DNA from: Pontibacillus halophilus JSM 076056 = DSM 19796 | Lineage (GTDB): Bacteria; Bacillota; Bacilli; Bacillales; BH030062 | Direction: 5' to 3' | Assembly: GCF_000425205.1 (NCBI RefSeq) | Contig: NZ_AULI01000002.1 | Location: forward strand, 186,001 to 250,000 | Length of the DNA: 64,000 nucleotides | Shown here: positions 1 to 64,000 of the stretch, piece by piece | Layout of the letters: each line of letters opens with the position of its first letter | How positions within the stretch are numbered: the first letter of the stretch is position 1 | Position numbers and translations under genes: made by a program | Notes under the pieces: generated by a model | What the model was told of the DNA's origin: nothing | Seen by the model: the letters and a program-made list of their open reading frames with translations, nothing else | Databases searched by the model: none

Positions 1-690
1 CATCCCAATGCCTACTGGCACCGTCTTATGACTCTCTGCAGTATTGATGGTTAATGCGAATAAGAACTCATTCCAAGCTGCGATAAAGACAAGGATGGAA
101 GTTGTGAAGATTCCTGGTAAGGCAAGTGGCAAGATAATCTTGTAATACGTCTGCATCATCGAAGCCCCATCCATTCTTGCTGATTCTTCTAAATCGAATG
201 GAATCTTCCTAAAGAAAGCAACGAGCAACCAAATGGATAACGGTAACGCGAAGGTTGTATAAGGAACGATTAATCCCAAATAACTGTTCGTTAAACCTAT
301 ATTCTTCAAGAAGATATAGATTGGCGAGATGGTTGCGATTTGTGGAAACATCGAAACCGATAAGACAAGACTTAAAATAAACACTTTCCCTCTAAACTGG
401 AGTCGAGCAATGGCGTATGCTGCAAATGCTGCAACGAAAACGGTGTATATCGTCGTAATAGAAGCTACTACGAAACTGTTCCATAAATAGTTAAGAAACG
501 GATAGTTTACAAATACGGATACATAACTTTCGAACGTTGGGTTGCTTGTAAACCAATTGAATGCCTCTTCCCCGAATAATTCTGATAGAGGCTTTACGGA
601 ACTTAATAAGACCCATAGGAAAGGAAACATGATGAGAAAGACGAACACGACGAGAAAGATATAAAAGCTGATCCCTGCTTTTTGCTTCAT
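1..690 (-). CDS. Sugar ABC transporter permease, MalG type (partial)
   Basis: This is the inner-membrane permease of a carbohydrate importer (binding-protein-dependent transport family, MalG branch). The ATG at 688-690 follows a GGAGG-type site. The readable part has an N-terminal membrane segment (FLVVFVFLIMFPFLWVLL), several further hydrophobic segments, and the cytoplasmic EAA-like loop (SARMDGASMMQTYYKIILPL) that contacts the ATPase. About 230 codons are present; the family is usually about 275-280 residues, so the C-terminus lies beyond the window. It starts 12 bases after the MalF-type permease ends and is the last visible gene of the regulator-binding protein-permease-permease operon. 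No ATPase gene is visible, so a shared MsmK/MsmX-type ATPase elsewhere is likely (inference). Confidence 0.9.
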   Translation of the reverse strand, partial: MKQKAGISFYIFLVVFVFLIMFPFLWVLLSSVKPLSELFGEEAFNWFTSNPTFESYVSVFVNYPFLNYLWNSFVVASITTIYTVFVAAFAAYAIARLQFRGKVFILSLVLSVSMFPQIATISPIYIFLKNIGLTNSYLGLIVPYTTFALPLSIWLLVAFFRKIPFDLEESARMDGASMMQTYYKIILPLALPGIFTTSILVFIAAWNEFLFALTINTAESHKTVPVGIGM

Positions 691-702
691 TGTAATTCCC
701 TC

Positions 703-2010
703 CTATTTCTTCACATCATCTGTCAATAAATCAGAACCTAGGAACTTAATGTAGATGGCAGAAATAATGGCGACACATATAAAGACTATGACAGCTAGAG
801 CAGAGCCCTCTCCGAAATTCGTTTGGGAGAACATAAATTTATAGGCCATAACCGAAATAGTTTCAGTCGAATTAGCAGGACCTCCACCCGTAAGGACAAA
901 GATTAAATCGAACACACGAAATGCATCTAACGTACGAAATAGCAACGCGACTAGTAAGCTAGATTTTAACAGCGGCAAGGTAATATGCCAGAACTGTCTC
1001 CATTTATTTGCCCCATCAATTGATGCAGCTTCGTATAACCCATTTGGTATTGTCTGTAAGCCTGCTAATAATAGAAGCGCCATATACGGTGTCGTTTTCC
1101 ATACATCTGAGAAGATTACAGCAAACATAGCACCTGTATCTGTTGTAAGTAACGTGGACATCCGTTCGATTAAACCGATGTCAGAGAAGTATTTCGCTAC
1201 AATCCCATTCTGACCATCATATAAATATTTCCACATAAGTGCTGAAACCGCAGTTGGGATTGCCCAAGGGATAAGGATAGACGCTCGTACGATCCCTCTA
1301 CCAAAGAAGGCCTTATTGATTAATAAAGCGATGGCAAGTCCAATAACTAACTCAAATCCTACTGAAATAACGGTGAAGACAATCGTATTCCACAACGCTT
1401 GCCACATTCTAATGTTTGTTAATTGATTCTCATAGTGTGATAAACCAATAAAGTTAGGCTCGATAATACTCTCCGTTAAGGCATCGGTGAGACCTGTTAA
1501 TTTGTCTTCTTGTTGTAGTTCATAATGTTCTGTTAAGAGGTCCATTTCTTCATTGATTTCCTCAATGGTCGTTTCATATGTACGACCAAACTCTCGATTA
1601 ATTGTAATGTATTTCATCTCATCACTAGGAACCTCAAAGTTCATGAGCATTTCATTCATTGTTTCATAGTTTGCTTCTATTTCAGGAATATCTCTTAGCT
1701 GCTGATCCAAATCGACCAATTGTTGTTTAACTCCTGTTAACGATTCTAAAGCTTCGTTCGGAACATCTTGTTGTTGGTCAATTGCTGATAAGATAAATGG
1801 TTCATTATTTAAGTATCTTTCTAAATCAAATGTATACGAGTGATGAATCGTTGATTTCGTCGGATCACTCAGTTGGTAATCATGTAGACTAAAATAAAAG
1901 GACTGGATGACCGGCCATATTGCAATTACTAGAATTAATGCCAATGATGGTGCGACAAGTAAGAACCCTGCTCGTTGTTCCCTACGCTTTTCTTTGCTCA
2001 CCTTTCTCAT
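703..2010 (-). CDS. Sugar ABC transporter permease, MalF type, with large extra loop
   Basis: This is the partner permease of the MalG-type protein downstream. TM1 spans about residues 14-40, the conserved permease core runs from about residue 195 to the end, and an EAA loop (YEAASIDGANKWRQFWHITL) sits near residue 330. The protein is 435 residues, whereas most Gram-positive MalF-type permeases are about 290-310. The excess is a hydrophilic stretch at residues 42-190 between TM1 and TM2, rich in E, Q and L and probably coiled coil, which should face outside. The ATG follows GAGGGAGTGATCTAA. It lies downstream of the binding-protein gene across a hairpin (2056-2084). Confidence 0.9.
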   Translation of the reverse strand: MRKVSKEKRREQRAGFLLVAPSLALILVIAIWPVIQSFYFSLHDYQLSDPTKSTIHHSYTFDLERYLNNEPFILSAIDQQQDVPNEALESLTGVKQQLVDLDQQLRDIPEIEANYETMNEMLMNFEVPSDEMKYITINREFGRTYETTIEEINEEMDLLTEHYELQQEDKLTGLTDALTESIIEPNFIGLSHYENQLTNIRMWQALWNTIVFTVISVGFELVIGLAIALLINKAFFGRGIVRASILIPWAIPTAVSALMWKYLYDGQNGIVAKYFSDIGLIERMSTLLTTDTGAMFAVIFSDVWKTTPYMALLLLAGLQTIPNGLYEAASIDGANKWRQFWHITLPLLKSSLLVALLFRTLDAFRVFDLIFVLTGGGPANSTETISVMAYKFMFSQTNFGEGSALAVIVFICVAIISAIYIKFLGSDLLTDDVKK

Positions 2011-2055
2011 TTAGATCACTCCCTCTATTCACCCTCTGCAATTCGTTTAGAAACC

Positions 2056-2084
2056 GCTAGCCTCCATGATTCATGAAGGCTAGC
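2056..2084 (-). other. Intercistronic hairpin between binding protein and permease genes
   Basis: An inverted repeat (GCTAGCCT near 2056, AGGCTAGC near 2084, with ATGATTCAT in the middle) lies between the binding-protein stop and the permease start. It has no T tract on the reading strand. Hairpins here in sugar ABC operons commonly protect the upstream mRNA, giving more binding protein than permease. That role is inferred. Confidence 0.5.
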
Positions 2085-2099
2085 TTTACCAAGTGACCT

Positions 2100-3437
2100 T
2101 TATTGCATAACTGCTGTTAACTCTTTCTCCATTGATTCTACAGCCTCTTCCACAGTCATTTCTCCTGCGATTGCTTTTGAGACGTTGATTTGAATAATCT
2201 CAGATACTTCTGGATAGTTCGGTGCGACTGGACGACTTACAGCCGCATTTAGACCTTCTACGAAACCTTCTTCAGCAAAGAACGGGTTAGCTTCAAGGAT
2301 TTCTTCATCCTCAAATAATTCAGGCAAAGTAGGTGCAAGTCCACCGTGGATAGCAGATAACTTCTGACCTTCTGGACCCGTCATAAATTTAAGGAATTCA
2401 AATGCCTCTTGTTTATGTTCAGAATGTTTATTGATAGCTGTTTGCCACCCACCTAATGCGGCTGCAGAACCTGCATCGCCAGCTGGTAGTGGTGCAACAC
2501 CTACGTTTCCTACAATGCTTGATTCGTTCTCATCATTTGCTAGATTCCATTGATAAGGCCAGTTTCGAATAAATGCAGACTGTCCTTCAATGAAAGCTGT
2601 GTGAGACTCCGGCTCAGCAAATGTAGTCACGTTCCCAGGCACAAAGTCAGCGGTTGCAAATTCAACTAACTTTTGTAGGCCTTTAATCGTCTCTGGACTA
2701 TTCACAACGACTTCACCATTCTCATCTAAGAACGAACCGCCATAAGAAGCAATAAATTCTACCGCATTACACACGAGACCTTCGTATTGCTTCGCTTGCA
2801 TTAAGTATCCAAATTCATTGCCTGCTGCTCCTTGGTTGTCTTTGGCAAGTGTAAGGAGTTCATCCCAAGTTGTTGGAACCTGGTCTTCACTTATGATATC
2901 GGTGCGATAGAATAAGAGACCAGTATCAATGAATTTAGGTAATGCCCACTGTTTCCCATTGTATTGAGAGGCAGATAAAGCTCCTTGATTGTAGGCGTTC
3001 AAATCCATTCCTTCCTGTTGAATGAATCGGTCAAGTTCTAAAACATATCCTGCTTGCGCAAACTCTGCTGGCCATATCACATCTAGGTCCATGACATCAA
3101 TTTCAGATGAACCGGCATTAAACATCGTGACATAAGCGTCATGCTGTTGACCTGTGTCAGCAGGCATCTCCCGAAACTCAACTTGAATATTCGGGTGCAG
3201 CTTATTAAATTCTTCTACAATTTTGTCTGTTGCATTCGTTGAATCAGCGCCTCTAGCATAGACTAGTGTTACAACTTCATCGTTAGTGTCTTCTGCATTC
3301 TCATCTGTTGTCAGAGAGGTATTCGTGTCACCTGTTGAGTCTTCATTCGTGGATGCATCTTCTTCTCCATTACTGCAAGCTACTAGCACAACAAGGAACA
3401 GAGAAATGAATAAAAACCATAAATGTTTCACTTTCAT
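2100..3437 (-). CDS. Sugar-binding lipoprotein of ABC transporter
   Basis: This is an extracellular solute-binding protein (family 1, maltose/trehalose type), 445 residues. The N-terminus is a lipoprotein signal: basic MKVKH, a hydrophobic core, then lipobox LVAC with Cys about residue 21. An acidic, Ser/Thr/Asn-rich linker (residues 23-55) precedes the folded domain (TLVYARGADSTNATDKIVEE). The middle holds family features such as FYRTDIISEDQVPTTWDELL and the closing GGWQTAINKHSEHKQEAFEF. It would deliver an oligosaccharide to the two permeases downstream; the sugar cannot be told from sequence. It is transcribed after the LacI-type regulator, 16 bases away. Confidence 0.92.
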   Translation of the reverse strand: MKVKHLWFLFISLFLVVLVACSNGEEDASTNEDSTGDTNTSLTTDENAEDTNDEVVTLVYARGADSTNATDKIVEEFNKLHPNIQVEFREMPADTGQQHDAYVTMFNAGSSEIDVMDLDVIWPAEFAQAGYVLELDRFIQQEGMDLNAYNQGALSASQYNGKQWALPKFIDTGLLFYRTDIISEDQVPTTWDELLTLAKDNQGAAGNEFGYLMQAKQYEGLVCNAVEFIASYGGSFLDENGEVVVNSPETIKGLQKLVEFATADFVPGNVTTFAEPESHTAFIEGQSAFIRNWPYQWNLANDENESSIVGNVGVAPLPAGDAGSAAALGGWQTAINKHSEHKQEAFEFLKFMTGPEGQKLSAIHGGLAPTLPELFEDEEILEANPFFAEEGFVEGLNAAVSRPVAPNYPEVSEIIQINVSKAIAGEMTVEEAVESMEKELTAVMQ

Positions 3438-3453
3438 GTTACATCCCCTACTT

Positions 3454-4494
3454 TCAAGTCGTTTTTAATTCTTTTCTGTAGACGTTCGTTGTGGAACTGC
3501 ATGTGGAACCGCGCACAATTAACTCGAATCCCAATTCGTGGTCTTCTCGCTCCCGAAACAATCCTGTATGAAGTTTATTAATAAGTACGGTTACGGACCT
3601 TTCGGCAATTGCATGAATGGGTTGAGAGACTGTTGTGATTTGCGGCGTTGTGACACGGGTAATGGCTTGATTATCAAATCCCACCACTGCTAGATCTCTA
3701 GGGACTGTGACTCCCCTCACCTTTGCAGCAGCAATGACGCCTGCAGCAACTTCATCGCTCCCAGTAAAGACGGCTGTTGGTCGTTGTGCTGGTTTTATGC
3801 ACAGCAGGTCATCTAGCACACGCATTCCATCTTCAATTGAATAGGCATATCGAAACGCATGGTGTTCATTAAAGGACAGACCATACTCAGCTATCGCCCT
3901 CCGAAAGCCACTTTCCCGATATCTAGCAACATTGCTTCTTGAACCACCGCAACAATAAGCAAGTCGTTCGTGGCCTAATTCAAGCAAATGCTTCGTCGCC
4001 AAATACCCTCCAGCTTCCTGGTCTAGACGGATGACAGGTACATTTGCTCCTTCTTCAAATTCGTTACAAAAGACAAGAGGTCCGTATTCCAAAAATGGAG
4101 ACACATCTTCCCATTTGCTTTGAAGACTTGTTAACAAGACAGCATCTACCTGTCGCTTACGCAGTAGTTCAAGGTGTGTCCGTTCCATTGATGTTGAATA
4201 ATGTGTTTGACAAATAACAAGTTGATACCCTTGTTTGGACGCTTCTACTTCAACATGTTCAACTAGTTCACTGAAAAACGGATTCATTAGCCTTGGAACA
4301 AAGATTGCGAGAATACCAGTCTTTTTGTTTCGCAAACTTCTTGCTGAAGAATTAGGTACATAACCTAACATCTCCATGGCTTCTTTAACTTGTTGACGTT
4401 TCTTCTTTGATACATGTGGGTATTCGTTGATGACTCTTGAGACAGTGGATTTGGATAAGCCAGCTAATCGGGCTACATCATCTATAGTGGCCAA
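3454..4494 (-). CDS. LacI-family transcriptional regulator of the sugar transport operon
   Basis: This is a DNA-binding repressor with an N-terminal LacI helix-turn-helix (residues 2-21: ATIDDVARLAGLSKSTVSRV, then hinge helix NSSARSLRNKK) and a periplasmic-binding-protein-like sensor domain from about residue 60. The start is TTG at 4492-4494, eight or so bases after GGAGGAG. It is the first gene of the transporter operon, and two identical 18-bp palindromes lie just upstream (4526-4543 and 4595-4612). This suggests that it autoregulates and controls the transporter according to the imported sugar (inference). Length of 346 is normal for the family. Confidence 0.92.
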   Translation of the reverse strand: MATIDDVARLAGLSKSTVSRVINEYPHVSKKKRQQVKEAMEMLGYVPNSSARSLRNKKTGILAIFVPRLMNPFFSELVEHVEVEASKQGYQLVICQTHYSTSMERTHLELLRKRQVDAVLLTSLQSKWEDVSPFLEYGPLVFCNEFEEGANVPVIRLDQEAGGYLATKHLLELGHERLAYCCGGSRSNVARYRESGFRRAIAEYGLSFNEHHAFRYAYSIEDGMRVLDDLLCIKPAQRPTAVFTGSDEVAAGVIAAAKVRGVTVPRDLAVVGFDNQAITRVTTPQITTVSQPIHAIAERSVTVLINKLHTGLFREREDHELGFELIVRGSTCSSTTNVYRKELKTT

Positions 4495-4525
4495 ACTCCT
4501 CCTCTCCTTCTTGGTTTATAATAAG

Positions 4526-4543
4526 ATTGAAACCGTTTTCAAT
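4526..4543. promoter_or_regulatory. LacI-type operator / cre-like palindrome, copy 1
   Basis: The sequence ATTGAAACCGTTTTCAAT is an inverted repeat with arms ATTGAAA/TTTCAAT and a central CG. Its core TGAAACCGTTTTCA also fits the CcpA cre consensus TGWAANCGNTNWCA exactly, so either the adjacent LacI-type regulator, CcpA or both may bind. It lies 32 bases upstream of the regulator start. Confidence 0.7.
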
Positions 4544-4594
4544 TTTGTCCATCACCCATTATAAATACTGAATAACTCATGGATAACCCCATTT

Positions 4595-4612
4595 ATTGAA
4601 ACCGTTTTCAAT
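4595..4612. promoter_or_regulatory. LacI-type operator / cre-like palindrome, copy 2
   Basis: This is an exact second copy of the 18-bp palindrome at 4526-4543, 69 bases away centre to centre. Two identical sites in front of a LacI-type regulator suggest cooperative or looped repression of the regulator-transporter operon (inference). Confidence 0.7.
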
Positions 4613-4673
4613 CTTTGAGAACATTATACGGCTAGCGTTAGGTATTTACAACTAAATTTTCAGATAATTAAGA

Positions 4674-4704
4674 GAACCCGTGAAGATATTCTTCACGGGC
4701 TTCT
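4674..4704 (-). terminator. Terminator after cysI
   Basis: A hairpin with arms GCCCGTGAAGA / TCTTCACGGG follows the cysI stop by a few bases on the minus strand. The tail (TTCTCTTAATT) is only moderately T-rich. Confidence 0.6.
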
Positions 4705-4706
4705 AC

Positions 4707-6425
4707 TTATTTATGAAATTCCATCCCATCGTGTACTGCATCGACGTACCCAGTACGAACAACAAAATCACCGAAGTGCTCATGATTATAGCGGCTCTTC
4801 GCGTAGTGACTTAAAATTGGCTTTAATGTCGTCAGGATGTCTTCTTCTCCGATATTCTCCCGGTACAGTTGGTTGAGACGATTTCCAGCAAACCCTGCAC
4901 CTAAGTAGAAGTTGTACTTGCCAGGAGCCTTCCCAATAAATGCAATTTCGCCAAGTGCCGGGCGTGCACATCCGTTAGGACAACCTGTCATTCGAATGAC
5001 GATTTCTTCATCTCGAAGACCTACATCCTCCATCATAGCTTCAATTTTATCAATCAAACTAGGCAAGTAACGCTCTGACTCTGCCATAGCCAAACCACAT
5101 GTTGGCATTGCAACACATGCCATTGAGTTTCTACGTAATGCCGAATTCTCTTTTCCATCCTGTAATCCATATTCGTCTACGAGACTCTCAATGGTAGGCT
5201 TCATTTCCTCCGTTACATTGGCAATGATGACATTTTGGTTGGCTGTAAGGCGGAAATCGCCTGTATGAACGTTAGCGATTTCTCTTAGCGCCGTTTTAAG
5301 CATGTATCTCTCAGTATCTTTAATTCTGCCGTTCTGAATAAATAGGGTTAGATGCCAATTCCCATCGCCTTCCACCCATCCATAGCGATCCCCGTTATGA
5401 TTGAAGTGAAAGTCTTTCTGATCTTCTATCTCCCAACCTAATCGATCATTTAGTTGATTGATTACCCAATCAACCCCGTACCTATCAATTGTATACTTGA
5501 ATCGAGCGTTTTTCCGGTTCGACCGATTGCCATAATCTCGTTGAATGGTCACAATCTTTTCAGCTACTTCAACAACACGTTCTTTAGCGACATAACCAAT
5601 AATCCTTGCAAGCTGTGGATAGGTAGATGCGTCTCCATGGGTCATTCCCATGCCTCCACCTACTGCTATATTAAATCCTTTAAGTACACCCTCTTCAATG
5701 ATTGCGATAAAGCCAAGGTCTTGAGAATAGACATCCACATCATTTGAAGGGGGGACGGCAATTCCAATCTTAAACTTCCGTGGCAAGTACGTAGGCCCAT
5801 AAATCGGTTCAACTTCTTCATCGAGCTCTCTACTGTCGACCACCTTTTCTTCGTCGAGCCAAATCTCATGATAAGCACGTGTCCGTGGAGTGAGGTGGTC
5901 ACTAAGTTGCTGTGCCCATCTGTACACTTCTTCGTGAACACTTGATTGGTCAGGATTTGGATTACACATCACATTTCGATTTACATCTCCACAGGCTGCA
6001 ATCGTATCCATTAATGAATCGTTGATTGCCTGGAGACTACTCTTCATATTCCATTTCAGTATCCCATGCATCTGAAAGGCTTGACGGGTTGTAAGTTTAA
6101 GTGTGCCGTTTCCATATTCATCAGAAAGACGGTCCATCGTAAGCCACTGCTCTGGGGTCGCAACCCCACCTGGAGCTCTTACGCGCACCATGAATGAATA
6201 AGCAGGTTCAAGCTTTTTCTGCTTTCGTTCGTTTCGTACATCTCTGTCATCTTGCATGTAACTCCCATGAAACTTTAACAGCTTCCCATCTGAATCTGGA
6301 ATGCTTGCAGTAATCCGGTCTTCGAAACTCTCCATGATGGAGCCTCTTAAGTAATCACTTTCCGTTTTGATGTGTTCCATTTCACTAGGCGTTCCACCTT
6401 GTTTCACTTGATCCTTCTCACTCAT
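4707..6425 (-). CDS. cysI: Sulfite reductase [NADPH] hemoprotein beta subunit
   Basis: This subunit reduces sulfite to sulfide in the last step of assimilatory sulfate reduction, using electrons from the CysJ flavoprotein encoded just upstream. It is 572 residues, the usual length. Duplicated ferredoxin-like and siroheme-binding halves are visible; the first half contains [14 protein letters not shown]. The [4Fe-4S]-siroheme ligands appear as a CVAMPTC cluster followed by CPNGCARP. The ATG follows AAAGGGG. cysJ and cysI are 30 bases apart, the order seen for B. subtilis cysJI. Confidence 0.97.
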
Positions 6426-6455
6426 TCTTCTAGCCCCTTTCGTTCAACGCCGTAC

Positions 6456-8261
6456 TTAATAGACATCTCGTTGGTAACGTTTCTCTTTACGCATTTGTGT
6501 TAAGTAGGATTCAGCTTCCTCTTCGTTCATCTCCCCTACTTCCATTAACACTTCAGCAAGGGCTTGGTGTACATCCTTCGCCATATAGGTTTCATCGCCA
6601 CATACATACACATAAGCTCCTTCTTTCAACCACGTAAAGAGAGCCTCTCGCTGCTCTTTAATCTTGTGTTGAACATATACTTTTTCCACCTGGTCTCTTG
6701 AGAAGGCAACATCCATCCTTGTTAGAATCCCCTCTTTAAGCCAGTTCTGCCATTCCACTTGGTAGAGAAAATCAGAAACAAAGTGCTGTTCACCAAAGAA
6801 AAGCCAACTCTCTCCATCTGCCTCTATCTCCTCACGCTCTTCCATAAATGCACGATATGGAGCAATACCAGTTCCTGCCCCAATCATAATAATCTTCGTT
6901 CCTGTGTCCTCAGGTAGCTTGAAGTTCGGATTATGTTGAATGAAGACAGGCAATTGGTCACCCAACTCAGAACGTTCTGCACATTGGATTGAGCAAACTC
7001 CACTACGAGCTCGGCCGTGAGCATCATATCGAAGAGCACCAATCGTCAAGTGAACCTCATCAGGGTTCGCTCTTAAACTACTTGCAATTGAATACAGTCG
7101 AGGAGGCATCTTACGTAGGACAGATACGATTTGTTCAGGCTCAATCGTTAATGGACCAAATTCCTTAATTAAATCAAGCAGGTCTCTGCCGTACATAAAG
7201 CTTTTTAGCGTTTCCCTTTCTTCTTCCATAAGAGCCGCAAATGCTTCATTTGGAATATAGTCCACCAGCTTCTCGAGAAGTGGCTTCGTCAAGCTCGTAA
7301 TCTCATACACGTCCGTGAATGCATCTCGTACAGGTCTTTTCTCCCCATCTTTATTTACAGATACAAGTTCATCTCCTGTCCACCCAAGTTCTTCTAACAG
7401 CTGTTGGACAAGAACAGGGTCATTTTGTGGGAATATACCTACGCTATCACCAGGTTCGTACTCTAGACCCGAACCTTCCAAATCAAGTTCAATGTGACGT
7501 GTTTCTTTATTGGAACCACGGCCATTTAAATTGATGTTCTCAATGATTTCTGCATAGAATGGGTTCCCCCGAGAATGAACAGATGCTGCTTTAGTTGGTT
7601 CTTGTTGATGCGGAGATGAGCTTGAAGGTACAACACTGTCGTCTTCACGAAGCTTCTGAAGCAATTCAGAGAACCACGCCTCAGATGGTTCTTCAAAGTC
7701 AAGGTCACAGTCCACACGTGCAATCAACCGTTCGCCCTTCAGCTGCTCCAACCGCTCGTCAAATTCTTTACCCGTTTCACAGAATAAGTCATATGAAGTA
7801 TCACCAAGCGCCAATACAGAGAAGCGAATATGACTCAAGTCAGGAGCACGCTTTCCAAAAATATAATCATAAAAGGACATCGCATTATCTGGTGGGTCTC
7901 CATCACCATGTGTGCTTGTTACAATTAATAAGTCTTCCACATTCTTTAAATGCTTCGTTTTAAAGTCGTCTAACGCGCTTATCGTTGAAGAAAACCCTTC
8001 TTTCTCTAACCGTTCACCGAAGTCTTCTGATATTCGTTTCGCATTACCCGTCTGGGATCCATAAAGAATTGTAATGGTACGTCTTCCGCCTTCAGTTTCA
8101 TTTATTTCTTCCTCTTTCGCTGCCGGGATGTTTGAGGTATTCACTGCTGCTAGATACCCACTTAGCCATTGGCTTTGAGCCTCTGTCAGAGTGGGTAGTA
8201 GTTCATTTACTAACTTCACCTGGTTCTCATTAAAGGGACTATTGGTGACTCGGATGGTCAA
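6456..8261 (-). CDS. cysJ: Sulfite reductase [NADPH] flavoprotein alpha subunit
   Basis: This is the electron-transfer subunit carrying FMN, FAD and NADPH sites; it passes electrons to CysI. The order is an N-terminal segment, flavodoxin domain (residues about 63-200, starting TITILYGSQTGNAKRISEDF), FAD-binding domain (RLYSIASSL), then the NADPH domain (MIGAGTGIAPYRAFMEER; YVCGDETYMAKDV), ending in aromatic YQRDVY. The start is TTG at 8259-8261 behind GAGAGGTG. Length of 601 is normal. It is first in a two-gene operon with cysI. Inverted repeats upstream may be regulatory (see 8289-8350). Confidence 0.97.
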   Translation of the reverse strand: MTIRVTNSPFNENQVKLVNELLPTLTEAQSQWLSGYLAAVNTSNIPAAKEEEINETEGGRRTITILYGSQTGNAKRISEDFGERLEKEGFSSTISALDDFKTKHLKNVEDLLIVTSTHGDGDPPDNAMSFYDYIFGKRAPDLSHIRFSVLALGDTSYDLFCETGKEFDERLEQLKGERLIARVDCDLDFEEPSEAWFSELLQKLREDDSVVPSSSSPHQQEPTKAASVHSRGNPFYAEIIENINLNGRGSNKETRHIELDLEGSGLEYEPGDSVGIFPQNDPVLVQQLLEELGWTGDELVSVNKDGEKRPVRDAFTDVYEITSLTKPLLEKLVDYIPNEAFAALMEEERETLKSFMYGRDLLDLIKEFGPLTIEPEQIVSVLRKMPPRLYSIASSLRANPDEVHLTIGALRYDAHGRARSGVCSIQCAERSELGDQLPVFIQHNPNFKLPEDTGTKIIMIGAGTGIAPYRAFMEEREEIEADGESWLFFGEQHFVSDFLYQVEWQNWLKEGILTRMDVAFSRDQVEKVYVQHKIKEQREALFTWLKEGAYVYVCGDETYMAKDVHQALAEVLMEVGEMNEEEAESYLTQMRKEKRYQRDVY

Positions 8262-8288
8262 GGTCTACACCTCTCTTTATGGTTTGCT

Positions 8289-8350
8289 GGAATAGATTCC
8301 ACAGGGTAATAAAACAATCGTATGTGTACTATGTAAAGCAATCTATTCCT
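8289..8350. promoter_or_regulatory. Inverted-repeat pair in the cysJ leader/promoter region
   Basis: GGAATAGATTCC (8289-8300) is a near-perfect palindrome, and AATCTATTCC (8341-8350) is an inverted copy of its right half about 50 bases away. Both lie upstream of cysJ, flanking a possible minus-strand promoter. They may bind the regulator of cysteine metabolism; whether this is CymR or another protein cannot be told from sequence. The remaining intergenic sequence to 8551 shows no gene and no recognised riboswitch. Confidence 0.35.
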
Positions 8351-8551
8351 AGTTGTTTAGTCGGTTTTACAAGTAGAAAAGATCCATTAAATGATACTAG
8401 TAGTGTATGCATCTAATGGTTCCCTTCATGTATACGAAACAACAAAATCATCACGATTGGTTCACATGTTATGCCGAACTGATTAAAATGTCAATATATT
8501 TATTAGAAAATTATCATAATTCCACACATTCACTTCATCCTTTCACAGTGC

Positions 8552-8689
8552 TCACTCATAAAAGAAATCTTCATAGTAGCGAAAGGGTTGTTCTTCCAAT
8601 TGGGATTCATTTATAGTTAGAGTATAAGAAACCGTCACCAACTCCACCACGCATAATAATAGTAGTGAACATAAGCCTAAGATCATCAT
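8552..8689 (-). CDS. Small single-pass membrane protein, 45 aa
   Basis: This is an unrecognised short protein. The start chosen is the ATG at 8687-8689 because an ideal AAGGAGG lies six bases upstream; a longer in-frame reading to 8755 has no such site. Residues 2-22 form one hydrophobic helix (MILGLCSLLLLCVVELV) and the tail is acidic and aromatic (EQPFRYYEDFFYE). It is divergent from the LacI-family gene at 8774, and the palindrome at 8732-8745 lies between the two starts, so it may be a target of that regulator (inference). Confidence 0.55.
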   Translation of the reverse strand: MMILGLCSLLLLCVVELVTVSYTLTINESQLEEQPFRYYEDFFYE

Positions 8690-8731
8690 AGCTCTCCTCC
8701 TTGAACTTTTGTTTATCTTCACTTTACTTTG

Positions 8732-8745
8732 TGAAACGCGTTTCA
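8732..8745. promoter_or_regulatory. LacI-type operator between divergent genes
   Basis: TGAAACGCGTTTCA is a perfect 14-bp palindrome with the central CG typical of LacI/GalR-family operators. It lies 29 bases upstream of the LacI-type gene and 43 bases upstream of the divergent 45-aa membrane protein. The centre (ACGCGT) departs from the cre consensus, which favours the local regulator as its ligand. Confidence 0.7.
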
Positions 8746-8773
8746 TAGCAAGCATTGATTTGGAGGAGATTCT

Positions 8774-9736
8774 ATGGCAAACATTAAAGATCTAGCAAAG
8801 CATGCTGGAGTTTCAGTTACAACCGTATCAAGAGTGTTGAATCATCACCCTTATGTCAACGAGGAGAAGAAAGAGCGGGTTCTTGCCAGTATGGAAGAAC
8901 TTAATTATGAACGAAACATTAATGCCGTACACTTATCTACTGGAAAGACAAATGTCATTGGTGTCGTCGTTCCGTTCGTTAACCACCCCTACTTTAGTAC
9001 GCTATTACAAGGGATTTCAGACGAGGCGTTAAAGAGAAATCATCAACTGATGCTCTTCCAAACGAACTATGAAGTTGAAACTGAGCTAAAAGCATTACAT
9101 ATGTTGAAAATGAAGCAAATGGATGGTCTTATCTTTTGTTCGAGAGCGTGTGGATGGGAGGTTCTACAAGACCATAAACGTTATGGTCCTATCGCTTTGT
9201 GTGAAAATGTTCAAGATTCTTTCATCTCTTCTGTTTATATTAATCACTTTGAGGCATTTCGTCATGCGTTGAACTATTTAATTCAATGTAATCACAGCAA
9301 GATTGGGTACTGTATCGGACGGAGTACAGGTTCGAATAGCAAGAATCGGATTCAGGCCTATAACGAGACAATGAATGAACTCGGGGAAACCATACGAGAC
9401 GATTGGATCTTCACAAATTCGTACACATTGGAAGACGGTATTAATATTGCTAAATCCATTCTAATTAAAGAAGAACGGCCATCCGCTTTACTCGTTAGTA
9501 GTGATCAAGTGGCAGCAGGCATCTATATGGAATGTGAACGAAATGGATATAAGATACCAGATGATCTTGCTATTGTAGGATTTGATAATGATGCGATGGC
9601 AAGCTACCTAAACCTATCTACGATTGAATTGCCATTAGTACAGATGGGGCAACAATTACTGAAAGTTGTTCTAAAGGGACAGTACGGACTTCGTAAAGAA
9701 ATGCCATTTACACTTATAGAACGCCAGTCCGTATAG
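8774..9736 (+). CDS. LacI-family transcriptional regulator
   Basis: It has an N-terminal helix-turn-helix (residues 2-24: NIKDLAKHAGVSVTTVSRVL), a hinge segment and a sugar-binding-type sensor domain; the C-terminal part contains the family pattern LAIVGFDNDAMASYLNLSTI. The length is 320 residues. The ATG follows TTGGAGGAG. It is not next to sugar uptake genes; its only likely visible targets are itself and the small membrane protein on the other side of the palindrome at 8732-8745. The sensed ligand is unknown. Confidence 0.9.
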   Translation: MANIKDLAKHAGVSVTTVSRVLNHHPYVNEEKKERVLASMEELNYERNINAVHLSTGKTNVIGVVVPFVNHPYFSTLLQGISDEALKRNHQLMLFQTNYEVETELKALHMLKMKQMDGLIFCSRACGWEVLQDHKRYGPIALCENVQDSFISSVYINHFEAFRHALNYLIQCNHSKIGYCIGRSTGSNSKNRIQAYNETMNELGETIRDDWIFTNSYTLEDGINIAKSILIKEERPSALLVSSDQVAAGIYMECERNGYKIPDDLAIVGFDNDAMASYLNLSTIELPLVQMGQQLLKVVLKGQYGLRKEMPFTLIERQSV

Positions 9737-9757
9737 CATAACAACATCACTACCTTC

Positions 9758-10624
9758 TCACGTTCCAATTGTTTTTGACCATGCGATAAGGTGGGAAGAA
9801 CGGCGGAACCCCACTTTCTCATACAAAGACATCGCACCTTCATTGTGCATGGAAACACATAATGTCACTTCGCTGACACCCTGCTGAAATGCCCAATCTA
9901 ACGCTCCATGTAGTAACACACGTCCATATCCTTTGTGTCGATGGTTCGATTCAACTCCAATAAATTCTATGGAAGCTTCACCATGCTCTGGAGAGGCTTC
10001 CACATAAACATAACCTACCGGCTGTCCATGTTCGACGACTAGGAAGATGTTGTGCTTCTCATTAAACCCATTCACCATTTCGTCTCCAGAAAGATACGCA
10101 TTCTCAAATAGTTTGTCATGCAGGGACACTAGAGCATTGTAGTACACATCCTTGTATTCTGTTAGCATTAATTCATGCTGATGTGATTGATACCCTTCAC
10201 TTGTACACGTCCAAATCAATTCTTCACTTAGTTTAGTGTAACCCCGTTGTTCCGCCCATGAATTCACTGATTCATTCTGAATATCTGGAAATACCATTAC
10301 ACGATGTAATTTCTTTGGGAAATTGTGCAACAAGACTGAGATGAGCTTGTCATAGGAGTGGAACGATTCATCTTTAGCAAATGGTCCCCATATTTCTCCT
10401 AAACCTCTTGTTTCATCAAAGTCAATCCCACACATGGCGACCCACTCACCGTGTTCCTTTACTCCTACGAACGCATCACTCCATATAACATCTGTGAAAT
10501 CTTGTAGGAGCGCATCCATAATTTCTTCATGACGATCTCCGCAAAACCCAATATGGGTGCGCCTCGAACTATTCATTTCTTCTATAAATTGTGCAACTTC
10601 AAGTACAGTTGGCATTCCAATCAT
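9758..10624 (-). CDS. Tandem-domain GNAT acetyltransferase
   Basis: The 288-residue protein appears to hold two acetyltransferase-like halves. The C-terminal half has the acetyl-CoA site pattern: IEFIGVESNHRHKGYGRVLL, then NEGAMSLYEKVGFRR. The N-terminal half is more diverged. The start ATG at 10622-10624 was chosen because GAGGTGG lies six bases upstream; an in-frame start at 10642 lacks a site. It ends 21 bases from the convergent LacI-type gene. The substrate is unknown. Confidence 0.85.
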   Translation of the reverse strand: MIGMPTVLEVAQFIEEMNSSRRTHIGFCGDRHEEIMDALLQDFTDVIWSDAFVGVKEHGEWVAMCGIDFDETRGLGEIWGPFAKDESFHSYDKLISVLLHNFPKKLHRVMVFPDIQNESVNSWAEQRGYTKLSEELIWTCTSEGYQSHQHELMLTEYKDVYYNALVSLHDKLFENAYLSGDEMVNGFNEKHNIFLVVEHGQPVGYVYVEASPEHGEASIEFIGVESNHRHKGYGRVLLHGALDWAFQQGVSEVTLCVSMHNEGAMSLYEKVGFRRSSHLIAWSKTIGT

Positions 10625-10720
10625 ACTTATCCACCTCTTCACATGATTTGATTACATTTATTCATACACAAACAATCCACGCATAAGCATGAAGAAATCT
10701 TCTAAATGGCGGTGTTTATG

Positions 10721-11353
10721 ATGAGATTCTATCGGAAGAAATTCTTGGTTCTTATCCTCTCCACTCTATTCTTCTCCCTCACGTACTATCATTTTAAGAG
10801 AGACACGAATTACATAGACTTTGAAATCCTGATGCTAAATGAGGAAGTCACGAAAGCCGCTTCTCTCTATGAATCACTTTCAGAAAGTGACCAGCGAGAG
10901 GCTTATGACTATTTATCAGAACAACTCCACGCTCACTTTACCGATTATAAACAAGGAAAGCTTACATTCGACGAGGTTATGGAGAACATGCGGCTCTTTA
11001 CTCCATTCAATTCGTTCTTCGACTCAGAACGTTCCTTTATTGAACAACAGATTCATGAACGATATGCAATATCGCTTCTCATTGCTAATGCGGAGCAGTT
11101 CTTACTAGATCAAGAATATAAAGAAGCCTACATCCATTTCCAAAAAATTAGGGATAGTAAAGATTTATTGGTACAGGAGAATAAATACAACGAAGTAAAA
11201 ATGCTCTATGTAAATGACTTAACGAACCGTTATAAACGAGCAGATGAAATAAGTGACGCCGCTTCCATGTACAAGCTTGTCATAGAAGCGAAACGTCATT
11301 TACAAGAGGAAGACCTTCTCCATTTCAACCGCTTTGTTGACAGTCTTGAATAG
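10721..11353 (+). CDS. Membrane-anchored hypothetical protein with helical repeats
   Basis: I do not recognise this gene. The N-terminus has a basic segment (MRFYRKKF) and one hydrophobic helix (residues about 8-24), after which the protein is hydrophilic and predicted helical, with TPR-like stretches such as EQFLLDQEYKEAYIHFQKI. It is probably anchored in the membrane with the bulk outside. Several ATGs are close together; GGCGGTG sits six bases before the one at 10721, while ATGs at 10706 and 10718 are less well placed. It stands alone between divergent and convergent neighbours. Confidence 0.65.
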   Translation: MRFYRKKFLVLILSTLFFSLTYYHFKRDTNYIDFEILMLNEEVTKAASLYESLSESDQREAYDYLSEQLHAHFTDYKQGKLTFDEVMENMRLFTPFNSFFDSERSFIEQQIHERYAISLLIANAEQFLLDQEYKEAYIHFQKIRDSKDLLVQENKYNEVKMLYVNDLTNRYKRADEISDAASMYKLVIEAKRHLQEEDLLHFNRFVDSLE

Positions 11354-11501
11354 CCACAACTACAGTAATCCTTTATGAACCACATACAATCGTTATTCTA
11401 CTATAATGGTAATCGCAGATTGATCTATAGATAAGAGAAGGTCTCTCTACAAATGAAGCTAGGATAGAAATTGAAGTAAGAACGATAAGATGGCAAGTGA
11501 C

Positions 11502-12525
11502 CTAATCTAGAGCTCTTGCCTCTTCAATGCTTCTCATAATCTTATATAAATCGTATTCTCCATTGCTTGTAATCGTAATATACGACTTAGAATTCGGGTA
11601 GTACGAAGAATGAAACCGAACACCAGGATCAAATCCCATAACGAAATACTTACGAATCCCTTTAACTCCGTACTTCATCCAGACACCATAACCATATCCA
11701 GTCGAATCATCTACTTCAACATGAGAGCTAAGAAGTTGTTGCTTATGTTGTTCCCCAATCAGCTTATGTGAGAATAGTGCATTCCAAAACTTGTTGAAAT
11801 CACCCGCAGTTACAAATGCTCCTCCATCCGCCCCACCTACAACTGGAATGGCATATTGATTTGTCCTCATAACTCCATGTTCCGTAGCTATATAACCAAG
11901 GGCAGTGTTGGAAGGGAGCTCATCTAGACGAAAGTATCCAGAATCGTCCATCCCAGCACGGGTGAAAATCTCTTGTTCTACATAGCTTTGAAAGGATTTA
12001 CCTGCTATTCGCTCAACAATCAAGCCTAGGACAATGAAAGCAGCATTATTGTACTGAAACTGTTCACCTGGCATAAAGTCTTGTGGCTTTCCGTTAAAGA
12101 GCGGAATAAAATCCTCCAAGGTTTGTAAGGTATACATTGGAGTGTGGCGCCACAATTCCTCGAAATCATCCATCGTTGACTCGTCAAAATAGTCAGGAAT
12201 ACCAGAGGTGTGCGTTAATAGATGATGCACCGTCACGGTCTCATCAAATAATGGGAAATAACCTGGTAGCAATTCTGCTACCTTTGTTTCGAATTGAAAT
12301 GCACCACTTTCTACCAACTGAGCAACCGCAACAGCTGTGTATACTTTAGAGCCTGAAGCAATACCAAACCTCGTATTCTGTCTGTTATTCATTCTTTCTG
12401 ATTGATTTAAAGCCAAAGGGTTCATTGCAATAAATTTCTTCCCCACTTCCGGCTGTAACGACACCTGAAAAGCTCTGATCTGTTATGCCCTCTCGGATAG
12501 GGTCTTTTATCGTAACGGTTTTCAT
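11502..12525 (-). pseudogene. Serine hydrolase (class C beta-lactamase-like), frameshifted near its N-terminus
   Basis: The main open frame (11502 to about 12420) carries the family motifs: SxxK in RFGIASGSKVYTA, YxN in EQFQYNNAAF, and HHLLTHTSGIPDYF. The expected N-terminal strand (SFSGVVTAGSGEEIYCNEPF) is encoded in a different frame starting at the ATG 12523-12525, which has a good AGGAGG site. The frames join at about 12410-12420, near GGCTTTAAATC, and one inserted or two deleted bases would explain the break. This is either a recent pseudogene or a sequencing error; the rest of the protein is intact. The family includes peptidases, esterases and PBP-like proteins. Confidence 0.75.
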
Positions 12526-12624
12526 GAGAGACTCCTCCTGCTAATAAAAGGATTTTGGATGAACTAGAGAGAACTTAACTAATAGAAAGACAGGAATGGG
12601 GCCAGAAAGGAGATGATTACCCTT

Positions 12625-13746
12625 ATGGGCGTTCTATTCTGGGTAATTGTAGGTGTACTTCTATTGATCCTAACAGGATTCGGCATTAGTTATGCATTAT
12701 TTCATAGACTCGTAAGGAAGCGGGACCCAAAGTATGTACATTCGTTTCTTCATAAACACGTTTCGAATCCTAACGTTTCACTTCTTATTCACTATAATGA
12801 CACCCCAATCGCTCAGAAACATAGCCACACACCGCTCCCCTTAGCAAGTACAGTTAAGATCATGGTCGCAATTACTTATGCGAAGCAAGCTGCAAATGGC
12901 AACGTCAATCCAGAAGAACCAATCTCATTAAAAGACCTAGAAGTCTTCCATTTCCCCAAAACGGATGGCGCCGCTCACCAAGAATGGCTGGCTTCCATAA
13001 GGGCGATTGATAAAAAAGATACTGTGCCTTTAAAAGAGGTAGCGTATGGGATGATGGTGTATAGTTCAAACGCAAATACTGATTACTTATTCAGTAAACT
13101 TGGGAAGAACGCGATTAATCGAACGATAGAAGAGCTAGAACTAAAGCACCATGAACCTATGTATAGTATAGTCGGAGCACTAGGAATCCCTTCCCTACTA
13201 CTAACAGAGAACCATACAAGAAAAAGCGCACTAACTGAACTGCAGAAAATGTCTATAAAAGAATATCGAAAGAATGCCAATACCGTTCATGATAGGTGGA
13301 AGCACAACCCGTTATCTCACACAGATAAGAACGAGTTAATCTCTCATCTACATGAAGGATTTAGGCAACTGTGGTCCGATCGTCTACCAAGGTCAACAAC
13401 ACACGATTATGTACAAGTCATGAAACGATTAAACCAAAAGGAACACTACTCTCATGAAGTCTATACACACCTTGATCCTTTACTCCAATCGTTAATGGAA
13501 CACCCAGGCAACCGCAAGTGGCTACAACATGCAGGCCAAAAATCCGGTTCTACTGAATACGTGTTAGCCGTTGCTTTCTATGCGACTGATCAAGAAGGAA
13601 ATAGAACAGAATTTGCTTTCTTAGCTGACAAGTTATCTCCCTATGAGCAAGCGCGTTTGTCAAGAAACATGAACGACTTTCAGCTTAACGTTCTGAAAAG
13701 TGAAGAGTTTCGAAATGAGTTGATAGCTAGCCTAACCAATCGTTAA
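12625..13746 (+). CDS. Membrane-anchored class A beta-lactamase-like serine hydrolase
   Basis: An N-terminal membrane helix (residues about 2-26 of the product) is followed by an extracellular hydrolase domain. The active-site motifs are SxxK (PLASTVKIMVAITYA), SxN (MMVYSSNANTDYLF) and KSG in place of KTG (HAGQKSGSTEYVLAV). Long helical inserts separate the motifs. It belongs to the PenP/class A-like fold, but a peptidase or esterase role is as likely as beta-lactam hydrolysis. The start is uncertain: an ATG at 12613 abuts the AAAGGAG, so the ATG at 12625 is preferred. It is divergent from the frameshifted class C-like hydrolase. Confidence 0.8.
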   Translation: MGVLFWVIVGVLLLILTGFGISYALFHRLVRKRDPKYVHSFLHKHVSNPNVSLLIHYNDTPIAQKHSHTPLPLASTVKIMVAITYAKQAANGNVNPEEPISLKDLEVFHFPKTDGAAHQEWLASIRAIDKKDTVPLKEVAYGMMVYSSNANTDYLFSKLGKNAINRTIEELELKHHEPMYSIVGALGIPSLLLTENHTRKSALTELQKMSIKEYRKNANTVHDRWKHNPLSHTDKNELISHLHEGFRQLWSDRLPRSTTHDYVQVMKRLNQKEHYSHEVYTHLDPLLQSLMEHPGNRKWLQHAGQKSGSTEYVLAVAFYATDQEGNRTEFAFLADKLSPYEQARLSRNMNDFQLNVLKSEEFRNELIASLTNR

Positions 13747-13832
13747 CATTCCAATGTAAATGAGCAGTCCAATCCGGTCTTAAGTAATCAATCTTCTAGA
13801 AAGATGGACATACTCCTTTAAATTTGTAATAA

Positions 13833-13863
13833 AAAGCCCACTCCTATATAGAAGTGGGCTTTT
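13833..13863. terminator. Bidirectional terminator between hydrolase and cupin genes
   Basis: A hairpin with arms AAAAGCCCAC / GTGGGCTTTT has A/T tails on both sides, so it can serve the plus-strand hydrolase and the minus-strand cupin gene. The cupin stop codon lies inside the hairpin. Confidence 0.8.
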
Positions 13864-14239
13864 GAATACCGCTTTTTGCTGTAATATTAGATTCCTTCAT
13901 CAAAGCAGGTAATTCGAGTACTAGACTCTCAAATACGACCGCTGTCAATCCAATTGTACTCTTCGTTTCATGAAACTCGCCTTTCTTCCAGTAGACTGCA
14001 TCTCCTCTACTGACGCTCACATATGTCTGGTTCTCACCTGAGACTACGCCCTCCCCTTCGATCACCACGAGGAGCTGGTCAGTCATGGCTTCATGATAGC
14101 CCACTTTCCCACCTGGAGGCAGATACATAAAGCTCACATGTGTCTCTTCTTTCGTTGACGTCAATTTCGTTAATCGAAAATTGGACTGAAACTTTTCAAC
14201 TGGAATACCTGCCGCAACATCAATTTGAAAGATTTCCAT
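13844..14239 (-). CDS. Cupin-domain protein
   Basis: This 131-residue protein is a single small beta-barrel (cupin). The first motif region reads PPGGKVGYHEAMTDQLLVVI and the second GDAVYWKKGEFHETKS; both keep His/Glu positions that could bind a metal. Small single-domain cupins of this type include regulators of sugar metabolism and dioxygenase-like enzymes, so no specific reaction is assigned. The ATG at 14237-14239 follows GGGAAGAAGG. It is a single gene with its own terminator. Confidence 0.8.
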   Translation of the reverse strand: MEIFQIDVAAGIPVEKFQSNFRLTKLTSTKEETHVSFMYLPPGGKVGYHEAMTDQLLVVIEGEGVVSGENQTYVSVSRGDAVYWKKGEFHETKSTIGLTAVVFESLVLELPALMKESNITAKSGIQKPTSI

Positions 14240-14458
14240 CCTTCTTCCCTCATTTCATGACGTTATGAATGAACATCTATCTTTACCCAATTTCTCCCTT
14301 CTTCAACCCCCTCTGAGTATGAGAAGAAGCTAAACCGTGCAATTGTAAGACATCGCTAGAACAAAACAGGGAGAAACTAGTGCTAAGCAAATCAAAAAAC
14401 AATTGAATGGAAGAAAGCAATCCCTTTCATACCTTCTAAGAAACTAGATTACAGAAAA

Positions 14459-14488
14459 GAACACTCGCAACTCACGAGTGTTCTTTCA
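14459..14488 (-). terminator. Terminator after the small membrane protein gene
   Basis: The hairpin has arms GAACACTCG / CGAGTGTTC with a TTTTCTGT tail on the minus strand, about 30 bases after the stop at 14521. The sequence between this hairpin and the cupin gene (14240-14458) shows no gene. Confidence 0.75.
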
Positions 14489-14520
14489 TTGGATTCAATC
14501 TCATATGTAGTTCCTTTATG

Positions 14521-14880
14521 CTATGCAGATAAGAAATACGATTGCCGTCTAAAACAACCCAATCCCGCTACCATAAACAATAATGATTGTATGACAGTAG
14601 CCCCGAGAGTTAAAGGAATCATAAGTAAACCTGTAAGGAGCAAATAGACACCAGCACGCTTAGGTTGTCGTCCCATTAAGCCTAACGAGTAGACAGCCAA
14701 GCCTAGTCCAATCGCATGTACAATAAATACAAACCATGCATACATAACCTCTGTGCGAGCTGGTAATTCATTCGGGTACTTCAACATAACAACTACCATC
14801 ATTCCTACGCCTAATAGCAATACGAGAGCTTGTAAAGAGACGCCGATTATAACTAATCTTCTCCTCCATGTTCGATTCAT
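14521..14880 (-). CDS. Four-helix membrane protein of unknown function
   Basis: The 119-residue protein has four hydrophobic segments (about 9-31, 46-66, 75-93 and 95-110) joined by short loops, with a basic N-terminus (MNRTWRRR). It resembles small DUF4064-type membrane proteins, but this match is only by general character. The ATG at 14878-14880 is preceded by GAGGAGG. It is monocistronic and ends with the hairpin at 14459-14488. Confidence 0.65.
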   Translation of the reverse strand: MNRTWRRRLVIIGVSLQALVLLLGVGMMVVVMLKYPNELPARTEVMYAWFVFIVHAIGLGLAVYSLGLMGRQPKRAGVYLLLTGLLMIPLTLGATVIQSLLFMVAGLGCFRRQSYFLSA

Positions 14881-15103
14881 AGAATCCTCCTCTTCCAGAA
14901 GTGTTGGAATGAAATTTTTAGCTTTCGTTTCTATAGTGCGGTAGCCAATTGCATGAGAATTAGTAGGGTTCGTGCTTCCACTATATGCGTTTTATATACT
15001 ACATACTTTCGACCATGACATACAAATTCCTTCTTTTTACCCCTCTTTTTTACTAGATTTACTGTCATTAATAGAAATATATGTAATATTTGTATGATTA
15101 TTG

Positions 15104-15132
15104 TTGATTGTACGGAATACTTTTATTATAGT
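15104..15132 (+). promoter_or_regulatory. SigA-type promoter of the plsY-like operon
   Basis: TTGATT (15104-15109) and TATAGT (15127-15132) are separated by 17 bases, close to the vegetative consensus. The site lies about 50 bases upstream of the PlsY-like start. The 220 bases before it are AT-rich with no visible gene. Confidence 0.6.
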
Positions 15133-15183
15133 GGAAACCATATTTGTAATAAGTGGACGAGATTACAAGGAGTGATGTGAACC

Positions 15184-15756
15184 TTGTCCGTTACTATCAT
15201 ACTAGTTGCAGCTTTCTCATATTTTATGGGGAGTATTACAGGTGCCTATTACGTTGTTAAATGGAAGAAGGATATAGACTTACGAAGTTATAAATCTGGG
15301 AATGTTGGGGCTACTAACGCAGGGCGTCTGCTCGGTCGTGAAGGTTTCTTGCTTACTTTATTTATTGATTTTTGTAAAGTTATCTTGACTCTGTGGCTTA
15401 CAGAAAGCTTATTCATGGAAGAGAAGCTGTTACTTATTAACGCTTACGCCCTCTTATTCGGTCACCTGTTCCCTCCGCAACTAAACTTTAAAGGCGGGAA
15501 AGGGGTTGTTGTCTTCTTATCCATTACTCTCTATATCGCCCCTGTTAGTTTCATCATGTTCAGTTTAATCGTAGGCTTCTTAAGCTTAACTAAGCTCCCT
15601 TACACTCAATGCGGTTTTATCTCAATGAGTTCGATCCCTATTACAGCTCTTATGTTATATGACAGCTTACTTGTGCCAATTAGTTTACTAGGATTGTTGA
15701 TTATCATTATAGTCGCGCACATTCAACCTAAACGAAGAATGGAGGAAACAATTTGA
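15184..15756 (+). CDS. PlsY-like glycerol-3-phosphate acyltransferase (accessory copy)
   Basis: PlsY-type membrane enzymes transfer an acyl group from acyl phosphate to glycerol 3-phosphate. This 190-residue protein keeps the family motifs: GSITGAYYV (residues about 16-24), YKSGNVGATNAGRLLGREG with a following Asp-Lys region, and GHLFPPQLNFKGGKGVVV. About five membrane segments are visible. The start is TTG at 15184 behind AAGGAG. It overlaps the next gene by four bases (TTGA), implying coupled translation. Because it is paired with a GNAT-aminotransferase fusion, it is probably not the housekeeping PlsY but may acylate a special substrate (inference). Confidence 0.85.
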   Translation: MSVTIILVAAFSYFMGSITGAYYVVKWKKDIDLRSYKSGNVGATNAGRLLGREGFLLTLFIDFCKVILTLWLTESLFMEEKLLLINAYALLFGHLFPPQLNFKGGKGVVVFLSITLYIAPVSFIMFSLIVGFLSLTKLPYTQCGFISMSSIPITALMLYDSLLVPISLLGLLIIIIVAHIQPKRRMEETI

Positions 15757-17345
15757 GTTCCATTGTCTATAAAGAAGCGAATGAAGCTGAAGAGCTCGCT
15801 CAAATTCATCAATTAAACTACAACACATTTGTGAATGAGATTCCACAGCATAGAGAAAATGATGAGCACGTGCTCGTAGATCGGTTTCACAATGAAAATA
15901 CATATATCATTGCCAAAGAAGGACACAAGGTAATTGGAATGGTAGCCGTTCGCGCATCTCGCCCGTTTTCATTAGATGAGAAGTTGCCTAACTTAAACGA
16001 ATATCTTCCACACTGTGGTCCATTCTGCGAAATTAGATTGTTGTCTATTCTTAGTAATCACCGAAGCTCGAGAGTCTTCTTTCGCTTGTGTGAAACACTC
16101 GTTGAATATTGTATAAAGAATGGATACGAAACAGCTCTTATTTCAGGAACAACGAGACAGCTTAAGCTATATAAACGAATGGGCTTTATTCCATTTGGTG
16201 AACTCGTTGGTTCAAAAGATGCTCCGTATCAACCAATGTATTTAACCAAAGAGACATTTCGTCAATCTACCCGTTCTTTTAGCAAGGTCATAAGAAAGCA
16301 GGAGAAACACAAGGAAACTCTATCTTTCTTACCTGGTCCAGTCCAATCACATCCATCAGTTGAAGATGCATTTTCTAAGCAACCTGTTTCCCACCGAGAT
16401 CAACATGTAAAAGAACTCATGACGAAAGCAAAGAAGCAACTTCAAGAGTATACGAATGCGAACTACAGCGTACTGATGGTTGGAACAGGCACATTAGCGA
16501 ATGATGCCATTGCCTCGCAGTTATCGACCTTTAAAGGTGAAGGACTCATTCTCATAAACGGCGAATTTGGGAGTCGATTACGGGACCATGCCAATCGATT
16601 AAATTTATCACATTATACTATAGAAAAGAACTGGAACATTCCTATCACGATTGAAGAAATAGAACAGATTCTTGACGAGCAGTCATCCATCTCATGGTTA
16701 TGGACCGTTCATTGCGAAACGTCAACGGGGTATATATATGACGTTGAAGCTATCCAACGTCTTTGTGAACAGTATGGTGTTGAAGTTTGTGTAGACGGAT
16801 GCAGTTCACTTGGTGCAATCGAGACCAACTTCAAAGAAATGTATTTAGTGAGTTCAGTGAGCGGGAAAGCACTAGGCGCCTTTCCTGGTCTTAGCATTGT
16901 TCTCCATCGCGAGCCGTTAAGGCCAAATGCAACCATTCCACGTTACCTAGACATAGGGGTGTATGAACAGCATGGAAGTCTTCCCTATACTCATAGTTCC
17001 AATCTGCTAGACGCCTTGACCACATCCATGACTAAGAGAAAATCAGCAGAAACGGTAGCTTATGTGAAGTCGATAAGAAGCATATTGGCATCGAACAACA
17101 TCCCTGTAATAGGAGACGACACATACTCCCCAGAAGTTATAACGATTGAGATTCCAGAAGAAGTTTCAAGTAAATCAGTTGGTGATTACTGCAAAGAACA
17201 AGGGATACATATTAGTTATGAGAGTGAGTACTTAATACGTAATAATTGGGTACAGCTTGCATGTATGGGATGGTTCGAGCAAGAACGAATTCATAAAGGA
17301 CTGAACACCTTTATGAAACTTTACCATGATAAGGTTACAAGATAA
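15753..17345 (+). CDS. GNAT acyltransferase fused to class V aminotransferase
   Basis: This 530-residue protein has two enzymatic parts. Residues 1-165 are GNAT-like (LNYNTFVNEIPQH; FCEIRLLSILSNHRSSRVFF; LYKRMGFIPFGEL). Residues about 190-530 are a fold-type I class V aminotransferase: FLPGPVQSHPSVEDAF, HCETSTG (320-326), VDGCSSLG with Asp348, and the likely PLP lysine Lys372 in SSVSGKALGAFPG. The TTG start overlaps the PlsY-like stop and has GGAGG six bases upstream. The domain pairing and PlsY partner suggest synthesis of an acylated amino compound or modified lipid, but no product is known to me. The gene is followed by a decayed LtaS-type sulfatase. Confidence 0.85.
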   Translation: MSSIVYKEANEAEELAQIHQLNYNTFVNEIPQHRENDEHVLVDRFHNENTYIIAKEGHKVIGMVAVRASRPFSLDEKLPNLNEYLPHCGPFCEIRLLSILSNHRSSRVFFRLCETLVEYCIKNGYETALISGTTRQLKLYKRMGFIPFGELVGSKDAPYQPMYLTKETFRQSTRSFSKVIRKQEKHKETLSFLPGPVQSHPSVEDAFSKQPVSHRDQHVKELMTKAKKQLQEYTNANYSVLMVGTGTLANDAIASQLSTFKGEGLILINGEFGSRLRDHANRLNLSHYTIEKNWNIPITIEEIEQILDEQSSISWLWTVHCETSTGYIYDVEAIQRLCEQYGVEVCVDGCSSLGAIETNFKEMYLVSSVSGKALGAFPGLSIVLHREPLRPNATIPRYLDIGVYEQHGSLPYTHSSNLLDALTTSMTKRKSAETVAYVKSIRSILASNNIPVIGDDTYSPEVITIEIPEEVSSKSVGDYCKEQGIHISYESEYLIRNNWVQLACMGWFEQERIHKGLNTFMKLYHDKVTR

Positions 17346-17503
17346 TCCGCCCTCGTTCTGTTAGCCAATACGGGTTACCTTGCTTCTCTCCCTCTTGTCA
17401 CTATGGATAAAAACTTTTGTTTGTAGAGCGAGTAGGATTCAACCTTCATCTTGATTCACTATGGGAAGAATCATGGTTACTCGTTCATTGCATTGGAGTC
17501 TAG

Positions 17504-17789
17504 ATTCAAACCTTCTTTCAATCCATGAAAGAGATTGGTCTCTATCACAATACAATGTTTGTATTGTACGGCGATCATTATGGGATTTCATCAGAATATG
17601 AACCTGGTGTGTTGGAGTTATTAAACAAACGAGATTCAGTCTTTAATACAGTGTCTCTAAATAGGCCCCCTACTCATTCACATACCCGGCCAAGAAGGGA
17701 GCAGATTGGACACACTTGGAGGTGAAATTGATAGTAGAGCCACCTTCCTACATTTATTAGGCATTAATTCTGACCAAATTATTAACTGA
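17504..17789 (+). pseudogene. Remnant of LtaS-type sulfatase (lipoteichoic acid synthase family)
   Basis: Only a C-terminal stretch survives. One frame gives IQTFFQSMKEIGLYHNTMFV and LYGDHYGISSEYEPGV, typical of the LtaS/YfnI/YqgS family. The continuation PLLIHIPGQEGSRLDTLGGE then LHLLGINSDQI is in another frame, and the shift falls at a run of five C's (17666-17670). A TAG lies just before IQTFF, and the region from 17346 to 17503 shows only doubtful traces of the missing membrane and catalytic parts. The gene is dead. It may once have been the third gene of the PlsY-like operon (inference). Confidence 0.75.
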
Positions 17790-17810
17790 AATTTAAGGAA
17801 ATACGAATAA

Positions 17811-17844
17811 CTAAAGGTTCGCTCCTACAGGGCGAACCTTTAGT
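17811..17844. terminator. Terminator after MFS transporter gene
   Basis: The hairpin arms AAAGGTTCGCCC / GGAGCGAACCTTT are flanked by AT-rich tails on both strands. It lies just after the minus-strand MFS gene and at the end of the decayed sulfatase. Confidence 0.8.
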
Positions 17845-17846
17845 TA

Positions 17847-19094
17847 TTAAATTTCTTCAATTGTACGAACGTCACGGTCAAAGAACACGTAACAACCTCC
17901 CAACACCACCCATATCCCAGCCACTATGTAAACAAGTCCAGCAGACGTTAAATCGGCTACATATCCCCCAATGATAGCGATTATAGGGATAAAGATTGCT
18001 GCAATAGACATCGTCAAGTTCTGAATCCGCCCTCGATACTCATCTTCTACGAGCGTAATCAGTAACGAAGAAAAAGCTACATTGAAGATAGTCAAACAAA
18101 AACTCAATGAAAAATACAGCGCCATGCCCATATATACATTCGTAAGCATTCCAACTAAAGAGATGCTTACACCTCCAGCAATCATACTGCCTGTAAATGT
18201 ATGTACCGGTTTAAACCAATTCAATAGACGCTTAGCAAACAAACCAACTAATATTCCACCAATTGCTCCAACAGCGTTGAACCAACCAAATACAATAGCC
18301 CCCCCATTGTATTGCTCACGCACGACAACAATAAACAAAGGGCCGATGACAGAAGCAAGGTTAATGACCATGCCAATCATAATGAGTTTAAATAAGGTCC
18401 GATGGGACCTCATAATCTTTAATGCTTCTTTCAATTCATTGAAAAAAGCGAACTTCCGTTTCACCTCTTCTGTTGCAGCCATCTGAATCGCATCTTCTCG
18501 TTTGGTCGTAGATGAGAGAAAGAGCACTTGAAGCAATAAGCACGCGAGTAAATAAATAGCCGAATGGCTAAGCATGACCCCAACAAACCCTACTAATGAA
18601 ATGAGAAACCCACTGATTGATTTACCGAGAACAACAGCGATTTGTGAGGTTGACGATATATATCCATTCACTTGAACAATTCTATCCATGGATACAATCC
18701 TTGGCAACAGCTTACTCTTTGCGGGGAGAATGGTCGTCATCCCTATCTCATGAATGACTACACCTATGTATAACAGAATGACAAAATAGTCAAGAAACGT
18801 AACATAAGCGATCGTCATTGTAATGCCTACAGCTATCATGAGAACAAATCCTAGTTGCATCGTCCACTTAGGATGATTGCGGTCGGCAACTACCCCCATA
18901 AAAGGCCCAATTAAAATTTGTGTAAGCATACTGATTGTCGTCAAGATGGACGCATACAATGCAGACTGTGTCTGATCATACACGTACCAGAAGATTGCTA
19001 CGTCGTATATACTGTCAGCCAATGCAGTCAAGAACTGATTTGTAACGATGACACTCATGTTTCGACCAAGAATGGTACGATTCACTTCTCCCAT
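17847..19094 (-). CDS. MFS transporter (macrolide-efflux-like)
   Basis: This 415-residue integral membrane protein has about 12 hydrophobic segments. The loop between TM2 and TM3 reads GVVADRNHPKWTMQLG, a version of MFS motif A, and IGPFMGVVADR precedes it. It resembles the MefA-like branch of drug exporters, but substrate cannot be inferred. The ATG at 19092-19094 follows AAGGAG. It is monocistronic with its own terminator at 17811-17844. Confidence 0.88.
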   Translation of the reverse strand: MGEVNRTILGRNMSVIVTNQFLTALADSIYDVAIFWYVYDQTQSALYASILTTISMLTQILIGPFMGVVADRNHPKWTMQLGFVLMIAVGITMTIAYVTFLDYFVILLYIGVVIHEIGMTTILPAKSKLLPRIVSMDRIVQVNGYISSTSQIAVVLGKSISGFLISLVGFVGVMLSHSAIYLLACLLLQVLFLSSTTKREDAIQMAATEEVKRKFAFFNELKEALKIMRSHRTLFKLIMIGMVINLASVIGPLFIVVVREQYNGGAIVFGWFNAVGAIGGILVGLFAKRLLNWFKPVHTFTGSMIAGGVSISLVGMLTNVYMGMALYFSLSFCLTIFNVAFSSLLITLVEDEYRGRIQNLTMSIAAIFIPIIAIIGGYVADLTSAGLVYIVAGIWVVLGGCYVFFDRDVRTIEEI

Positions 19095-19182
19095 AATAGT
19101 CTCCTTTATATCAGTCGATTACGTACCTATACCGCTCATCTAAGTAAGAGAGGAAACCTGTTAGATTGTAATGTGTAGGTGG

Positions 19183-19710
19183 CTAAGAACACGCTTTAAT
19201 GCTCCCTTTCTTTCCTACAGGTATAGAATGTGAGATGTTGGCGTTTTGAACTGGGATCCAAATTTCCATTACGTAGTCATCGCTATAGGGGTTCAAATCC
19301 TGTTGTATATGGACCACTTCAAGCTCTGGACCTTCAGCTAACTGGTATGAAGACTCAGGCAAGAGAACATTCCATATTTGGTGATACGTATCAAAGAGCG
19401 TGTTTATATGACCTTCGTGGAGGAATACGAGGTACTGACAGGCGGGGAATGTAAAAGATTTCATGCCTATTGGTAGGTTTACAATCTTATCTGATTCCAC
19501 TCCAGCGATGTAAAAGTAATCGTCACTTCTTGGAGGTAAACAAACGCCTGTTATGGTCTCAGCCTCAACATCCACTTCTTTATACCGAGTCTTCATTTCT
19601 CCCCATAAATGTTTAATTACATCATCATCTTCAGAATTTTGATGAGAGCCTTTGTTCGACACTCCAATAACTGTGAAGGATTCTTTCACAACAAGCTTCG
19701 CAGGCTTCAC
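19183..19710 (-). CDS. GyrI-like / AraC-type effector-binding domain protein
   Basis: This 175-residue protein matches the stand-alone effector-binding (SOUL/GyrI-like) fold: the N-terminal strand VVKESFTVIGVSNKG, the central YFYIAGVESDKIVNLPIGMK, and the closing DDYVMEIWIPVQ are characteristic. Such domains bind small hydrophobic or cationic molecules. The start chosen is GTG at 19708-19710 because GGAGG lies six bases upstream; a longer in-frame reading to 19725 would overlap that site. It has no DNA-binding part and no obvious partner. Confidence 0.8.
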   Translation of the reverse strand: MKPAKLVVKESFTVIGVSNKGSHQNSEDDDVIKHLWGEMKTRYKEVDVEAETITGVCLPPRSDDYFYIAGVESDKIVNLPIGMKSFTFPACQYLVFLHEGHINTLFDTYHQIWNVLLPESSYQLAEGPELEVVHIQQDLNPYSDDYVMEIWIPVQNANISHSIPVGKKGSIKACS

Positions 19711-19918
19711 TGTAGTCCTCCTCACTTACATAGTTGACAAGATTTGAGCATTCAATCATGATTGACGCTTGTAGAAGCAATAAGACAGTCTCTACTCGAA
19801 TAGGGCCTCTCTTTGTTAGAATAAGATTCTCTTCATTGATGGTTTTGCCCGTGGCTACATACCACCTGCCTACTCCTTTATTGAGACAGTACTTTCATAC
19901 CGCCTCAACAAGAATTGC

Positions 19919-20026
19919 CTAAAGATATAGAAATCCATAAGTTATCCCAGCTACTAGAGCTGCAACGAGGCCCCCAGTCCCTACTCCCATTGCAGCAGCT
20001 ACAAACCCTGGTCCTACGAGTTCCAC
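19919..20026 (-). CDS. Possible glycine-rich hydrophobic peptide, or gene remnant
   Basis: The frame contains VGPGFVAAAMGVGTGGLVAA followed by LVAGITYGFLYL and a stop, with a charged stretch (EWNPRESARGKIK) before it; the frame is open upstream to about 20090. GTG at 20024-20026 is the only reasonable start, and only a distant AGAGGT precedes it. The GxxxG-rich helix resembles bacteriocin or holin-like peptides, but it may equally be the tail of a decayed gene. The surrounding 19711-20154 shows no other convincing gene. Confidence 0.25.
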   Translation of the reverse strand: MELVGPGFVAAAMGVGTGGLVAALVAGITYGFLYL

Positions 20027-20154
20027 CTGTTTGATCTTACCTCTTGCACTTTCTCTTGGATTCCATTCGCGTCCATGGTCCCCATCAATGCATCCGTTTT
20101 AAAGACTGGCTTTATAGTTGTTTAAAAATTTCGACATTTTCACGTATAAATGTT

Positions 20155-20643
20155 TTAATTGAGTTGCGTAACTCTCCCAAGTACGTGCCAATCTTCTTCA
20201 ACCCGAATGCGATTAGTACAGGAATCATCCACATTTAACTGCAATGAACATTCGTCTTCAATCCCCTTAGCAATCATTAAAGAGGCTTCTCGATTTGGAT
20301 TGTACGTCGTGTTTATAGAGACATGAGTCGCACCTTTAAATCTCTGAAAAGCATCATCATCTAAAGCACAATCAAAAAACGATACATGTATGGCGTCACA
20401 TGTGTGTTGTTGACCATTTCCAAAAAATATGGAATCGTGCCTCGTGGCCATGAACGTTTGGTATGAGGTCATATCCCTCCAAAAAGCTAAAATCGTTACT
20501 TCACTGGGAAAATTGGCATGATAGCCTCCGAGTTGTGCATAGAATCCTTCAATGGTGGATAGGTCTTCCCATTTTCGTTGAAGTTCATGAAATTCCTCTC
20601 GCTTTGACGTTGGCACTTTGCATTGAATAACCTTTAAAATCAA
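20155..20643 (-). CDS. YdbC-like DUF4937 protein
   Basis: This is a 162-residue protein of the YdbC type. The N-terminal half is a dimeric alpha-beta barrel (ABM)-like segment with FHELQRKWEDLSTIEGFYAQ, then TILAFWRDMTSYQTFMATRH. It is of unknown function. TTG at 20641-20643 is the probable start: GAGGAGGT lies six bases upstream and overlaps a longer in-frame reading from 20664. It lies 35 bases after a NUDIX gene in the same direction and may share its transcript. Confidence 0.7.
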   Translation of the reverse strand: MILKVIQCKVPTSKREEFHELQRKWEDLSTIEGFYAQLGGYHANFPSEVTILAFWRDMTSYQTFMATRHDSIFFGNGQQHTCDAIHVSFFDCALDDDAFQRFKGATHVSINTTYNPNREASLMIAKGIEDECSLQLNVDDSCTNRIRVEEDWHVLGRVTQLN

Positions 20644-20678
20644 CAAAATACCTCCTCTAACCATGATTTAGATACTTG

Positions 20679-21317
20679 TTAATCGATCCATGTGGCGAGG
20701 TTCGGTGCGTTTTCGTATTGAAAGAGTAAGTCAACTTGTGATGGGGTTACCCGCCCTAGTGACAATGGTGGAAGTTCGTGTCTACTGAAGAACTGTACGT
20801 CACTTGTTTCCATACTGGTAGATGGATTTCCTCCTACAATCTCACATTCTATGAATAACTTGTAATATTGAAAGATTTCCGCAGGGTGAGGGTGCTTAAA
20901 CTTATCAAGCACAGCTAACAATCGTACTGGGACCGTTTCATAGCCACTCTCTTCATAGAGTTCCTTCACAACATTCTCCTTTGGGGAATATCCAATATCG
21001 CAATATCCACCAGGGAGTGTCCAGCGACCATCACTTCTCTCTTTCACTAAGAGAATTTGCCCTTCATGAAAGACCACTCCGCGAACATCTACCTTAGGCG
21101 TTTGATATCCCTTTTCTTGTGTGTACAATTGAAGCACAGACTGCATCTCATGCTCCGAATGTTGTTCAATAATCTCTGCGCTAAGTTGAAGTAGCTCTTC
21201 GTATCTTCCTTTGTCAAATGGATCCTTCGCGTAGGTCAGGCCTGCTTGAGATATAGACTGAATTTGTTGCGCCCATTGAAGCCACTTCATCGTTGCAGGT
21301 GTCTTGTATTCTGCCAT
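20679..21317 (-). CDS. NUDIX hydrolase with N-terminal helical domain
   Basis: The protein has 212 residues. Residues about 10-60 are a helical NUDIX_N-type extension (MKWLQWAQQIQSISQAGL). The NUDIX box follows: GGYCDIGYSPKENVVKELYE then ESGYE, which matches GX5EX7REUXEEXGU except for K in place of R. The family hydrolyses nucleoside diphosphate-linked compounds such as ADP-ribose; the substrate is unknown here. It is upstream of the YdbC-like gene. Confidence 0.85.
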   Translation of the reverse strand: MAEYKTPATMKWLQWAQQIQSISQAGLTYAKDPFDKGRYEELLQLSAEIIEQHSEHEMQSVLQLYTQEKGYQTPKVDVRGVVFHEGQILLVKERSDGRWTLPGGYCDIGYSPKENVVKELYEESGYETVPVRLLAVLDKFKHPHPAEIFQYYKLFIECEIVGGNPSTSMETSDVQFFSRHELPPLSLGRVTPSQVDLLFQYENAPNLATWID

Positions 21318-21546
21318 CCTTTCACATCCTCTGAAATCTTATTTACCCTTCGTTACTTCAAGACTTGTAATGGGTAATTTAATGCCGATACATTTACCAT
21401 ATCATACCATCACAAACCTGGACATGATGAACATTACAGAAATTAAAAGACGAAAACGGACCAACCTGTGTTGATCAATGCTGTCCGACTAGTCTCATGT
21501 TTATTAGCGGGGTAAGGACAATAGTCTGATTGATCAATTCATAAAT

Positions 21547-21586
21547 AAAGCAATAAGGCTCTCCGAAGAGGACTTTATTGCTTTAG
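21547..21586. terminator. Bidirectional terminator-like hairpin
   Basis: Long arms AAAGCAATAA / TTATTGCTTT with inner GCTCTCCGAAGAGGAC form a strong hairpin with A/T tails. It overlaps the 3' end of the truncated GNAT gene. The region 21318-21546 upstream of it shows no gene. Confidence 0.7.
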
Positions 21587-21871
21587 CTGCTTTGCCATTA
21601 TGTATTCATCATAGTAGTGTCCATCAATATAGAGCGAGTTCCTTATTGTTCCTTCAATCTCAAAACCTCGCTGGTTATACAACTTAATCGCAGGTTCATT
21701 TGCTGTCACAACATGTAACTCTAATCTTGTAATCATATGAGAAACTGCCCAATCCTCAACATAAGAAAGGAGAGCTCTTCTATATCCCTTACGGTGATGA
21801 TGGGATCGTATTCCGAGGGCGATTTGTCCTATATGTTGTTTACGTTTAGGCTTTCCCCCAATAACGAACAA
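21575..21871 (-). pseudogene. GNAT acetyltransferase lacking its N-terminal half
   Basis: The surviving 98 residues are the C-terminal part of a RimJ/RimL-type acetyltransferase: IGQIALGIRSHHHRKGYRRA (acetyl-CoA loop) and NEPAIKLYNQRGFEIEGTIR followed by YDEYIMAKQL. About 70-75 N-terminal residues are missing. The frame opens at TTG 21869-21871, three bases after the T tract of the nupC terminator and without any ribosome binding site. It is therefore probably a deletion remnant. Confidence 0.75.
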
Positions 21872-21904
21872 ATAAAAAAAGAGCGTAACATTTTGTCACG
21901 CTCC
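21871..21904 (-). terminator. Terminator of the nucleoside transporter gene
   Basis: The hairpin GAGCGTGAC / GTTACGCTC is followed by TTTTTTTATT on the minus strand, eight bases after the nupC stop. It directly abuts the headless GNAT frame. Confidence 0.85.
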
Positions 21905-21911
21905 ATTCTCC

Positions 21912-23126
21912 TTATACTAAGAACATTCCAGCGATACTTGCGGACAACAAGTTAGCTAAGGAAGCTGCAACAACCGCCCGTAAACCTAAATGGGCGATAT
22001 CTTTTCTTCGCTCAGGAGCTAAACTTCCTAACGCCCCGAGTTGAACTCCAATTCCAGACAAACTTCCGAAACCTGTAAGAGCAAAGGTTGTGACAACCTC
22101 TGCCTTCTTACTCATTTCAGGACTTACTTCCCCGAAGTTTGAGAAGGCAACAAATTCATTCAACACGAGCTTCTGTCCAATAAAGCCAGCAGATTGTACA
22201 GCTTCCTGGAAGGGAACCCCAACGGCAAAGGCAAGAGGTGCAATCGCATAGCCAAGAATCTTCTCTAAAGTGAGCTGAAGGCCAAACCAACTTCCAACAA
22301 CCCCCAACAAACCATTCACAAGAGCCAACAAAGCTATAAATGATAATAAGATGGCTGCAATATTAACAGCTAACTTTAGACCTGTTGTTGCACCAGAAGC
22401 AGCAGCGTCAAAGATATTCGCAGCATCATGATCATCAAGAGTGGCACCATCTTGAGTAGCAATTTCTTCAACCTCTGGCACAAACAATTTGGCTAATACA
22501 AGCGCGGCTGGAGCAGCCATAAAGGATGCTGCAATGAGATATTCAACGCTCACACCTAGTAGGGAGTACCCGACAAGGACAGAACCCGCTATAGACGTGA
22601 AACCTCCCGTCATAACGGCGAACAACTCAGATTTCGTCATTGACTTAATAAAGGGACGAATCAGTAACGGTGCTTCTGTCTGCCCGACAAAGATGTTACC
22701 TGCTGCATTTATACTTTCCGCTTTACTCGTACCTAGAACTTTGGAAAGAAATCCACCAATAACAAGAATTACCTTCTGCATAATCCCTAAATGGTATAAG
22801 ACAGCAATAAGTGAGCTAAAGAAAATAATCGTTGGCAATACTTCGAAAGCGAACATCATCCCCACACCATCGTGATTGACCAGTGGTCCATACAAGAACT
22901 GGATTCCTTCTGAAGTATAACTCATTAATTGGTCGACAGCTTTAGACATTGATTGAAGCAATGACTGCCCCCAAGAAGTGGCAAAAACAATAAAAGCGAA
23001 CATCACCTGAATGGCTAGTCCGCCAAATACCGTTCTCCAATTTATGGAGCTGCGGTTATTGGAAAGTGCATATGCAAGAATAAAAATAGTGGCCATTCCA
23101 CCAATTCCCCAAAGAATGTTGCCCAT
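21912..23126 (-). CDS. nupC: Concentrative nucleoside transporter (NupC family)
   Basis: This is a 404-residue CNT-family symporter importing nucleosides with a cation. The family patterns visible include GQTEAPLLIRPFIKSMTKSE, GVSVEYLIAASFMAAPAALV and GVPFQEAVQSAGFIGQKLVL. About eight to ten membrane segments are seen. The ATG at 23124-23126 follows AGAGGAA; an upstream in-frame extension to 23186 is not preceded by a site. It is monocistronic with a strong terminator. The symbol is by family; several CNT paralogues are common in Bacillaceae. Confidence 0.9.
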   Translation of the reverse strand: MGNILWGIGGMATIFILAYALSNNRSSINWRTVFGGLAIQVMFAFIVFATSWGQSLLQSMSKAVDQLMSYTSEGIQFLYGPLVNHDGVGMMFAFEVLPTIIFFSSLIAVLYHLGIMQKVILVIGGFLSKVLGTSKAESINAAGNIFVGQTEAPLLIRPFIKSMTKSELFAVMTGGFTSIAGSVLVGYSLLGVSVEYLIAASFMAAPAALVLAKLFVPEVEEIATQDGATLDDHDAANIFDAAASGATTGLKLAVNIAAILLSFIALLALVNGLLGVVGSWFGLQLTLEKILGYAIAPLAFAVGVPFQEAVQSAGFIGQKLVLNEFVAFSNFGEVSPEMSKKAEVVTTFALTGFGSLSGIGVQLGALGSLAPERRKDIAHLGLRAVVAASLANLLSASIAGMFLV

Positions 23127-23276
23127 GATGGTTCCTCTCTTTCTCTTAGATGTCTCCATGGAGTCTATGTATACGTTAGCTAACAATAAGGTCTGATATC
23201 AGAATCAATAAAGTAATAATCTATCACCTGACTAACTGGTTTGCAACAGTTTTTTTCTTTTTATACTGAGAGACCA

Positions 23277-23333
23277 AAAAAAGCATGTCCTGCCCAAGAC
23301 GTTCAATCTTGAACAAATACATGCTTTCATCAT
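23277..23333 (-). terminator. Terminator after the GrpB-family gene
   Basis: Outer arms AAAGCATGT / ACATGCTTT enclose a smaller TTCAAGATTGAA repeat and end in TTTTTTGG on the minus strand, just after the stop at 23345. Confidence 0.75.
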
Positions 23334-23344
23334 CAATCTACTAT

Positions 23345-23854
23345 TTAGTTTAGTTTCTTAAGTACATCTTCAATAAATGCGGTTTTTTCGTCTACATAAC
23401 GCCTTTTGTCTTGCTTGTTTGCGACGGATAAATTCAATTTAAGACGTTCATATTCGGAACGTGCACGGGCGTCCTGATTTAAGAAATCCCTGAACTTTAG
23501 TTGGGCCTCTAAGTGTTCACTTCCTGCTTCAAACAGATGAATTTCATGGGTTACAGGCGAACCTTTAATGAAATAATGGCGTTCAGGGTAGACATTCTCT
23601 CCCTCGTATACATAGCCAATCTCCTCTAAGGAAGCAATACATGTCATCCCAGCTTCATAGTTTGGAACTTCAATTGCAATATCGATAATAGGCATAGAGC
23701 TTAGCTGCTTCACAGCCGTACTCCCGATATGGTGAATCTTTATCGAGTCAACAGGCAACTGCTGTTCAATCTTCTTCTTTTCGTGATGATATTCCTCTTC
23801 CCAGCTTCCTGACCACGGGTGCAAATACACTTCATCTTTCGGCAAACCAAACAT
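23345..23854 (-). CDS. GrpB family protein (UPF0157)
   Basis: The 169-residue protein has the GrpB nucleotidyltransferase-like fold: HPWSGSWEEEYHHEKKKIEQ at the start, IKIHHIGSTAVKQLSSMPII with the GS motif and following Asp (IIDIAIEV), then ERHYFIKGSPVTHEIHLFEA. The family's activity is unproven. The ATG at 23852-23854 has AAAGGAG upstream. It stands alone. Confidence 0.9.
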   Translation of the reverse strand: MFGLPKDEVYLHPWSGSWEEEYHHEKKKIEQQLPVDSIKIHHIGSTAVKQLSSMPIIDIAIEVPNYEAGMTCIASLEEIGYVYEGENVYPERHYFIKGSPVTHEIHLFEAGSEHLEAQLKFRDFLNQDARARSEYERLKLNLSVANKQDKRRYVDEKTAFIEDVLKKLN

Positions 23855-24064
23855 ACAGATTCCACTCCTTTCAACCTTCCTTTCTTAGTAAATTGTACCC
23901 GACCAAGAAAGATTAGAAACAAATGGAAGCGCATCGTTCCAACGAAGCGATAGATTGGTATAACATAATCGGTGTAAGCAGCACCAATGCTTCCTTCGGT
24001 GATTAATATCTTGATAGGAATGGCAAGAATCAACAATGACCATCGCGCTCCTTTGTACGATGGT

Positions 24065-24244
24065 TCAGTACACAAATAAGCCCATAATGTCATAGTAGAG
24101 CACAAGACTTACCCAAACCAAACCGAACAAAAAGGTACTGAATGAAATAACTCCTTCTCTCCTTGACCGATACTTCCATTGATCATATCCAGTTACAAAC
24201 GTACGAACCACAATGTCAAATGTCACAACGGATAGGAAGACCAC
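24065..24244 (-). pseudogene. Possible remnant of a small multi-pass membrane protein
   Basis: This frame encodes VVFLSVVTFDIVVRTFVTGY, DQWKYRSRREG and FSTFLFGLVWVSLVLYYDIM, two hydrophobic helices joined by a basic loop. A stop precedes it, and the following DNA (23880-24105) encodes further hydrophobic residues in another frame (GARWSLLILAIPIKILITEG). The pattern suggests a membrane-protein gene broken by frameshifts. No ribosome binding site is convincing. The rest of 23855-24374 holds nothing else I can support. Confidence 0.35.
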
Positions 24245-24374
24245 TGGATAGAATCATTCCTATTAAGAATCCTACCAATCTTATGATTTAAAGACATAGT
24301 TACTAGGGAGGAATACAAATTTAAATCCTCCGACTTACCTTACAGCGAGACGAAGCGTCCGTAGAAAATGCATC

Positions 24375-24752
24375 TTAACAAGAAAGATCACTACCTGATT
24401 TCCATGCCTGGATTGCTTTCTGTATAAAAGGTTGAAGTCCTGTTTCTGAAATGTTCTTCGATTTTTTAATTCGAATACATCCTTTTCCAACGTCTAACCC
24501 TTCGAGCAGTGTTTCAGAATCGTTAATCTTGTTAATATCGCCTACATAAAGACTGACATAAGCTTTTTGTGCATTAAGGTGAAATAACGTAGTGGTTCCA
24601 TCTCCAAAGGATAGCATCTTGTATTGGATTCCTTCTTGCAGTTCTGGTGCTTCCTTTAAGATTAGTTCGCGTATGAACAGTAGTTTCTCCTTCCGCCAAT
24701 CGTCCTCTAGTTGCTGAAGGTAGTCTTCTGGTGTTCCTGCATCATATTGCAT
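24375..24752 (-). CDS. DUF1801 (YdhG-like) protein
   Basis: The 125-residue protein matches the DUF1801 family, related to the iron-chaperone frataxin-like fold: YLQQLEDDWRKEKLLFIREL, then EGIQYKMLSFGDG and AYVSLYVGD, with LDVGKGCIRIKKSKNI near the end. The function in Bacillaceae is not established. The ATG at 24750-24752 follows GGGAGG. It is preceded by a GNAT gene in the same direction, 55 bases away. Confidence 0.8.
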   Translation of the reverse strand: MQYDAGTPEDYLQQLEDDWRKEKLLFIRELILKEAPELQEGIQYKMLSFGDGTTTLFHLNAQKAYVSLYVGDINKINDSETLLEGLDVGKGCIRIKKSKNISETGLQPFIQKAIQAWKSGSDLSC

Positions 24753-24807
24753 TTATAAATTCCTCCCTTGAATTGTACGACTCTATAGTTCGCTCACGCA
24801 TATACAG

Positions 24808-25257
24808 TTATGATCCAAACGCTTTATCCATTAAGATTCTGTCTTCAATTATGTTGAACCCGAGTTTCTCAAAGAACTTTGCTGGCTTGGCGTGGCCTCT
24901 TTCGGTCGAAAGGTACATCATACATACATCTTGCTTCATCAATTCCTCTTGGAGTACTTGCATTAGGCGACTACCGACACCTTGCCCTTCAAGTTCTTTC
25001 TTTACACAAAGCTCATTCACATAGAAGATTTGGCTATCCACCCATTGCTCAATGTTCCCGAGCACCATTCCATTCAATTCTTCCTCATAGTCAATTACTC
25101 CAACCCCTACATATCCCGGGGTAGCTTGTATATCTTTTATACGCTTTGATGCTGTCTCAACTGTCCAAGGCTCACTCCAAGGTTCTCTACTAAACACGTC
25201 TACATAGAGTCTTGTAAGTAGCTCTAGATCTTCATTATATAATTTTCTTACCTTCAT
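24808..25257 (-). CDS. GNAT family N-acetyltransferase
   Basis: The 149-residue protein has the complete GNAT core: MKVRKLYNEDLELLTRLYVD at the start, FYVNELCVKKELEGQGVGSR (acetyl-CoA site with QGVGSR), then RGHAKPAKFFEKLGFNIIED. The substrate is unknown. The ATG at 25255-25257 was chosen because AAAGGTGAG lies upstream; an in-frame extension to 25320 would overlap the response-regulator gene. Confidence 0.87.
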   Translation of the reverse strand: MKVRKLYNEDLELLTRLYVDVFSREPWSEPWTVETASKRIKDIQATPGYVGVGVIDYEEELNGMVLGNIEQWVDSQIFYVNELCVKKELEGQGVGSRLMQVLQEELMKQDVCMMYLSTERGHAKPAKFFEKLGFNIIEDRILMDKAFGS

Positions 25258-25291
25258 CGCACTCACCTTTCTATTTGTCCTTATATGGGTG

Positions 25292-25906
25292 TTAATCGAG
25301 CCACCCTTTATTCCGAGCATAAAAGGCTGCTTCAGTACGATTCTGTTTTTCTAGTTTTTGTAATATTTCGGATAAATAATTACGGATTGTACCTTGAGAT
25401 AAATAGAGTGCCTCGGCGATCTGCTTTGTTGTCATTCCTTTCTCTACATGTTGGAGAAGAGCTACTTCACGTTTAGACAAAGGGTTATGTTGCTCTTCAA
25501 AGAGAAATTGGTTCATGATAGATGGGGTAATCACTTGTTTATGATTGTTCACGACTTCCCTTATATAGTTCGCAAGTTCAGTACTCGGAGTATCCTTTAA
25601 TAAGTATCCATCAACACGATGAGATAACGCCTCTTTAATGTAATGGCGCTTAGAGAATGTAGTTAATATAATTACTTTAGTATCCATTTCCTTCTCCCTC
25701 ATCCATTTCAACACGTCTAATCCTGTAAGTGTTGGCATTTCAATATCAAGTAAGGCAATGTGAGGCTTATGGGTTTGTAGAAAGTCTAAAGCTTCCCTGC
25801 CATCGCTGACTTCTTTCATTACGTTGAAGTCTGTTTCCATATTCAATAGCGTAGTCAGGGCTCCTCTTAACATATTTTGATCTTCCGCTAGTAAAATCTT
25901 GATCAT
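25292..25906 (-). CDS. Response regulator, NarL/LuxR type
   Basis: The 204-residue protein has a receiver domain (acidic pocket near residues 8-9, phosphorylation Asp in IALLDIEMPTLTG, LTTF switch, Lys in GYLLKDTP) and a C-terminal LuxR-type helix-turn-helix (LSKREVALLQHVEKGMTTKQ, then IAEALYLSQGTIRNYLSEIL). It overlaps the kinase stop by four bases (ATGA). It is expected to control the exporter genes upstream in the same cluster. The arrangement matches the B. subtilis YvfRSTU-type and DesKR-like modules. Confidence 0.92.
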   Translation of the reverse strand: MIKILLAEDQNMLRGALTTLLNMETDFNVMKEVSDGREALDFLQTHKPHIALLDIEMPTLTGLDVLKWMREKEMDTKVIILTTFSKRHYIKEALSHRVDGYLLKDTPSTELANYIREVVNNHKQVITPSIMNQFLFEEQHNPLSKREVALLQHVEKGMTTKQIAEALYLSQGTIRNYLSEILQKLEKQNRTEAAFYARNKGWLD

Positions 25907-27030
25907 TGAGCTACCCCCTCATGGACACCTTGATTCATCTGAACTTTCGGTATGGAGATTCGTACACAACAGCCCTGCTTATCTGAATGTGTTAGATCGA
26001 CTTTGCCACTAATCATAGCTAATCGTTCTTCCATTCCGATTAGCCCATTTCCTTTCTGAAAGGCTTTAGGGAATCCCACTCCGTTATCAGAGATGGACAC
26101 CACAACTTCTTTCTCACTCTCGACTTTCTCAATCACACAACGTGTAGCCTCGCTATGCCGAATCAGATTTGTGATGCTTTCCTTCACACAGTACGCAAGT
26201 ATATTCTCATACAATTGATTTAACTGAAGGACAGTCGTCGTCCCCACATAATCTACCTTAATCCCAATCTTAGATAAGGCGTTACAGGCCTCATGAATTT
26301 CAGTATCATAGGATAAATGTTTCAGATCAGATACAATCTCTCTTATTTGTTGCAACACCGTTCTTGAGATTTGATGGATTTCCTTCATTTCATTCTCTGC
26401 TTGATTTGGATGAGTGTGTACGAGCCGCATCGCAATATCACTCTTCAATGTGATCATAGAGAGCGTCTGTCCAACCGAATCATGTAGGTCTCTTCCAATT
26501 CGTTCACGCTCCTCATGCTTACTAAGTTGGTCAATGCGCTTATAGGCTTCTTCTAAGTCTTGTTGAGATTGTTCCCATTTCACTTGATAGTTGATGATGA
26601 CAGGAGTAAATAGAATCATAATGATGGCGGCTTGGATATACGGAAGGTTAATCACCATAATTCCTGTGAAATGAACAAACAACAGCACGGCAATCAAGAC
26701 GATTTGGAGCATATACCCTAATAAGAATTGACCCCTGCTTTTTAGAAAGATTAATGCTTGAGCGGTATACATACCTGTGTACAGATAACCGGCATGATGC
26801 CTAAAGACAAAGAACGCAATAATCCCTGTCATGAATACGACGTTTCTCATCGTATGGTTCGGATTCCAATAATTATCAATATAAAGGAAAATAAATAGAC
26901 AAAATAGAACCATTCCCACAACTAAATCTATGCCTCTTAATTGAAATAACGCAAGGAAGGGAAGGATAAAGTAAACCATCCATATTAACGTCGCCTTCCC
27001 GAAGCGTTCCGGAAACAAGTGAATCTTCAT
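25903..27030 (-). CDS. Sensor histidine kinase, DesK/HisKA_3 type
   Basis: The N-terminal half has about five or six membrane helices with very short loops and no extracellular domain, typical of kinases that sense the membrane. The dimerisation/phospho-acceptor region is ERERIGRDLHDSVGQTLSMI with the His after LHD's Leu; the ATPase part shows YCVKESITNLIRHSEA (N box), VVSISDNGVGFP and GNGLIGMEERL. The ATG at 27028-27030 is chosen; a longer reading to 27189 lies inside the permease gene. It signals to the adjacent regulator. Confidence 0.92.
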   Translation of the reverse strand: MKIHLFPERFGKATLIWMVYFILPFLALFQLRGIDLVVGMVLFCLFIFLYIDNYWNPNHTMRNVVFMTGIIAFFVFRHHAGYLYTGMYTAQALIFLKSRGQFLLGYMLQIVLIAVLLFVHFTGIMVINLPYIQAAIIMILFTPVIINYQVKWEQSQQDLEEAYKRIDQLSKHEERERIGRDLHDSVGQTLSMITLKSDIAMRLVHTHPNQAENEMKEIHQISRTVLQQIREIVSDLKHLSYDTEIHEACNALSKIGIKVDYVGTTTVLQLNQLYENILAYCVKESITNLIRHSEATRCVIEKVESEKEVVVSISDNGVGFPKAFQKGNGLIGMEERLAMISGKVDLTHSDKQGCCVRISIPKVQMNQGVHEGVAQ

Positions 27031-27038
27031 TCTTTGCC

Positions 27039-27779
27039 TCACTCCCTCCTTAATTGATGATGGGTAATCATGGCACCAATCATAAATAATAGAAAATACA
27101 GAAAATAGATAAGGTGCTGATAAATGGACATGCCCTCCCCACTTAATAAACTCCAAGCTCCGTTCGCATATAAGTATGCTGGTGACCATTCAGTAATTGT
27201 TTGTAGAATCCCCGGCATGTTCTCTACAGGTGTCCAAAGTCCACCTAGAATAGCCAATCCAAGTGCTACTATATTTGCGACTCCTGAGGCAGTTTCGACT
27301 TTGGTCATAGTGGAGACCCATACACCTAGTGCCAAGAATGGCAATGCCCCTAACCACACCCAGCCACCTACAAGTATCCAAGTCCAAAATGAGAGTTCAA
27401 TTCCCTTCCATACCCCAATGACCGTAAATAACAACAGGACCATCAATCCATTCAAGCAAAGTTGAGAGAGAATCCTGCCCATAAAATAGCTAAACCGTTT
27501 AATTGGATGCGTGAATAACCAATTCAACCATGGTTGTTGACGATCATAGACGAGTTGAATTCCAAAAGACTGAACAGATGCACTAATAAGACCAAAACAA
27601 GTCATCGATACGAGAAAATACGCTTCCCATTTTGTCCCAGCAATACTCAAATCGTCTCCGTACATTGCTGTAAAGAGTACATAGAACAAAAATGGTAACA
27701 GTAGGGAAAAGAATACAAAATAGGAATTACGAAACATTCGCTTTAGTTCAAGTATACTTGTGTTATACAAGGCCTGCAT
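27039..27779 (-). CDS. ABC-2 type exporter permease
   Basis: This 246-residue protein has six hydrophobic segments and the ABC-2 layout: N-terminal LELKRMFRNSYFVFFSLLLP, a central DRQQPWLNWLFTHPIKRFSY loop, and the C-terminal GLAILGGLWTPVENMPGILQ signature. The ATG at 27777-27779 follows AAGGAGG and lies within the end of the ATPase gene (17-base overlap). It forms an exporter with that ATPase; the kinase gene follows eight bases later. Confidence 0.9.
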   Translation of the reverse strand: MQALYNTSILELKRMFRNSYFVFFSLLLPFLFYVLFTAMYGDDLSIAGTKWEAYFLVSMTCFGLISASVQSFGIQLVYDRQQPWLNWLFTHPIKRFSYFMGRILSQLCLNGLMVLLLFTVIGVWKGIELSFWTWILVGGWVWLGALPFLALGVWVSTMTKVETASGVANIVALGLAILGGLWTPVENMPGILQTITEWSPAYLYANGAWSLLSGEGMSIYQHLIYFLYFLLFMIGAMITHHQLRRE

Positions 27780-28641
27780 GTGCTTCTCCTCCTTCTTGTA
27801 CCATTTGTTCGAAGTATTGATCGACAGTTTGCTGTTCAATGGTCAAGTTCGTAAAAGGAATACGTTCGTGAACCATCCATTCCATGAATGCTTCGACTTG
27901 TGCAGTCTCATACGTAAACTCTTTATTGTGTACGAATACCACGCCTTTTCCTTCTAATTTTCGTTGAAGTTCTTCACTGCTATATGAAAGAGTAAAGGAA
28001 ACGCGTTTACATTGTTGTGTAATAGAAGCTACACTTCGATCCTCAAGAAGTACACCTTCATCAAGCAACAGGACACGTTCTCCAAGCTTCGTCGCTTCCT
28101 CTAATAAATGTGTGGTCATGATGATTGTAATTCCTTGTTTCTTTAACTCACGAATTCTTTCATAGAATGTTTTTCTAGCGAGCACATCCATTCCCGCAGT
28201 AGGTTCATCAAGAATAAGCAGCTCAGGACGGCCAACAAGAGATAACGCAAAGAGTAGTTGTCTCTTCTGTCCGATACTTAACTTCTCTGTTCGAACACTT
28301 TGTAAGTCATGAAGGTTACTGCCATGTAAGATGTCTTCTAATGAGTGAGGGTTAATATGGAGACTTTGAGTATAGGAGATTAACTCCTTAACTGTTACAC
28401 GGTCCATGACTGAAGCTTCCTGAAAGACAGCGCCTACATGATGATTTCGATGGTGTAATTCCCATTCAACCTTCCCCGTATCAGGTTTGTAATGGTCGAG
28501 CAAGATTTGCATGAGTGTTGTCTTACCAGCACCGTTCTTCCCAAGTAATAGTACAGTCTCCCCCTTATTCAAGTGAAAACTCACCCGTTTTAGAGCCTCT
28601 TTCTTTCCAAACGATTTACCTATCCCTGTTACATTCAACAT
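27763..28641 (-). CDS. ABC transporter ATP-binding protein
   Basis: This is the ATPase of the two-component-regulated exporter. Motifs are Walker A GKNGAGKTTL, a Q-loop region GAVFQEASVMD, signature LSIGQKRQL, Walker B ELLILDEPTAGMD and switch His in MTTHLLEEA. A C-terminal extension of about 80 residues follows. The ATG at 28639-28641 is preceded by GGTGGTGG; GTG starts a few codons earlier are possible. It is the first gene of the ATPase-permease-kinase-regulator operon. Similar modules pump antimicrobial lipids or polyenes; the substrate is not known here. Confidence 0.93.
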   Translation of the reverse strand: MLNVTGIGKSFGKKEALKRVSFHLNKGETVLLLGKNGAGKTTLMQILLDHYKPDTGKVEWELHHRNHHVGAVFQEASVMDRVTVKELISYTQSLHINPHSLEDILHGSNLHDLQSVRTEKLSIGQKRQLLFALSLVGRPELLILDEPTAGMDVLARKTFYERIRELKKQGITIIMTTHLLEEATKLGERVLLLDEGVLLEDRSVASITQQCKRVSFTLSYSSEELQRKLEGKGVVFVHNKEFTYETAQVEAFMEWMVHERIPFTNLTIEQQTVDQYFEQMVQEGGEAHAGLV

Positions 28642-28851
28642 TTCCACCACCACTTTCGCTTTGATACATTCATCATAACCAGATGATGGGAATATTTTTA
28701 GAAACGATTGTCACAATAATAGATGACATTTGTCACTTTATTCAGTGATTGTTTCTCAAGGCTTCTTTGTAAATCTTCTATCTTTGTCTCGCTCTTATTG
28801 GAAATTCTGGTAAACTAACATCAGAATACTAAAAGAAAGAGATGAACGTAA

Positions 28852-29898
28852 TTGAATAAATTTAAAATCATAATGATTCTTGTTCTTATCGCGTTATTCG
28901 TTTCGGCTTGTTCCAACCCTAGTTATGATCAAGCGATGCAACAAGGAATCTCACACTTGGCGGACGAGAACTATCACAAAGCATCTGTGCATTTTGAACA
29001 AGCACAACGCGAGAAACCTAAGAGCACAGAGGCAAGTGCTTATTACACGCAGGCAAATGAGATGAACAAAGCATTACAATATCATGCGAGCGATCAATAT
29101 ATCGCGGCACTCTCTTCACTAGATGAGGTCATTTCAGTACCTAATGGGTTGCAGACCCTACATAATGAAGCCTCTCGTTTACGAGACTCTATCGAAGAAG
29201 AACAAGAGCTCCAGGAAGAAGTAAAGGATGAAATAAAAGACATTCGCGCCATCCTGGAAACTGGAAATGCGGCTTTAGCCAAGGATAGAATTGAGACGCT
29301 CACTGCGTTAGATAGACAGCAGCAAGAGCTTAATCGGTATGAAGAAGAGATTGATGAATTACGCTCGTTAATCTCAAGCCTGGATTCATTGTATGTAGAA
29401 AGTAAGGACACGGAGGAATACCCTGAGAAGGAAAGCGACGCTAGAAAAGAAAAAGAAAAAGAAAAGGAAAAGGAAAAGAAAGCACAGAACACAAAGGCAC
29501 CGGACTACTTACACTATCATAATGAACGTTTCGGATACTCCTTCTCTTACCCATCTTCGTTAACGATGTCTTCTCCCCCTACGAATGGGGACGGAAGTAC
29601 GTGGTCAAACGGAGACTTTGAACTTGTAGCATACGGAGCTTATAGGGTAGATGATGCCATGGCCATACACGACTATTATGAACAAGAAAGACAAGAGATT
29701 GCGGACATTGCCTATGAACGCCAAAAGGACAATTGGTTTGTGTTATCCTATGTACAAAAAGGAGTTGTAACGTACGAAAAGTTCTATCTAGGGCCGTCTC
29801 ACTATGTAACATTCATCATAACTTATCCGAGCAGTGCTTCAGACCAATACGATCCAGTTACAACCCACATCGCAAACAATTTTGACCCTAATCTGTAG
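28852..29898 (+). CDS. Lipoprotein with helical repeats and charged linker
   Basis: The signal is MNKFKIIMILVLIALFVSAC, with lipobox Cys20. Residues about 25-75 resemble TPR helices (ENYHKASVHFEQAQREKPKS), and 85-185 is a long coiled coil. A lysine-glutamate repeat (KEKEKEKEKEK, about residues 200-212) links to a C-terminal globular domain beginning FGYSFSYPSSLTM, which looks like a PsbP/DcrB-like fold. I do not recognise the gene as a named protein. The start is TTG at 28852 with only a weak upstream site. It stands alone. Confidence 0.8.
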   Translation: MNKFKIIMILVLIALFVSACSNPSYDQAMQQGISHLADENYHKASVHFEQAQREKPKSTEASAYYTQANEMNKALQYHASDQYIAALSSLDEVISVPNGLQTLHNEASRLRDSIEEEQELQEEVKDEIKDIRAILETGNAALAKDRIETLTALDRQQQELNRYEEEIDELRSLISSLDSLYVESKDTEEYPEKESDARKEKEKEKEKEKKAQNTKAPDYLHYHNERFGYSFSYPSSLTMSSPPTNGDGSTWSNGDFELVAYGAYRVDDAMAIHDYYEQERQEIADIAYERQKDNWFVLSYVQKGVVTYEKFYLGPSHYVTFIITYPSSASDQYDPVTTHIANNFDPNL

Positions 29899-30028
29899 TG
29901 AACCACGTTTCAAGAAACGTATCCCTTATTATAGACTTGAACTACCACAGTCCTTGTTCAGTGTGAACAAGGACTGCTTCTCTAATTTCGCCTTCACATA
30001 ATATTCCATAACACTTATGTACAAAGGG

Positions 30029-30205
30029 TTATTCTTCTTTCATCTGGTCGTTCATCGTTTTAATATCTCGTTGTAAGTCTTCAAGAATGTGAAGTATTTT
30101 TTCATTCTGCTGTACTTGTACTTTAGCATAGTGAGCATTCAGCCTAATCCATCGAATAATAAATGTTGGAATTAGAACAATGGCTAAAACATAAAGAACT
30201 TCCAC
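30029..30205 (-). CDS. Small membrane protein with cytoplasmic coiled coil
   Basis: The 58-residue product has one N-terminal membrane helix (VLYVLAIVLIPTFIIRWI) followed by a charged coiled-coil tail (QNEKILHILEDLQRDIKTMN). GTG at 30203-30205 is chosen because GAGAGG lies eight bases upstream; a GTG three codons earlier overlaps that site. The function is unknown. A hairpin near 29948-29975 (GTCCTTGTTCA / TGAACAAGGAC) lies beyond its 3' end, between it and the lipoprotein gene. Confidence 0.6.
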   Translation of the reverse strand: MEVLYVLAIVLIPTFIIRWIRLNAHYAKVQVQQNEKILHILEDLQRDIKTMNDQMKEE

Positions 30206-30278
30206 AAGTTTCACCTCTCTCCGAACTCATTTACCGCTAATTAACCAACACGAATTTATACATGTCCTTTCCTCATAC

Positions 30279-30725
30279 TTATTTCAATTGTAACGATATC
30301 CCTAACTGCTCCCGGTTTAATAATGCGTGAAATACTGCAAAACACAGTTCGCCGTCCGTCAACCGACCTTCTTTAATCTGCTCTAGAATGGAATCGACTA
30401 ATACTGGATACACTTCAATCTCTTCTCCCTCTTCAAGTTCGGGTGTATGACGACTCACAATATCATCTGTAAAGTATACATGTGTACACTCATTGGACTC
30501 CCAAGGTGATGGATAGAAAGAGCCTAGGGATTTGAGATTACCACAAACATACCCAATTTCCTCTCGAACTTCCCTTCTTGCAGCGTGCTCAAGACACTCG
30601 CCTTCTTCAACTCCTCCACCAGGTAAAGAAATCACTGTGTCTTGTACAACGTTACGCCATTGCTTGATAAGAATAAAGTTCTCTTCGTCCTTTACTAGTG
30701 TTACGACCGAGTGCTCCATATCCAT
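30279..30725 (-). CDS. NUDIX hydrolase (ADP-ribose pyrophosphatase-like)
   Basis: The 148-residue protein has the complete NUDIX box: GGGVEEGECLEHAARREVRE then EIGYVCG. The N-terminal strand HSVVTLVKDEENFILIKQWR and the length fit ADP-ribose/nucleotide-sugar pyrophosphatases such as NudF relatives. The ATG at 30723-30725 is preferred over one three codons earlier, which abuts the AAGGAG. It is monocistronic. The following gap to 31036 holds only AT-rich DNA with a weak inverted repeat near 30908-30935. Confidence 0.85.
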   Translation of the reverse strand: MDMEHSVVTLVKDEENFILIKQWRNVVQDTVISLPGGGVEEGECLEHAARREVREEIGYVCGNLKSLGSFYPSPWESNECTHVYFTDDIVSRHTPELEEGEEIEVYPVLVDSILEQIKEGRLTDGELCFAVFHALLNREQLGISLQLK

Positions 30726-31036
30726 GTAACCCATCTCCTTAATAGCCTCTATGCTATAAATACGTACAACGAATCTAAGAGAAGTTTGACATGTATCTAA
30801 GATAGCCTATCACAAATAAAGAAACTGCACGTTCTATCTTACTCTGTATCTAGTAAGAAGCGTCATTTCCATATTAAGGATATCAACTCACTCACTTCTT
30901 GAAAAGAAAGAGGATGTGACTATAAAAGCCCATCCTCTGTAACTGAGTGATTCATTGTGGAATTGAATAGCGGAAAACACATAGTTTAAGTTTTCCTAAT
31001 CTCTTATCTAAGGTTGTATGGATTAGGACAATGTCG

Positions 31037-32617
31037 TTAATTCACATGTCGCTCGTGATCTTGCCAGAAAGATTTACGAAGGAGGACTTTTTGTATTTTT
31101 CCTGAGGCGGTTTTAGGGAGTTCATTCATGAACGTAATCCCTTTTGGAACTTTGAAGTGAGCTAACCGCTCGCGACAAAAGGTGATCAGTTCCATTTCAG
31201 TTAGAGCTTCTCCGCTTCGAAGTACGATAACAGCATGAGGGCTTTCTCCCCACTTTTCATGAGGGACCGCAATAACAGCTGCCTCTAGTATTGCAGGATG
31301 GTCATAGAGAACACCTTCTACTTCAATAGATGAGATATTCTCCCCTCCGCTAATAATGACATCTTTCTTCCGATCTACAATCTCGATGTACCCTTTCTCA
31401 TCTACCGTAGCCATGTCTCCCGTATGGAGCCACCCGTGTTGAATCGTAGATTGTGTCGCTTCTTTGTTCTTATAGTACCCCTCCATGACGTGATTCGTAC
31501 GAGTGATGATCTCTCCTACTGTATTCCCATCACATGGAACTTCTTCTCCTAGTTCATCCACTACTTTCACTCTCGTTCCAATAAGGTCATAGCCTGTCTT
31601 TGCTTTAAGTACATACCTCTCTTCGTTTGATTTCAGTATGTCAACAGAACGAGGCTCAGATATCGTAATGAGAGGCGAAATTTCCGTCATTCCATACACT
31701 TGAATGAACGTCCATCCTAGTTCCTCTTCTACCCTTCGTACAAATGCCGGCGGAGGTGCAGAACCAGCGATAACGACCCGAACCTGCTGTGTAATGGTAC
31801 GTTCCTTTCTTTCGAACGCTTCTAATACCATGTTCAGAACAGTTGGTGCCATATGAACGACGGTTACACCATACTGCTCAATCTTGTCTAATATAAGATC
31901 AGGGTCTGTCTGACGCAACATGACTTGGGAGGCTCCGTTCGCCGTATAATAATAGGGGGACCCCCATCCATTTACGTGAAACATGGGTAGCACGTGAAGC
32001 AGCACATCTTGGTCGGAAACGCGCAAGTGGTGCATCGCAGAGAGAGCATGTAGGTAATTGGAACGATGAGATAGGAGAACACCTTTAGGATCACCAGTCG
32101 TACCACTTGTGTACAACAAAGAAGCAATGTCTTGCTCATCTAGCTCAGGCTCCATCATACATTCTCTTGGAAATTGCTGAAGCCATTCTTCATAAGGTTC
32201 ATAGCCAACTTCTCGCTCACCATGAACAATGACATGTTGGAGATCAGGTAAATGAGGAAGGATTTCCTCCACTTGTCTAAGGAGTGTATAGTCGACGAAC
32301 AACACCTTACTCTCACTATGTTCCAATATAAACTGATAGTCGAATGGCTTCAGCCTCGTGTTCAACGGCGTCATCACAGCACCAATTTGAGCGACTCCGT
32401 AGAAGCCCTCTAACATTTCTGGAGTATTCGGGGCTAAGTAAGCCACTTTGTCCCCTTTCGTTACACCTAAGGAAGCTAGTCCATTTGATAGTTGGTTCGC
32501 CCGTTCTCCAACTTCTGAGTAGGTACGAATACACGTATCATCGAGTATCGCAGGTTTATCCCCATAAAGCTTAACTGCTCGTTCCAAAAAATCCGACACC
32601 AACAATGGTACATACAT
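31037..32617 (-). CDS. Acyl-CoA synthetase (AMP-forming), long-chain fatty acid ligase-like
   Basis: This 526-residue ANL-superfamily enzyme activates a carboxylic acid with ATP and CoA. Motifs are the P-loop LLYTSGTTGDPKGVLLSHRS, VQVYGMTEISPL, the GWLHTGDMATVDEKGYIEIV segment, hinge DRKKDVIISGGENIS, and the catalytic Lys in LPKTASGKIQKVLLR. The closest types are AlkK/YngI-like medium/long-chain ligases; the exact acid is not known. The ATG at 32615-32617 follows AAAGGAG. It is monocistronic. Confidence 0.92.
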   Translation of the reverse strand: MYVPLLVSDFLERAVKLYGDKPAILDDTCIRTYSEVGERANQLSNGLASLGVTKGDKVAYLAPNTPEMLEGFYGVAQIGAVMTPLNTRLKPFDYQFILEHSESKVLFVDYTLLRQVEEILPHLPDLQHVIVHGEREVGYEPYEEWLQQFPRECMMEPELDEQDIASLLYTSGTTGDPKGVLLSHRSNYLHALSAMHHLRVSDQDVLLHVLPMFHVNGWGSPYYYTANGASQVMLRQTDPDLILDKIEQYGVTVVHMAPTVLNMVLEAFERKERTITQQVRVVIAGSAPPPAFVRRVEEELGWTFIQVYGMTEISPLITISEPRSVDILKSNEERYVLKAKTGYDLIGTRVKVVDELGEEVPCDGNTVGEIITRTNHVMEGYYKNKEATQSTIQHGWLHTGDMATVDEKGYIEIVDRKKDVIISGGENISSIEVEGVLYDHPAILEAAVIAVPHEKWGESPHAVIVLRSGEALTEMELITFCRERLAHFKVPKGITFMNELPKTASGKIQKVLLRKSFWQDHERHVN

Positions 32618-32773
32618 AACATCCGCTCCTTTTAACCGCTTACATTATTGTTCATACAATCACTCTTAATCTCACCATTCACAGATTCCGCTTAGTTGTT
32701 CTACCAATTGTAACATGGAATATATAGGAATTATAAAGTTCTGTATTCTCTTTATGTAAATCCCAGCATGCGC

Positions 32774-32956
32774 TCAAAGGGATGGCCCGATATCAACCAT
32801 TGTGTAACTAAGAAGTAAGTAGATGACAACGTTCGCTGGTAAAACAATGAAGATAAGTCTAACCGCAAGAGGCGAAATTCCAAAGAATTCAGCAATTCCT
32901 CCACAAACGTCTTGAAAAACCTTGTCTCTTGAAGATTTATTTAATTTATTGTTCAA
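32774..32956 (-). CDS. PspC-domain small membrane protein
   Basis: The 60-residue product is a stand-alone PspC domain: SSRDKVFQDVCGGIAEFFGI (with the CGG-I-AEFFGI family core), then one membrane helix IFIVLPANVVIYLLLSYTM. PspC proteins work in envelope-stress responses. The start is uncertain: TTG at 32954-32956 with GAGAGG about five bases upstream gives the usual domain length, while GTG at 33005-33007 would add 17 residues. It is a single gene; 33008-33135 shows nothing else. Confidence 0.75.
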   Translation of the reverse strand: MNNKLNKSSRDKVFQDVCGGIAEFFGISPLAVRLIFIVLPANVVIYLLLSYTMVDIGPSL

Positions 32957-33135
32957 CACAACCTCTCTTTCATTTGAAGGATATCCATTGACCTTAACCT
33001 CACCCACTTGTTTACACCCACCCAGCTTTAATCGTATTCGAGGCTTTCATGAAATTCCCTTTAATACAATAAAATATATAACAAGATTAGATGCCCTAAA
33101 AAATCTTCCATGATTTATTCAAAACATATGAAAGG

Positions 33136-33170
33136 AAAAAAGCTAGGGCACCAATAGAGGTACCCTAGCT
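33136..33170 (-). terminator. Terminator after ydbT-like gene
   Basis: A hairpin with arms AAGCTAGGGTACC / GGTGCCCTAGCTT ends in TTTTTCC on the minus strand, about 70 bases after the ydbT-like stop at 33239. Confidence 0.85.
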
Positions 33171-33238
33171 TAGCAATAGTCTTTATCCTTTCTTCCCACA
33201 AACTAGAATCACGATTGAATAGAAAGAAAGGAATTTCA

Positions 33239-34738
33239 TTATTTAATTTCAATATCTTCACTTCGGTCACGATACCAGTGATACAAAGTTGTTCCAAGCC
33301 CCTCAGGGATATCCTTGATCCCGTTATGATACGGAGGCTTTGAACGGTTGACCGTACCTATTGAGACAAGGCCAAATTTACGCTGAAGCAACCCGCGTGT
33401 CAATGAGAATTCAATGAGCTTCTCTCGCTTTGAGATGAATAACGACGTATTGAAACTTCCGCTCTTAAATTGGATAAATGGACCATTGAGAAAATACCTT
33501 GTATTCACATAATCCAAATAACGGAAAAGCAAGATAACAAGTAAGAGAACGACCGAAGCTGCCCACCATGGAATGATCCCATTTAAATAAAGTGGGGATA
33601 CGAAATAAAACACGACGCTACCGATGATCCAAAGAAGACTAGGAGTTAACAAGCGTACCCACAAGGACTTACGAGGCAAATTCTCCATATCTTCTACGAT
33701 TTCATAAGTAGGCAATAATTCTGATACCATTGAATAAGCACGCTTGACGGGTAGGAATGGGTAAAGGGAATTGACCTCTTTCTCTGAAGTTCGGCTCGAG
33801 CCTGCATTGGTCAACCTAACTTCAGCCAATCCAAGTATGCGTTTTAACAACGTTTGAGTAATTTCTACAGCTTGGACTTTTTCTTTAGTAATAGAGAAAG
33901 AGGACTCTTCAATTACACCTTTACGAATATAAATGCGTTCCTCATCAGACGAGATTTCATACTTCCCATACGTGATAAAGGTCCGAACGATACCAAATAC
34001 GATCGATAGAACGATGAACGCAATAGCAGCAAACAAGATAAACACCCACGATGACATCAGACTTGATATAAAGCCTTCAGCCCTCTCTTCTACCTCAAAT
34101 AAATCCCCCACATTTGAGTACAACGTAAAGATTACAGGAATCAGCAACAGAAAGCTTAATGAGGTAAAGGAAGCTTTCAACAAATCAAAGGTTGTAGGTG
34201 TGAAATGAACGACTCTGTGCGAAGCGCCTTCGTCCACCTGCTGCTCCTCTTGACCCTCATGAATTTCTTCTTTCTCAACGGGATATTCAGGTTCTTCTTC
34301 ATAGTTCTCTACAATGGATTGAAGTCGATCTGCCTCCGCTTGTGAAATAACTTGAAAGACAACAGAATGATCATCTCCTGATATGGCCGTTTCAAAATGA
34401 ATGGACGTCACTCCAAAAATGCGGTGAAACAAGGAACGTTTTCGGCTAATATTTTGTATTTTGGAAAACGGGATGGTTTGTTTGGTACGGTTGAAAACTC
34501 CTTTGTACAAGTGAAAAGACGTTTCATCCAACCGATACTTATATGTAAGCCAAGAAATGAAAAACGCAACTATGATTCCGATGGCAACCACAAAGAAGAT
34601 GTACCTTCCATAGATTACCCAAGTTCGATCACTTCCACTTTGAAACACGAACAAGATTAAAATAACAAAAAACGAATTTCGGATAAAGAAAATCGTATCT
34701 TGAAGAATTGAGAGAGGATGATAACGCTTCGCCTCCAT
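33239..34738 (-). CDS. ydbT: YdbT-like membrane protein with bacterial PH domains
   Basis: This 499-residue protein contains three bPH2 (YdbS/YdbT) domains, each marked by a membrane helix pair then a strand-rich segment: about residues 60-125 (LYKGVFNRTKQTIPFSKIQN), 240-320 (IRKGVIEESSFSITKEKVQA) and 395-480. About six membrane helices are spread between them. In B. subtilis, ydbST help resist antibiotic peptides of other bacilli. Its start overlaps the ydbS-like stop by one base, so the two are coupled. The symbol is by pairing and domain pattern. Confidence 0.85.
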   Translation of the reverse strand: MEAKRYHPLSILQDTIFFIRNSFFVILILFVFQSGSDRTWVIYGRYIFFVVAIGIIVAFFISWLTYKYRLDETSFHLYKGVFNRTKQTIPFSKIQNISRKRSLFHRIFGVTSIHFETAISGDDHSVVFQVISQAEADRLQSIVENYEEEPEYPVEKEEIHEGQEEQQVDEGASHRVVHFTPTTFDLLKASFTSLSFLLLIPVIFTLYSNVGDLFEVEERAEGFISSLMSSWVFILFAAIAFIVLSIVFGIVRTFITYGKYEISSDEERIYIRKGVIEESSFSITKEKVQAVEITQTLLKRILGLAEVRLTNAGSSRTSEKEVNSLYPFLPVKRAYSMVSELLPTYEIVEDMENLPRKSLWVRLLTPSLLWIIGSVVFYFVSPLYLNGIIPWWAASVVLLLVILLFRYLDYVNTRYFLNGPFIQFKSGSFNTSLFISKREKLIEFSLTRGLLQRKFGLVSIGTVNRSKPPYHNGIKDIPEGLGTTLYHWYRDRSEDIEIK

Positions 34739-35235
34739 TACGCTTCCACCTCTCTAACCTTCGCATAGTGCGCAATTTGATTTCGAAGGTCTTTCGCGAT
34801 TTCATCTGGTAGTGCAGGGATTGTATGCGAAGACCCCATCGTCTCTATTGAGATCGATGAAAGCTTATACCTCCTTAGTAGTGGACCTTGATTTGTACCG
34901 ACTGCTTGAATCTTAGTCATTGGAACGAGTTCATGAACTTCTTTAAGCGCTCCATGCTTTAACTGTAAATACTCCTCATCAACTTCGTATCGCCAGTGCT
35001 TATACTTTAAATACGGTTCTATAGCAATCCCCCAGACAGCAAATACAACGAGTAGACCGGCTAATAGAACTAAGACCGGGAAGACCCACCCCCACCACTG
35101 GAACCGATGGTTTAAATAGAACAATACGCCTAACACAAGAGCAACCAAGGCATTCGATAGTACCTCCCCAATTACCCATACTTTAACGGCATCCTTAGAC
35201 AGGCGATTTGTTGGGAACTGAATCTCTAATCCCAT
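34738..35235 (-). CDS. ydbS: YdbS-like bPH2-domain membrane protein
   Basis: The 165-residue protein has two membrane helices (about 22-42 and 48-70) and one bPH2 domain (YEVDEEYLQLKHGALKEVHE, then LVPMTKIQAVGTNQGPLLRR and LSSISIETMGS). It is the first gene of the ydbS-ydbT operon; the two proteins probably form a membrane complex. The ATG is preceded by GGAAGGGG. The upstream region 35236-35548 shows no gene; it should hold the operon promoter. Confidence 0.88.
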   Translation of the reverse strand: MGLEIQFPTNRLSKDAVKVWVIGEVLSNALVALVLGVLFYLNHRFQWWGWVFPVLVLLAGLLVVFAVWGIAIEPYLKYKHWRYEVDEEYLQLKHGALKEVHELVPMTKIQAVGTNQGPLLRRYKLSSISIETMGSSHTIPALPDEIAKDLRNQIAHYAKVREVEA

Positions 35236-35548
35236 CTATAACACCCCTTCCTTTCTAACATTCGATGTGCATTCTAATTATTCCATTCTTTACACAAACG
35301 TACAAGAACGGTTTAAAATGTGTTTGTGATTTGTTAACGCACTTTTTTGTTCTTTGTTCGGAGTTGCTACTAAGTATATATTAGTTTCATAAACAAATTA
35401 AAGTTAATTGCCCGTAATGGAGACACCTGGTTCACCCTATGGGCATAAGTTATGATGCGCTATTGTTGCGTCAATTGTTGTACTCAACTCGCAACTATCT
35501 AACTCCCTAATATAAGGACTTCTTTGTACGAAATACGTTACCCTGAAC

Positions 35549-35590
35549 GCAACAAACCGCTTAAGGATAATCCCTTAAACGGTTTGTTAG
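35549..35590. repeat. Inverted repeat (hairpin) upstream of a small ORF
   Basis: ACAAACCG...TTAAGG and CCTTAA...CGGTTTGT form a long imperfect hairpin around 35551-35588. Neither side has a T tract, so it may be a weak terminator of the small minus-strand gene at 35637-35801 or a protein-binding site. Confidence 0.4.
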
Positions 35591-35636
35591 GAGCATACAA
35601 GTGCAGTAGCATTTCTATACCGCTTCTTTCCCCTAC

Positions 35637-35801
35637 CTATACCTCTGACAACCTTTTCTCCGCATGATCCAAGATTCGACGAATTTGACTAGCTATGTGT
35701 TTTGTTTCCTTATGATTTGGGGAATAGACTAACTCTTCTGTCAGAGAAGAGAGTTCTTGCTTTTCCTTTTCCGTAAGGACATAAATAAGTTCTTCTGCCA
35801 T
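35637..35801 (-). CDS. Small charged helical protein, 54 aa
   Basis: The product starts MAEELIYVLTEKEKQELSSL and ends IRRILDHAEKRLSEV; it is wholly hydrophilic, with a pattern of two or three amphipathic helices. A GGTGGTGG lies just before the ATG at 35799-35801. The function is unknown. The regular charge pattern and the ribosome binding site support a real gene, but without comparison this stays tentative. Confidence 0.55.
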   Translation of the reverse strand: MAEELIYVLTEKEKQELSSLTEELVYSPNHKETKHIASQIRRILDHAEKRLSEV

Positions 35802-35903
35802 GGTTCCACCACCTTATTCTGACACAATTATGTAGCTCTTCTTCCCAATCTAAATCACCAATTTCATCCTTACAACTTGCACCTAGTTCATTTGGGTGAG
35901 GGT

Positions 35904-35921
35904 ATTGAAACTGTTTTCATT
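35904..35921. promoter_or_regulatory. Orphan LacI/cre-like operator
   Basis: ATTGAAACTGTTTTCATT differs at two positions from the palindromes at 4526-4543 and 4595-4612. It lies about 100 bases upstream of the 54-aa protein gene and about 160 bases downstream of rlmL. The loss of the central CG makes binding less likely, but the match is striking. Confidence 0.35.
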
Positions 35922-36040
35922 ACTTTCATACACCGTCTAACAGTTATCGTTTTAGTATAAGATTGATTCACCCTCTAACTAAACACCTTTTACACATTAT
36001 AACAATCCGTTCAACTTTATTAGTAGAAACCCTTCTATTT

Positions 36041-36083
36041 GCAAAAAAACCCGGAGCCTCTGCCTTGCAGAAGTCCGGGTCGT
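36041..36083 (-). terminator. Terminator after rlmL
   Basis: The hairpin arms ACCCGGACTTCTGC / GCAGAGGCTCCGGGT are followed by TTTTTTTGC on the minus strand, directly after the rlmL stop. Confidence 0.88.
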
Positions 36084-36084
36084 A

Positions 36085-37218
36085 TTAAACGTGTTTTCCA
36101 AAGTATTGATAGTAAGCCGTTTCGATAAATCCGTTAAACAACTTCCTACGTTTTGATGCTTCTTGGCCATAGAGTTTCTCAAATTTATCGTTAGATGTAA
36201 TGACGTAGACACTCCAAGAAGGATGGTCTCTCATGATTTGTCCGAAATCACGATACATTTGCTCAACTGCTTCCTTATCCCCCATACGTTCTCCATAAGG
36301 TGGGTTTCCTACGATATAACCATTATGGCGTTTAGGGTTTAAGTCTTCAGCACGCATTTGCTTCCAAGTGATTAAATCTCCAAGACCAGCTTCTAGTGCG
36401 TTGTCCTTCGCGATTTGAATAAGTCGATGGTCAACGTCTGAGCCTGTTATATCAAGTGGCTGGTCATAATTTGCCTTATCCTCAGCTTCTTGAATTGCAT
36501 CTTCCCATAGGTTATAAGGAATAATATCCCACGCTTCGGAAGCGAACTCACGGTTGAATCCAGGTGCAATGTTCTGACCAATCAAGGCAGCTTCAATTGG
36601 GATGGTACCAGATCCACAGAACGGGTCAACAAATGGCTGGTCAGGCTTCCAGTTTGTCAATTGAACAAGCGCAGCTGCAAGGGTCTCTTTAATCGGCGCC
36701 TCCCCTTGTCCAGTTCGGTAACCACGCTTGTGAAGGCCGCTCCCACTTGTATCAAGCGTCAGACGAACAACGTCTTTATGAATGGCTACTTCAACACGAT
36801 GCGTTGGGCCAGATTCTTCAAGGTTATGAGCTAATCCATACTTTAGTTTCATCCGGTCTACGATGGCCTTCTTCGTAATGGATTGACAGTCTGGAACAGA
36901 ATAAAGCGTTGATTTCACAGACTTCCCTATAACAGGGATGGAACCATCCTCAGGAATGTAATCCTCCCATGGTAAAGCCTTTGTTCCTTCAAATAATTCG
37001 TCGAACGTTTTCGCTTCAAATTCCCCAATAAGCAGCTTGACACGGTCAGCGGTTCTTAGCCACATATTCGTACGGGGGATCGCACTAAGTGGTGCTTGGA
37101 ATTGAACACGCCCATTTTCTACGGTTAAGTCTTCATATCCGAGTTGTCTGACTTCGTTTGCAACGACAGATTCAAGTCCCATTGCAGTTGTTGCTACTAG
37201 TGTTACGTTTCTTAGCAT
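36085..37218 (-). CDS. rlmL: 23S rRNA guanine-N2 methyltransferase, THUMP-containing
   Basis: The 377-residue protein corresponds to B. subtilis YpsC. An N-terminal ferredoxin-like/THUMP region (residues about 45-155) is followed by a Rossmann methyltransferase domain with the active loop PFCGSGTIPIEAALIGQNIA and catalytic NPPY (IVGNPPYGERMG). It modifies a guanine in 23S rRNA. The ATG at 37216-37218 has AAGGAG eight bases upstream; a GTG at 37227 is possible. It lies after rnpB, as in B. subtilis. Confidence 0.93.
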   Translation of the reverse strand: MLRNVTLVATTAMGLESVVANEVRQLGYEDLTVENGRVQFQAPLSAIPRTNMWLRTADRVKLLIGEFEAKTFDELFEGTKALPWEDYIPEDGSIPVIGKSVKSTLYSVPDCQSITKKAIVDRMKLKYGLAHNLEESGPTHRVEVAIHKDVVRLTLDTSGSGLHKRGYRTGQGEAPIKETLAAALVQLTNWKPDQPFVDPFCGSGTIPIEAALIGQNIAPGFNREFASEAWDIIPYNLWEDAIQEAEDKANYDQPLDITGSDVDHRLIQIAKDNALEAGLGDLITWKQMRAEDLNPKRHNGYIVGNPPYGERMGDKEAVEQMYRDFGQIMRDHPSWSVYVITSNDKFEKLYGQEASKRRKLFNGFIETAYYQYFGKHV

Positions 37219-37471
37219 CCTGAGCACTCCTTACTCCTTCTTAATTGGGAAACGGCAATATGGAAATTCAGAATTCCTACCTGTACTAAATCGTACAAAA
37301 TTGACGTTCAAGATTCAAATTTCATCTGTATATGTAACGTATAGACCTTGTGAACATGCTGATTAAATGTGGGCAAGGTCTGATGAGTTGGTTGGATCGC
37401 CCATCACCAAGATCAATTAAGCATCTTAAAGTTATACTAGATTCAATAACTTCATAAGGCCTAGAAAAATA

Positions 37472-37510
37472 AAAACCCTTTCTAAGCATGCGCTTTAGAA
37501 AGGGGTTATA
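37472..37510 (-). terminator. Terminator of rnpB
   Basis: Arms CCCTTTCTAAAGCGC / GCTTAGAAAGGG with a TTTTTATTTT tail on the minus strand form a strong intrinsic terminator about 20 bases after the end of the RNase P RNA. The 240 bases between it and rlmL show no gene. Confidence 0.9.
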
Positions 37511-37525
37511 AACATCATAATGACC

Positions 37526-37925
37526 CGATGAATGCTTTGTAAGCCATGTTCTGTACCTTTGTACTGCAAACGGCGGTCAACCTCGTACTCCGGTGGTAAT
37601 CATCTATCTACAAGCATTGCTTGTCTTCCCCTTCAGTTCAGTTCCCTCAGGGAAGTGCCCCTACCTAATTTTGGGTTGCTCGCTCGTGGGGTTTACCTCG
37701 TTCCACTTCAATCGTTTCCGATTGAACTTCGTCACTGTGGCACTTTCAAAGTAGTCATGCCTTATCCTAAAGAGGACTTAGGCATTTTCCTTGCCGTAAG
37801 CATGTAACATGCTCCCCTGACTTATGGTTTCGTCAAGCACGAACACTACAGACGTCTCAGTCTGTGCGAGCATGGACTTTCCTCTCTGTGCGAAACGCAC
37901 AAAGCGATTACCCAAGCATTCATCG
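37526..37925 (-). ncRNA. rnpB: RNase P RNA, B (Bacillus) type
   Basis: This is the catalytic RNA of ribonuclease P, which trims tRNA 5' ends. On the minus strand it shows the universally conserved GAGGAAAGTCCATGCTCGCA, then AGTGCCACAGTGACGAAGT, GGTAAACCCCACGAGCGAG, and the 3' ACATGGCTTACA. The ends pair (GAATGCTTGGG with ACAAAGCATTC), so they are placed within a few bases. The length of about 400 is normal for B type. It lies between gpsB and rlmL, the B. subtilis order. Confidence 0.95.
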
Positions 37926-38037
37926 ACAGCTTTAATATCATACATTATTTAAAGAAATAAGTCAATACCTTGTCTCAATCTCTACAACCTACTCTAACAT
38001 ACTTGACCACGCTAACCAAAGGCAATAGATGGAAGAC

Positions 38038-38388
38038 CTACTCATCTGCGTATTTCTTACCAAATACCGCCTTTTCTAAGTTAGACAATCGCTTTAAGAT
38101 GTCATAGTTTGCTTGGCCACCAGTTCCAGTTGAAGAAGCTGGTTGCGAAGCAGAAGTCGCCTTTCTCGTACGTGACGAGTATTGCTGGGTTTGAGCGAAG
38201 TCCCCTTGTTTCTTCAAGCGGGTAACCTCTTGCTTTAATCGATCGATTTCTTGATAGAAGGCTTCATAATCTTGAATGACCGTGTCCAGAAACTGATCGA
38301 CCTCTTCTTGATTATAGCCCCGAATACCTGTTTTAAATTCTTTGTCAAGGATGTCCTTACCAGATAATTGAATCTGTTCTAATCCCAT
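38038..38388 (-). CDS. gpsB: Cell division protein GpsB
   Basis: GpsB is a DivIVA-like cytoplasmic protein that moves between septum and side wall and binds class A PBPs. The 116-residue product has the N-terminal membrane-binding domain (FKTGIRGYNQEEVDQFLDTV), a short coiled coil (RLKQEVTRLKKQ), a Ser/Thr/Ala-rich linker, and the C-terminal trimerising segment YDILKRLSNLEKAVFGKKY. The ATG at 38386-38388 with GAGGTGA upstream is correct; a longer in-frame reading is not. Its partner PBP is encoded nearby at 46356. Confidence 0.95.
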   Translation of the reverse strand: MGLEQIQLSGKDILDKEFKTGIRGYNQEEVDQFLDTVIQDYEAFYQEIDRLKQEVTRLKKQGDFAQTQQYSSRTRKATSASQPASSTGTGGQANYDILKRLSNLEKAVFGKKYADE

Positions 38389-38462
38389 TCCATTCACCTC
38401 AGGTCCTGCATTTGTTCTTCTTATTTTTTCAGATTGTGGTCCATCTGTCAATTTATTCTCGA

Positions 38463-39029
38463 TTAGTCCGCCCAGTAGTCAGGATTCTCCATTTGGAGCT
38501 GTTCTACTGTCTCTTGTAAATCCAATGGAGTGATGATGTAGATGGGATAATCGTGCGTTTCGGCATAATGCTTCGCTTTCTCTACAATAAATGAAGGACT
38601 TCCTTTCGTATCTTCATCGAAGAGTACAAGCATAGCCTCGCTCTTCTCAAGAAACCATTGGTCCTTTGCTTTAAACTGGTAAGCTCCTTCATACTCTTTG
38701 TTATATAGAGGTTGATAGAAGTCTGCCAGTTCGATCATCATGAGGTATTGTTCTTGTTGGGGTTCTGGCCATCTGCTTTCTTGATTAAGGAACGGTGGGA
38801 AAATACCAAGCTGAATCTCATAGCCTTCTTCCTTCAAATCAAGGATAACTTCACCAGTCCAAAGTTCTACCCCAGCTTGTCCAGAGATTAACACCCATTC
38901 TAGGCCATCTTCAATCATTGGAAGGAGTCGGCGACGGAGTGTCTCTTTCACGAATACAATCCGTTCATCATCTTGTTTAAAGATGCCCATCTCCATTGGT
39001 TTATACCCTGTAACTGTAATGACTTTCAT
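38463..39029 (-). CDS. ypsA: YpsA (DUF1273, SLOG superfamily)
   Basis: The 188-residue protein begins VITVTGYKPMEMGIF and carries the SLOG-type glycine site WVLISGQAGVELWTGEVILD, then PPFLNQESRWPEPQQEQYLM and LVLFDEDTKGSPSFIVEKAK. YpsA is encoded next to GpsB in Firmicutes and affects cell division in B. subtilis; a nucleotide-binding role is expected from the fold. It is followed 74 bases later by gpsB, the conserved order. Confidence 0.93.
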   Translation of the reverse strand: MKVITVTGYKPMEMGIFKQDDERIVFVKETLRRRLLPMIEDGLEWVLISGQAGVELWTGEVILDLKEEGYEIQLGIFPPFLNQESRWPEPQQEQYLMMIELADFYQPLYNKEYEGAYQFKAKDQWFLEKSEAMLVLFDEDTKGSPSFIVEKAKHYAETHDYPIYIITPLDLQETVEQLQMENPDYWAD

Positions 39030-39078
39030 ACTACCCCTCCGCCTATGTAGAGCCGGCTAGTAGCCAGCCCGCGTTCAA

Positions 39079-39480
39079 TTATCGTTTGCATCCACATGAA
39101 TGACCCATACCCATTGGACCGGATTGAGCACCAGCAACCATATTGCCGTTCCCCATTCCATTTCCATTAGGTCCAGTTGACGCACCCATCACTTGGTTCC
39201 CCATCCCTTGAGGTCCCATGCCCATCATTGGGTTGTAGCCCTGAGGCGCTGTAGGTCCCATGTTCATATTTTGCTGTGAGTACTGGTTTACATTCGACTG
39301 AGTCTGAGGATAGTAGTCTTTGTTCACTGTGTTGAAGTGATTCACGTTTGTTGTGTGTGTAGGATAGACATTGTTGACTTCCTTCTGATAGAAGCTGTGA
39401 TTCACACAGTGTTTTGTAGGATAAACATTGGTTTGTGCAGGGCTGACCATACTCGGCATTCCACAATGTTTCTTGTGCAT
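39079..39480 (-). CDS. cotD: CotD-like spore coat protein, Met/Gly/Asn-rich
   Basis: The first 75 residues have the CotD pattern: Cys/His-rich start (MHKKHCGMPSMVSPAQTNVY), then HCVNHSFYQKEVNNVYPTHT and TNVNHFNTVNKDYYPQTQSN. The rest (about 60 residues) is Met-, Gly- and Asn-rich and ends in HSCGCKR. CotD is an inner spore coat protein made late in the mother cell. The ATG at 39478-39480 has AAGGAG seven bases upstream. Its place before ypsA is as in B. subtilis. The long Met/Gly tail is not in B. subtilis CotD. Confidence 0.85.
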   Translation of the reverse strand: MHKKHCGMPSMVSPAQTNVYPTKHCVNHSFYQKEVNNVYPTHTTNVNHFNTVNKDYYPQTQSNVNQYSQQNMNMGPTAPQGYNPMMGMGPQGMGNQVMGASTGPNGNGMGNGNMVAGAQSGPMGMGHSCGCKR

Positions 39481-39620
39481 GTTCATTCTCCTTTCATATC
39501 TTAAGGTCACTAATAACCTATGTAAAAGGAGAGAGACATGTACTAGTACAGCTACCTATTTTAGACAATATCCCGCCTAAAACCTCAAGAAACCGCCTAA
39601 GACACTAGGCGGTTTCAACA

Positions 39621-40028
39621 TTATTCTCTGTCTTTAGGAAGATCCGATGGTGCAAATGAGAATGGAAGCAACTCATTCATGCGAAACTCCTTAACATCTC
39701 CATGAAGATTCGTTGTATAGATTGGCGTATCAGCTTTAAAGAATTCACTCATGACTTGTCGGCAAGAACCACATGGTGGGACAGGACGGTCTGTATCTGC
39801 CACAACAGCAATGTTTGTAAATTCCGTATCCCCTTCAGATACTGCTTTAAAGATGGCGACGCGTTCGGCGCAACAAGTAACTGGGTAAGCAGCGTTCTCA
39901 ATGTTACTTCCTATGTACACGTTCCCGGACTTCGTTTGAACGGCTGCACCTACTGGGAATTTAGAATAAGGTACATAAGCTACCTCTCTTGCTCGCTTTG
40001 CTTCTTGAATGAGTTCACTTTGATTCAT
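39621..40028 (-). CDS. cdd: Cytidine deaminase
   Basis: Cdd converts cytidine or deoxycytidine to uridine or deoxyuridine in pyrimidine salvage. The 135-residue product has the zinc site TCCAERVAIFKAV (catalytic Glu after the first Cys) and PCGSCRQVM, with the substrate strand PVGAAVQTKSGNVYIGSNIE. The ATG at 40026-40028 follows AAAGGATG. It is monocistronic here; in B. subtilis cdd sits with era, so the location is different. The gene is divergent from the RND-type exporter. Confidence 0.95.
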   Translation of the reverse strand: MNQSELIQEAKRAREVAYVPYSKFPVGAAVQTKSGNVYIGSNIENAAYPVTCCAERVAIFKAVSEGDTEFTNIAVVADTDRPVPPCGSCRQVMSEFFKADTPIYTTNLHGDVKEFRMNELLPFSFAPSDLPKDRE

Positions 40029-40215
40029 CGAGAACATCCTTTCCGTGGGTAAATGGATAATAAGTATATGAGACAATACCGCTCTTGTAAAGACTTTATT
40101 GAGATTATCAAGGTTTTATGTTTTTTGATAACGGGCATATTGTGAATTGACCCATCTTCGGTCGTCAGCTATGTTTAATATAGTAAAATACTTTTAATTA
40201 AGGAGGCATGATGCC

Positions 40216-43200
40216 TTGAACTGGATAATCCGCTATCGAAAGATGGTCTGGGTGTTCATTACGTTACTCGTGTTAACAGGAATCTTTACATATCTTCAAC
40301 TTCCTAAACGAGAAATACCAGAGATTAACGTAAATGTTGCATCCATCACTACATCATACCCAGGAGCTACTCCACAGGAGATAGAACAATCGATTACAAC
40401 TCCGTTAGAGAATGAAATTGAGGGGATTAACGGGATTGATTCCTATCAATCCGCATCCACAACCGGATTTTCTTCTTTAACAGTTACGTTAGAAGGCGGT
40501 GTAGATACTAACACTACCTATTCGAAGATTCGGCAAGCCGTTTCAGACGTGTCGAGGACATTCCCTGAAAACGCAAACGATTCAAACGTTGAAACAGACC
40601 TACAAGCTTCTGCCGTTGCATCCTATCATTTACAAGCAGAAAACCACGAAGAACTTTATAACCTTCAGGATGAGGTAGAGCTTTGGAAAGAACAACTTGA
40701 ATCCATCGGCGACGTTGACTATGTTCAAGTAAAAGGATTACCAAGTGAAGAATTACTTGTCAATCTAGATCTTGAACAATTGAATGAAAATGCCATAAAT
40801 CCAGGGAATGTGATTGATGCAATCAATCAAGAGTTAAAGCCTGGCGCAATTGGAACAGTTGAACAGAATGATCAACGCTATCAGCTTCTTATAAAGAAAG
40901 CTTCGGATTGGCAACAATTAGAAGATCTTTCTGTTGGTAAGAATGGAGAAGGTGAGTCAGTTCGTCTTGGAGATATTGGAAGCATCTCCCTCACATTGAA
41001 AGATGAAGAGGACATCATTACCTATAAAGAAAAGCCTTCTTTATCTTTAACGGTATTAGCTAAAGAAGGAGTGAATATCTCTGCACTTCAGGATGAGATT
41101 ACAACTAAAGTAGATGAGTTATCTTCAGAACTCCCTGAATCCATATCAGTCGAACAATTCTACACACAAAGTACGATTATTGAAGAAGTCTTTACAAACT
41201 TACTCTCATCATTTGGTTTTTCTTTATTAGCCGTACTTGTCGTCATGTTGTTAGGTTTACCAGTTTCTTCTGCGATACTCGTGGCAATTGCAATTCCAAT
41301 CTCTGTTCTCGTTGGTTTAATACCGTTACCTTACACAGGCGTCGATTTGAATCAAATCTCGATAATTGGAATTATTATCGCAATCGGAATCTTAGTCGAT
41401 GACGCAATTGTTGTAAACGATAATATCCAACGCAGGTATCAACTTGGTGACAACGCCCTTCAGGGGGTCATACAAGGTGTCAAAGAAGTACGTTTGTCGA
41501 TCTTTACATCGACACTTATGATTGTATTTAGCTTCTTCCCGCTTACTTTCTTATCTGGTACGAACGGTGATTTCATTCGCGCCTTGCCGATGACACTCAT
41601 TTGTACCATTATCGCATCAACCATTCTTTCTCTCACGCTCATCCCAACGGTTCAATACGGGAGAAAGAAACGAAATAAGAAAATGAACAGTGAAGGTAAA
41701 GTTGGATTATTAGGAGGATTGTTCCAGAAGCTTGAGACAGGATATGCAGACTCAGTCTTGCCGAAAGTAAGTAAACGTCCCGTTATCTTCGGCGTAAGCG
41801 GAATACTCTTATGTGTAGCTTTATTATTCCTAGCGACTCGCATTCCATTTGAGTTCTTCCCAGAAGCAGATCGTCAAGAAGTAACAGTATCCGTCACTTA
41901 TTCTCAGGAAACTCCTATTGAGAAGACCACTGAGCAGTTGCAAACTATGGAACAGTACATTCAGGAAGAGACAGACAAGATTACAGAAACAGCTGTATTT
42001 GCTGGGAATGGAATGCCTGCTTTATTTAGTTCTGGATTAGAACGAACTGGCGAGTATACAGGACAATTACTCGTCCGCGTTGACAAAGACAAAACGAGCG
42101 CCAGTTCATTTATTGATGAGTGGGAGCCTAAACTTCGTGACGAGTTCAAAGACGCTGAAATCTTTCTAGAAACAATCGTTTCTGGTCCACCTCCGAGCCC
42201 ACCCGTGGAAGTACAAATTCAAGGACCAGAACTTGATCAATTGCTTTCTATTGCAAGAGATTTAAAGGGTGATTTAGAAGGAATTTCAACATCAAACTTG
42301 GTCACATTAAATATGAATAACGAACAACCAGCTCTTCAGTATACGTTAGATCGTGACTTTATGGCTGAGAATTCCATATCGCTTCAGTCTGTTACAAGTC
42401 AGTTGCAAATCGCCAACACGGGCATCCCACTATCTACAATTGACACGGGCTCTGAGCAACTGCCTATGCGCCTATTAGTGGATGATGGTGATTCAGATGG
42501 TCTTGATTTGAGCGAGTTAACAGTCGTCTCAAGTGCACAAAGTCAGTCAGGTCCACCAACAACGTATACACTTGATGAATTTATTTCAACTGAAGAAACA
42601 AATCAAGTTGGTACAATTCCTCACGTGGATGGGGAGCGCACGATTACGCTTCGTGCTTATGGAGAAGAAGGTTCCACCTTCCAATCTGACGCAGCAGACA
42701 CCGTCGATGCCTTTGAAGAATCTTTACCAGAGGATTATGCGTTTACGCAAAGTGGTCAAAGTGATGCAGCAACAGAATTCTTTATTGAGGTATCGAAGCT
42801 ATTCTTGATTGTCTTGTTCCTCATTTACTTAGTAATTGCGGTACAGTTCAACTCCCTGCTTATGCCGTTCCTTATTACCGCTACTGTATTCCTTGCCATT
42901 ACAGGAGCCATTGTCGGACTATTTGTCTTCCAAGAACCACTTAGCTTCTTAGCTGTTCTTGGCATCGTCTCCTTATCAGGAATCGTAGTACGGAACTCTG
43001 TTATTCTCGTCGAGTTTACAGAACAAAATCTTAAGCAGTCTATGGCGGTTGAGGAAGCCATTAAGGAAGCTGGACGAACGCGTATTCGTCCAATCGTTCT
43101 GACGACGCTAACGTCCATTGCAGCACTTGTTCCAATTATCTTTAGCGGCGATCAGCTATTCCAACCTCTAGCCGTATCCATTGTAGCTGGATTAGCATTC

Positions 43201-43293
43201 TCAACATTGTTAACTCTGCTACTGCTCCCAGCCTTTTATTTAATCCTTTATAAGGTAACGGGCAGACACAAAAAGGAGCAACCATCAAGCTAA
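40216..43293 (+). CDS. RND superfamily exporter (AcrB/MMPL-like)
   Basis: The 1025-residue protein is a proton-driven exporter. It has TM1 (residues about 10-30), two large extracytoplasmic portions, and two blocks of membrane helices (about 330-480 and 850-1010). GILVDDAIVVNDNIQRRY is RND TM4, and RTRIRPIVLTTLTSIAALVP is the matching second-half motif. The start is TTG at 40216 behind AAGGAGG. B. subtilis SwrC is a related family member of similar length. No membrane-fusion partner is encoded beside it. It is monocistronic with its own terminator. Confidence 0.93.
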   Translation: MNWIIRYRKMVWVFITLLVLTGIFTYLQLPKREIPEINVNVASITTSYPGATPQEIEQSITTPLENEIEGINGIDSYQSASTTGFSSLTVTLEGGVDTNTTYSKIRQAVSDVSRTFPENANDSNVETDLQASAVASYHLQAENHEELYNLQDEVELWKEQLESIGDVDYVQVKGLPSEELLVNLDLEQLNENAINPGNVIDAINQELKPGAIGTVEQNDQRYQLLIKKASDWQQLEDLSVGKNGEGESVRLGDIGSISLTLKDEEDIITYKEKPSLSLTVLAKEGVNISALQDEITTKVDELSSELPESISVEQFYTQSTIIEEVFTNLLSSFGFSLLAVLVVMLLGLPVSSAILVAIAIPISVLVGLIPLPYTGVDLNQISIIGIIIAIGILVDDAIVVNDNIQRRYQLGDNALQGVIQGVKEVRLSIFTSTLMIVFSFFPLTFLSGTNGDFIRALPMTLICTIIASTILSLTLIPTVQYGRKKRNKKMNSEGKVGLLGGLFQKLETGYADSVLPKVSKRPVIFGVSGILLCVALLFLATRIPFEFFPEADRQEVTVSVTYSQETPIEKTTEQLQTMEQYIQEETDKITETAVFAGNGMPALFSSGLERTGEYTGQLLVRVDKDKTSASSFIDEWEPKLRDEFKDAEIFLETIVSGPPPSPPVEVQIQGPELDQLLSIARDLKGDLEGISTSNLVTLNMNNEQPALQYTLDRDFMAENSISLQSVTSQLQIANTGIPLSTIDTGSEQLPMRLLVDDGDSDGLDLSELTVVSSAQSQSGPPTTYTLDEFISTEETNQVGTIPHVDGERTITLRAYGEEGSTFQSDAADTVDAFEESLPEDYAFTQSGQSDAATEFFIEVSKLFLIVLFLIYLVIAVQFNSLLMPFLITATVFLAITGAIVGLFVFQEPLSFLAVLGIVSLSGIVVRNSVILVEFTEQNLKQSMAVEEAIKEAGRTRIRPIVLTTLTSIAALVPIIFSGDQLFQPLAVSIVAGLAFSTLLTLLLLPAFYLILYKVTGRHKKEQPSS

Positions 43294-43308
43294 ATCACAT
43301 TGTTTAAC

Positions 43309-43343
43309 AGACCAAATCTTAAGATTTGGTCTGTTTTTTTTTG
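43309..43343 (+). terminator. Terminator after RND exporter gene
   Basis: Arms CAGACCAAATCTTAA / TTAAGATTTGGTCTG are followed by TTTTTTTTT, a strong intrinsic terminator. Confidence 0.9.
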
Positions 43344-43442
43344 AGTTCTTCCTTTCCACGGCATGTCAGGAAAACTGGTTTCATTTAACGTTCATGAAAC
43401 GGCCTCACTTTCCAAAAGCTAAACTTGAAAGGGGTGGAAAGA

Positions 43443-43583
43443 ATGGGCAGAGGCAAAGGATATGAAGTTAAACGTCAAGATCATGAACATGAAAAACCAC
43501 TGACAGCCAAACGGTTTGCAGAAATCGGGGAACAAAAGCCGTCGAACATGCATTCGAAAAAAGGCGGAGCCATCAAAGAATAA
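43443..43583 (+). CDS. Small basic hydrophilic protein, 46 aa
   Basis: The product begins MGRGKGYEVKRQDHEHEKPL and ends with a basic segment, NMHSKKGGAIKE. It is Lys-, Gly- and His-rich with no hydrophobic helix. The ATG has AAAGGGGTGGAA upstream. It is perhaps a spore-associated or nucleic-acid-binding peptide, given the spore genes around it, but I do not recognise it. A hairpin follows at 43607-43634. Confidence 0.55.
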   Translation: MGRGKGYEVKRQDHEHEKPLTAKRFAEIGEQKPSNMHSKKGGAIKE

Positions 43584-43599
43584 ACAATGTTTTCCTTAT

Positions 43600-43634
43600 A
43601 CAAAAAAAACAGGGGTCTATTGATTAGACCCCTG
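43600..43634. terminator. Terminator between convergent small gene and yppE
   Basis: Arms ACAGGGGTCTA / TAGACCCCTGT lie between the two convergent genes. On the minus strand the hairpin ends in TTTTTTTTG, so it mainly serves yppE, whose stop codon lies inside the stem. Confidence 0.85.
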
Positions 43635-44006
43635 TACCTCTACATATTTATCAAGCACTTGATTCACAACATAATGAATCGATTGATACAATTCCATATA
43701 CCGCTTTTTCGGTACATCTATATAGTAACTATGAAGAATAACAAGCTCCATGTTCTCTTTCGTATTCTTTATTTGCGGCGGGTATACGGGCCCACCCGGA
43801 TAAGCAGCCAGAAATTCCTCTACTGCCCCAGCCCATCTATTGTTCAAATCAAATATTGGATTCGTCTCTTCTTTCATGTAAGTAAAAAATGTTCGGTCAT
43901 TTACCTCAGGTTTCCCTTCCTGTGAAAAAAACCGGTCATATAATGTGTCTACTTGTTCTTTCATTTCTAAGCTCAACTGTTGTACTGTAGATTCCAAACC
44001 GTTCAC
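43617..44006 (-). CDS. yppE: YppE family protein (DUF1798)
   Basis: The 129-residue protein matches YppE, a four-helix bundle of unknown function: DRTFFTYMKEETNPIFDLNN, then RWAGAVEEFLAAYPG and the helix MELVILHSYYIDVPKKRYME. It is followed directly by a hairpin. The preceding gene on the same strand encodes a coiled-coil protein 33 bases away. yppE lies near recU and sspM in B. subtilis as well. Confidence 0.82.
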   Translation of the reverse strand: MNGLESTVQQLSLEMKEQVDTLYDRFFSQEGKPEVNDRTFFTYMKEETNPIFDLNNRWAGAVEEFLAAYPGGPVYPPQIKNTKENMELVILHSYYIDVPKKRYMELYQSIHYVVNQVLDKYVEVQGSNQ

Positions 44007-44039
44007 CCTTTCCCCTCTTACTTTAACACGAGGGATGGG

Positions 44040-44360
44040 TTACCTTCTACGCTTTCCGAAAAAACCGTTCCAAAATGAACCCTTCTTTCTTGAAGGTGTT
44101 GATTGATACCTGTGGTGAATCTTTTGCTCGTCTTTGATTTGTTTCAGTCGCTCGTTCATTTTGTACAACTCTTCTTGAAGCTGATCGATTTCCTGTCTAT
44201 GGGAGAGGACCATGGTGAGCACTACTTCATCAGCCTTCTTGGCGACCTTGTCTTCTACCAACTGAACGCGATCCATAACTTCTACCCAGGCCTTCTCAAA
44301 TTCCCTCTTAGAAATTCCACGTTCTGCTGTTACACCAATTTGCTTTGCCGCAAGCCCCAT
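44040..44360 (-). CDS. Coiled-coil protein of unknown function
   Basis: The 106-residue product starts MGLAAKQIGVTAERGISKRE; that segment might bind a nucleic acid or partner. A long coiled coil follows (DRVQLVEDKVAKKADEVVLT, then HRQEIDQLQEELYKMNERLK). It ends in a strongly basic tail (SRKKGSFWNGFFGKRRR). The ATG at 44358-44360 is chosen; the extension to 44384 has no site of its own. The gene is in the yppE position cluster but I do not recognise a named homologue. Confidence 0.6.
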   Translation of the reverse strand: MGLAAKQIGVTAERGISKREFEKAWVEVMDRVQLVEDKVAKKADEVVLTMVLSHRQEIDQLQEELYKMNERLKQIKDEQKIHHRYQSTPSRKKGSFWNGFFGKRRR

Positions 44361-44541
44361 TTGGACCCCTCCTATTGTCGTCATTGACTATACTTTTTCT
44401 GCTTAAATAATGAACTTCCTTCACGTCCGACAAAACTAGAACCAAACCGCCAAAGTAAGTCGTTTACCCCTACTTTTCATCAAATGTGTAGAATGAAAGG
44501 CCAAAGAACCACGCACACTAAGCTTATAGGAGGGATTACTT

Positions 44542-44655
44542 ATGAGTAAGAAAAAACAAAACAAAGCCGCGCAAGAAAAGCCAAAACAAGTGAATCAAAA
44601 CTTTAAAGGTGACGGGAACCCTAAACTTGAAGGCGAAAACCGTCCAGCAACGTAA
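44542..44655 (+). CDS. sspM: SspM-like minor small acid-soluble spore protein
   Basis: The 37-residue product begins MSKKKQNKAAQEKPKQVNQN and ends KLEGENRPAT, like the SspM ending KLGGPNRPST. It is lysine- and asparagine-rich with no hydrophobic part. The ribosome site is TAGGAGG, seven bases before the ATG, and a terminator follows. SspM is a forespore-specific SASP gene found between yppD and yppE in B. subtilis, which agrees with the location. Identity rests on the tail motif and position. Confidence 0.65.
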   Translation: MSKKKQNKAAQEKPKQVNQNFKGDGNPKLEGENRPAT

Positions 44656-44660
44656 CGATT

Positions 44661-44690
44661 AAAGACAAGCTCAATGCAGCTTGTCTTTTT
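44661..44690 (+). terminator. Terminator after sspM-like gene
   Basis: Arms GACAAGCT / AGCTTGTC with a loop of about six bases end in TTTTTCATTTTC. Confidence 0.85.
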
Positions 44691-45621
44691 CATTTTCTAC
44701 ATGTTTGAAATGGACCCACGCATAAAGTAAATGTCGTTTGCTATAGAATTTGTGACTAACATCCTCAACTGGCAAATGCAGCTCGTCCTTCCACCATCTT
44801 TTTTTAACAGAGCGGTCTGAAACATACCAGTCCTTCCGAATTGTATCTTGATGTGAATAGATGGGGTAAAGAAGCCGGAGCATCGGTGTTTTCGGCATCC
44901 TTGTCGAAAAATACTTTTCATATTCCCACCTTGCACCTGTTGGTTCCACATCCTTTGAGAAACGATAAAATTTCGGATAGTAATCTGGGTGAAACAACAA
45001 TGATGCGAGTTTCTTCCCAAGCTTAATTCGCTCAGTCACATTAGAGAAGTGATTGACCGAATAGCCATATAGTTGACCTGTCATTGTGGGAAACAACACT
45101 GCACTTAAGTGGAAGAAATCTTGCGAGAGATAGGGCAATCGATGAAACACGTGTTCACGATATTCAGGGTGTGCAATAACCGGTTGTTGAATCACATTCT
45201 GTTCATTAATAATGAGTGCCTTCACAAGCCGCTCCTCGTCTTTATGGGTGAAGAAATGAAACCATTCATGTTTCATAAACGTAGAAACATGGAAATAGGT
45301 AAGATGGTGAAATTGAGGTTTTCCTGTCTTCTTTGAGTACATATACGTCAATAGTTGGGGGTATGCATCACTGAAGATTAGCCAGTTGGCACGTTCATAT
45401 GTCTTGAACAGCATGTTCCGTTCTTTCATTCCAAGTAGCGTGCGAATCGGCATCGTTTCTAAGTCAGTCATGTTCCAACCTGCATTTCGGGACACCATAC
45501 TTGCTAATAAGGCCCACTTTAACTCTTTACATTGTTCATAAATTCGTAAATAAGCTTTCGTTCGTGAAATATTATCGGTGTTGTTCTCTAGCGTTTGCTG
45601 TCTTGCCCACTCTTGAAACAC
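44671..45621 (-). CDS. yppC: YppC family protein (DUF2515)
   Basis: The 316-residue protein belongs to the DUF2515 family (YppC), with no known function. Visible patterns are [37 protein letters not shown] and [20 protein letters not shown]. The start GTG at 45619-45621 is preferred because GGGAGGTGAT lies eight bases upstream; a longer frame to 45792 would overlap recU and lacks a site. It is divergent from recU, the arrangement of B. subtilis. Confidence 0.85.
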
Positions 45622-45744
45622 AACGATCACCTCCCTACTAGCATGAAGAACTTGGTCGTTTCTCATTCTGAATCGAAAGAATATTTTTCTTCTCAAGCCA
45701 ATTCTTTTTTTGATATGATACTTACATGCATAGGGAGGGACACG

Positions 45745-46335
45745 ATGAATTATCCAAATGGTAAGAAGCGTGCGGCGTATCAAAGCAAACAAACCCGCTC
45801 TCTTCAGCCCGAATTCTCCAATCGCGGCATGTCATTGGAGGAAGATATTAACCAGACAAACGAGGCATACCTTGCTGCAGGCAAGGCAGTCATACACAAG
45901 AAACCGACACCAGTTCAGATTGTGAAAGTAGACTACCCAAAACGTAGTGCTGCTGTCATAAAAGAGGCCTATTTTAGGCAAGCTTCTACTACAGACTATA
46001 ATGGCGTATATAAAGGAACCTATGTAGACTTTGAAGCAAAGGAAACAAAAAACAAAACCTCTTTTCCCTTATCCAATATTCATGAGCATCAGATCGAGCA
46101 CATGAAACAGGTAATGCAGCAAAATGGTTTATGCTTTATGATTGTAAGATTCTCAACCCTTGGAGAAACGTTTTTTCTACATGCAGAGAAACTTTTTTCA
46201 ATTTGGGATCGTCAAACTAAAGGTGGAAGAAAATCAATCCCCTATGAGGTGTTCAAAGAGGAAGGCATCTTAATTCCTTTTCGATACCATGCACGAGTCG
46301 ATTACTTATCCGTACTCGACGACTACCACCTTTAA
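45745..46335 (+). CDS. recU: Holliday junction resolvase RecU
   Basis: RecU cuts four-way DNA junctions during recombination repair and chromosome segregation. The 196-residue product has the N-terminal arm ([20 protein letters not shown]), the catalytic core with [40 protein letters not shown] (metal-binding Asp/Glu/Lys), and [12 protein letters not shown]. The ATG at 45745 has GGGAGGG upstream; a longer frame to 45595 is not used. It is followed 20 bases later by the PBP gene, as in B. subtilis. Confidence 0.95.
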
Positions 46336-46355
46336 AGAATGGAGGAAGATGAGAC

Positions 46356-48992
46356 ATGGCAGAAAATAGCCAATCTCGTACAGCTAGAAGAAATCAGAAG
46401 AAAAGCAGTAGTAAGACAAGAAATCGCACTTTATTTAAACGTATAATCATGACAGTCTTTATCATCGGTATCCTTGCCGTCATTGGTGGTGGCATTACCG
46501 CCTTCACTTGGATTCAAAGCGCCCCCCCTATCGATGAAGAGTCGCTGATGAGTAGTTATTCAACGAAAATACTCGACAAAAACGGGGATGTGTACGCTGA
46601 ATTAGGCGCCAACCGAGAAGAAATTAAATACGAAGACATATCTCCTCTTGTGGAAGATGCCGTGCTAGCAACAGAGGACGTTCGCTTTAGAAGCCACTTT
46701 GGAATTGATTTCCAACGGATAGCAGGAGCCGTCTGGGCGAACGTAACTCAAGGATTCGGTTCACAAGGTGCTAGTACCATCACACAACAAGTGGTAAAGA
46801 ATTATTTGTTATCAGATGAAAAGAAATTAAAACGTAAAGTTCAAGAACAATATTTAGCAATTAAAGTGGAACAGAAATATTCCAAAAACCAAATACTAAC
46901 CATGTACTTAAATCAGATTTATTATGGTGAGGGTGCATATGGCATTAAAGAAGCTTCGGAAGTTTATTTCGGTAAATCTGACTTAAATGAATTAACCTTA
47001 CCTGAAGCTGCATTGTTGGCCGGGTTGCCACAGCGTCCATCTGCTTACAATCCATTCGATAGTCCAGAGCTTGCCAAAGAACGAATGAGTACCGTATTAA
47101 GCTTAATGGTACAACATGACAAGATTTCAGAGGCTGAAGCCGAAGAAGCAAGAAACGCTAACATTGAAGACCTCATTGTTCAGGAACGCCCAGAAGATGA
47201 AAACAGATACGGAGCGTTCGTTGAGAAAGTCATTGATGAAGTTGAAGAGAAGTTCCCTGATGTGGATGTACAGACTGCTGGACTTACGATTCACACGACA
47301 CTTGACCCTGTAGCTCAACAGCGAGCAGAAGAATTACTAACAACAGGCTCAGGAATTAGTTTCCCAGACGAAGAGTTTGAAACTGCTCTTTCAGTAATTG
47401 ATACGAAGTCCGGTGCCATCCGAGCAATTGGTGGAGGCGTCGACTATGCTGGGGCGTTTAAACAAACAAACTACGCTATCGACGAGGCCAGACAGCCAGG
47501 TTCAACGTTCAAACCTATCATGGCTTATGGACCTGCCGTAGAATACTTGAAATGGTCTACGTATCATCAAATTGTAGATGAAGAATATTATTACCAAACC
47601 GTTCCAGACACCGAAGTTCGAAACTACACACGTAGCCATATCGGACAACGATCCATTCGCGACCACTTGACTTGGTCACGAAACGTACCTGCTGTGAAAA
47701 CATTCAATGAAGTCGGAGCAGGCAATGCAGAGAAATTTGCAACAAACTTAGGTCTCGAGTTTGAAAACTCCCCTATTTATGAGGCAAATGCAATAGGCGG
47801 TGGTAAGGAAGTAACAACACTTGAACTAGCTGGTGCCTATTCAGCGTTCGGTAATGGTGGGATTTACAACGAACCTTATTCAGTCACGAAGGTAGAATTC
47901 CCAGAACTCTACGATGGACCTAAAGAAGCGAAATTTAAACCTGAACCAAAAGCTGCGATGTCAGACTACACCGCATACATGGTTACAGACATGCTTAAAG
48001 ACGTTATTGGTGAAGGAACGGCGAGACAAGTTAATTTACCAGGTGTTCCTGTTGCCGGGAAAACTGGTACAACGAACGACAGTAAAGATGTATGGTTTTC
48101 TGGTTATACGTCGGATTACACCATTTCAGTGTGGTCTGGCTACAAGAAGCGTACACCAGTTAACGAAACCGGCCAGGCTGTACCTAAACAAGTATTCCAG
48201 TCATTAATGGGTACACTAGCTAGCCAAAGTCAGCCAGCTGATTTCCAAAAGCCTAACTCAGTAGCAGAAGTTCAAATTGAAGCTGGTACATGGCCTGCGA
48301 AACTGCCAAGTGACTACACGCCAAATGACCGGATTACAACAGAACTATTTGTTAAAGGCGAAGAACCGAAAAAGACATCACAACAATTTGACCGCCTTGA
48401 CCCAGTCCAGAACCTATCTGGTCAGTATGATGCAGAACAAGGTGCTATTAATTTAAATTGGAGTTATAAAGACGCTGAAGGCATCTCCTTCAAAGTACGA
48501 ATGGCTGCTGATGGCGGAGAAGCCCAAACGATTACAACAACTAAAGATAATCAGCTACAGCTAAATAACTTTGAGCCTGGACGCACTTACACATTCCAAG
48601 TCATTGCAGTCGAAGACCAGAACGCGTCCCTTACGAGCGAACCTGCTTCTGTTGCAATTGAAGTCCCTGCTGAAACTGAGCCTGAGGATCCATTAGATGG
48701 TCTTGGTGAAGAAGGTGACGAAGGTGACGAAGAAGATGAAGGGGAAGGAAACGGCGAATCAGACGGTGACAACCAAGACGAAGAAAATGAAAATAACGAA
48801 GGTAACAACAATAATGATAACAATAACCCTGGGAATGGAAACAACAATGGAGATGACCAGGGCAACAATCAAAATGGGAATGGGGACAGCGAAACCCCTC
48901 CTGAAGAAGAGGACACACCACCTGAAGAAAATCCTAATAATGGAGACAATGAAGGTGAAGGCGAAGGAGATGAAGAAGGAGACGATGATTAA
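46356..48992 (+). CDS. ponA: Class A penicillin-binding protein (PBP1) with FN3 domain and acidic tail
   Basis: This bifunctional enzyme polymerises and cross-links peptidoglycan. A cytoplasmic basic tail (1-28) and TM (29-52) are followed by the glycosyltransferase GT51 domain with Glu107 (ATEDVRFRSHFGID) and GASTITQQVVKNY (138-150). The transpeptidase has S383-x-x-K386 (PGSTFKP), S441-R-N443 and K569-T-G-T572. A fibronectin type III domain lies at about 680-775. The last 100 residues (about 779-878) are disordered and rich in Glu, Asp, Asn and Gly. The domain set and recU partnership match PBP1/PonA. Confidence 0.95.
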   Translation: MAENSQSRTARRNQKKSSSKTRNRTLFKRIIMTVFIIGILAVIGGGITAFTWIQSAPPIDEESLMSSYSTKILDKNGDVYAELGANREEIKYEDISPLVEDAVLATEDVRFRSHFGIDFQRIAGAVWANVTQGFGSQGASTITQQVVKNYLLSDEKKLKRKVQEQYLAIKVEQKYSKNQILTMYLNQIYYGEGAYGIKEASEVYFGKSDLNELTLPEAALLAGLPQRPSAYNPFDSPELAKERMSTVLSLMVQHDKISEAEAEEARNANIEDLIVQERPEDENRYGAFVEKVIDEVEEKFPDVDVQTAGLTIHTTLDPVAQQRAEELLTTGSGISFPDEEFETALSVIDTKSGAIRAIGGGVDYAGAFKQTNYAIDEARQPGSTFKPIMAYGPAVEYLKWSTYHQIVDEEYYYQTVPDTEVRNYTRSHIGQRSIRDHLTWSRNVPAVKTFNEVGAGNAEKFATNLGLEFENSPIYEANAIGGGKEVTTLELAGAYSAFGNGGIYNEPYSVTKVEFPELYDGPKEAKFKPEPKAAMSDYTAYMVTDMLKDVIGEGTARQVNLPGVPVAGKTGTTNDSKDVWFSGYTSDYTISVWSGYKKRTPVNETGQAVPKQVFQSLMGTLASQSQPADFQKPNSVAEVQIEAGTWPAKLPSDYTPNDRITTELFVKGEEPKKTSQQFDRLDPVQNLSGQYDAEQGAINLNWSYKDAEGISFKVRMAADGGEAQTITTTKDNQLQLNNFEPGRTYTFQVIAVEDQNASLTSEPASVAIEVPAETEPEDPLDGLGEEGDEGDEEDEGEGNGESDGDNQDEENENNEGNNNNDNNNPGNGNNNGDDQGNNQNGNGDSETPPEEEDTPPEENPNNGDNEGEGEGDEEGDDD

Positions 48993-49015
48993 CGTCTTCT
49001 CTCCTCCCTTTTGTA

Positions 49016-49052
49016 AGAACGCTTGGTTATAACCAAGCGTTCTTTTTTTGTT
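49016..49052 (+). terminator. Terminator after ponA
   Basis: Arms AACGCTTGGTT / AACCAAGCGTT with a short AT centre end in TTTTTTTG, right after the ponA stop. Confidence 0.9.
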
Positions 49053-49113
49053 TTCCCCTAGGGTGCGCTACTCCTCGTAATGCCTTTAGTAGCACTGAGA
49101 GCTTAAACAAATA

Positions 49114-49138
49114 AAAAACACCCTTATAGAGGGTGTTT
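49114..49138 (-). terminator. Terminator after nth
   Basis: Arms AAAACACCCTC / AGGGTGTTTT with a TTTTATTTG tail on the minus strand lie about 55 bases after the nth stop. Confidence 0.85.
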
Positions 49139-49189
49139 TAAGCCTTATAGACGCCGCTTCTTATTAAGGCAAAGGTAAATCATTTAAAC

Positions 49190-49852
49190 CTATTTTGCTT
49201 CTTTCTCCTTCTTCCTCATGCGCTTTTGCCCTTCCCTGCACAAATGCAGCAACGGACAAGCATCGCACTTTGGAGCACGTGCGGTGCAATGGTACCGTCC
49301 AAAGAAAATAAATCGATGATGAGTTGGGCTCCATTTCTCTTTTGGAACTTTCCTCATTAACGTTTTCTCAACTTCTAGCACGCTATCCTTCCACCGGCAA
49401 ATACCAAGTCGTTTCGAAACACGCTCAACGTGTGTATCAACGGCAATGGTTGGTTCCCCAAATGCTACAGCTGCTACAACATTTGCCGTCTTCCTTCCAA
49501 CACCAGCTAACTGCTCAAGCTCTGCTTTCGTATTCGGAACGACACTGTCATACTCCTCAACAAGCGTTTGAGATAACTTCTGTATATTCTTAGCTTTGTT
49601 TCGATACAATCCAATCGAACGTATATCTTGCTGTAGCTCATCAAGTTCTACATTCAAGTAATCTTCTGGTGTCTTATATTTAGCAAATAATGCAGGCGTA
49701 ACTTTATTGACCAATGCATCCGTACATTGGGCAGAGAGCACGACAGCAATTAATAATTCAAATGGGTTATCATGGACAAGCTCACAATCTGCGTCTGGAT
49801 ACATGACTTCAACTTCGCCAAGTACCTCATTGATTTGTGATTGGTTCAACAT
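49190..49852 (-). CDS. nth: Endonuclease III (DNA glycosylase/AP lyase)
   Basis: Nth removes oxidised pyrimidines and nicks the abasic site. The 220-residue product has the helix-hairpin-helix LEQLAGVGRKTANVVAAVAF with catalytic Lys in GVGRKTANV, the following Asp in IAVDTHVERVSKRLGI, and the [4Fe-4S] cysteines in CTARAPKCDACPLLHLC. The length is normal. It lies 14 bases after dnaD in the same direction. Confidence 0.96.
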   Translation of the reverse strand: MLNQSQINEVLGEVEVMYPDADCELVHDNPFELLIAVVLSAQCTDALVNKVTPALFAKYKTPEDYLNVELDELQQDIRSIGLYRNKAKNIQKLSQTLVEEYDSVVPNTKAELEQLAGVGRKTANVVAAVAFGEPTIAVDTHVERVSKRLGICRWKDSVLEVEKTLMRKVPKEKWSPTHHRFIFFGRYHCTARAPKCDACPLLHLCREGQKRMRKKEKEAK

Positions 49853-49866
49853 TACATCTTCTCTCC

Positions 49867-50553
49867 CTAGGCGTCATCAAGCCAGTTGTAATACACCGAC
49901 GTATCACGTTTTTCTTTCGAGGCTGCCGCTTGTTGCGATACAGGTGATTGTCGGAAAGATTTGCTTTCTTCCCTCGCCTGTTGGACACTACGTATCCCCT
50001 TTTTCTTCCACTCTCTTAGAATACGGTCAATGTATTTAAAGTTCAATTTCCCCATAAGCACAGCTTCACGCAATGCCGCTTTAATCAAGGCAGGCTCTTG
50101 TTTATCTTCATCAAGCCATATATTAATCGTTTCAATTTCAAATGGACTAATCGGACGACCAAACTCTTTCTCAAACAAGACGAACAAATTTGGTTGTTCT
50201 TCTTCTGTCTCTGTTGTTTGTTGAGGGGCTGGTTCATCTTGCATGAGGGCCTCCCATAAACCATCTAGACTATAGACCTCAACAAGCCTACCATTGTCCG
50301 TATGCGTCTGTTCAATGGACATATACCCCTTTTGAATGAGTTTCCTTAACACTTCAGAGCATTGTTGCTCATCAAATGTCATCGACTCAGCCAATTCAGT
50401 TGGCGTAGGGAAGTCGATTCCTTGAGTTTGAAACCGATGAATGTGCAACAACAGCATCACATCCGCTTCAGTTAAATCAAGCATCGTATATTTCGTAAAT
50501 AGCTGTTTGGGGAAGCTCATTTGGTCTTTCATCAACGTACTGATTGTATTCAT
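49867..50553 (-). CDS. dnaD: DNA replication initiation protein DnaD
   Basis: DnaD helps load the replicative helicase at origins and restarts (with DnaB/DnaI). The 228-residue product has the N-terminal DDBH1 winged helix (about residues 10-95: TEADVMLLLHIHRFQTQGID), an acidic linker, and the C-terminal DnaB_2 domain (FEKEFGRPISPFEIETINIW, then KYIDRILREWKKKGI). The ATG at 50551-50553 has GGAGGTG upstream and replaces an in-frame reading five codons longer. dnaD then nth is the B. subtilis order. Confidence 0.95.
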   Translation of the reverse strand: MNTISTLMKDQMSFPKQLFTKYTMLDLTEADVMLLLHIHRFQTQGIDFPTPTELAESMTFDEQQCSEVLRKLIQKGYMSIEQTHTDNGRLVEVYSLDGLWEALMQDEPAPQQTTETEEEQPNLFVLFEKEFGRPISPFEIETINIWLDEDKQEPALIKAALREAVLMGKLNFKYIDRILREWKKKGIRSVQQAREESKSFRQSPVSQQAAASKEKRDTSVYYNWLDDA

Positions 50554-50641
50554 TGCATTCACCTCCACCCAAACGGTTCCGTTCTAGATTACTGAATGAT
50601 TATAACATGACTTAATCGACTAAAGACAAGTGAAAATGAAT

Positions 50642-50672
50642 GAAAAAGCCCCCAATACATGGGAGCTTTCAC
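50642..50672 (-). terminator. Terminator after asnS
   Basis: An imperfect hairpin AAAGCTCCC / GGGGGCTTT ends in TTTCATTCATTTT on the minus strand, immediately after the asnS stop. Confidence 0.7.
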
Positions 50673-50675
50673 ACA

Positions 50676-51968
50676 TTAAGGATATAAGCGATTTAATAGA
50701 CGTGGGAATGGAATGGTTTCTCGAACGTGTTCTACTCCGGCAATCCATGCCACTGTTCGTTCTAGGCCAAGCCCGAAACCAGAGTGTGGCACACTTCCGT
50801 ATTCGCGAAGCTCCATATACCATTTGTACGCGTCATCTGTAAGTTCATGCTCTTCATAGCGTTGTTTCATTAATTCAAGATCATCAATTCGCTGAGAACC
50901 ACCGATGATTTCTCCATAACCTTCAGGAGCAATTAAGTCAGCGGCTAGTACAACCTCTTCACGATTTGGATCTGGCTTCATGTAGAAGGCCTTAATATGT
51001 GCTGGGAAGTGAGTGATAAACACTGGCTTCTCATGCGCTTCTGCAATTGCCGTTTCATGAGGTGCGCCGAAATCATCTCCCCATTCAATATCATCGAATC
51101 CTTGTTCTTTCAAGAATGTAATAGCTTCATCGTACGTAATACGTGGGAATGGAGCTTTCACAGTCTCAAGTTTAGATACATCGCGTTCTAGTGCATGCAA
51201 TTCAAGCTTGCAATTCGAAAGAACAGATTGGACTACATGAGAAACATATTGCTCTTGATATTCTAAGCTTTCTTCATGATCAACGAACGCCATTTCAGGT
51301 TCGATCATCCAGAATTCAATTAAGTGGCGACGTGTTTTAGATTTCTCAGCACGGAAAGTAGGTCCGAATGAGAAGACTTTATTAAATGCCATCGCAGCCG
51401 CTTCCATGTACAGCTGACCACTTTGAGATAGATACGCATCTTCGTCAAAGTATTTCGTATGGAATAGCTCCGTTGTCCCCTCTGCTGAGGAGCCTGTTAA
51501 GATTGGAGGATCGATCTTTGTAAATCCTCTATCATTGAAGAATTCATACGTAGAACGGATAATTTCATTACGAATTTTCATTACCGCGTGTTGCTTCTTC
51601 GAACGCAACCACAGATGACGGTGGTCAAGTAGAAATTCAGGTCCGTGCTCTTTCGGTGTGATTGGGTAATCCACAGCTTCGTGAATCAGTTCCAAGCCGC
51701 TTACTTGAAGTTCATACCCAAACGGAGAACGGGAATCTTCTTTAACCGTTCCGGTCACCCATAGAGAGGACTCTTGTGTAATATTCTTTGATAAAGTGAA
51801 GATTTCCTCTTCAACATCTGATTTAACTACTACGCCTTGCATAAAGCCAGTTCCGTCGCGAAGTTGTAAGAATGCAATCTTCCCGCTAGAACGCTTATTT
51901 GCCAACCAGGCGCCAATCGTTACTTCTTCTCCTACGTGCTTGTGCACTTGTGAAATAGTCGTTTTCAA
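50676..51968 (-). CDS. asnS: Asparaginyl-tRNA synthetase
   Basis: AsnS charges tRNA-Asn. The 430-residue product has the anticodon-binding OB domain ([20 protein letters not shown]) and the class II catalytic core: motif 2 [20 protein letters not shown], and motif 3 [15 protein letters not shown]. The true start is TTG at 51966-51968: GGAGGG lies seven bases upstream, inside the longer in-frame reading, and the protein then begins with the same KTTI segment as B. subtilis AsnS. It is 18 bases after aspB. Confidence 0.97.
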
Positions 51969-51986
51969 CGAAATTCCCTCCAAAAA

Positions 51987-53168
51987 CTATTGATGTGACT
52001 TAACAAAACGTTTAATTCGCTTTGCTGCTTCCTCGAGTTGCTCGAGAGATGTGGCGTATGAAAGTCGTACATTATCAGGTGCCCCGAACCCTGAACCAGG
52101 TACAAGGGCTACTTTCTCCTCTTCTAGCAGTGCTTTCACCCAATCATCCACCGTAGTGAAGCCATTACTTTGAACAGCTTCTTGAACGTTAGGAAATAGA
52201 TAAAAGGCACCTTGAGGCTTCTCGCAATAAACGCCTGGAATCGATGCGATCCATTCGTGTAATTTCTCCAATCGATCGTGAAAGGCTGCTTTCATTGGTC
52301 CTAAATCGTCCTCACTAGACGTATAGGCTTCAAGCGCCGCAAATTGAGCTACACTTGTCGGATTTGAGGTGGAATGGGACGCTAAATTCGACATTGCTTT
52401 AATGATGGTCGCATCGCCGACTGCATACCCAATTCTCCATCCTGTCATTGCGTGTGATTTAGAAACGCCATTTATAATAATAGTTCGTTCCTTCAGTTCA
52501 TTCGAAAGTTGAGCAATGGAGACGTGGCCTTCTCCTTCATAAATAAGCTGCTCATAGATCTCGTCAGATACAATTAAGAGACCTTGACGAAGACAAATTT
52601 CACCGATGGCTTCAAGTTCATCTTTCGTATATACCATTCCAGTTGGGTTGGAAGGCGAGTTAAGAATGATAGCCTTCGTGTGATCTGTAATAGCCGCCTC
52701 AAGTTGTTCAGGTGTGAGTTTAAATTGATTCTTCTCCTCACCTTTAACAAAGACTGGCTTTCCTTCTGCAAGCTTAATTTGTTCCGGATAGCTCACCCAA
52801 TACGGCGTAGGGACAATGACTTCATCTCCTGGATTAAGCAACACTTGAAATAGTGTATAAAGGGCGTGCTTTGCCCCAGTTGTAACAATGACTTCGTTTG
52901 AAGCATATGTAAGTGCATGGTCTTCTTTCATTTTCTTTACAATGGCTTCCTTCAACATAGGAATACCTGAAGAAGGAGTATATTTCGTCTTCCCTTCATC
53001 CATTGCACTCTTCGCAGCATGCAAGATATGCTCTGGTGTGTTGAAATCAGGCTCCCCTGCCCCAAGTCCGATGACATCATGACCAGCAGCTTTTAATTCG
53101 TTGGCTTTCGCCGTTATCGCAAGCGTTGCTGAAGGTGTTAATGATTGAACACGTTTCGCTAATTCCAT
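51987..53168 (-). CDS. aspB: Aspartate aminotransferase, PLP-dependent
   Basis: This is a class I aminotransferase interconverting aspartate/2-oxoglutarate and oxaloacetate/glutamate; its neighbour AsnS uses a related amino acid. The 393-residue product has GLGAGEPDFNTPEHIL, SPSNPTGMVYTKDELE (substrate Asn), VSDEIYEQL, and the PLP lysine in GVSKSHAMTGWRIGYAVG, with Arg near the end in DNVRLSYATS. It follows ypmB by six bases. The order ypmA-ypmB-aspB-asnS is that of B. subtilis. Confidence 0.95.
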   Translation of the reverse strand: MELAKRVQSLTPSATLAITAKANELKAAGHDVIGLGAGEPDFNTPEHILHAAKSAMDEGKTKYTPSSGIPMLKEAIVKKMKEDHALTYASNEVIVTTGAKHALYTLFQVLLNPGDEVIVPTPYWVSYPEQIKLAEGKPVFVKGEEKNQFKLTPEQLEAAITDHTKAIILNSPSNPTGMVYTKDELEAIGEICLRQGLLIVSDEIYEQLIYEGEGHVSIAQLSNELKERTIIINGVSKSHAMTGWRIGYAVGDATIIKAMSNLASHSTSNPTSVAQFAALEAYTSSEDDLGPMKAAFHDRLEKLHEWIASIPGVYCEKPQGAFYLFPNVQEAVQSNGFTTVDDWVKALLEEEKVALVPGSGFGAPDNVRLSYATSLEQLEEAAKRIKRFVKSHQ

Positions 53169-53173
53169 GTCTT

Positions 53174-53725
53174 CTACCTCCCCATCGTAAATCCAGGATA
53201 GTCATTATAGTCTGAACCATCCTCAAATGAATAATACTCCAGTACATAGTGACCGCTCTCATTGTTGAATGTAACTTCATAGAGTGGTGTATCCTTATAA
53301 ATAGCGAGTGAAAGCTTAATGTACTCACAGTTGCTACATGAATCAGCCCATTGTTCTTTCATTTGCTTGGCTGAAATGCCTTCATCTTTCTTGTAATAGA
53401 TGACTGGTTTCGGTTTCTCATCCTCTAAAGGAACAGGAACAAAAGCAATCCCTTCTGTACGATTCGCCTCTACCCCTGTCACTATATCATATTGACGCTC
53501 TCCGTGGTAGCGGGTCGTCGTATCGACTTCTTCAAGCGCTGTTTCCTCAATGGCTGTTTCCCAAGAAGCAGGATAAGTTTCTGTTTTAGAACTCATGACA
53601 TCAAGATATAGCCAAATGAAACACGAAAGCACAACAGGAACAAGAGCGACGAGTGACCAGAGTACAATACGTAGACGACTACGTTCGGTATATTGTGAAA
53701 ACCGCTGTGTTCTCATCTTCATCAT
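53174..53725 (-). CDS. ypmB: YpmB-like membrane-anchored protein (PepSY-like)
   Basis: This 183-residue protein has a basic N-terminus, one membrane helix (about residues 20-42: VLWSLVALVPVVLSCFIWLY) and an extracellular part with two PepSY-like (YpmB, DUF5590) segments, ending YEVTFNNESGHYVLEYYSFE. The function is unknown. The ATG at 53723-53725 overlaps the ypmA end, and it is six bases before aspB, so the three are probably one transcript. Confidence 0.85.
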   Translation of the reverse strand: MMKMRTQRFSQYTERSRLRIVLWSLVALVPVVLSCFIWLYLDVMSSKTETYPASWETAIEETALEEVDTTTRYHGERQYDIVTGVEANRTEGIAFVPVPLEDEKPKPVIYYKKDEGISAKQMKEQWADSCSNCEYIKLSLAIYKDTPLYEVTFNNESGHYVLEYYSFEDGSDYNDYPGFTMGR

Positions 53726-53852
53726 CCAATGCTAATCCAAACATTAAATCCTGCTCTTTTAATGTTCGATTTAATGAATCCACAATCTTGTACAGTTCAC
53801 TTGAGTTTTCAACTCGTACAGTGGATAGAACCTCTATTTTATGATCTTCCAT
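53679..53852 (-). CDS. ypmA: YpmA family protein (DUF4264)
   Basis: The 57-residue product matches B. subtilis YpmA closely by pattern: KIEVLSTVRVENSSELYKIV, then DSLNRTLKEQDLMFGLALDD and AVFTIYRT at the end. The ATG at 53850-53852 has GGGAGGG upstream; the longer frame to 53873 does not. It overlaps ypmB. Its function is unknown. Confidence 0.9.
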   Translation of the reverse strand: MEDHKIEVLSTVRVENSSELYKIVDSLNRTLKEQDLMFGLALDDEDENTAVFTIYRT

Positions 53853-54029
53853 GGTATCCCTCCCAAAATGCATTCATGGAACTTTAGAACAGATATTGTA
53901 AGTCATACAACTGACCAGAGGGGTAACAATAAAGGTACACCAGTAATCAAACTTACCAAAGTTTATTATAACAGCTACACGCGTTCCATTCGCAAAAATT
54001 TAAAATTTGATTTCAAACCCTACCATTTG

Positions 54030-54059
54030 CCTGTACAACCATAGTTGTGCAGGTTTTTT
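54030..54059 (+). terminator. Plus-strand terminator with no visible gene
   Basis: CCTGTACAAC / GTTGTGCAGG with TTTTTTT forms a clear intrinsic terminator in the plus direction, in a region (53853-54077) where both flanking genes are on the minus strand. It may end an unannotated plus transcript; no ORF or promoter in front is convincing. Confidence 0.6.
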
Positions 54060-54090
54060 TACGGACTAAGCTAAGGCTTAGTCCGTCTTA
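54060..54090. repeat. Inverted repeat at the end of the MBL-fold gene
   Basis: ACGGACTAAGC / GCTTAGTCCGT is a perfect stem overlapping the stop of the minus-strand gene at 54078. It lacks a T tract on that strand but could act with the adjacent hairpin as a bidirectional terminator. Confidence 0.5.
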
Positions 54091-54872
54091 AGAATTTCAT
54101 ATTCATCAGGTGTGCACTGAATCACCATCGTTCCAACTTCTTTAAGCTGATAGACGTCAATCCATGACTCCTGAAAGCGTGCCATAAGCCCTTCATTCAC
54201 TTCTTTGCCTTTCACATCATAAATAATCGCTAAATGAGGGTCAATGGTATCTAGGAGAGGCAGTGTTGGTGACTGTGTGGATGCATAATCGCCAACCTTC
54301 AACAGCTCTGCCTTCAACGGATAACTATCCATCATCCTTTGCTCTGCTTTCACATCTCCTGTAGCCATATACAACAAAGATGTATATCCATATTGAATAA
54401 ATAGGCTCATTTCCTCTTCTTTCATCCCAGGCAATACTCGTATGGAGATTCCTGGTGTTAATTCATAGGATTGATTGTGCTCCCATTTATCACTTTCAAC
54501 GTCCCGCGGAACCTCTCCACAGACTTGCTGCACTTCCCCTGAATAGATGAGTTTCTCTACACTAAGGCGGTTCATAAGCTTGCCAGTATTTCCACACGTT
54601 TCGCTTGTCTGATTGGTTAGAATGATTGCATCTAAGTGGTGAATATGGAAATCATCCAAATAACCGACCAACGCTTCTTCGCTAGCAGCTGACCCCGTGT
54701 TAAATAAGAATTGTTCTCCTCTACCCGTTTGGATAAGCATCGATTCCCCATCAGGCAGATCAAAGAAAGCATAACGAATTACATTAGGCTGTAAAGGCGC
54801 TAAGTCCGCCACAACATGTGTAGGCAAGTTCAAGCCGATACAGATGATGACTACAATGGAAAGCCAACGCAT
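54078..54872 (-). CDS. Secreted ComEC-like MBL-fold protein lacking metal ligands
   Basis: A signal peptide (residues 1-22, WLSIVVIICIGLNLPTHVVA) precedes a domain that follows the ComEC C-terminal MBL fold: YAFFDLPDGESMLIQTGRGE, FLFNTG, LDAIILTNQTSETCGN (81-95), YMATGDVKAEQ (169-178), LLKVGDYASTQS (191-201). Canonical HxHxDH is replaced by N-x-T-x-E-T, and the KVGHHGS His by DYA, while TGD keeps its Asp. It is therefore probably not a metal hydrolase. It is 54 bases after dinG on the same strand. B. subtilis has no equivalent gene between dinG and ypmA as far as I know. Confidence 0.75.
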   Translation of the reverse strand: MRWLSIVVIICIGLNLPTHVVADLAPLQPNVIRYAFFDLPDGESMLIQTGRGEQFLFNTGSAASEEALVGYLDDFHIHHLDAIILTNQTSETCGNTGKLMNRLSVEKLIYSGEVQQVCGEVPRDVESDKWEHNQSYELTPGISIRVLPGMKEEEMSLFIQYGYTSLLYMATGDVKAEQRMMDSYPLKAELLKVGDYASTQSPTLPLLDTIDPHLAIIYDVKGKEVNEGLMARFQESWIDVYQLKEVGTMVIQCTPDEYEILKTD

Positions 54873-54926
54873 CTACATGCACCTCTTTATACAGACTACC
54901 TATTAGGATGCGTTGTTCCATTCTGT

Positions 54927-57728
54927 TTATAACCAATCTTTCGCGTGATTCATTAAATGGTGAGTAGAATCATGAACTACCTTGACATTCGGGATTGAAT
55001 CCGTGAAATATTTCCCATATTTCTTCGTTACGATGCGGTCATCGCACACGAACACAATTCCACGATCGGTTGAGGAGCGGATTAATCGACCAAAGCCTTG
55101 TTTAAATCTTATAACTGCATTAGGCAGGGAAAGATCCATAAAGGCATTACGCCCTTGTTCTTTAAGTGCTTCCGCCTTTGCCTCATATACCGGATGATCA
55201 GGGGGCTGGAAAGGCAGTCGGACAATAACAAGTGAACTTAAGTCTTCACCAGGTATGTCTACACCCTCCCAAAACGAACTCGTCCCAAATAAGATTGATT
55301 GATCGAAGGATTGAAAATTCTTCTTTAACCTTGCTCTGCTCCCACTTGATATCCCTTGGGCAATCAATACAAATTCATCTTGTGTCATAAATTCTTTAAT
55401 AGCACTGTACGTTTTTCTTAACATATCGTAAGAGGTAAAGAGCACAAGCATCCGCCCTTTCGTAACTGTTGCTAGCGAATAAATGGCCTCACACGTTGCG
55501 TAAATAAATGCCTCTTGGTCTTTACCCTTTATATCTGGAAAGTCGTTCGGTACGAACAGTTGCACCTGTTCTTTGTAATTGAACGGGGATTCTATCTGCT
55601 TCGTACTCGCCGCCTCTTCAAGTCCAAGCCGCTTCTGTATATACGAGAACGATTGCTTCATGGTTAATGTGGCACTTGTCAACACAATGCTCTCTTTCTT
55701 GTCGAACAGCGCATCCTTTAAGAGCGAAGCAACCTCAATGGGTTCGCTATTTAAGTAGACTGCATTCTTCGCACCATGAGCTTCAATTTCAATCCACTTC
55801 ACTTGATGTTCATGATCTTCAAGTAGCAGTTGGTCAATGCTGTCAATAACGCTCTCCATCCTGTCCATATACATCGATAGGTCATCCGTCCAACGTTTCG
55901 CTTCTTCTGATGATTCCGCTGCTGTAATCCATTCTTTCAGTCTTCGCAGATACGTAATCGCATCACGGACGTTAAAGAGCACGCGTTCTGACATTTCAGT
56001 GACTGCCTGCCACGCTTCTTTATGTTCATCGTTAATGGTGTAGCGATATTGGTAACGCCCAACATCATTTAAGCTAATGTCCTTTTGTTTCTTCTTTGAA
56101 ACATAGGAGAATAAATATCGAAAGAGTTCGTCTGCATCCTCTTTCATATGGATCATGAGTTTCTCCCAGTCGCTCTTTCGGTGACGCTCAGACATTTCCG
56201 GATAGGAAGCATGTAGGGATGACATCCAATCACCGGGCTTATCGCTCCCAATTTCATTCAATAAGTATTGGAAGGATACATAATCAAGCTTTAAACCAAA
56301 ATATCTCGCTGCTGTTGTTTCTAGATGATGGGCTTCATCAATAATCATCTTGCCATATGAGGGCAATAGCTGGTGCTCACTTACTAAATCTGCACACAAC
56401 AACGAATGGTTCGTAATAACGAGATTTGCTTGCTGAGCTTTCTTTCTAGCACGTTGATAGAATGACCGAGAAAACCAAGGGGATTTCGGGTCTAGATATC
56501 CCTCCGCCTCAGCCGATACACGTCTCCAGAAAATCTGCCCACTGCTCGGTAGTTGAATTTCGTCACTATCACCTGTTGTAGTTTGAGTCAACCATACGAG
56601 AATCATCGCCTTTGTTAAAGTGACATCATAATTATCACGTCCGCTCGTCTGTAGCTCATATTCAAATTTCTTCAAGCTTAGATAGTGCTGCTTCCCTTTC
56701 ATTAATGCCGTCTTAAAGTTGAAAGGAAGGACGCTCTGTAGTCTTGGAATTTCGCTCGTTAACAGCTGCGCTTGCAACTGAGTGGTATGCGTACTAATCA
56801 TGACGCGCTCATTTTCTTTGACACTCTCATAAATAGCAGGTAACAAATAGGCAAGTGACTTCCCAGTACCTGTCTCTGCTTCAATTAAGGCATGATCATG
56901 TGACTGAAAAGCATCATAAATACAATGAGCCATTTCTTCCTGGCCTTCGCGTCTCTCATAATAAGACAAATGCTTGCTCATAAAGCCATTCTCACCAAGA
57001 GTATCTTCAAGAAATGGCTCAAACCCCTCAAAGGACACGTGAGGCTCATCCTCATCAGACACTGGTTTACGTAATGCAATCCCCCGGAAAATTTCTAAAT
57101 CGTCTCGTTCTTCTACCGTAAACGCTTGTTGATTCATCCAGTTTCGTAAATGTTCTGACCAGTCACTTTTCAGCTTTCGTTCAAGGTCCATAAGGGAATT
57201 TAACGTTTCATACGGTAATGCCTCCCCTCGCTGCAACAGCTGTAGAAGTACATCCCCAGTAACCGCTGCATCACTAAGAGCTCGATGGGGGTCATCATGT
57301 TGAACGTTTAGAAATTCGGCTAGCTGAGACAATTTATACCCAGGAGCTTCTGGAACCAAGATTCGAGCTAGTTCAACTGTATCTAGTACTTTCATATGTA
57401 AAGGTACATGCCCAGTACGCTCCACTTCCGCATTTAGAAAGTTCAAATCAAATTGAACATGATGCGCAACAAAGTAAGCGTCTTGGCATCTCTTAAGAAT
57501 ATCTTTCACCACATCTTCAAAATAAGGAGCATCTTCAACATCTTCATCGCGAATACCCGTTAACTGAGTAATAAAGGATGGGATGGGTTGTCCTGGATTC
57601 ACGAACGACTGGTACTGATCGGTTACTATTCCGTCCACAATTGTAACCATCCCAATCTCGATAATTCGGTCTCCCTTTTTAGGGGAATGGCCAGTTGTTT
57701 CTATATCCACTATTACATATTTCGTCAT
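54927..57728 (-). CDS. dinG: DinG-family exonuclease/helicase-like protein
   Basis: The 933-residue product has an N-terminal DnaQ-type 3'-5' exonuclease (residues about 1-165: YVIVDIETTGHSPKKGDRII; HHVQFDLNFLN; HDDPHRALSDA). A superfamily 2 helicase follows, with Walker A LIEAETGTGKSLAYLLPAIY, DEAH in MIIDEAHHLETTAARYF, and motif VI region RFKQGFGRLIRSSTDRG. The ATG at 57726-57728 with AAGAAGGTG upstream replaces a TTG reading six codons longer. B. subtilis DinG has this same exonuclease fusion. No Fe-S cluster cysteines are obvious. Confidence 0.93.
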   Translation of the reverse strand: MTKYVIVDIETTGHSPKKGDRIIEIGMVTIVDGIVTDQYQSFVNPGQPIPSFITQLTGIRDEDVEDAPYFEDVVKDILKRCQDAYFVAHHVQFDLNFLNAEVERTGHVPLHMKVLDTVELARILVPEAPGYKLSQLAEFLNVQHDDPHRALSDAAVTGDVLLQLLQRGEALPYETLNSLMDLERKLKSDWSEHLRNWMNQQAFTVEERDDLEIFRGIALRKPVSDEDEPHVSFEGFEPFLEDTLGENGFMSKHLSYYERREGQEEMAHCIYDAFQSHDHALIEAETGTGKSLAYLLPAIYESVKENERVMISTHTTQLQAQLLTSEIPRLQSVLPFNFKTALMKGKQHYLSLKKFEYELQTSGRDNYDVTLTKAMILVWLTQTTTGDSDEIQLPSSGQIFWRRVSAEAEGYLDPKSPWFSRSFYQRARKKAQQANLVITNHSLLCADLVSEHQLLPSYGKMIIDEAHHLETTAARYFGLKLDYVSFQYLLNEIGSDKPGDWMSSLHASYPEMSERHRKSDWEKLMIHMKEDADELFRYLFSYVSKKKQKDISLNDVGRYQYRYTINDEHKEAWQAVTEMSERVLFNVRDAITYLRRLKEWITAAESSEEAKRWTDDLSMYMDRMESVIDSIDQLLLEDHEHQVKWIEIEAHGAKNAVYLNSEPIEVASLLKDALFDKKESIVLTSATLTMKQSFSYIQKRLGLEEAASTKQIESPFNYKEQVQLFVPNDFPDIKGKDQEAFIYATCEAIYSLATVTKGRMLVLFTSYDMLRKTYSAIKEFMTQDEFVLIAQGISSGSRARLKKNFQSFDQSILFGTSSFWEGVDIPGEDLSSLVIVRLPFQPPDHPVYEAKAEALKEQGRNAFMDLSLPNAVIRFKQGFGRLIRSSTDRGIVFVCDDRIVTKKYGKYFTDSIPNVKVVHDSTHHLMNHAKDWL

Positions 57729-57748
57729 TCGTACACCTTCTTTCAACT

Positions 57749-57778
57749 AAAAAGAAAACTCCCAAACAATAGGGAGTT
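57749..57778 (-). terminator. Terminator between panD and dinG
   Basis: Arms AACTCCC / GGGAGTT with TTGTTT-rich loop are followed by TTCTTTTT on the minus strand. The panD stop lies at the edge of the stem. Confidence 0.85.
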
Positions 57779-58145
57779 AGAGCACCGTTAACGGTGGTTC
57801 CTGATGAATAAGCTCTACAATTTCGTTATGCTCATTCATAATTGCAACCTTAGGAGTAAACGTTTCAAGTTCTTTCTCATCCACTAAGGCGTAAGAGACA
57901 ACGATGACTATATCACCAGGTTGCACTAACCGGGCAGCTGCGCCATTTAGGCACACAACCCCACTATTCCGTTCTCCTGGGATGACATAGGTTTCTAGTC
58001 GTGCTCCATTATTGTTATTAACAATTTGCACCTTTTCGTGTGGGAGTATTCCCACTTCGTCGAGCAGATTCGCATCAATCGTAATACTGCCGACATAATT
58101 TAAATCCGCTTCTGTTACACGAGCGCGGTGAATTTTCGATTTCAT
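57777..58145 (-). CDS. panD: Aspartate 1-decarboxylase
   Basis: PanD makes beta-alanine from aspartate for pantothenate. It self-cleaves at Gly-Ser, here YVGSITID, to form the catalytic pyruvoyl group. Other family parts are [40 protein letters not shown] and the Tyr in [11 protein letters not shown]. The start is taken as the ATG at 58143-58145 ([10 protein letters not shown]); two ATGs upstream are possible (58157, 58160). It is the last gene of the panBCD operon and has its own terminator. Confidence 0.95.
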
Positions 58146-58174
58146 CATCGTGCGCATCATAGAACGCAGTCCTC

Positions 58175-59047
58175 CTATCGTAACACTGTACTTTGGTGTC
58201 CATGTTGATCCATGATGACATTGTCGATGAGGCGCGCCTGTTGAAAATAGACAGCTAATGCCAGAATGACTTGCCCTTCTACACGATGAATACGTTCCAG
58301 ACTCGGATATGCCAGTAGATCAACGTAATCTATTTTACCATGAGTATGCGTGTTAATGAAGTGGGAAACTGCTTGACGGATGGTCTCTACATCCCGCTCT
58401 CCTGCTACTATCATCCCTCGTCCTATCTGTAATGCTTCTTGAAGCTTTGGTGCCACTTTCCTCTCATCTTCATGAAGGTAGACGTTTCTTGAACTCATGG
58501 CAAGCCCATCTGCTTCACGCCTTGTAGGAACGGGGATCAGCTCAATTGGGAAATTGAAATCTCGAATGAGACCCGCTACTATAGCTAGTTGTTGTGCATC
58601 TTTCTCACCAAAGTAAGTCCTGGTCGGCATGATAATCGTGAATAGTTTCGTTAAGACGGTCGCGACTCCATCGAAATGACCTGGCCTACTACTTCCGCAC
58701 AAGACATCGACACCAGATTGAACCTTTACGGTGACAAGAGGAGATTCCGGGTACATATCAGATACGTCAGGCATGAACACGAAATCTACCTCTGTCTCCA
58801 GAGCCACGAGCATGTCTCGTTTTTCGTCTCTTGGATAGCGGTCTAGGTCCTCATTCGCTCCAAATTGAAGAGGGTTAACAAAGATACTCAACACAACGAT
58901 ATCATTTTGATTACGAGCTTCTAGTAATAAGCTCTTATGCCCCTCATGTAAGTATCCCATAGTAGGGACGAACCCAATTGTGGCACCATCGGCACGGAGA
59001 TGGGCAAGTTCTTGTTGGAGTTCGGTAGCTGTTGAGAAGATTCTCAT
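58175..59047 (-). CDS. panC: Pantothenate synthetase (pantoate-beta-alanine ligase)
   Basis: PanC joins pantoate and beta-alanine using ATP. The 290-residue product shows [20 protein letters not shown] (HIGH-type site), [33 protein letters not shown], and KMSKS-like [15 protein letters not shown]. It overlaps the panB stop by four bases. It follows panB and precedes panD. Confidence 0.97.
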
Positions 59048-59883
59048 ACCCGTTCACTTCCATATAGGTGCTGAATTGTTTCTTCTTGAATGGAGAAACC
59101 ATGTTCATCTGAAGGGAATGCGCTTGATTTCACTTCTTGAACGAATGCAGATAAAGCATCATTGGCTACACTGTTCAAGTTTGTATAGGCTTTAGCAAAT
59201 TTAGGTAGCCTGTCCACACCGTAGGTTACTAGGTCATGATAAACAAGTACCTGACCATCACAGTCAGGACCAGCTCCAATCCCGATAACAGGGATATTTA
59301 CAACTTCAGCTATGAGAGCAGCTAATGAGCTCGGCACACATTCAAGGACGAGAGCGATGGCTCCACTTCTTTCTGTCGCTTTTGCATCATCGATAAGCTG
59401 TTGAGCTGCTTCTAGCTCTTTCCCCTGTACTTTATAACCACCTAACACATGAACGGATTGTGGTGTAAGACCTAGGTGAGCAACAACAGGTATCCCAGCG
59501 AACGTTAACTTCTGAATCACGTTCAATACCTCTCCGGCTCCTTCAACTTTCAAGGCGTGCGCGCTTGTCTCTTGAAACATTCGCTTAGCATGAAGGAGTG
59601 TTTGCTCCATAGATACGTGATAGGACATAAAGGGCATATCTACAACGAGGTATGTATTTGGTGCCCCTCTTTTCACTGCTTTCCCATGATGAATCATATC
59701 GTCTACTGTCACTGGTATTGTTGATTCATAGCCAAGCACAACCATCCCAAGTGAATCTCCTACAAGGATCATATCTACTCCACTTGTTTCTGCTTGTTTC
59801 GCAGAAGGATAGTCATAGGCTGTGACCATAGCGATCTTTTTCCCGGTCTTCTTCATTTGACCCAACTGTTTATGTGTTTTCAT
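59044..59883 (-). CDS. panB: 3-methyl-2-oxobutanoate hydroxymethyltransferase
   Basis: PanB makes ketopantoate from 2-oxoisovalerate and methylene-THF. The 279-residue product has [40 protein letters not shown] (metal-binding Asp), [16 protein letters not shown], and [20 protein letters not shown]. The ATG starting [10 protein letters not shown] at 59881-59883 is chosen; one two codons earlier is possible. It overlaps the birA stop region by 14 bases, so birA-panB-panC-panD is one operon. Confidence 0.97.
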
Positions 59884-60868
59884 CCTCATCTTTCCCCCAC
59901 TTTATTTCTGCTGAATAGAGAATCTCTTCTTTCCCATCTTCATCACATACTTTTAAAGCTCCATCTGGCTCAATCCCTAATAGAAGAGCCCGCCACTCTC
60001 GCTTCGCTGTCTTCACTACAACGCGTTCCCCAATTCGATAAGCAAATGCTTCCCAGCGAAGCTTAATGCGTTGAAATCCGTGTTCCATGTATTCCTCATA
60101 TCGCTTCTCAAACGTTTGCAACAAAGCTTGAATAAATGGTGTAAGCTCAAAGGATTGACCCGTTTCATTCCGAACGGATGTTGCAATAGATTGAATCTCT
60201 TCAGGAAAATGCTCCGCTTCATGGTTTACATTAATCCCTGTCCCTAACACGATGTACTGGATTTGATCATGTTCTGCTTGAAGTTCAGTTAAAATGCCTG
60301 CAAGCTTCTTCCCATTTGAAAGGATATCATTGGGCCATTTTATTTGAGGCTTCATCCCACAATGTGTTTTAAGCACTTCTGCCAAGACAGTCGCTGCTAA
60401 CAAAGTCATTTGAGGCGCTCGGTGAGGTTCAATCTCCGGGCGCAAGAGCATGCTCATCCAGACGCCTTCCCCTTTTCTAGAATGCCAAGACCGATTCAAG
60501 CGACCTCTTCCCCTTGTCTGTTCATCAGCAAGAACCACAGTTCCATGCTCCGCATTTTGTTGAGCGAATTCATGGGCATGCAACTGTGTTGAGCCTACGC
60601 TACTGTAATGGTGCAGCCGCTGCCCTAGCCAGTTTGTCTCAAGTCCCCATTTCACCGTATTTGCACTTAATTTATCAGGAGTATGAACGATTCGATACCC
60701 CTTCCTAGGAGCAGCTTCTATGGTGTACCCATCTTTCTCTAATTCCTTCATATGCTTCCAGATTGCTGAACGACTAATATTCAAAGCTTCTGAAAGCACT
60801 TGACCAGAAACATATTCACGCTCTCGGTCTTGTAATAAATGAATTAACTTGGATCGTGTGGATTCCAT
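59870..60868 (-). CDS. birA: Bifunctional biotin ligase / biotin repressor BirA
   Basis: BirA attaches biotin to carboxylases and represses biotin genes. The 332-residue product has an N-terminal winged helix ([20 protein letters not shown]), the ligase core with [30 protein letters not shown] (biotinyl-AMP loop), and [22 protein letters not shown]-terminal SH3-like part follows. It overlaps the cca end by 25 bases. Confidence 0.96.
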
Positions 60869-62043
60869 TCAATCACCCACTCTCTAATGGTGTTGCGGTC
60901 ATTTTGCAGTTGTCCTAGGAGGACATGATATTCAATATCATTTAATAAGTTTTGAATCCATGGACCTGGCTTTTCATCTGGGAACAGTTCTTTTATGTCC
61001 TTCCCGTCTACTGCCAAGTCTGCTCGACTCTTTATCGGAAGCTCTTTAAAGAGTTTCCCTACTGATGTTTTAGGGTGTAATTGGTCATATCCTACCGAAT
61101 CCATCAATTCACGGAAGGAATCCAGAAGTTCTTCACCCACTCGATATAAAACGTAAGGAAGTGGATCACAAGACAAACGCTCAAGACCATCAAGCAATGT
61201 ATGCGCTTTATTCTTTGTCGCCTTTGATAGCTTCCATTCTGTCATGAACGTCTTCACATCAATGGTTGAATAATGAACAAGCAACGAAAGGAAAGATGCC
61301 ATATCTTGTAATGGACGGCTCGTAACTGACTCTAAGACCGGCACTAGATTGTTACGATTACGAAAGATTGGTAGTTCGTGGACCAAGCCGCTTTCAACAA
61401 GAAGCTCCACTCCTTCTTGTACGTAACGACCTGCTATTAATTTCTCCATTTCTACCGCAATGCGTTCAACCGCTATCTCCTTCAACAGCTCTCGAGAAGT
61501 TGTTAGAGCTTCTTTAGTATTCGGGGATAATCGAAAGCCTAATTGACTGACAAAGCGTGCTGCCCTCATCATTCGAAGCGGGTCTTCAAGAAATCGCTGT
61601 GATGCATCGCGTACTGTATTTAGCACCTGTTGCCTCAAGTCTTGTTGCCCATGGTAAGGGTCGACGATTCCACCCTCTACATCCATTGCAATTGCATTGA
61701 TGGTGAAGTCTCGTCTTGATAGGTCTTCTTCGATAGAAGAAGTAAAGGATACGTGGTCTGGATGGCGGAAATCCGAATACTCCCCTTCAACTCGAAACGT
61801 CGTAACTTCGTAAGATTCTCCGCAGTGTCTCACCATGACTGTACCATGTTCAATCCCAACAGGAATCACCTTCTGGAAGAGCGCTTGGACTTGTTCTGGT
61901 CGTGCAGATGTTGCAATATCCACATCTCCACTTTCACGTCCAAGTAAATAATCCCGTACCGCACCCCCGACAAAAAACGCCTGATGGCCAGCGGCCATCA
62001 GCGTTGTTAATATCGGTTTTGCCTCTTCAAATTTATCCTTCAT
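60844..62043 (-). CDS. cca: CCA tRNA nucleotidyltransferase
   Basis: Cca adds or repairs the 3' CCA of tRNAs. The 399-residue product starts [20 protein letters not shown], has the nucleotidyltransferase motif [20 protein letters not shown], then [20 protein letters not shown] and [20 protein letters not shown], plus the class II C-terminal helical domain. The ATG at 62041-62043 is chosen because it fits the family start; a longer in-frame reading to 62202 has no support. It overlaps bshA by 11 bases. Confidence 0.96.
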
Positions 62044-63184
62044 GAACAAGACTCCTTTGCTGAAGCAATTCCTTATAGATGGATTCATAGTGCTCACGGA
62101 TTGTGGCGGAATGAAACTCATTTTGAACACGTTGCAGTCCATTCGTAATGAATGTACTCGATAGCTCATCATCTTGTAAGATTTGTAGTGCATAGGAGGC
62201 AATTTGGTCTACATCGCCAACTTCTGCAATAAATCCTGATTTACCGTGCCCAATAACTTCAGGAATCCCGCCGATATTCGTGCCAATACAAGGAACACCA
62301 CAAGACATTGCTTCCAACAAGACAAGTCCAAAGCTCTCTTTCTCAGATAAGAGGAGTTTAAGATCAGCTAATGAAAGCAATTCAGAGACATTCTCTTGTT
62401 TGCCAAGGAATAAGACTCGGTCTCTTAAGCCCTTCTCTTGGACAAGCTGACAAATCGCTGAATACTCAGGTCCATCACCAACAAGCAATAATTTAGCGTC
62501 AACTTTAGCAGCTACTTGTTCAAACGCTAAGATTACATCTTGAACGCGCTTCACCTTTCTGAAGTTCGAAATATGAATAAGCACTTTCTCATGAGAGCTA
62601 ATGCCATACTCTTCTCGAAGATGACTGACATCATGTTTACGGTATTCTCTTTCATCCACAAAGTTATAGACAACATCCATGTCTCTTTCTACTTGTAGCA
62701 TGTCTTTCGTCTGATGCACTAAGCTCTCAGAAACGGCAGTAACCCTGTCTGATTTCTCAATCCCAAATCGGATCATCCGTTTTAGCGAGGAGTCTACACC
62801 AAGGACCGTGATATCTGTTCCGTGCAACGTTGTCACGATTTTCAAGTCATGACTGACCATTTCCTTCGCTAGGATGGCACAAATCGCGTGCGGCATGGCA
62901 TAGTGAACGTGCAAGATGTCAATCCCTTCCCGCTCTACAACCTCTGCCATCTTATTGGCTAATGCTAGGTCATATGGCGGGTATTGAAAGACTGGATAGT
63001 GATTGACTTCTACTTCATGATAATAAATATTCGGATAGACGCGGTTCAATCGAAACGGCACGTTGGACGTAATGAAATGGACCTCGTATCCATGTTCCGC
63101 TAATAACTTGCCGAGTTCTGTCGCAATGACGCCAGACCCTCCGACAGTCGGATAGCATGTAATTCCTATTTTAGTTGGCTTCAT
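62033..63184 (-). CDS. bshA: N-acetylglucosaminyl malate synthase BshA (bacillithiol pathway)
   Basis: BshA joins N-acetylglucosamine from UDP-GlcNAc to malate, the first step of bacillithiol synthesis. The 383-residue GT4 enzyme begins [20 protein letters not shown], has [32 protein letters not shown], and the donor site [20 protein letters not shown] with SEKESFG. The start at 63182-63184 is preceded by AAGGGTG. It follows mgsA by five bases: the bshB1 deacetylase gene usually between them is missing. Confidence 0.94.
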
Positions 63185-63189
63185 GTTTT

Positions 63190-63603
63190 TCACCCTTGCT
63201 GATTGTTCTCGTGAACGATTTCCCTCCATTGAAAGTCGCCACGATCAATGGCTCGAATGACAATTTCACCTGCCGCCAAATTTGTAGCTAAAGGAATTTG
63301 GTAAACATCACACAAACGAAGCAGCGCACTTACGTCTGGCTCATGTGGTTGAGCAGTCAAAGGGTCCCGGAAGAAGATGACCACATCCATTTGGTTGTCT
63401 GCAATATAAGCACCAATCTGTTGGTCTCCACCTAGTGGACCTGATTTGAATTTGTGTACAGGTAATCCTGTTGCGTCTGAAATTCGTGTTCCTGTTGTCC
63501 CTGTAGCGTATAGCGTATGGTTTTCTAAAATGTGTTTATAAGCGGTAGAGAATTGAACCATATCCGCCTTTTTTTGATCATGGGCAATCAATGCAATATT
63601 CAT
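63190..63603 (-). CDS. mgsA: Methylglyoxal synthase
   Basis: MgsA converts dihydroxyacetone phosphate to methylglyoxal. The 137-residue product shows [20 protein letters not shown], the phosphate-binding [35 protein letters not shown] with catalytic Asp, and [20 protein letters not shown]. It is the second visible gene of the dapB-mgsA-bshA-cca-birA-pan operon; dapB ends 12 bases earlier. Confidence 0.96.
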
Positions 63604-63615
63604 GGTTTCGCTCCT

Positions 63616-64000
63616 TTACTGTAATAGATTTTCTAAGCCGTAAACAAGCGTATCGATTTTTTGTACTTCATCCACACATAATTTGACACCTGACATAAAG
63701 GACTCTCGGTTGTAGGAATCATGTTTAATGGTTAACGTTTGACCGGAAGCTCCGAACATGACTTCTTGATGTGCAACGAGTCCTGGCAGCCGAACACTGT
63801 GAATTCTCATTCCGTCTACGTCTGCTCCACGTGCTCCTTCAATGGTCTCAGTTTCATTTTCGTGGCCTTGTTTTTTCTCATGGCGAACTTCTTGAATCAG
63901 CTCTGCCGTCTTCGCTGCCGTCCCACTTGGAGCATCTAGTTTCTGGTCATGGTGACGTTCGATAATTTCGACATCTGGGAAGTATTTCGCAGCCATCTTA
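63616..64000 (-). CDS. dapB: 4-hydroxy-tetrahydrodipicolinate reductase (partial)
   Basis: DapB acts in lysine and diaminopimelate synthesis. Only the C-terminal 128 codons are in the window. They show [20 protein letters not shown] (catalytic His-His, Lys), [20 protein letters not shown], and [16 protein letters not shown]. The frame runs off the window edge; the N-terminal NAD(P)H-binding part lies beyond it. Confidence 0.95.

Follow-up and report, generated by a model that had tools for sequence, protein, structure and literature searches.

The 64,000-nucleotide stretch of the Pontibacillus halophilus genome analysed here (the window) harbors two overlapping genes, which encode a PlsY-type membrane acyltransferase (PlsY2) and a fusion of a GNAT domain with a class V aminotransferase, and which we propose, with a probability of roughly 0.65, to specify a two-enzyme route to the precursor of a serinol-backbone phospholipid. 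The aminotransferase half of the fusion would convert dihydroxyacetone (phosphate) to serinol (phosphate), to which the GNAT half is predicted to transfer the acyl group of a fatty acyl thioester, yielding N-acyl serinol (phosphate). PlsY2, which would no longer function as a glycerol-3-phosphate enzyme, may then esterify the remaining free hydroxyl from acyl phosphate; the predicted product, N,O-diacyl serinol phosphate, would be the amide counterpart of phosphatidic acid and could enter head-group synthesis. A dedicated enzyme of the LtaS type is presumed, in many Bacillales, to use or extend this serinol lipid at the outer face of the membrane; the corresponding gene of the P. halophilus strain has decayed. 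The proposal draws on the N-palmitoyl serinol reported from homologues of the fusion, the linkage of the two genes, the altered PlsY pocket, the loss of residues in PlsY2 copies that lack a fusion partner, the presence of Gln501 in the aminotransferase, the reported existence of a serinophospholipid class, and the occurrence of both PlsY2 and the fusion in the Verrucomicrobia metagenome-assembled genome (MAG) L108. It also supports the suggestion of a first-pass annotation that acyl transfer, amine formation, and a second acyl transfer combine to form an acylated amino lipid.

Both open reading frames, each with a TTG start codon, were confirmed (Table 1), as was their four-base overlap (TTGA), and their products match PF02660 and FeeM, respectively, above the cut-offs; the second also matches Aminotran_5. 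The SigA-like promoter previously assigned to the locus does exist as a site, but 11 promoter-like sites were observed in the region versus 8.9 expected from shuffled sequences, and it is, therefore, not considered to be evidence. Terminator-like sites numbered 2, against 1.6 expected.

Table 1. Features of the plsY2-fusion locus (window coordinates)
Feature	Position	Strand	Basis
Promoter-like TTGATT-17-TATAGT	15104..15132	+	9/12 matches; weak
RBS-like AAGGAG, 5' of PlsY-type gene	15167..15172	+	Sequence
PlsY-type membrane acyltransferase (PlsY2), 190 aa	15184..15756	+	Profile matches and pocket alignment
RBS-like GGAGG for fusion gene, within PlsY-type gene	15741..15745	+	Sequence
GNAT/class V aminotransferase fusion, 530 aa; proposed N-acyl serinol phosphate synthase	15753..17345	+	
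GNAT domain, residues 1-165, N-acyl synthase type (PF13444, FeeM)	15753..16247	+	Profiles, folds
Class V aminotransferase domain, residues 188-530, PLP Lys372, Gln501	16314..17342	+	Profiles, folds, alignment
LtaS-type third gene, broken remnant	17504..17774	+	tblastn 3.9e-24; NF053595 37 bits
Terminator-like stem, 19 pairs, between locus and convergent MFS gene	17806..17848	+	

The pairing of a PlsY-type gene with the fusion is conserved and far exceeds chance. The full-length fusion was detected in 9 of 61 genomes, that of P. halophilus included, with a PlsY-type gene immediately upstream in all eight of the orthologous neighbourhoods read (one in G023). The wider search for the same pairing, as recommended in the first-pass annotation, located a PlsY-type gene directly upstream of the fusion in 69 of 80 named loci, at a distance of 48 nt or less in 66 of these 69, and 10 of the 11 tree-placed genomes in which PlsY is not adjacent encode a same-clade PlsY at another position; taken together, these results rule out a chance neighbourhood. 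Among 16 genomes (G345 and G452, which share coordinates, being counted as one), 2, both MAGs, had only one PF02660 gene, which counts against the serinol-lipid reading. In two Desulfitobacterium-like genomes, so labelled because their pyrrolysyl-tRNA synthetase is closest to 3dsq/2zni, PlsY2 is located immediately 5' of the fusion and is split into two ORFs in one of them; L281, a Desulfitobacterium-like locus, was excluded from the PlsY tree because its PlsY comprises two ORFs. L105 contributes a short PlsY row of 123 aa, the PlsY of G386 is adjacent, and neighbourhood listings of the L142-L143 type mask a gene where a longer overlapping frame was picked (L026 and L143). Two additional neighbours are too narrowly distributed for use: 11 of 80 loci, each of them with LtaS, encode a TMEM164-type membrane protein upstream of plsY2, and 5 of 80, each of them lacking LtaS, encode a PF09826 beta-propeller protein downstream.

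The GNAT half of the fusion had been likened to N-acyl amino acid and acyl-homoserine synthases, an assignment which profile and fold comparisons bear out. The whole protein matches FeeM (PF21926) with 32.5 bits across residues 19-151 (cut-off, 27), and the isolated domain matches both FeeM (36 bits; cut-off, 27) and PF13444 (24.9 bits; cut-off, 22.4); the score of the whole fusion against PF13444, 22.1 bits, falls slightly below the latter cut-off and is counted against the serinol-lipid reading. Among the 38 GNAT domains of the fusion family that were scanned, all 38 match PF13444 and 37 match FeeM at an E value of 0.001. The FeeM/acyl-homoserine-lactone synthase type of fold spans the domain (FeeM, Z 18.7 over 168 residues; TofI, Z 18.5; LasI, Z 18.2 over 169; BjaI, Z 18.1 over 169), these N-acyl synthase folds being tied with that of the CoA-bound acetyltransferase SACOL1063 (Z 19.1 over 142 residues).

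According to a secondary source, expression of the hm-NAS gene of Desulfitobacterium hafniense DP7 or Bacillus sp. 2_A_57_CT2 in Escherichia coli gives rise to N-palmitoyl serinol (PMC9605164); hm-NAS is reported to correspond to PF13444 (PMC9762135), and the N-acyl serinol cluster of the Bacillus strain is reported to be held in MIBiG (PMC12795557). The fusion represents the sole PF13444 match above the cut-off in both Cytobacillus oceanisediminis genomes (2/2), and the window fusion is 52% identical to that of C. oceanisediminis. Bacillus sp. 2_A_57_CT2, which is unclassified in the NCBI taxonomy, is presumably a Cytobacillus. An N-acyl serinol synthase of this kind is reportedly fused with an aminotransferase that supplies serinol, and a GNAT-aminotransferase architecture is present in the window fusion. 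It is very probable that the N-acyl serinol synthases already published are homologues of the fusion, and the earlier view of an undescribed pathway must, to that extent, be given up in favor of a partly described lipid pathway. The hm-NAS of Cohen et al. (2017; MIBiG BGC0001683) shares with the fusion a PF13444-type GNAT, and its reported sources, a Bacillus and a Desulfitobacterium, belong to groups in which the fusion was found; it differs in that the secondary sources, as far as they were available, mention no neighbouring PlsY or LtaS. Among the matches listed, which comprised titles and the openings of abstracts and covered few subscription papers, no description was found of such an operon or of a PlsY paired with N-acyl serinol synthases. 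Reviews assign N-acyl serinol to Gemella, which counts against the serinol-lipid reading, as does the Rossellomorea genome L033, in which the PF13444 match is weak and lies at a separate 141-aa frame rather than at the fusion.

The aminotransferase half (Aminotran_5, 57 bits) resembles PhnW and AepZ in its fold (Z 38-39 to 7e7g, 1m32, and 9kka) and in its PLP lysine, Lys372, which is present in all 83 rows of the fusion family and coincides in the alignment with the lysine found in 7e7g and 2dr1. With PhnW and AEPT among its nearest folds, and with a match to TIGR03301 (PhnW-AepZ) of 144 bits over residues 192-518, an aminophosphonate route may be considered, in which a PhnW-type aminotransferase would form 2-aminoethylphosphonate and the GNAT half would N-acylate it to a phosphonolipid. 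We regard this route as highly improbable. The TIGR03301 score falls far short of the cut-off of 360.8, as does that for TIGR02326 (PhnW; 108.7 bits; cut-off, 400.8); the best match to PEP mutase in the same genome reaches 137 bits, where the cut-off is 319.6, and these scores together rule out a phosphonate pathway. No phosphonate context was found. The fusion also differs from PhnW and AepZ in being joined to a GNAT domain and in carrying, in 83 of 83 rows, Gln501 at the position of the arginine in the C-terminal FRxG motif of 7e7g and 2dr1, as would be expected if the aminotransferase is no ordinary PhnW. Loss of this carboxylate-type arginine leaves the amino donor without explanation, a point counted against the serinol-lipid reading. 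PDB entry 9os7 (labelled methionine-tRNA ligase, 555 aa), considered as a further fusion with such an aminotransferase, was rejected, as it represents the MetRS of Mycoplasma penetrans, which carries extra domains at its N terminus, and it was absent from the results of a search with the GNAT domain alone.

The PlsY-type product of the first gene belongs to PF02660 (114 bits; cut-off, 24.1), as does Aquifex PlsY (5xj5-5xj9), whose acyl-phosphate loop it shares, but it scores only 85.3 bits against the TIGR00023 equivalog, below the cut-off of 137.2. The genome encodes a second PF02660 protein (182 bits), a housekeeping PlsY, as the first-pass annotation had anticipated and advised checking, and the window copy is thus not the only one. 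The full glycerol-3-phosphate pocket (S35, R45, K104, N180, S142, and H177 in Aquifex numbering) is incomplete in the window PlsY2, which keeps the phosphate-clamp residues S35, R45, and K104 together with H177 and carries glycine and proline at the positions of Ser142 and Asn180, respectively, a change overlooked in the earlier annotation. The four retained residues are present in 68 to 69 of 69 linked copies. Ser142, which is reported to contact the 2-OH of glycerol-3-phosphate (PMC5700162), occurs in 31/31 housekeeping PlsY proteins versus 0/69 linked copies, and Thr41 is replaced by arginine in 36 of the latter. In four fetched genomes with a PlsY2-clade copy and no fusion, each copy had lost R45, K104, or H177 (4/4). 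Several observations count against the serinol-lipid reading: Asn180, a residue of the phosphate clamp, is retained in just 18 of 69 linked copies; R45 is serine in linked copy L148 (outside the 69; assessed by eye) and alanine in six non-adjacent copies; and Ser142 is also missing from PlsY paralogues outside the pair and outside the PlsY2 clade. Its loss was, therefore, rejected as a pair-specific mark; the residue at this position outside the clade varies by alignment, being glycine in one and valine in another.

These pocket data also bear on a second, less probable explanation, whereby the product of the fusion would be free N-acyl serinol, secreted to serve in signalling or in defence, with PlsY2 either tuning it as an O-acyl ester or acting as a spare glycerol-3-phosphate acyltransferase that supplies lipid. 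The product reported from E. coli is indeed N-acyl serinol, a GPR119 ligand (PMC9605164), and for some fusions, e.g., L097 and L110, the MAG contains no second PlsY. Against this, the acceptor site is changed in 69/69 linked PlsY2 copies, which makes a spare glycerol-3-phosphate enzyme unlikely, and E. coli lacks the partner PlsY2, such that the heterologous product may differ from the native one.

A third gene, also overlooked previously, extends the locus in relatives. A distinct LtaS-type gene is located immediately downstream of the fusion in 57 of 80 loci; it is missing from the other 23, some of which are contig ends, and none was found in the five Exiguobacterium-like and two Desulfitobacterium-like neighbourhoods read. 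No intact copy was found in the window, the remnant being spread over two reading frames and corresponding to residues 458-548 of a relative 626 aa in length. The linked proteins resemble LtaS in length (approximately 600 to 640 aa in relatives) and share its catalytic motifs. They differ in forming a separate clade, 34 linked rows (30 drawn from the 57 linked LtaS and four additional ones) being split from 19 other LtaS by a 100/100 branch, and L037 scores 653 bits against an equivalog cut-off of 970. The tree was built without L263, L267, L274, and L275, for which no ORF was obtained, and the automatic LtaS start of L077 was wrong (15 aa). The adjacency and the separate branch would fit a dedicated LtaS for which N,O-diacyl serinol, rather than a diacylglycerol-type anchor, carries the growing glycerol phosphate polymer. 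This extension of the serinol-phospholipid route, which is not an exclusive rival to it, is considered rather doubtful in view of the loci without LtaS and the decayed copy in the window.

The predicted product of the serinol-phospholipid route would belong to the same class as the "serinophospholipids" reported from Limisphaera (Vyssotski et al. 2025, as cited in PMC13388977); as represented in the citing source, that report is a lipid finding, and it may already propose these genes. We tentatively envisage, as a possibility somewhat short of even odds, a widespread Gram-positive serinol-phospholipid pathway in which the substrate of PlsY2 has changed from glycerol-3-phosphate to N-acyl serinol phosphate, and in which a private LtaS of many Bacillaceae uses the lipid as the base or the source of a polymer of the teichoic-acid type. 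If so, the gut signal N-acyl serinol would be a membrane-lipid intermediate rather than an end product, the presence of PlsY next to N-acyl serinol synthases would be accounted for, and a phospholipid class whose report dates only from 2025 would gain its genes, its mechanism, and its taxonomic range. It would also exemplify a change of backbone by the committed enzyme of bacterial phospholipid synthesis, and it yields a prediction that can be tested now, namely, that many Bacillales may possess non-glycerol phospholipids or teichoic-acid anchors that have been overlooked by routine lipid analysis.

An overlapping pair formed by a PlsY-type acyltransferase gene and a gene for a GNAT/class V aminotransferase fusion, as proposed in the first-pass annotation, is real, the two open reading frames sharing four bases in the window sequence (table). 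The PlsY-type protein scored 85.3 bits against the PlsY equivalog profile, under the 137.2 cut-off, and the second, housekeeping plsY which had been expected was found separately in the same genome (182 bits).

Features of the PlsY2-fusion operon in the window
Feature	Position	Strand	Basis
PlsY-type acyltransferase gene (plsY2)	15184-15756	+	PF02660, 114 bits
GNAT/class V aminotransferase fusion gene, 530 residues	15753-17345	+	domain matches
LtaS-type gene remnant, decayed third operon gene	17504-17774		residues 458-548 only, in two frames

The aminotransferase part of the modelled whole fusion (mean pLDDT 91.4) is closest to PH1308 (2dr1; Z 40.5, rmsd 4.7, 357 residues), with AEPT (7e7g; Z 39.4, rmsd 2.3, 339 residues) and PhnW (9kka; Z 38.9, rmsd 2.2, 338 residues) also matched. 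Gln501 is present in 83/83 fusion rows, the corresponding residue being Arg in two aligned PhnW-type relatives. The N-terminal domain of the Mycoplasma penetrans MetRS (PDB 9os7) is likewise akin to this aminotransferase family (Z 35.9, 336 residues). The GNAT part, modelled by itself (pLDDT 90.8), ranks with FeeM (Z 18.7, 168 residues), TofI (18.5, 165), LasI (18.2, 169) and BjaI (18.1, 169), as its suggested likeness to N-acyl synthases would have it, but it is equally near the acetyltransferase SACOL1063 (Z 19.1, 142 residues).

It is very likely that the fusion is an N-acyl serinol (phosphate) synthase, a type of enzyme already described, and the label 'undescribed' is not supported as it stood. 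An account in PMC9605164, citing Cohen et al. 2017, has E. coli producing N-palmitoyl serinol when carrying the synthase gene of D. hafniense DP7 or Bacillus sp. 2_A_57_CT2, and a statement in PMC9762135 assigns these synthases to PF13444. The fusion was the only PF13444 match over the cut-off in two C. oceanisediminis genomes, while the same search of a Rossellomorea genome gave no match at the fusion and a weak match at another frame. Bacillus sp. 2_A_57_CT2, an unclassified Bacillus in the taxonomy listing, presumably groups with C. oceanisediminis. In the phylum sample, the fusion was also found in two genomes of one genus from another class, whose pyrrolysyl-tRNA synthetases best matched chains 3dsq and 2zni, both from D. 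hafniense; both genomes carry a PlsY-type gene, with Gly at position 142, directly before the fusion. In one of the two, L281, this gene appears as two open reading frames. Phosphonate clusters are mentioned in PMC12795557 as weakly similar to the Bacillus sp. 2_A_57_CT2 cluster for N-acyl serinol, which would be expected if the latter contains a PhnW-like aminotransferase. Gemella is named as an N-acyl serinol source in passages of two reviews (PMC10666787, PMC11271093). In rhizobitoxine synthesis, as outlined in PMC3222319, an aminotransferase converts dihydroxyacetone phosphate to serinol phosphate, and this known step therefore provides a precedent for the proposed serinol phosphate chemistry.

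A full-length fusion was present in 9 of 61 relatives (own genome counted), all nine of which held at least two PF02660 genes, versus 9/52 of the others. In a sample drawn evenly across the class, 53/398 genomes matched at 1e-50 (two through the aminotransferase part alone, another at a contig end, a further one split and two with an internal stop), and in the phylum sample 3/398 matched at 1e-60, own genome counted. Linkage was assessed in the 80 best of at least 541 loci recovered when the named species collection was scanned, chiefly Bacillaceae and Planococcaceae, also Paenibacillus, and including MAGs labelled Chloroflexia, Verrucomicrobia, Gemmatimonadetes, Sumerlaeota and one proteobacterium. 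The pairing, which the first-pass annotation had suggested seeking in other genomes, recurs in at least 69 of these 80, with a PlsY-type gene directly upstream; an LtaS-type gene lies directly downstream in at least 57 and both neighbors occur in at least 49, all three being lower bounds because some loci end close to the fusion. With starts chosen automatically (faulty for the LtaS of one locus, L077), PlsY ends within 48 nt of the fusion in 66/69 linked loci and LtaS starts within 6 nt past it in 55/57, many overlapping. Five Exiguobacterium-like neighborhoods have the fusion without LtaS, PlsY being visible in 4/5 listings. There is, overall, good support for a functional link between PlsY2 and the fusion.

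Other neighbors were also observed. A TMEM164-type membrane protein, an acyltransferase in animals, is encoded upstream of plsY2 in 11 of the same best 80 loci (e.g., L024:7139-7852 and L032:6582-7334), mostly in Rossellomorea-like genomes. In five loci where LtaS is absent, a PF09826 beta-propeller protein is encoded downstream of the fusion (L091:9658-11877, L089, L096, L100 and L102). In L236, a protein whose start looks similar to the eye is encoded close to a plsY2 that is not adjacent to the fusion.

Among 16 searched fusion genomes with apparently non-adjacent PlsY (PlsY of G386 proving adjacent after all, and two handles apparently denoting the same genome), 14 held two or three PF02660 genes and MAGs L097 and L110 held one. 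In a PlsY tree of 67 rows, all 29 linked copies fell within one clade of 43 rows (support 99/98), which also takes in the extra copy from 10 of 11 placed genomes with a non-adjacent fusion; only G165 departs from this, its second copy forming a long branch beyond the clade. Of seven extra copies fetched from fusion-less genomes, four lay inside the clade, and all four lack residues kept by the tree's linked copies (L221, R45 and H177; L223 and L225, H177; L224, K104), which, in this small sample of sequences, looks like decay once the partner is gone. In a further PlsY paralogue class, the clamp sites Ser35/Arg45 are occupied by Val/Ile or Leu/Val (L228, L231, L232, L235, L238, L242, L246 and L226), seven of its genomes having the fusion and one (L226) lacking it.

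The account of Aquifex PlsY in PMC5700162 describes a phosphate clamp of Ser35, Arg45, Lys104 and Asn180, contacts of Ser142 and His177 with the 2-OH of glycerol-3-phosphate, and a pocket termed highly invariable across 7,288 homologues. Housekeeping PlsY has the Aquifex residue at all nine tabulated positions in 31/31 copies, one per locus. Of the 69 linked PlsY from those 80 best loci, 68 retain S35 and R45 (one gap) and all retain K104, H92 and H177. No linked copy has Ser142, the site being Gly in 63, Met in 3, Thr in 2 and Ala in 1; Asn180 persists in 18, including only 5 of the 49 with LtaS, and position 41 is Thr in 28 and Arg in 36. The plain reading of these sequences is an acceptor in which the phosphate would be retained and C2 would differ. 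C2 bears nitrogen in serinol phosphate and a bulky amide in N-acyl serinol phosphate. Against so simple a story count Ser at R45 (by eye) in the linked PlsY of L148, outside the 69, Ala at R45 in six copies that are not adjacent and belong to a single group, and the absence of Ser142 from divergent paralogues outside the linked clade as well.

The third gene is intact in relatives such as L037, and two other complete LtaS-type genes occur elsewhere in the own genome. As LtaS is only a fragment in the window and the pair is intact, the lipid pair can therefore outlast its LtaS. In the LtaS tree, a 100/100 branch separates the 34 linked rows from 19 other LtaS of ten genomes; a linked-LtaS profile gave four linked members 999-1033 bits, inflated because the profile was made from linked members, versus 663-799 for other LtaS-like proteins, while three more remote proteins scored 351-363. 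Linked LtaS retain motifs of the glycerol-phosphate site of LtaS, and they may act on the lipid.

In a Verrucomicrobia MAG (L108), PlsY2 with Gly at 142 is encoded directly before the fusion; Limisphaera is a member of Verrucomicrobiota. Serinophospholipids in Limisphaera are the subject of Vyssotski et al. 2025, as cited in PMC13388977; that work may already propose genes, and the claim to novelty is bounded accordingly. What is new here is the tie of the fusion to a private LtaS and to a PlsY whose acceptor site has changed, a tie which points to phospholipids built on serinol in many Gram-positive bacteria.
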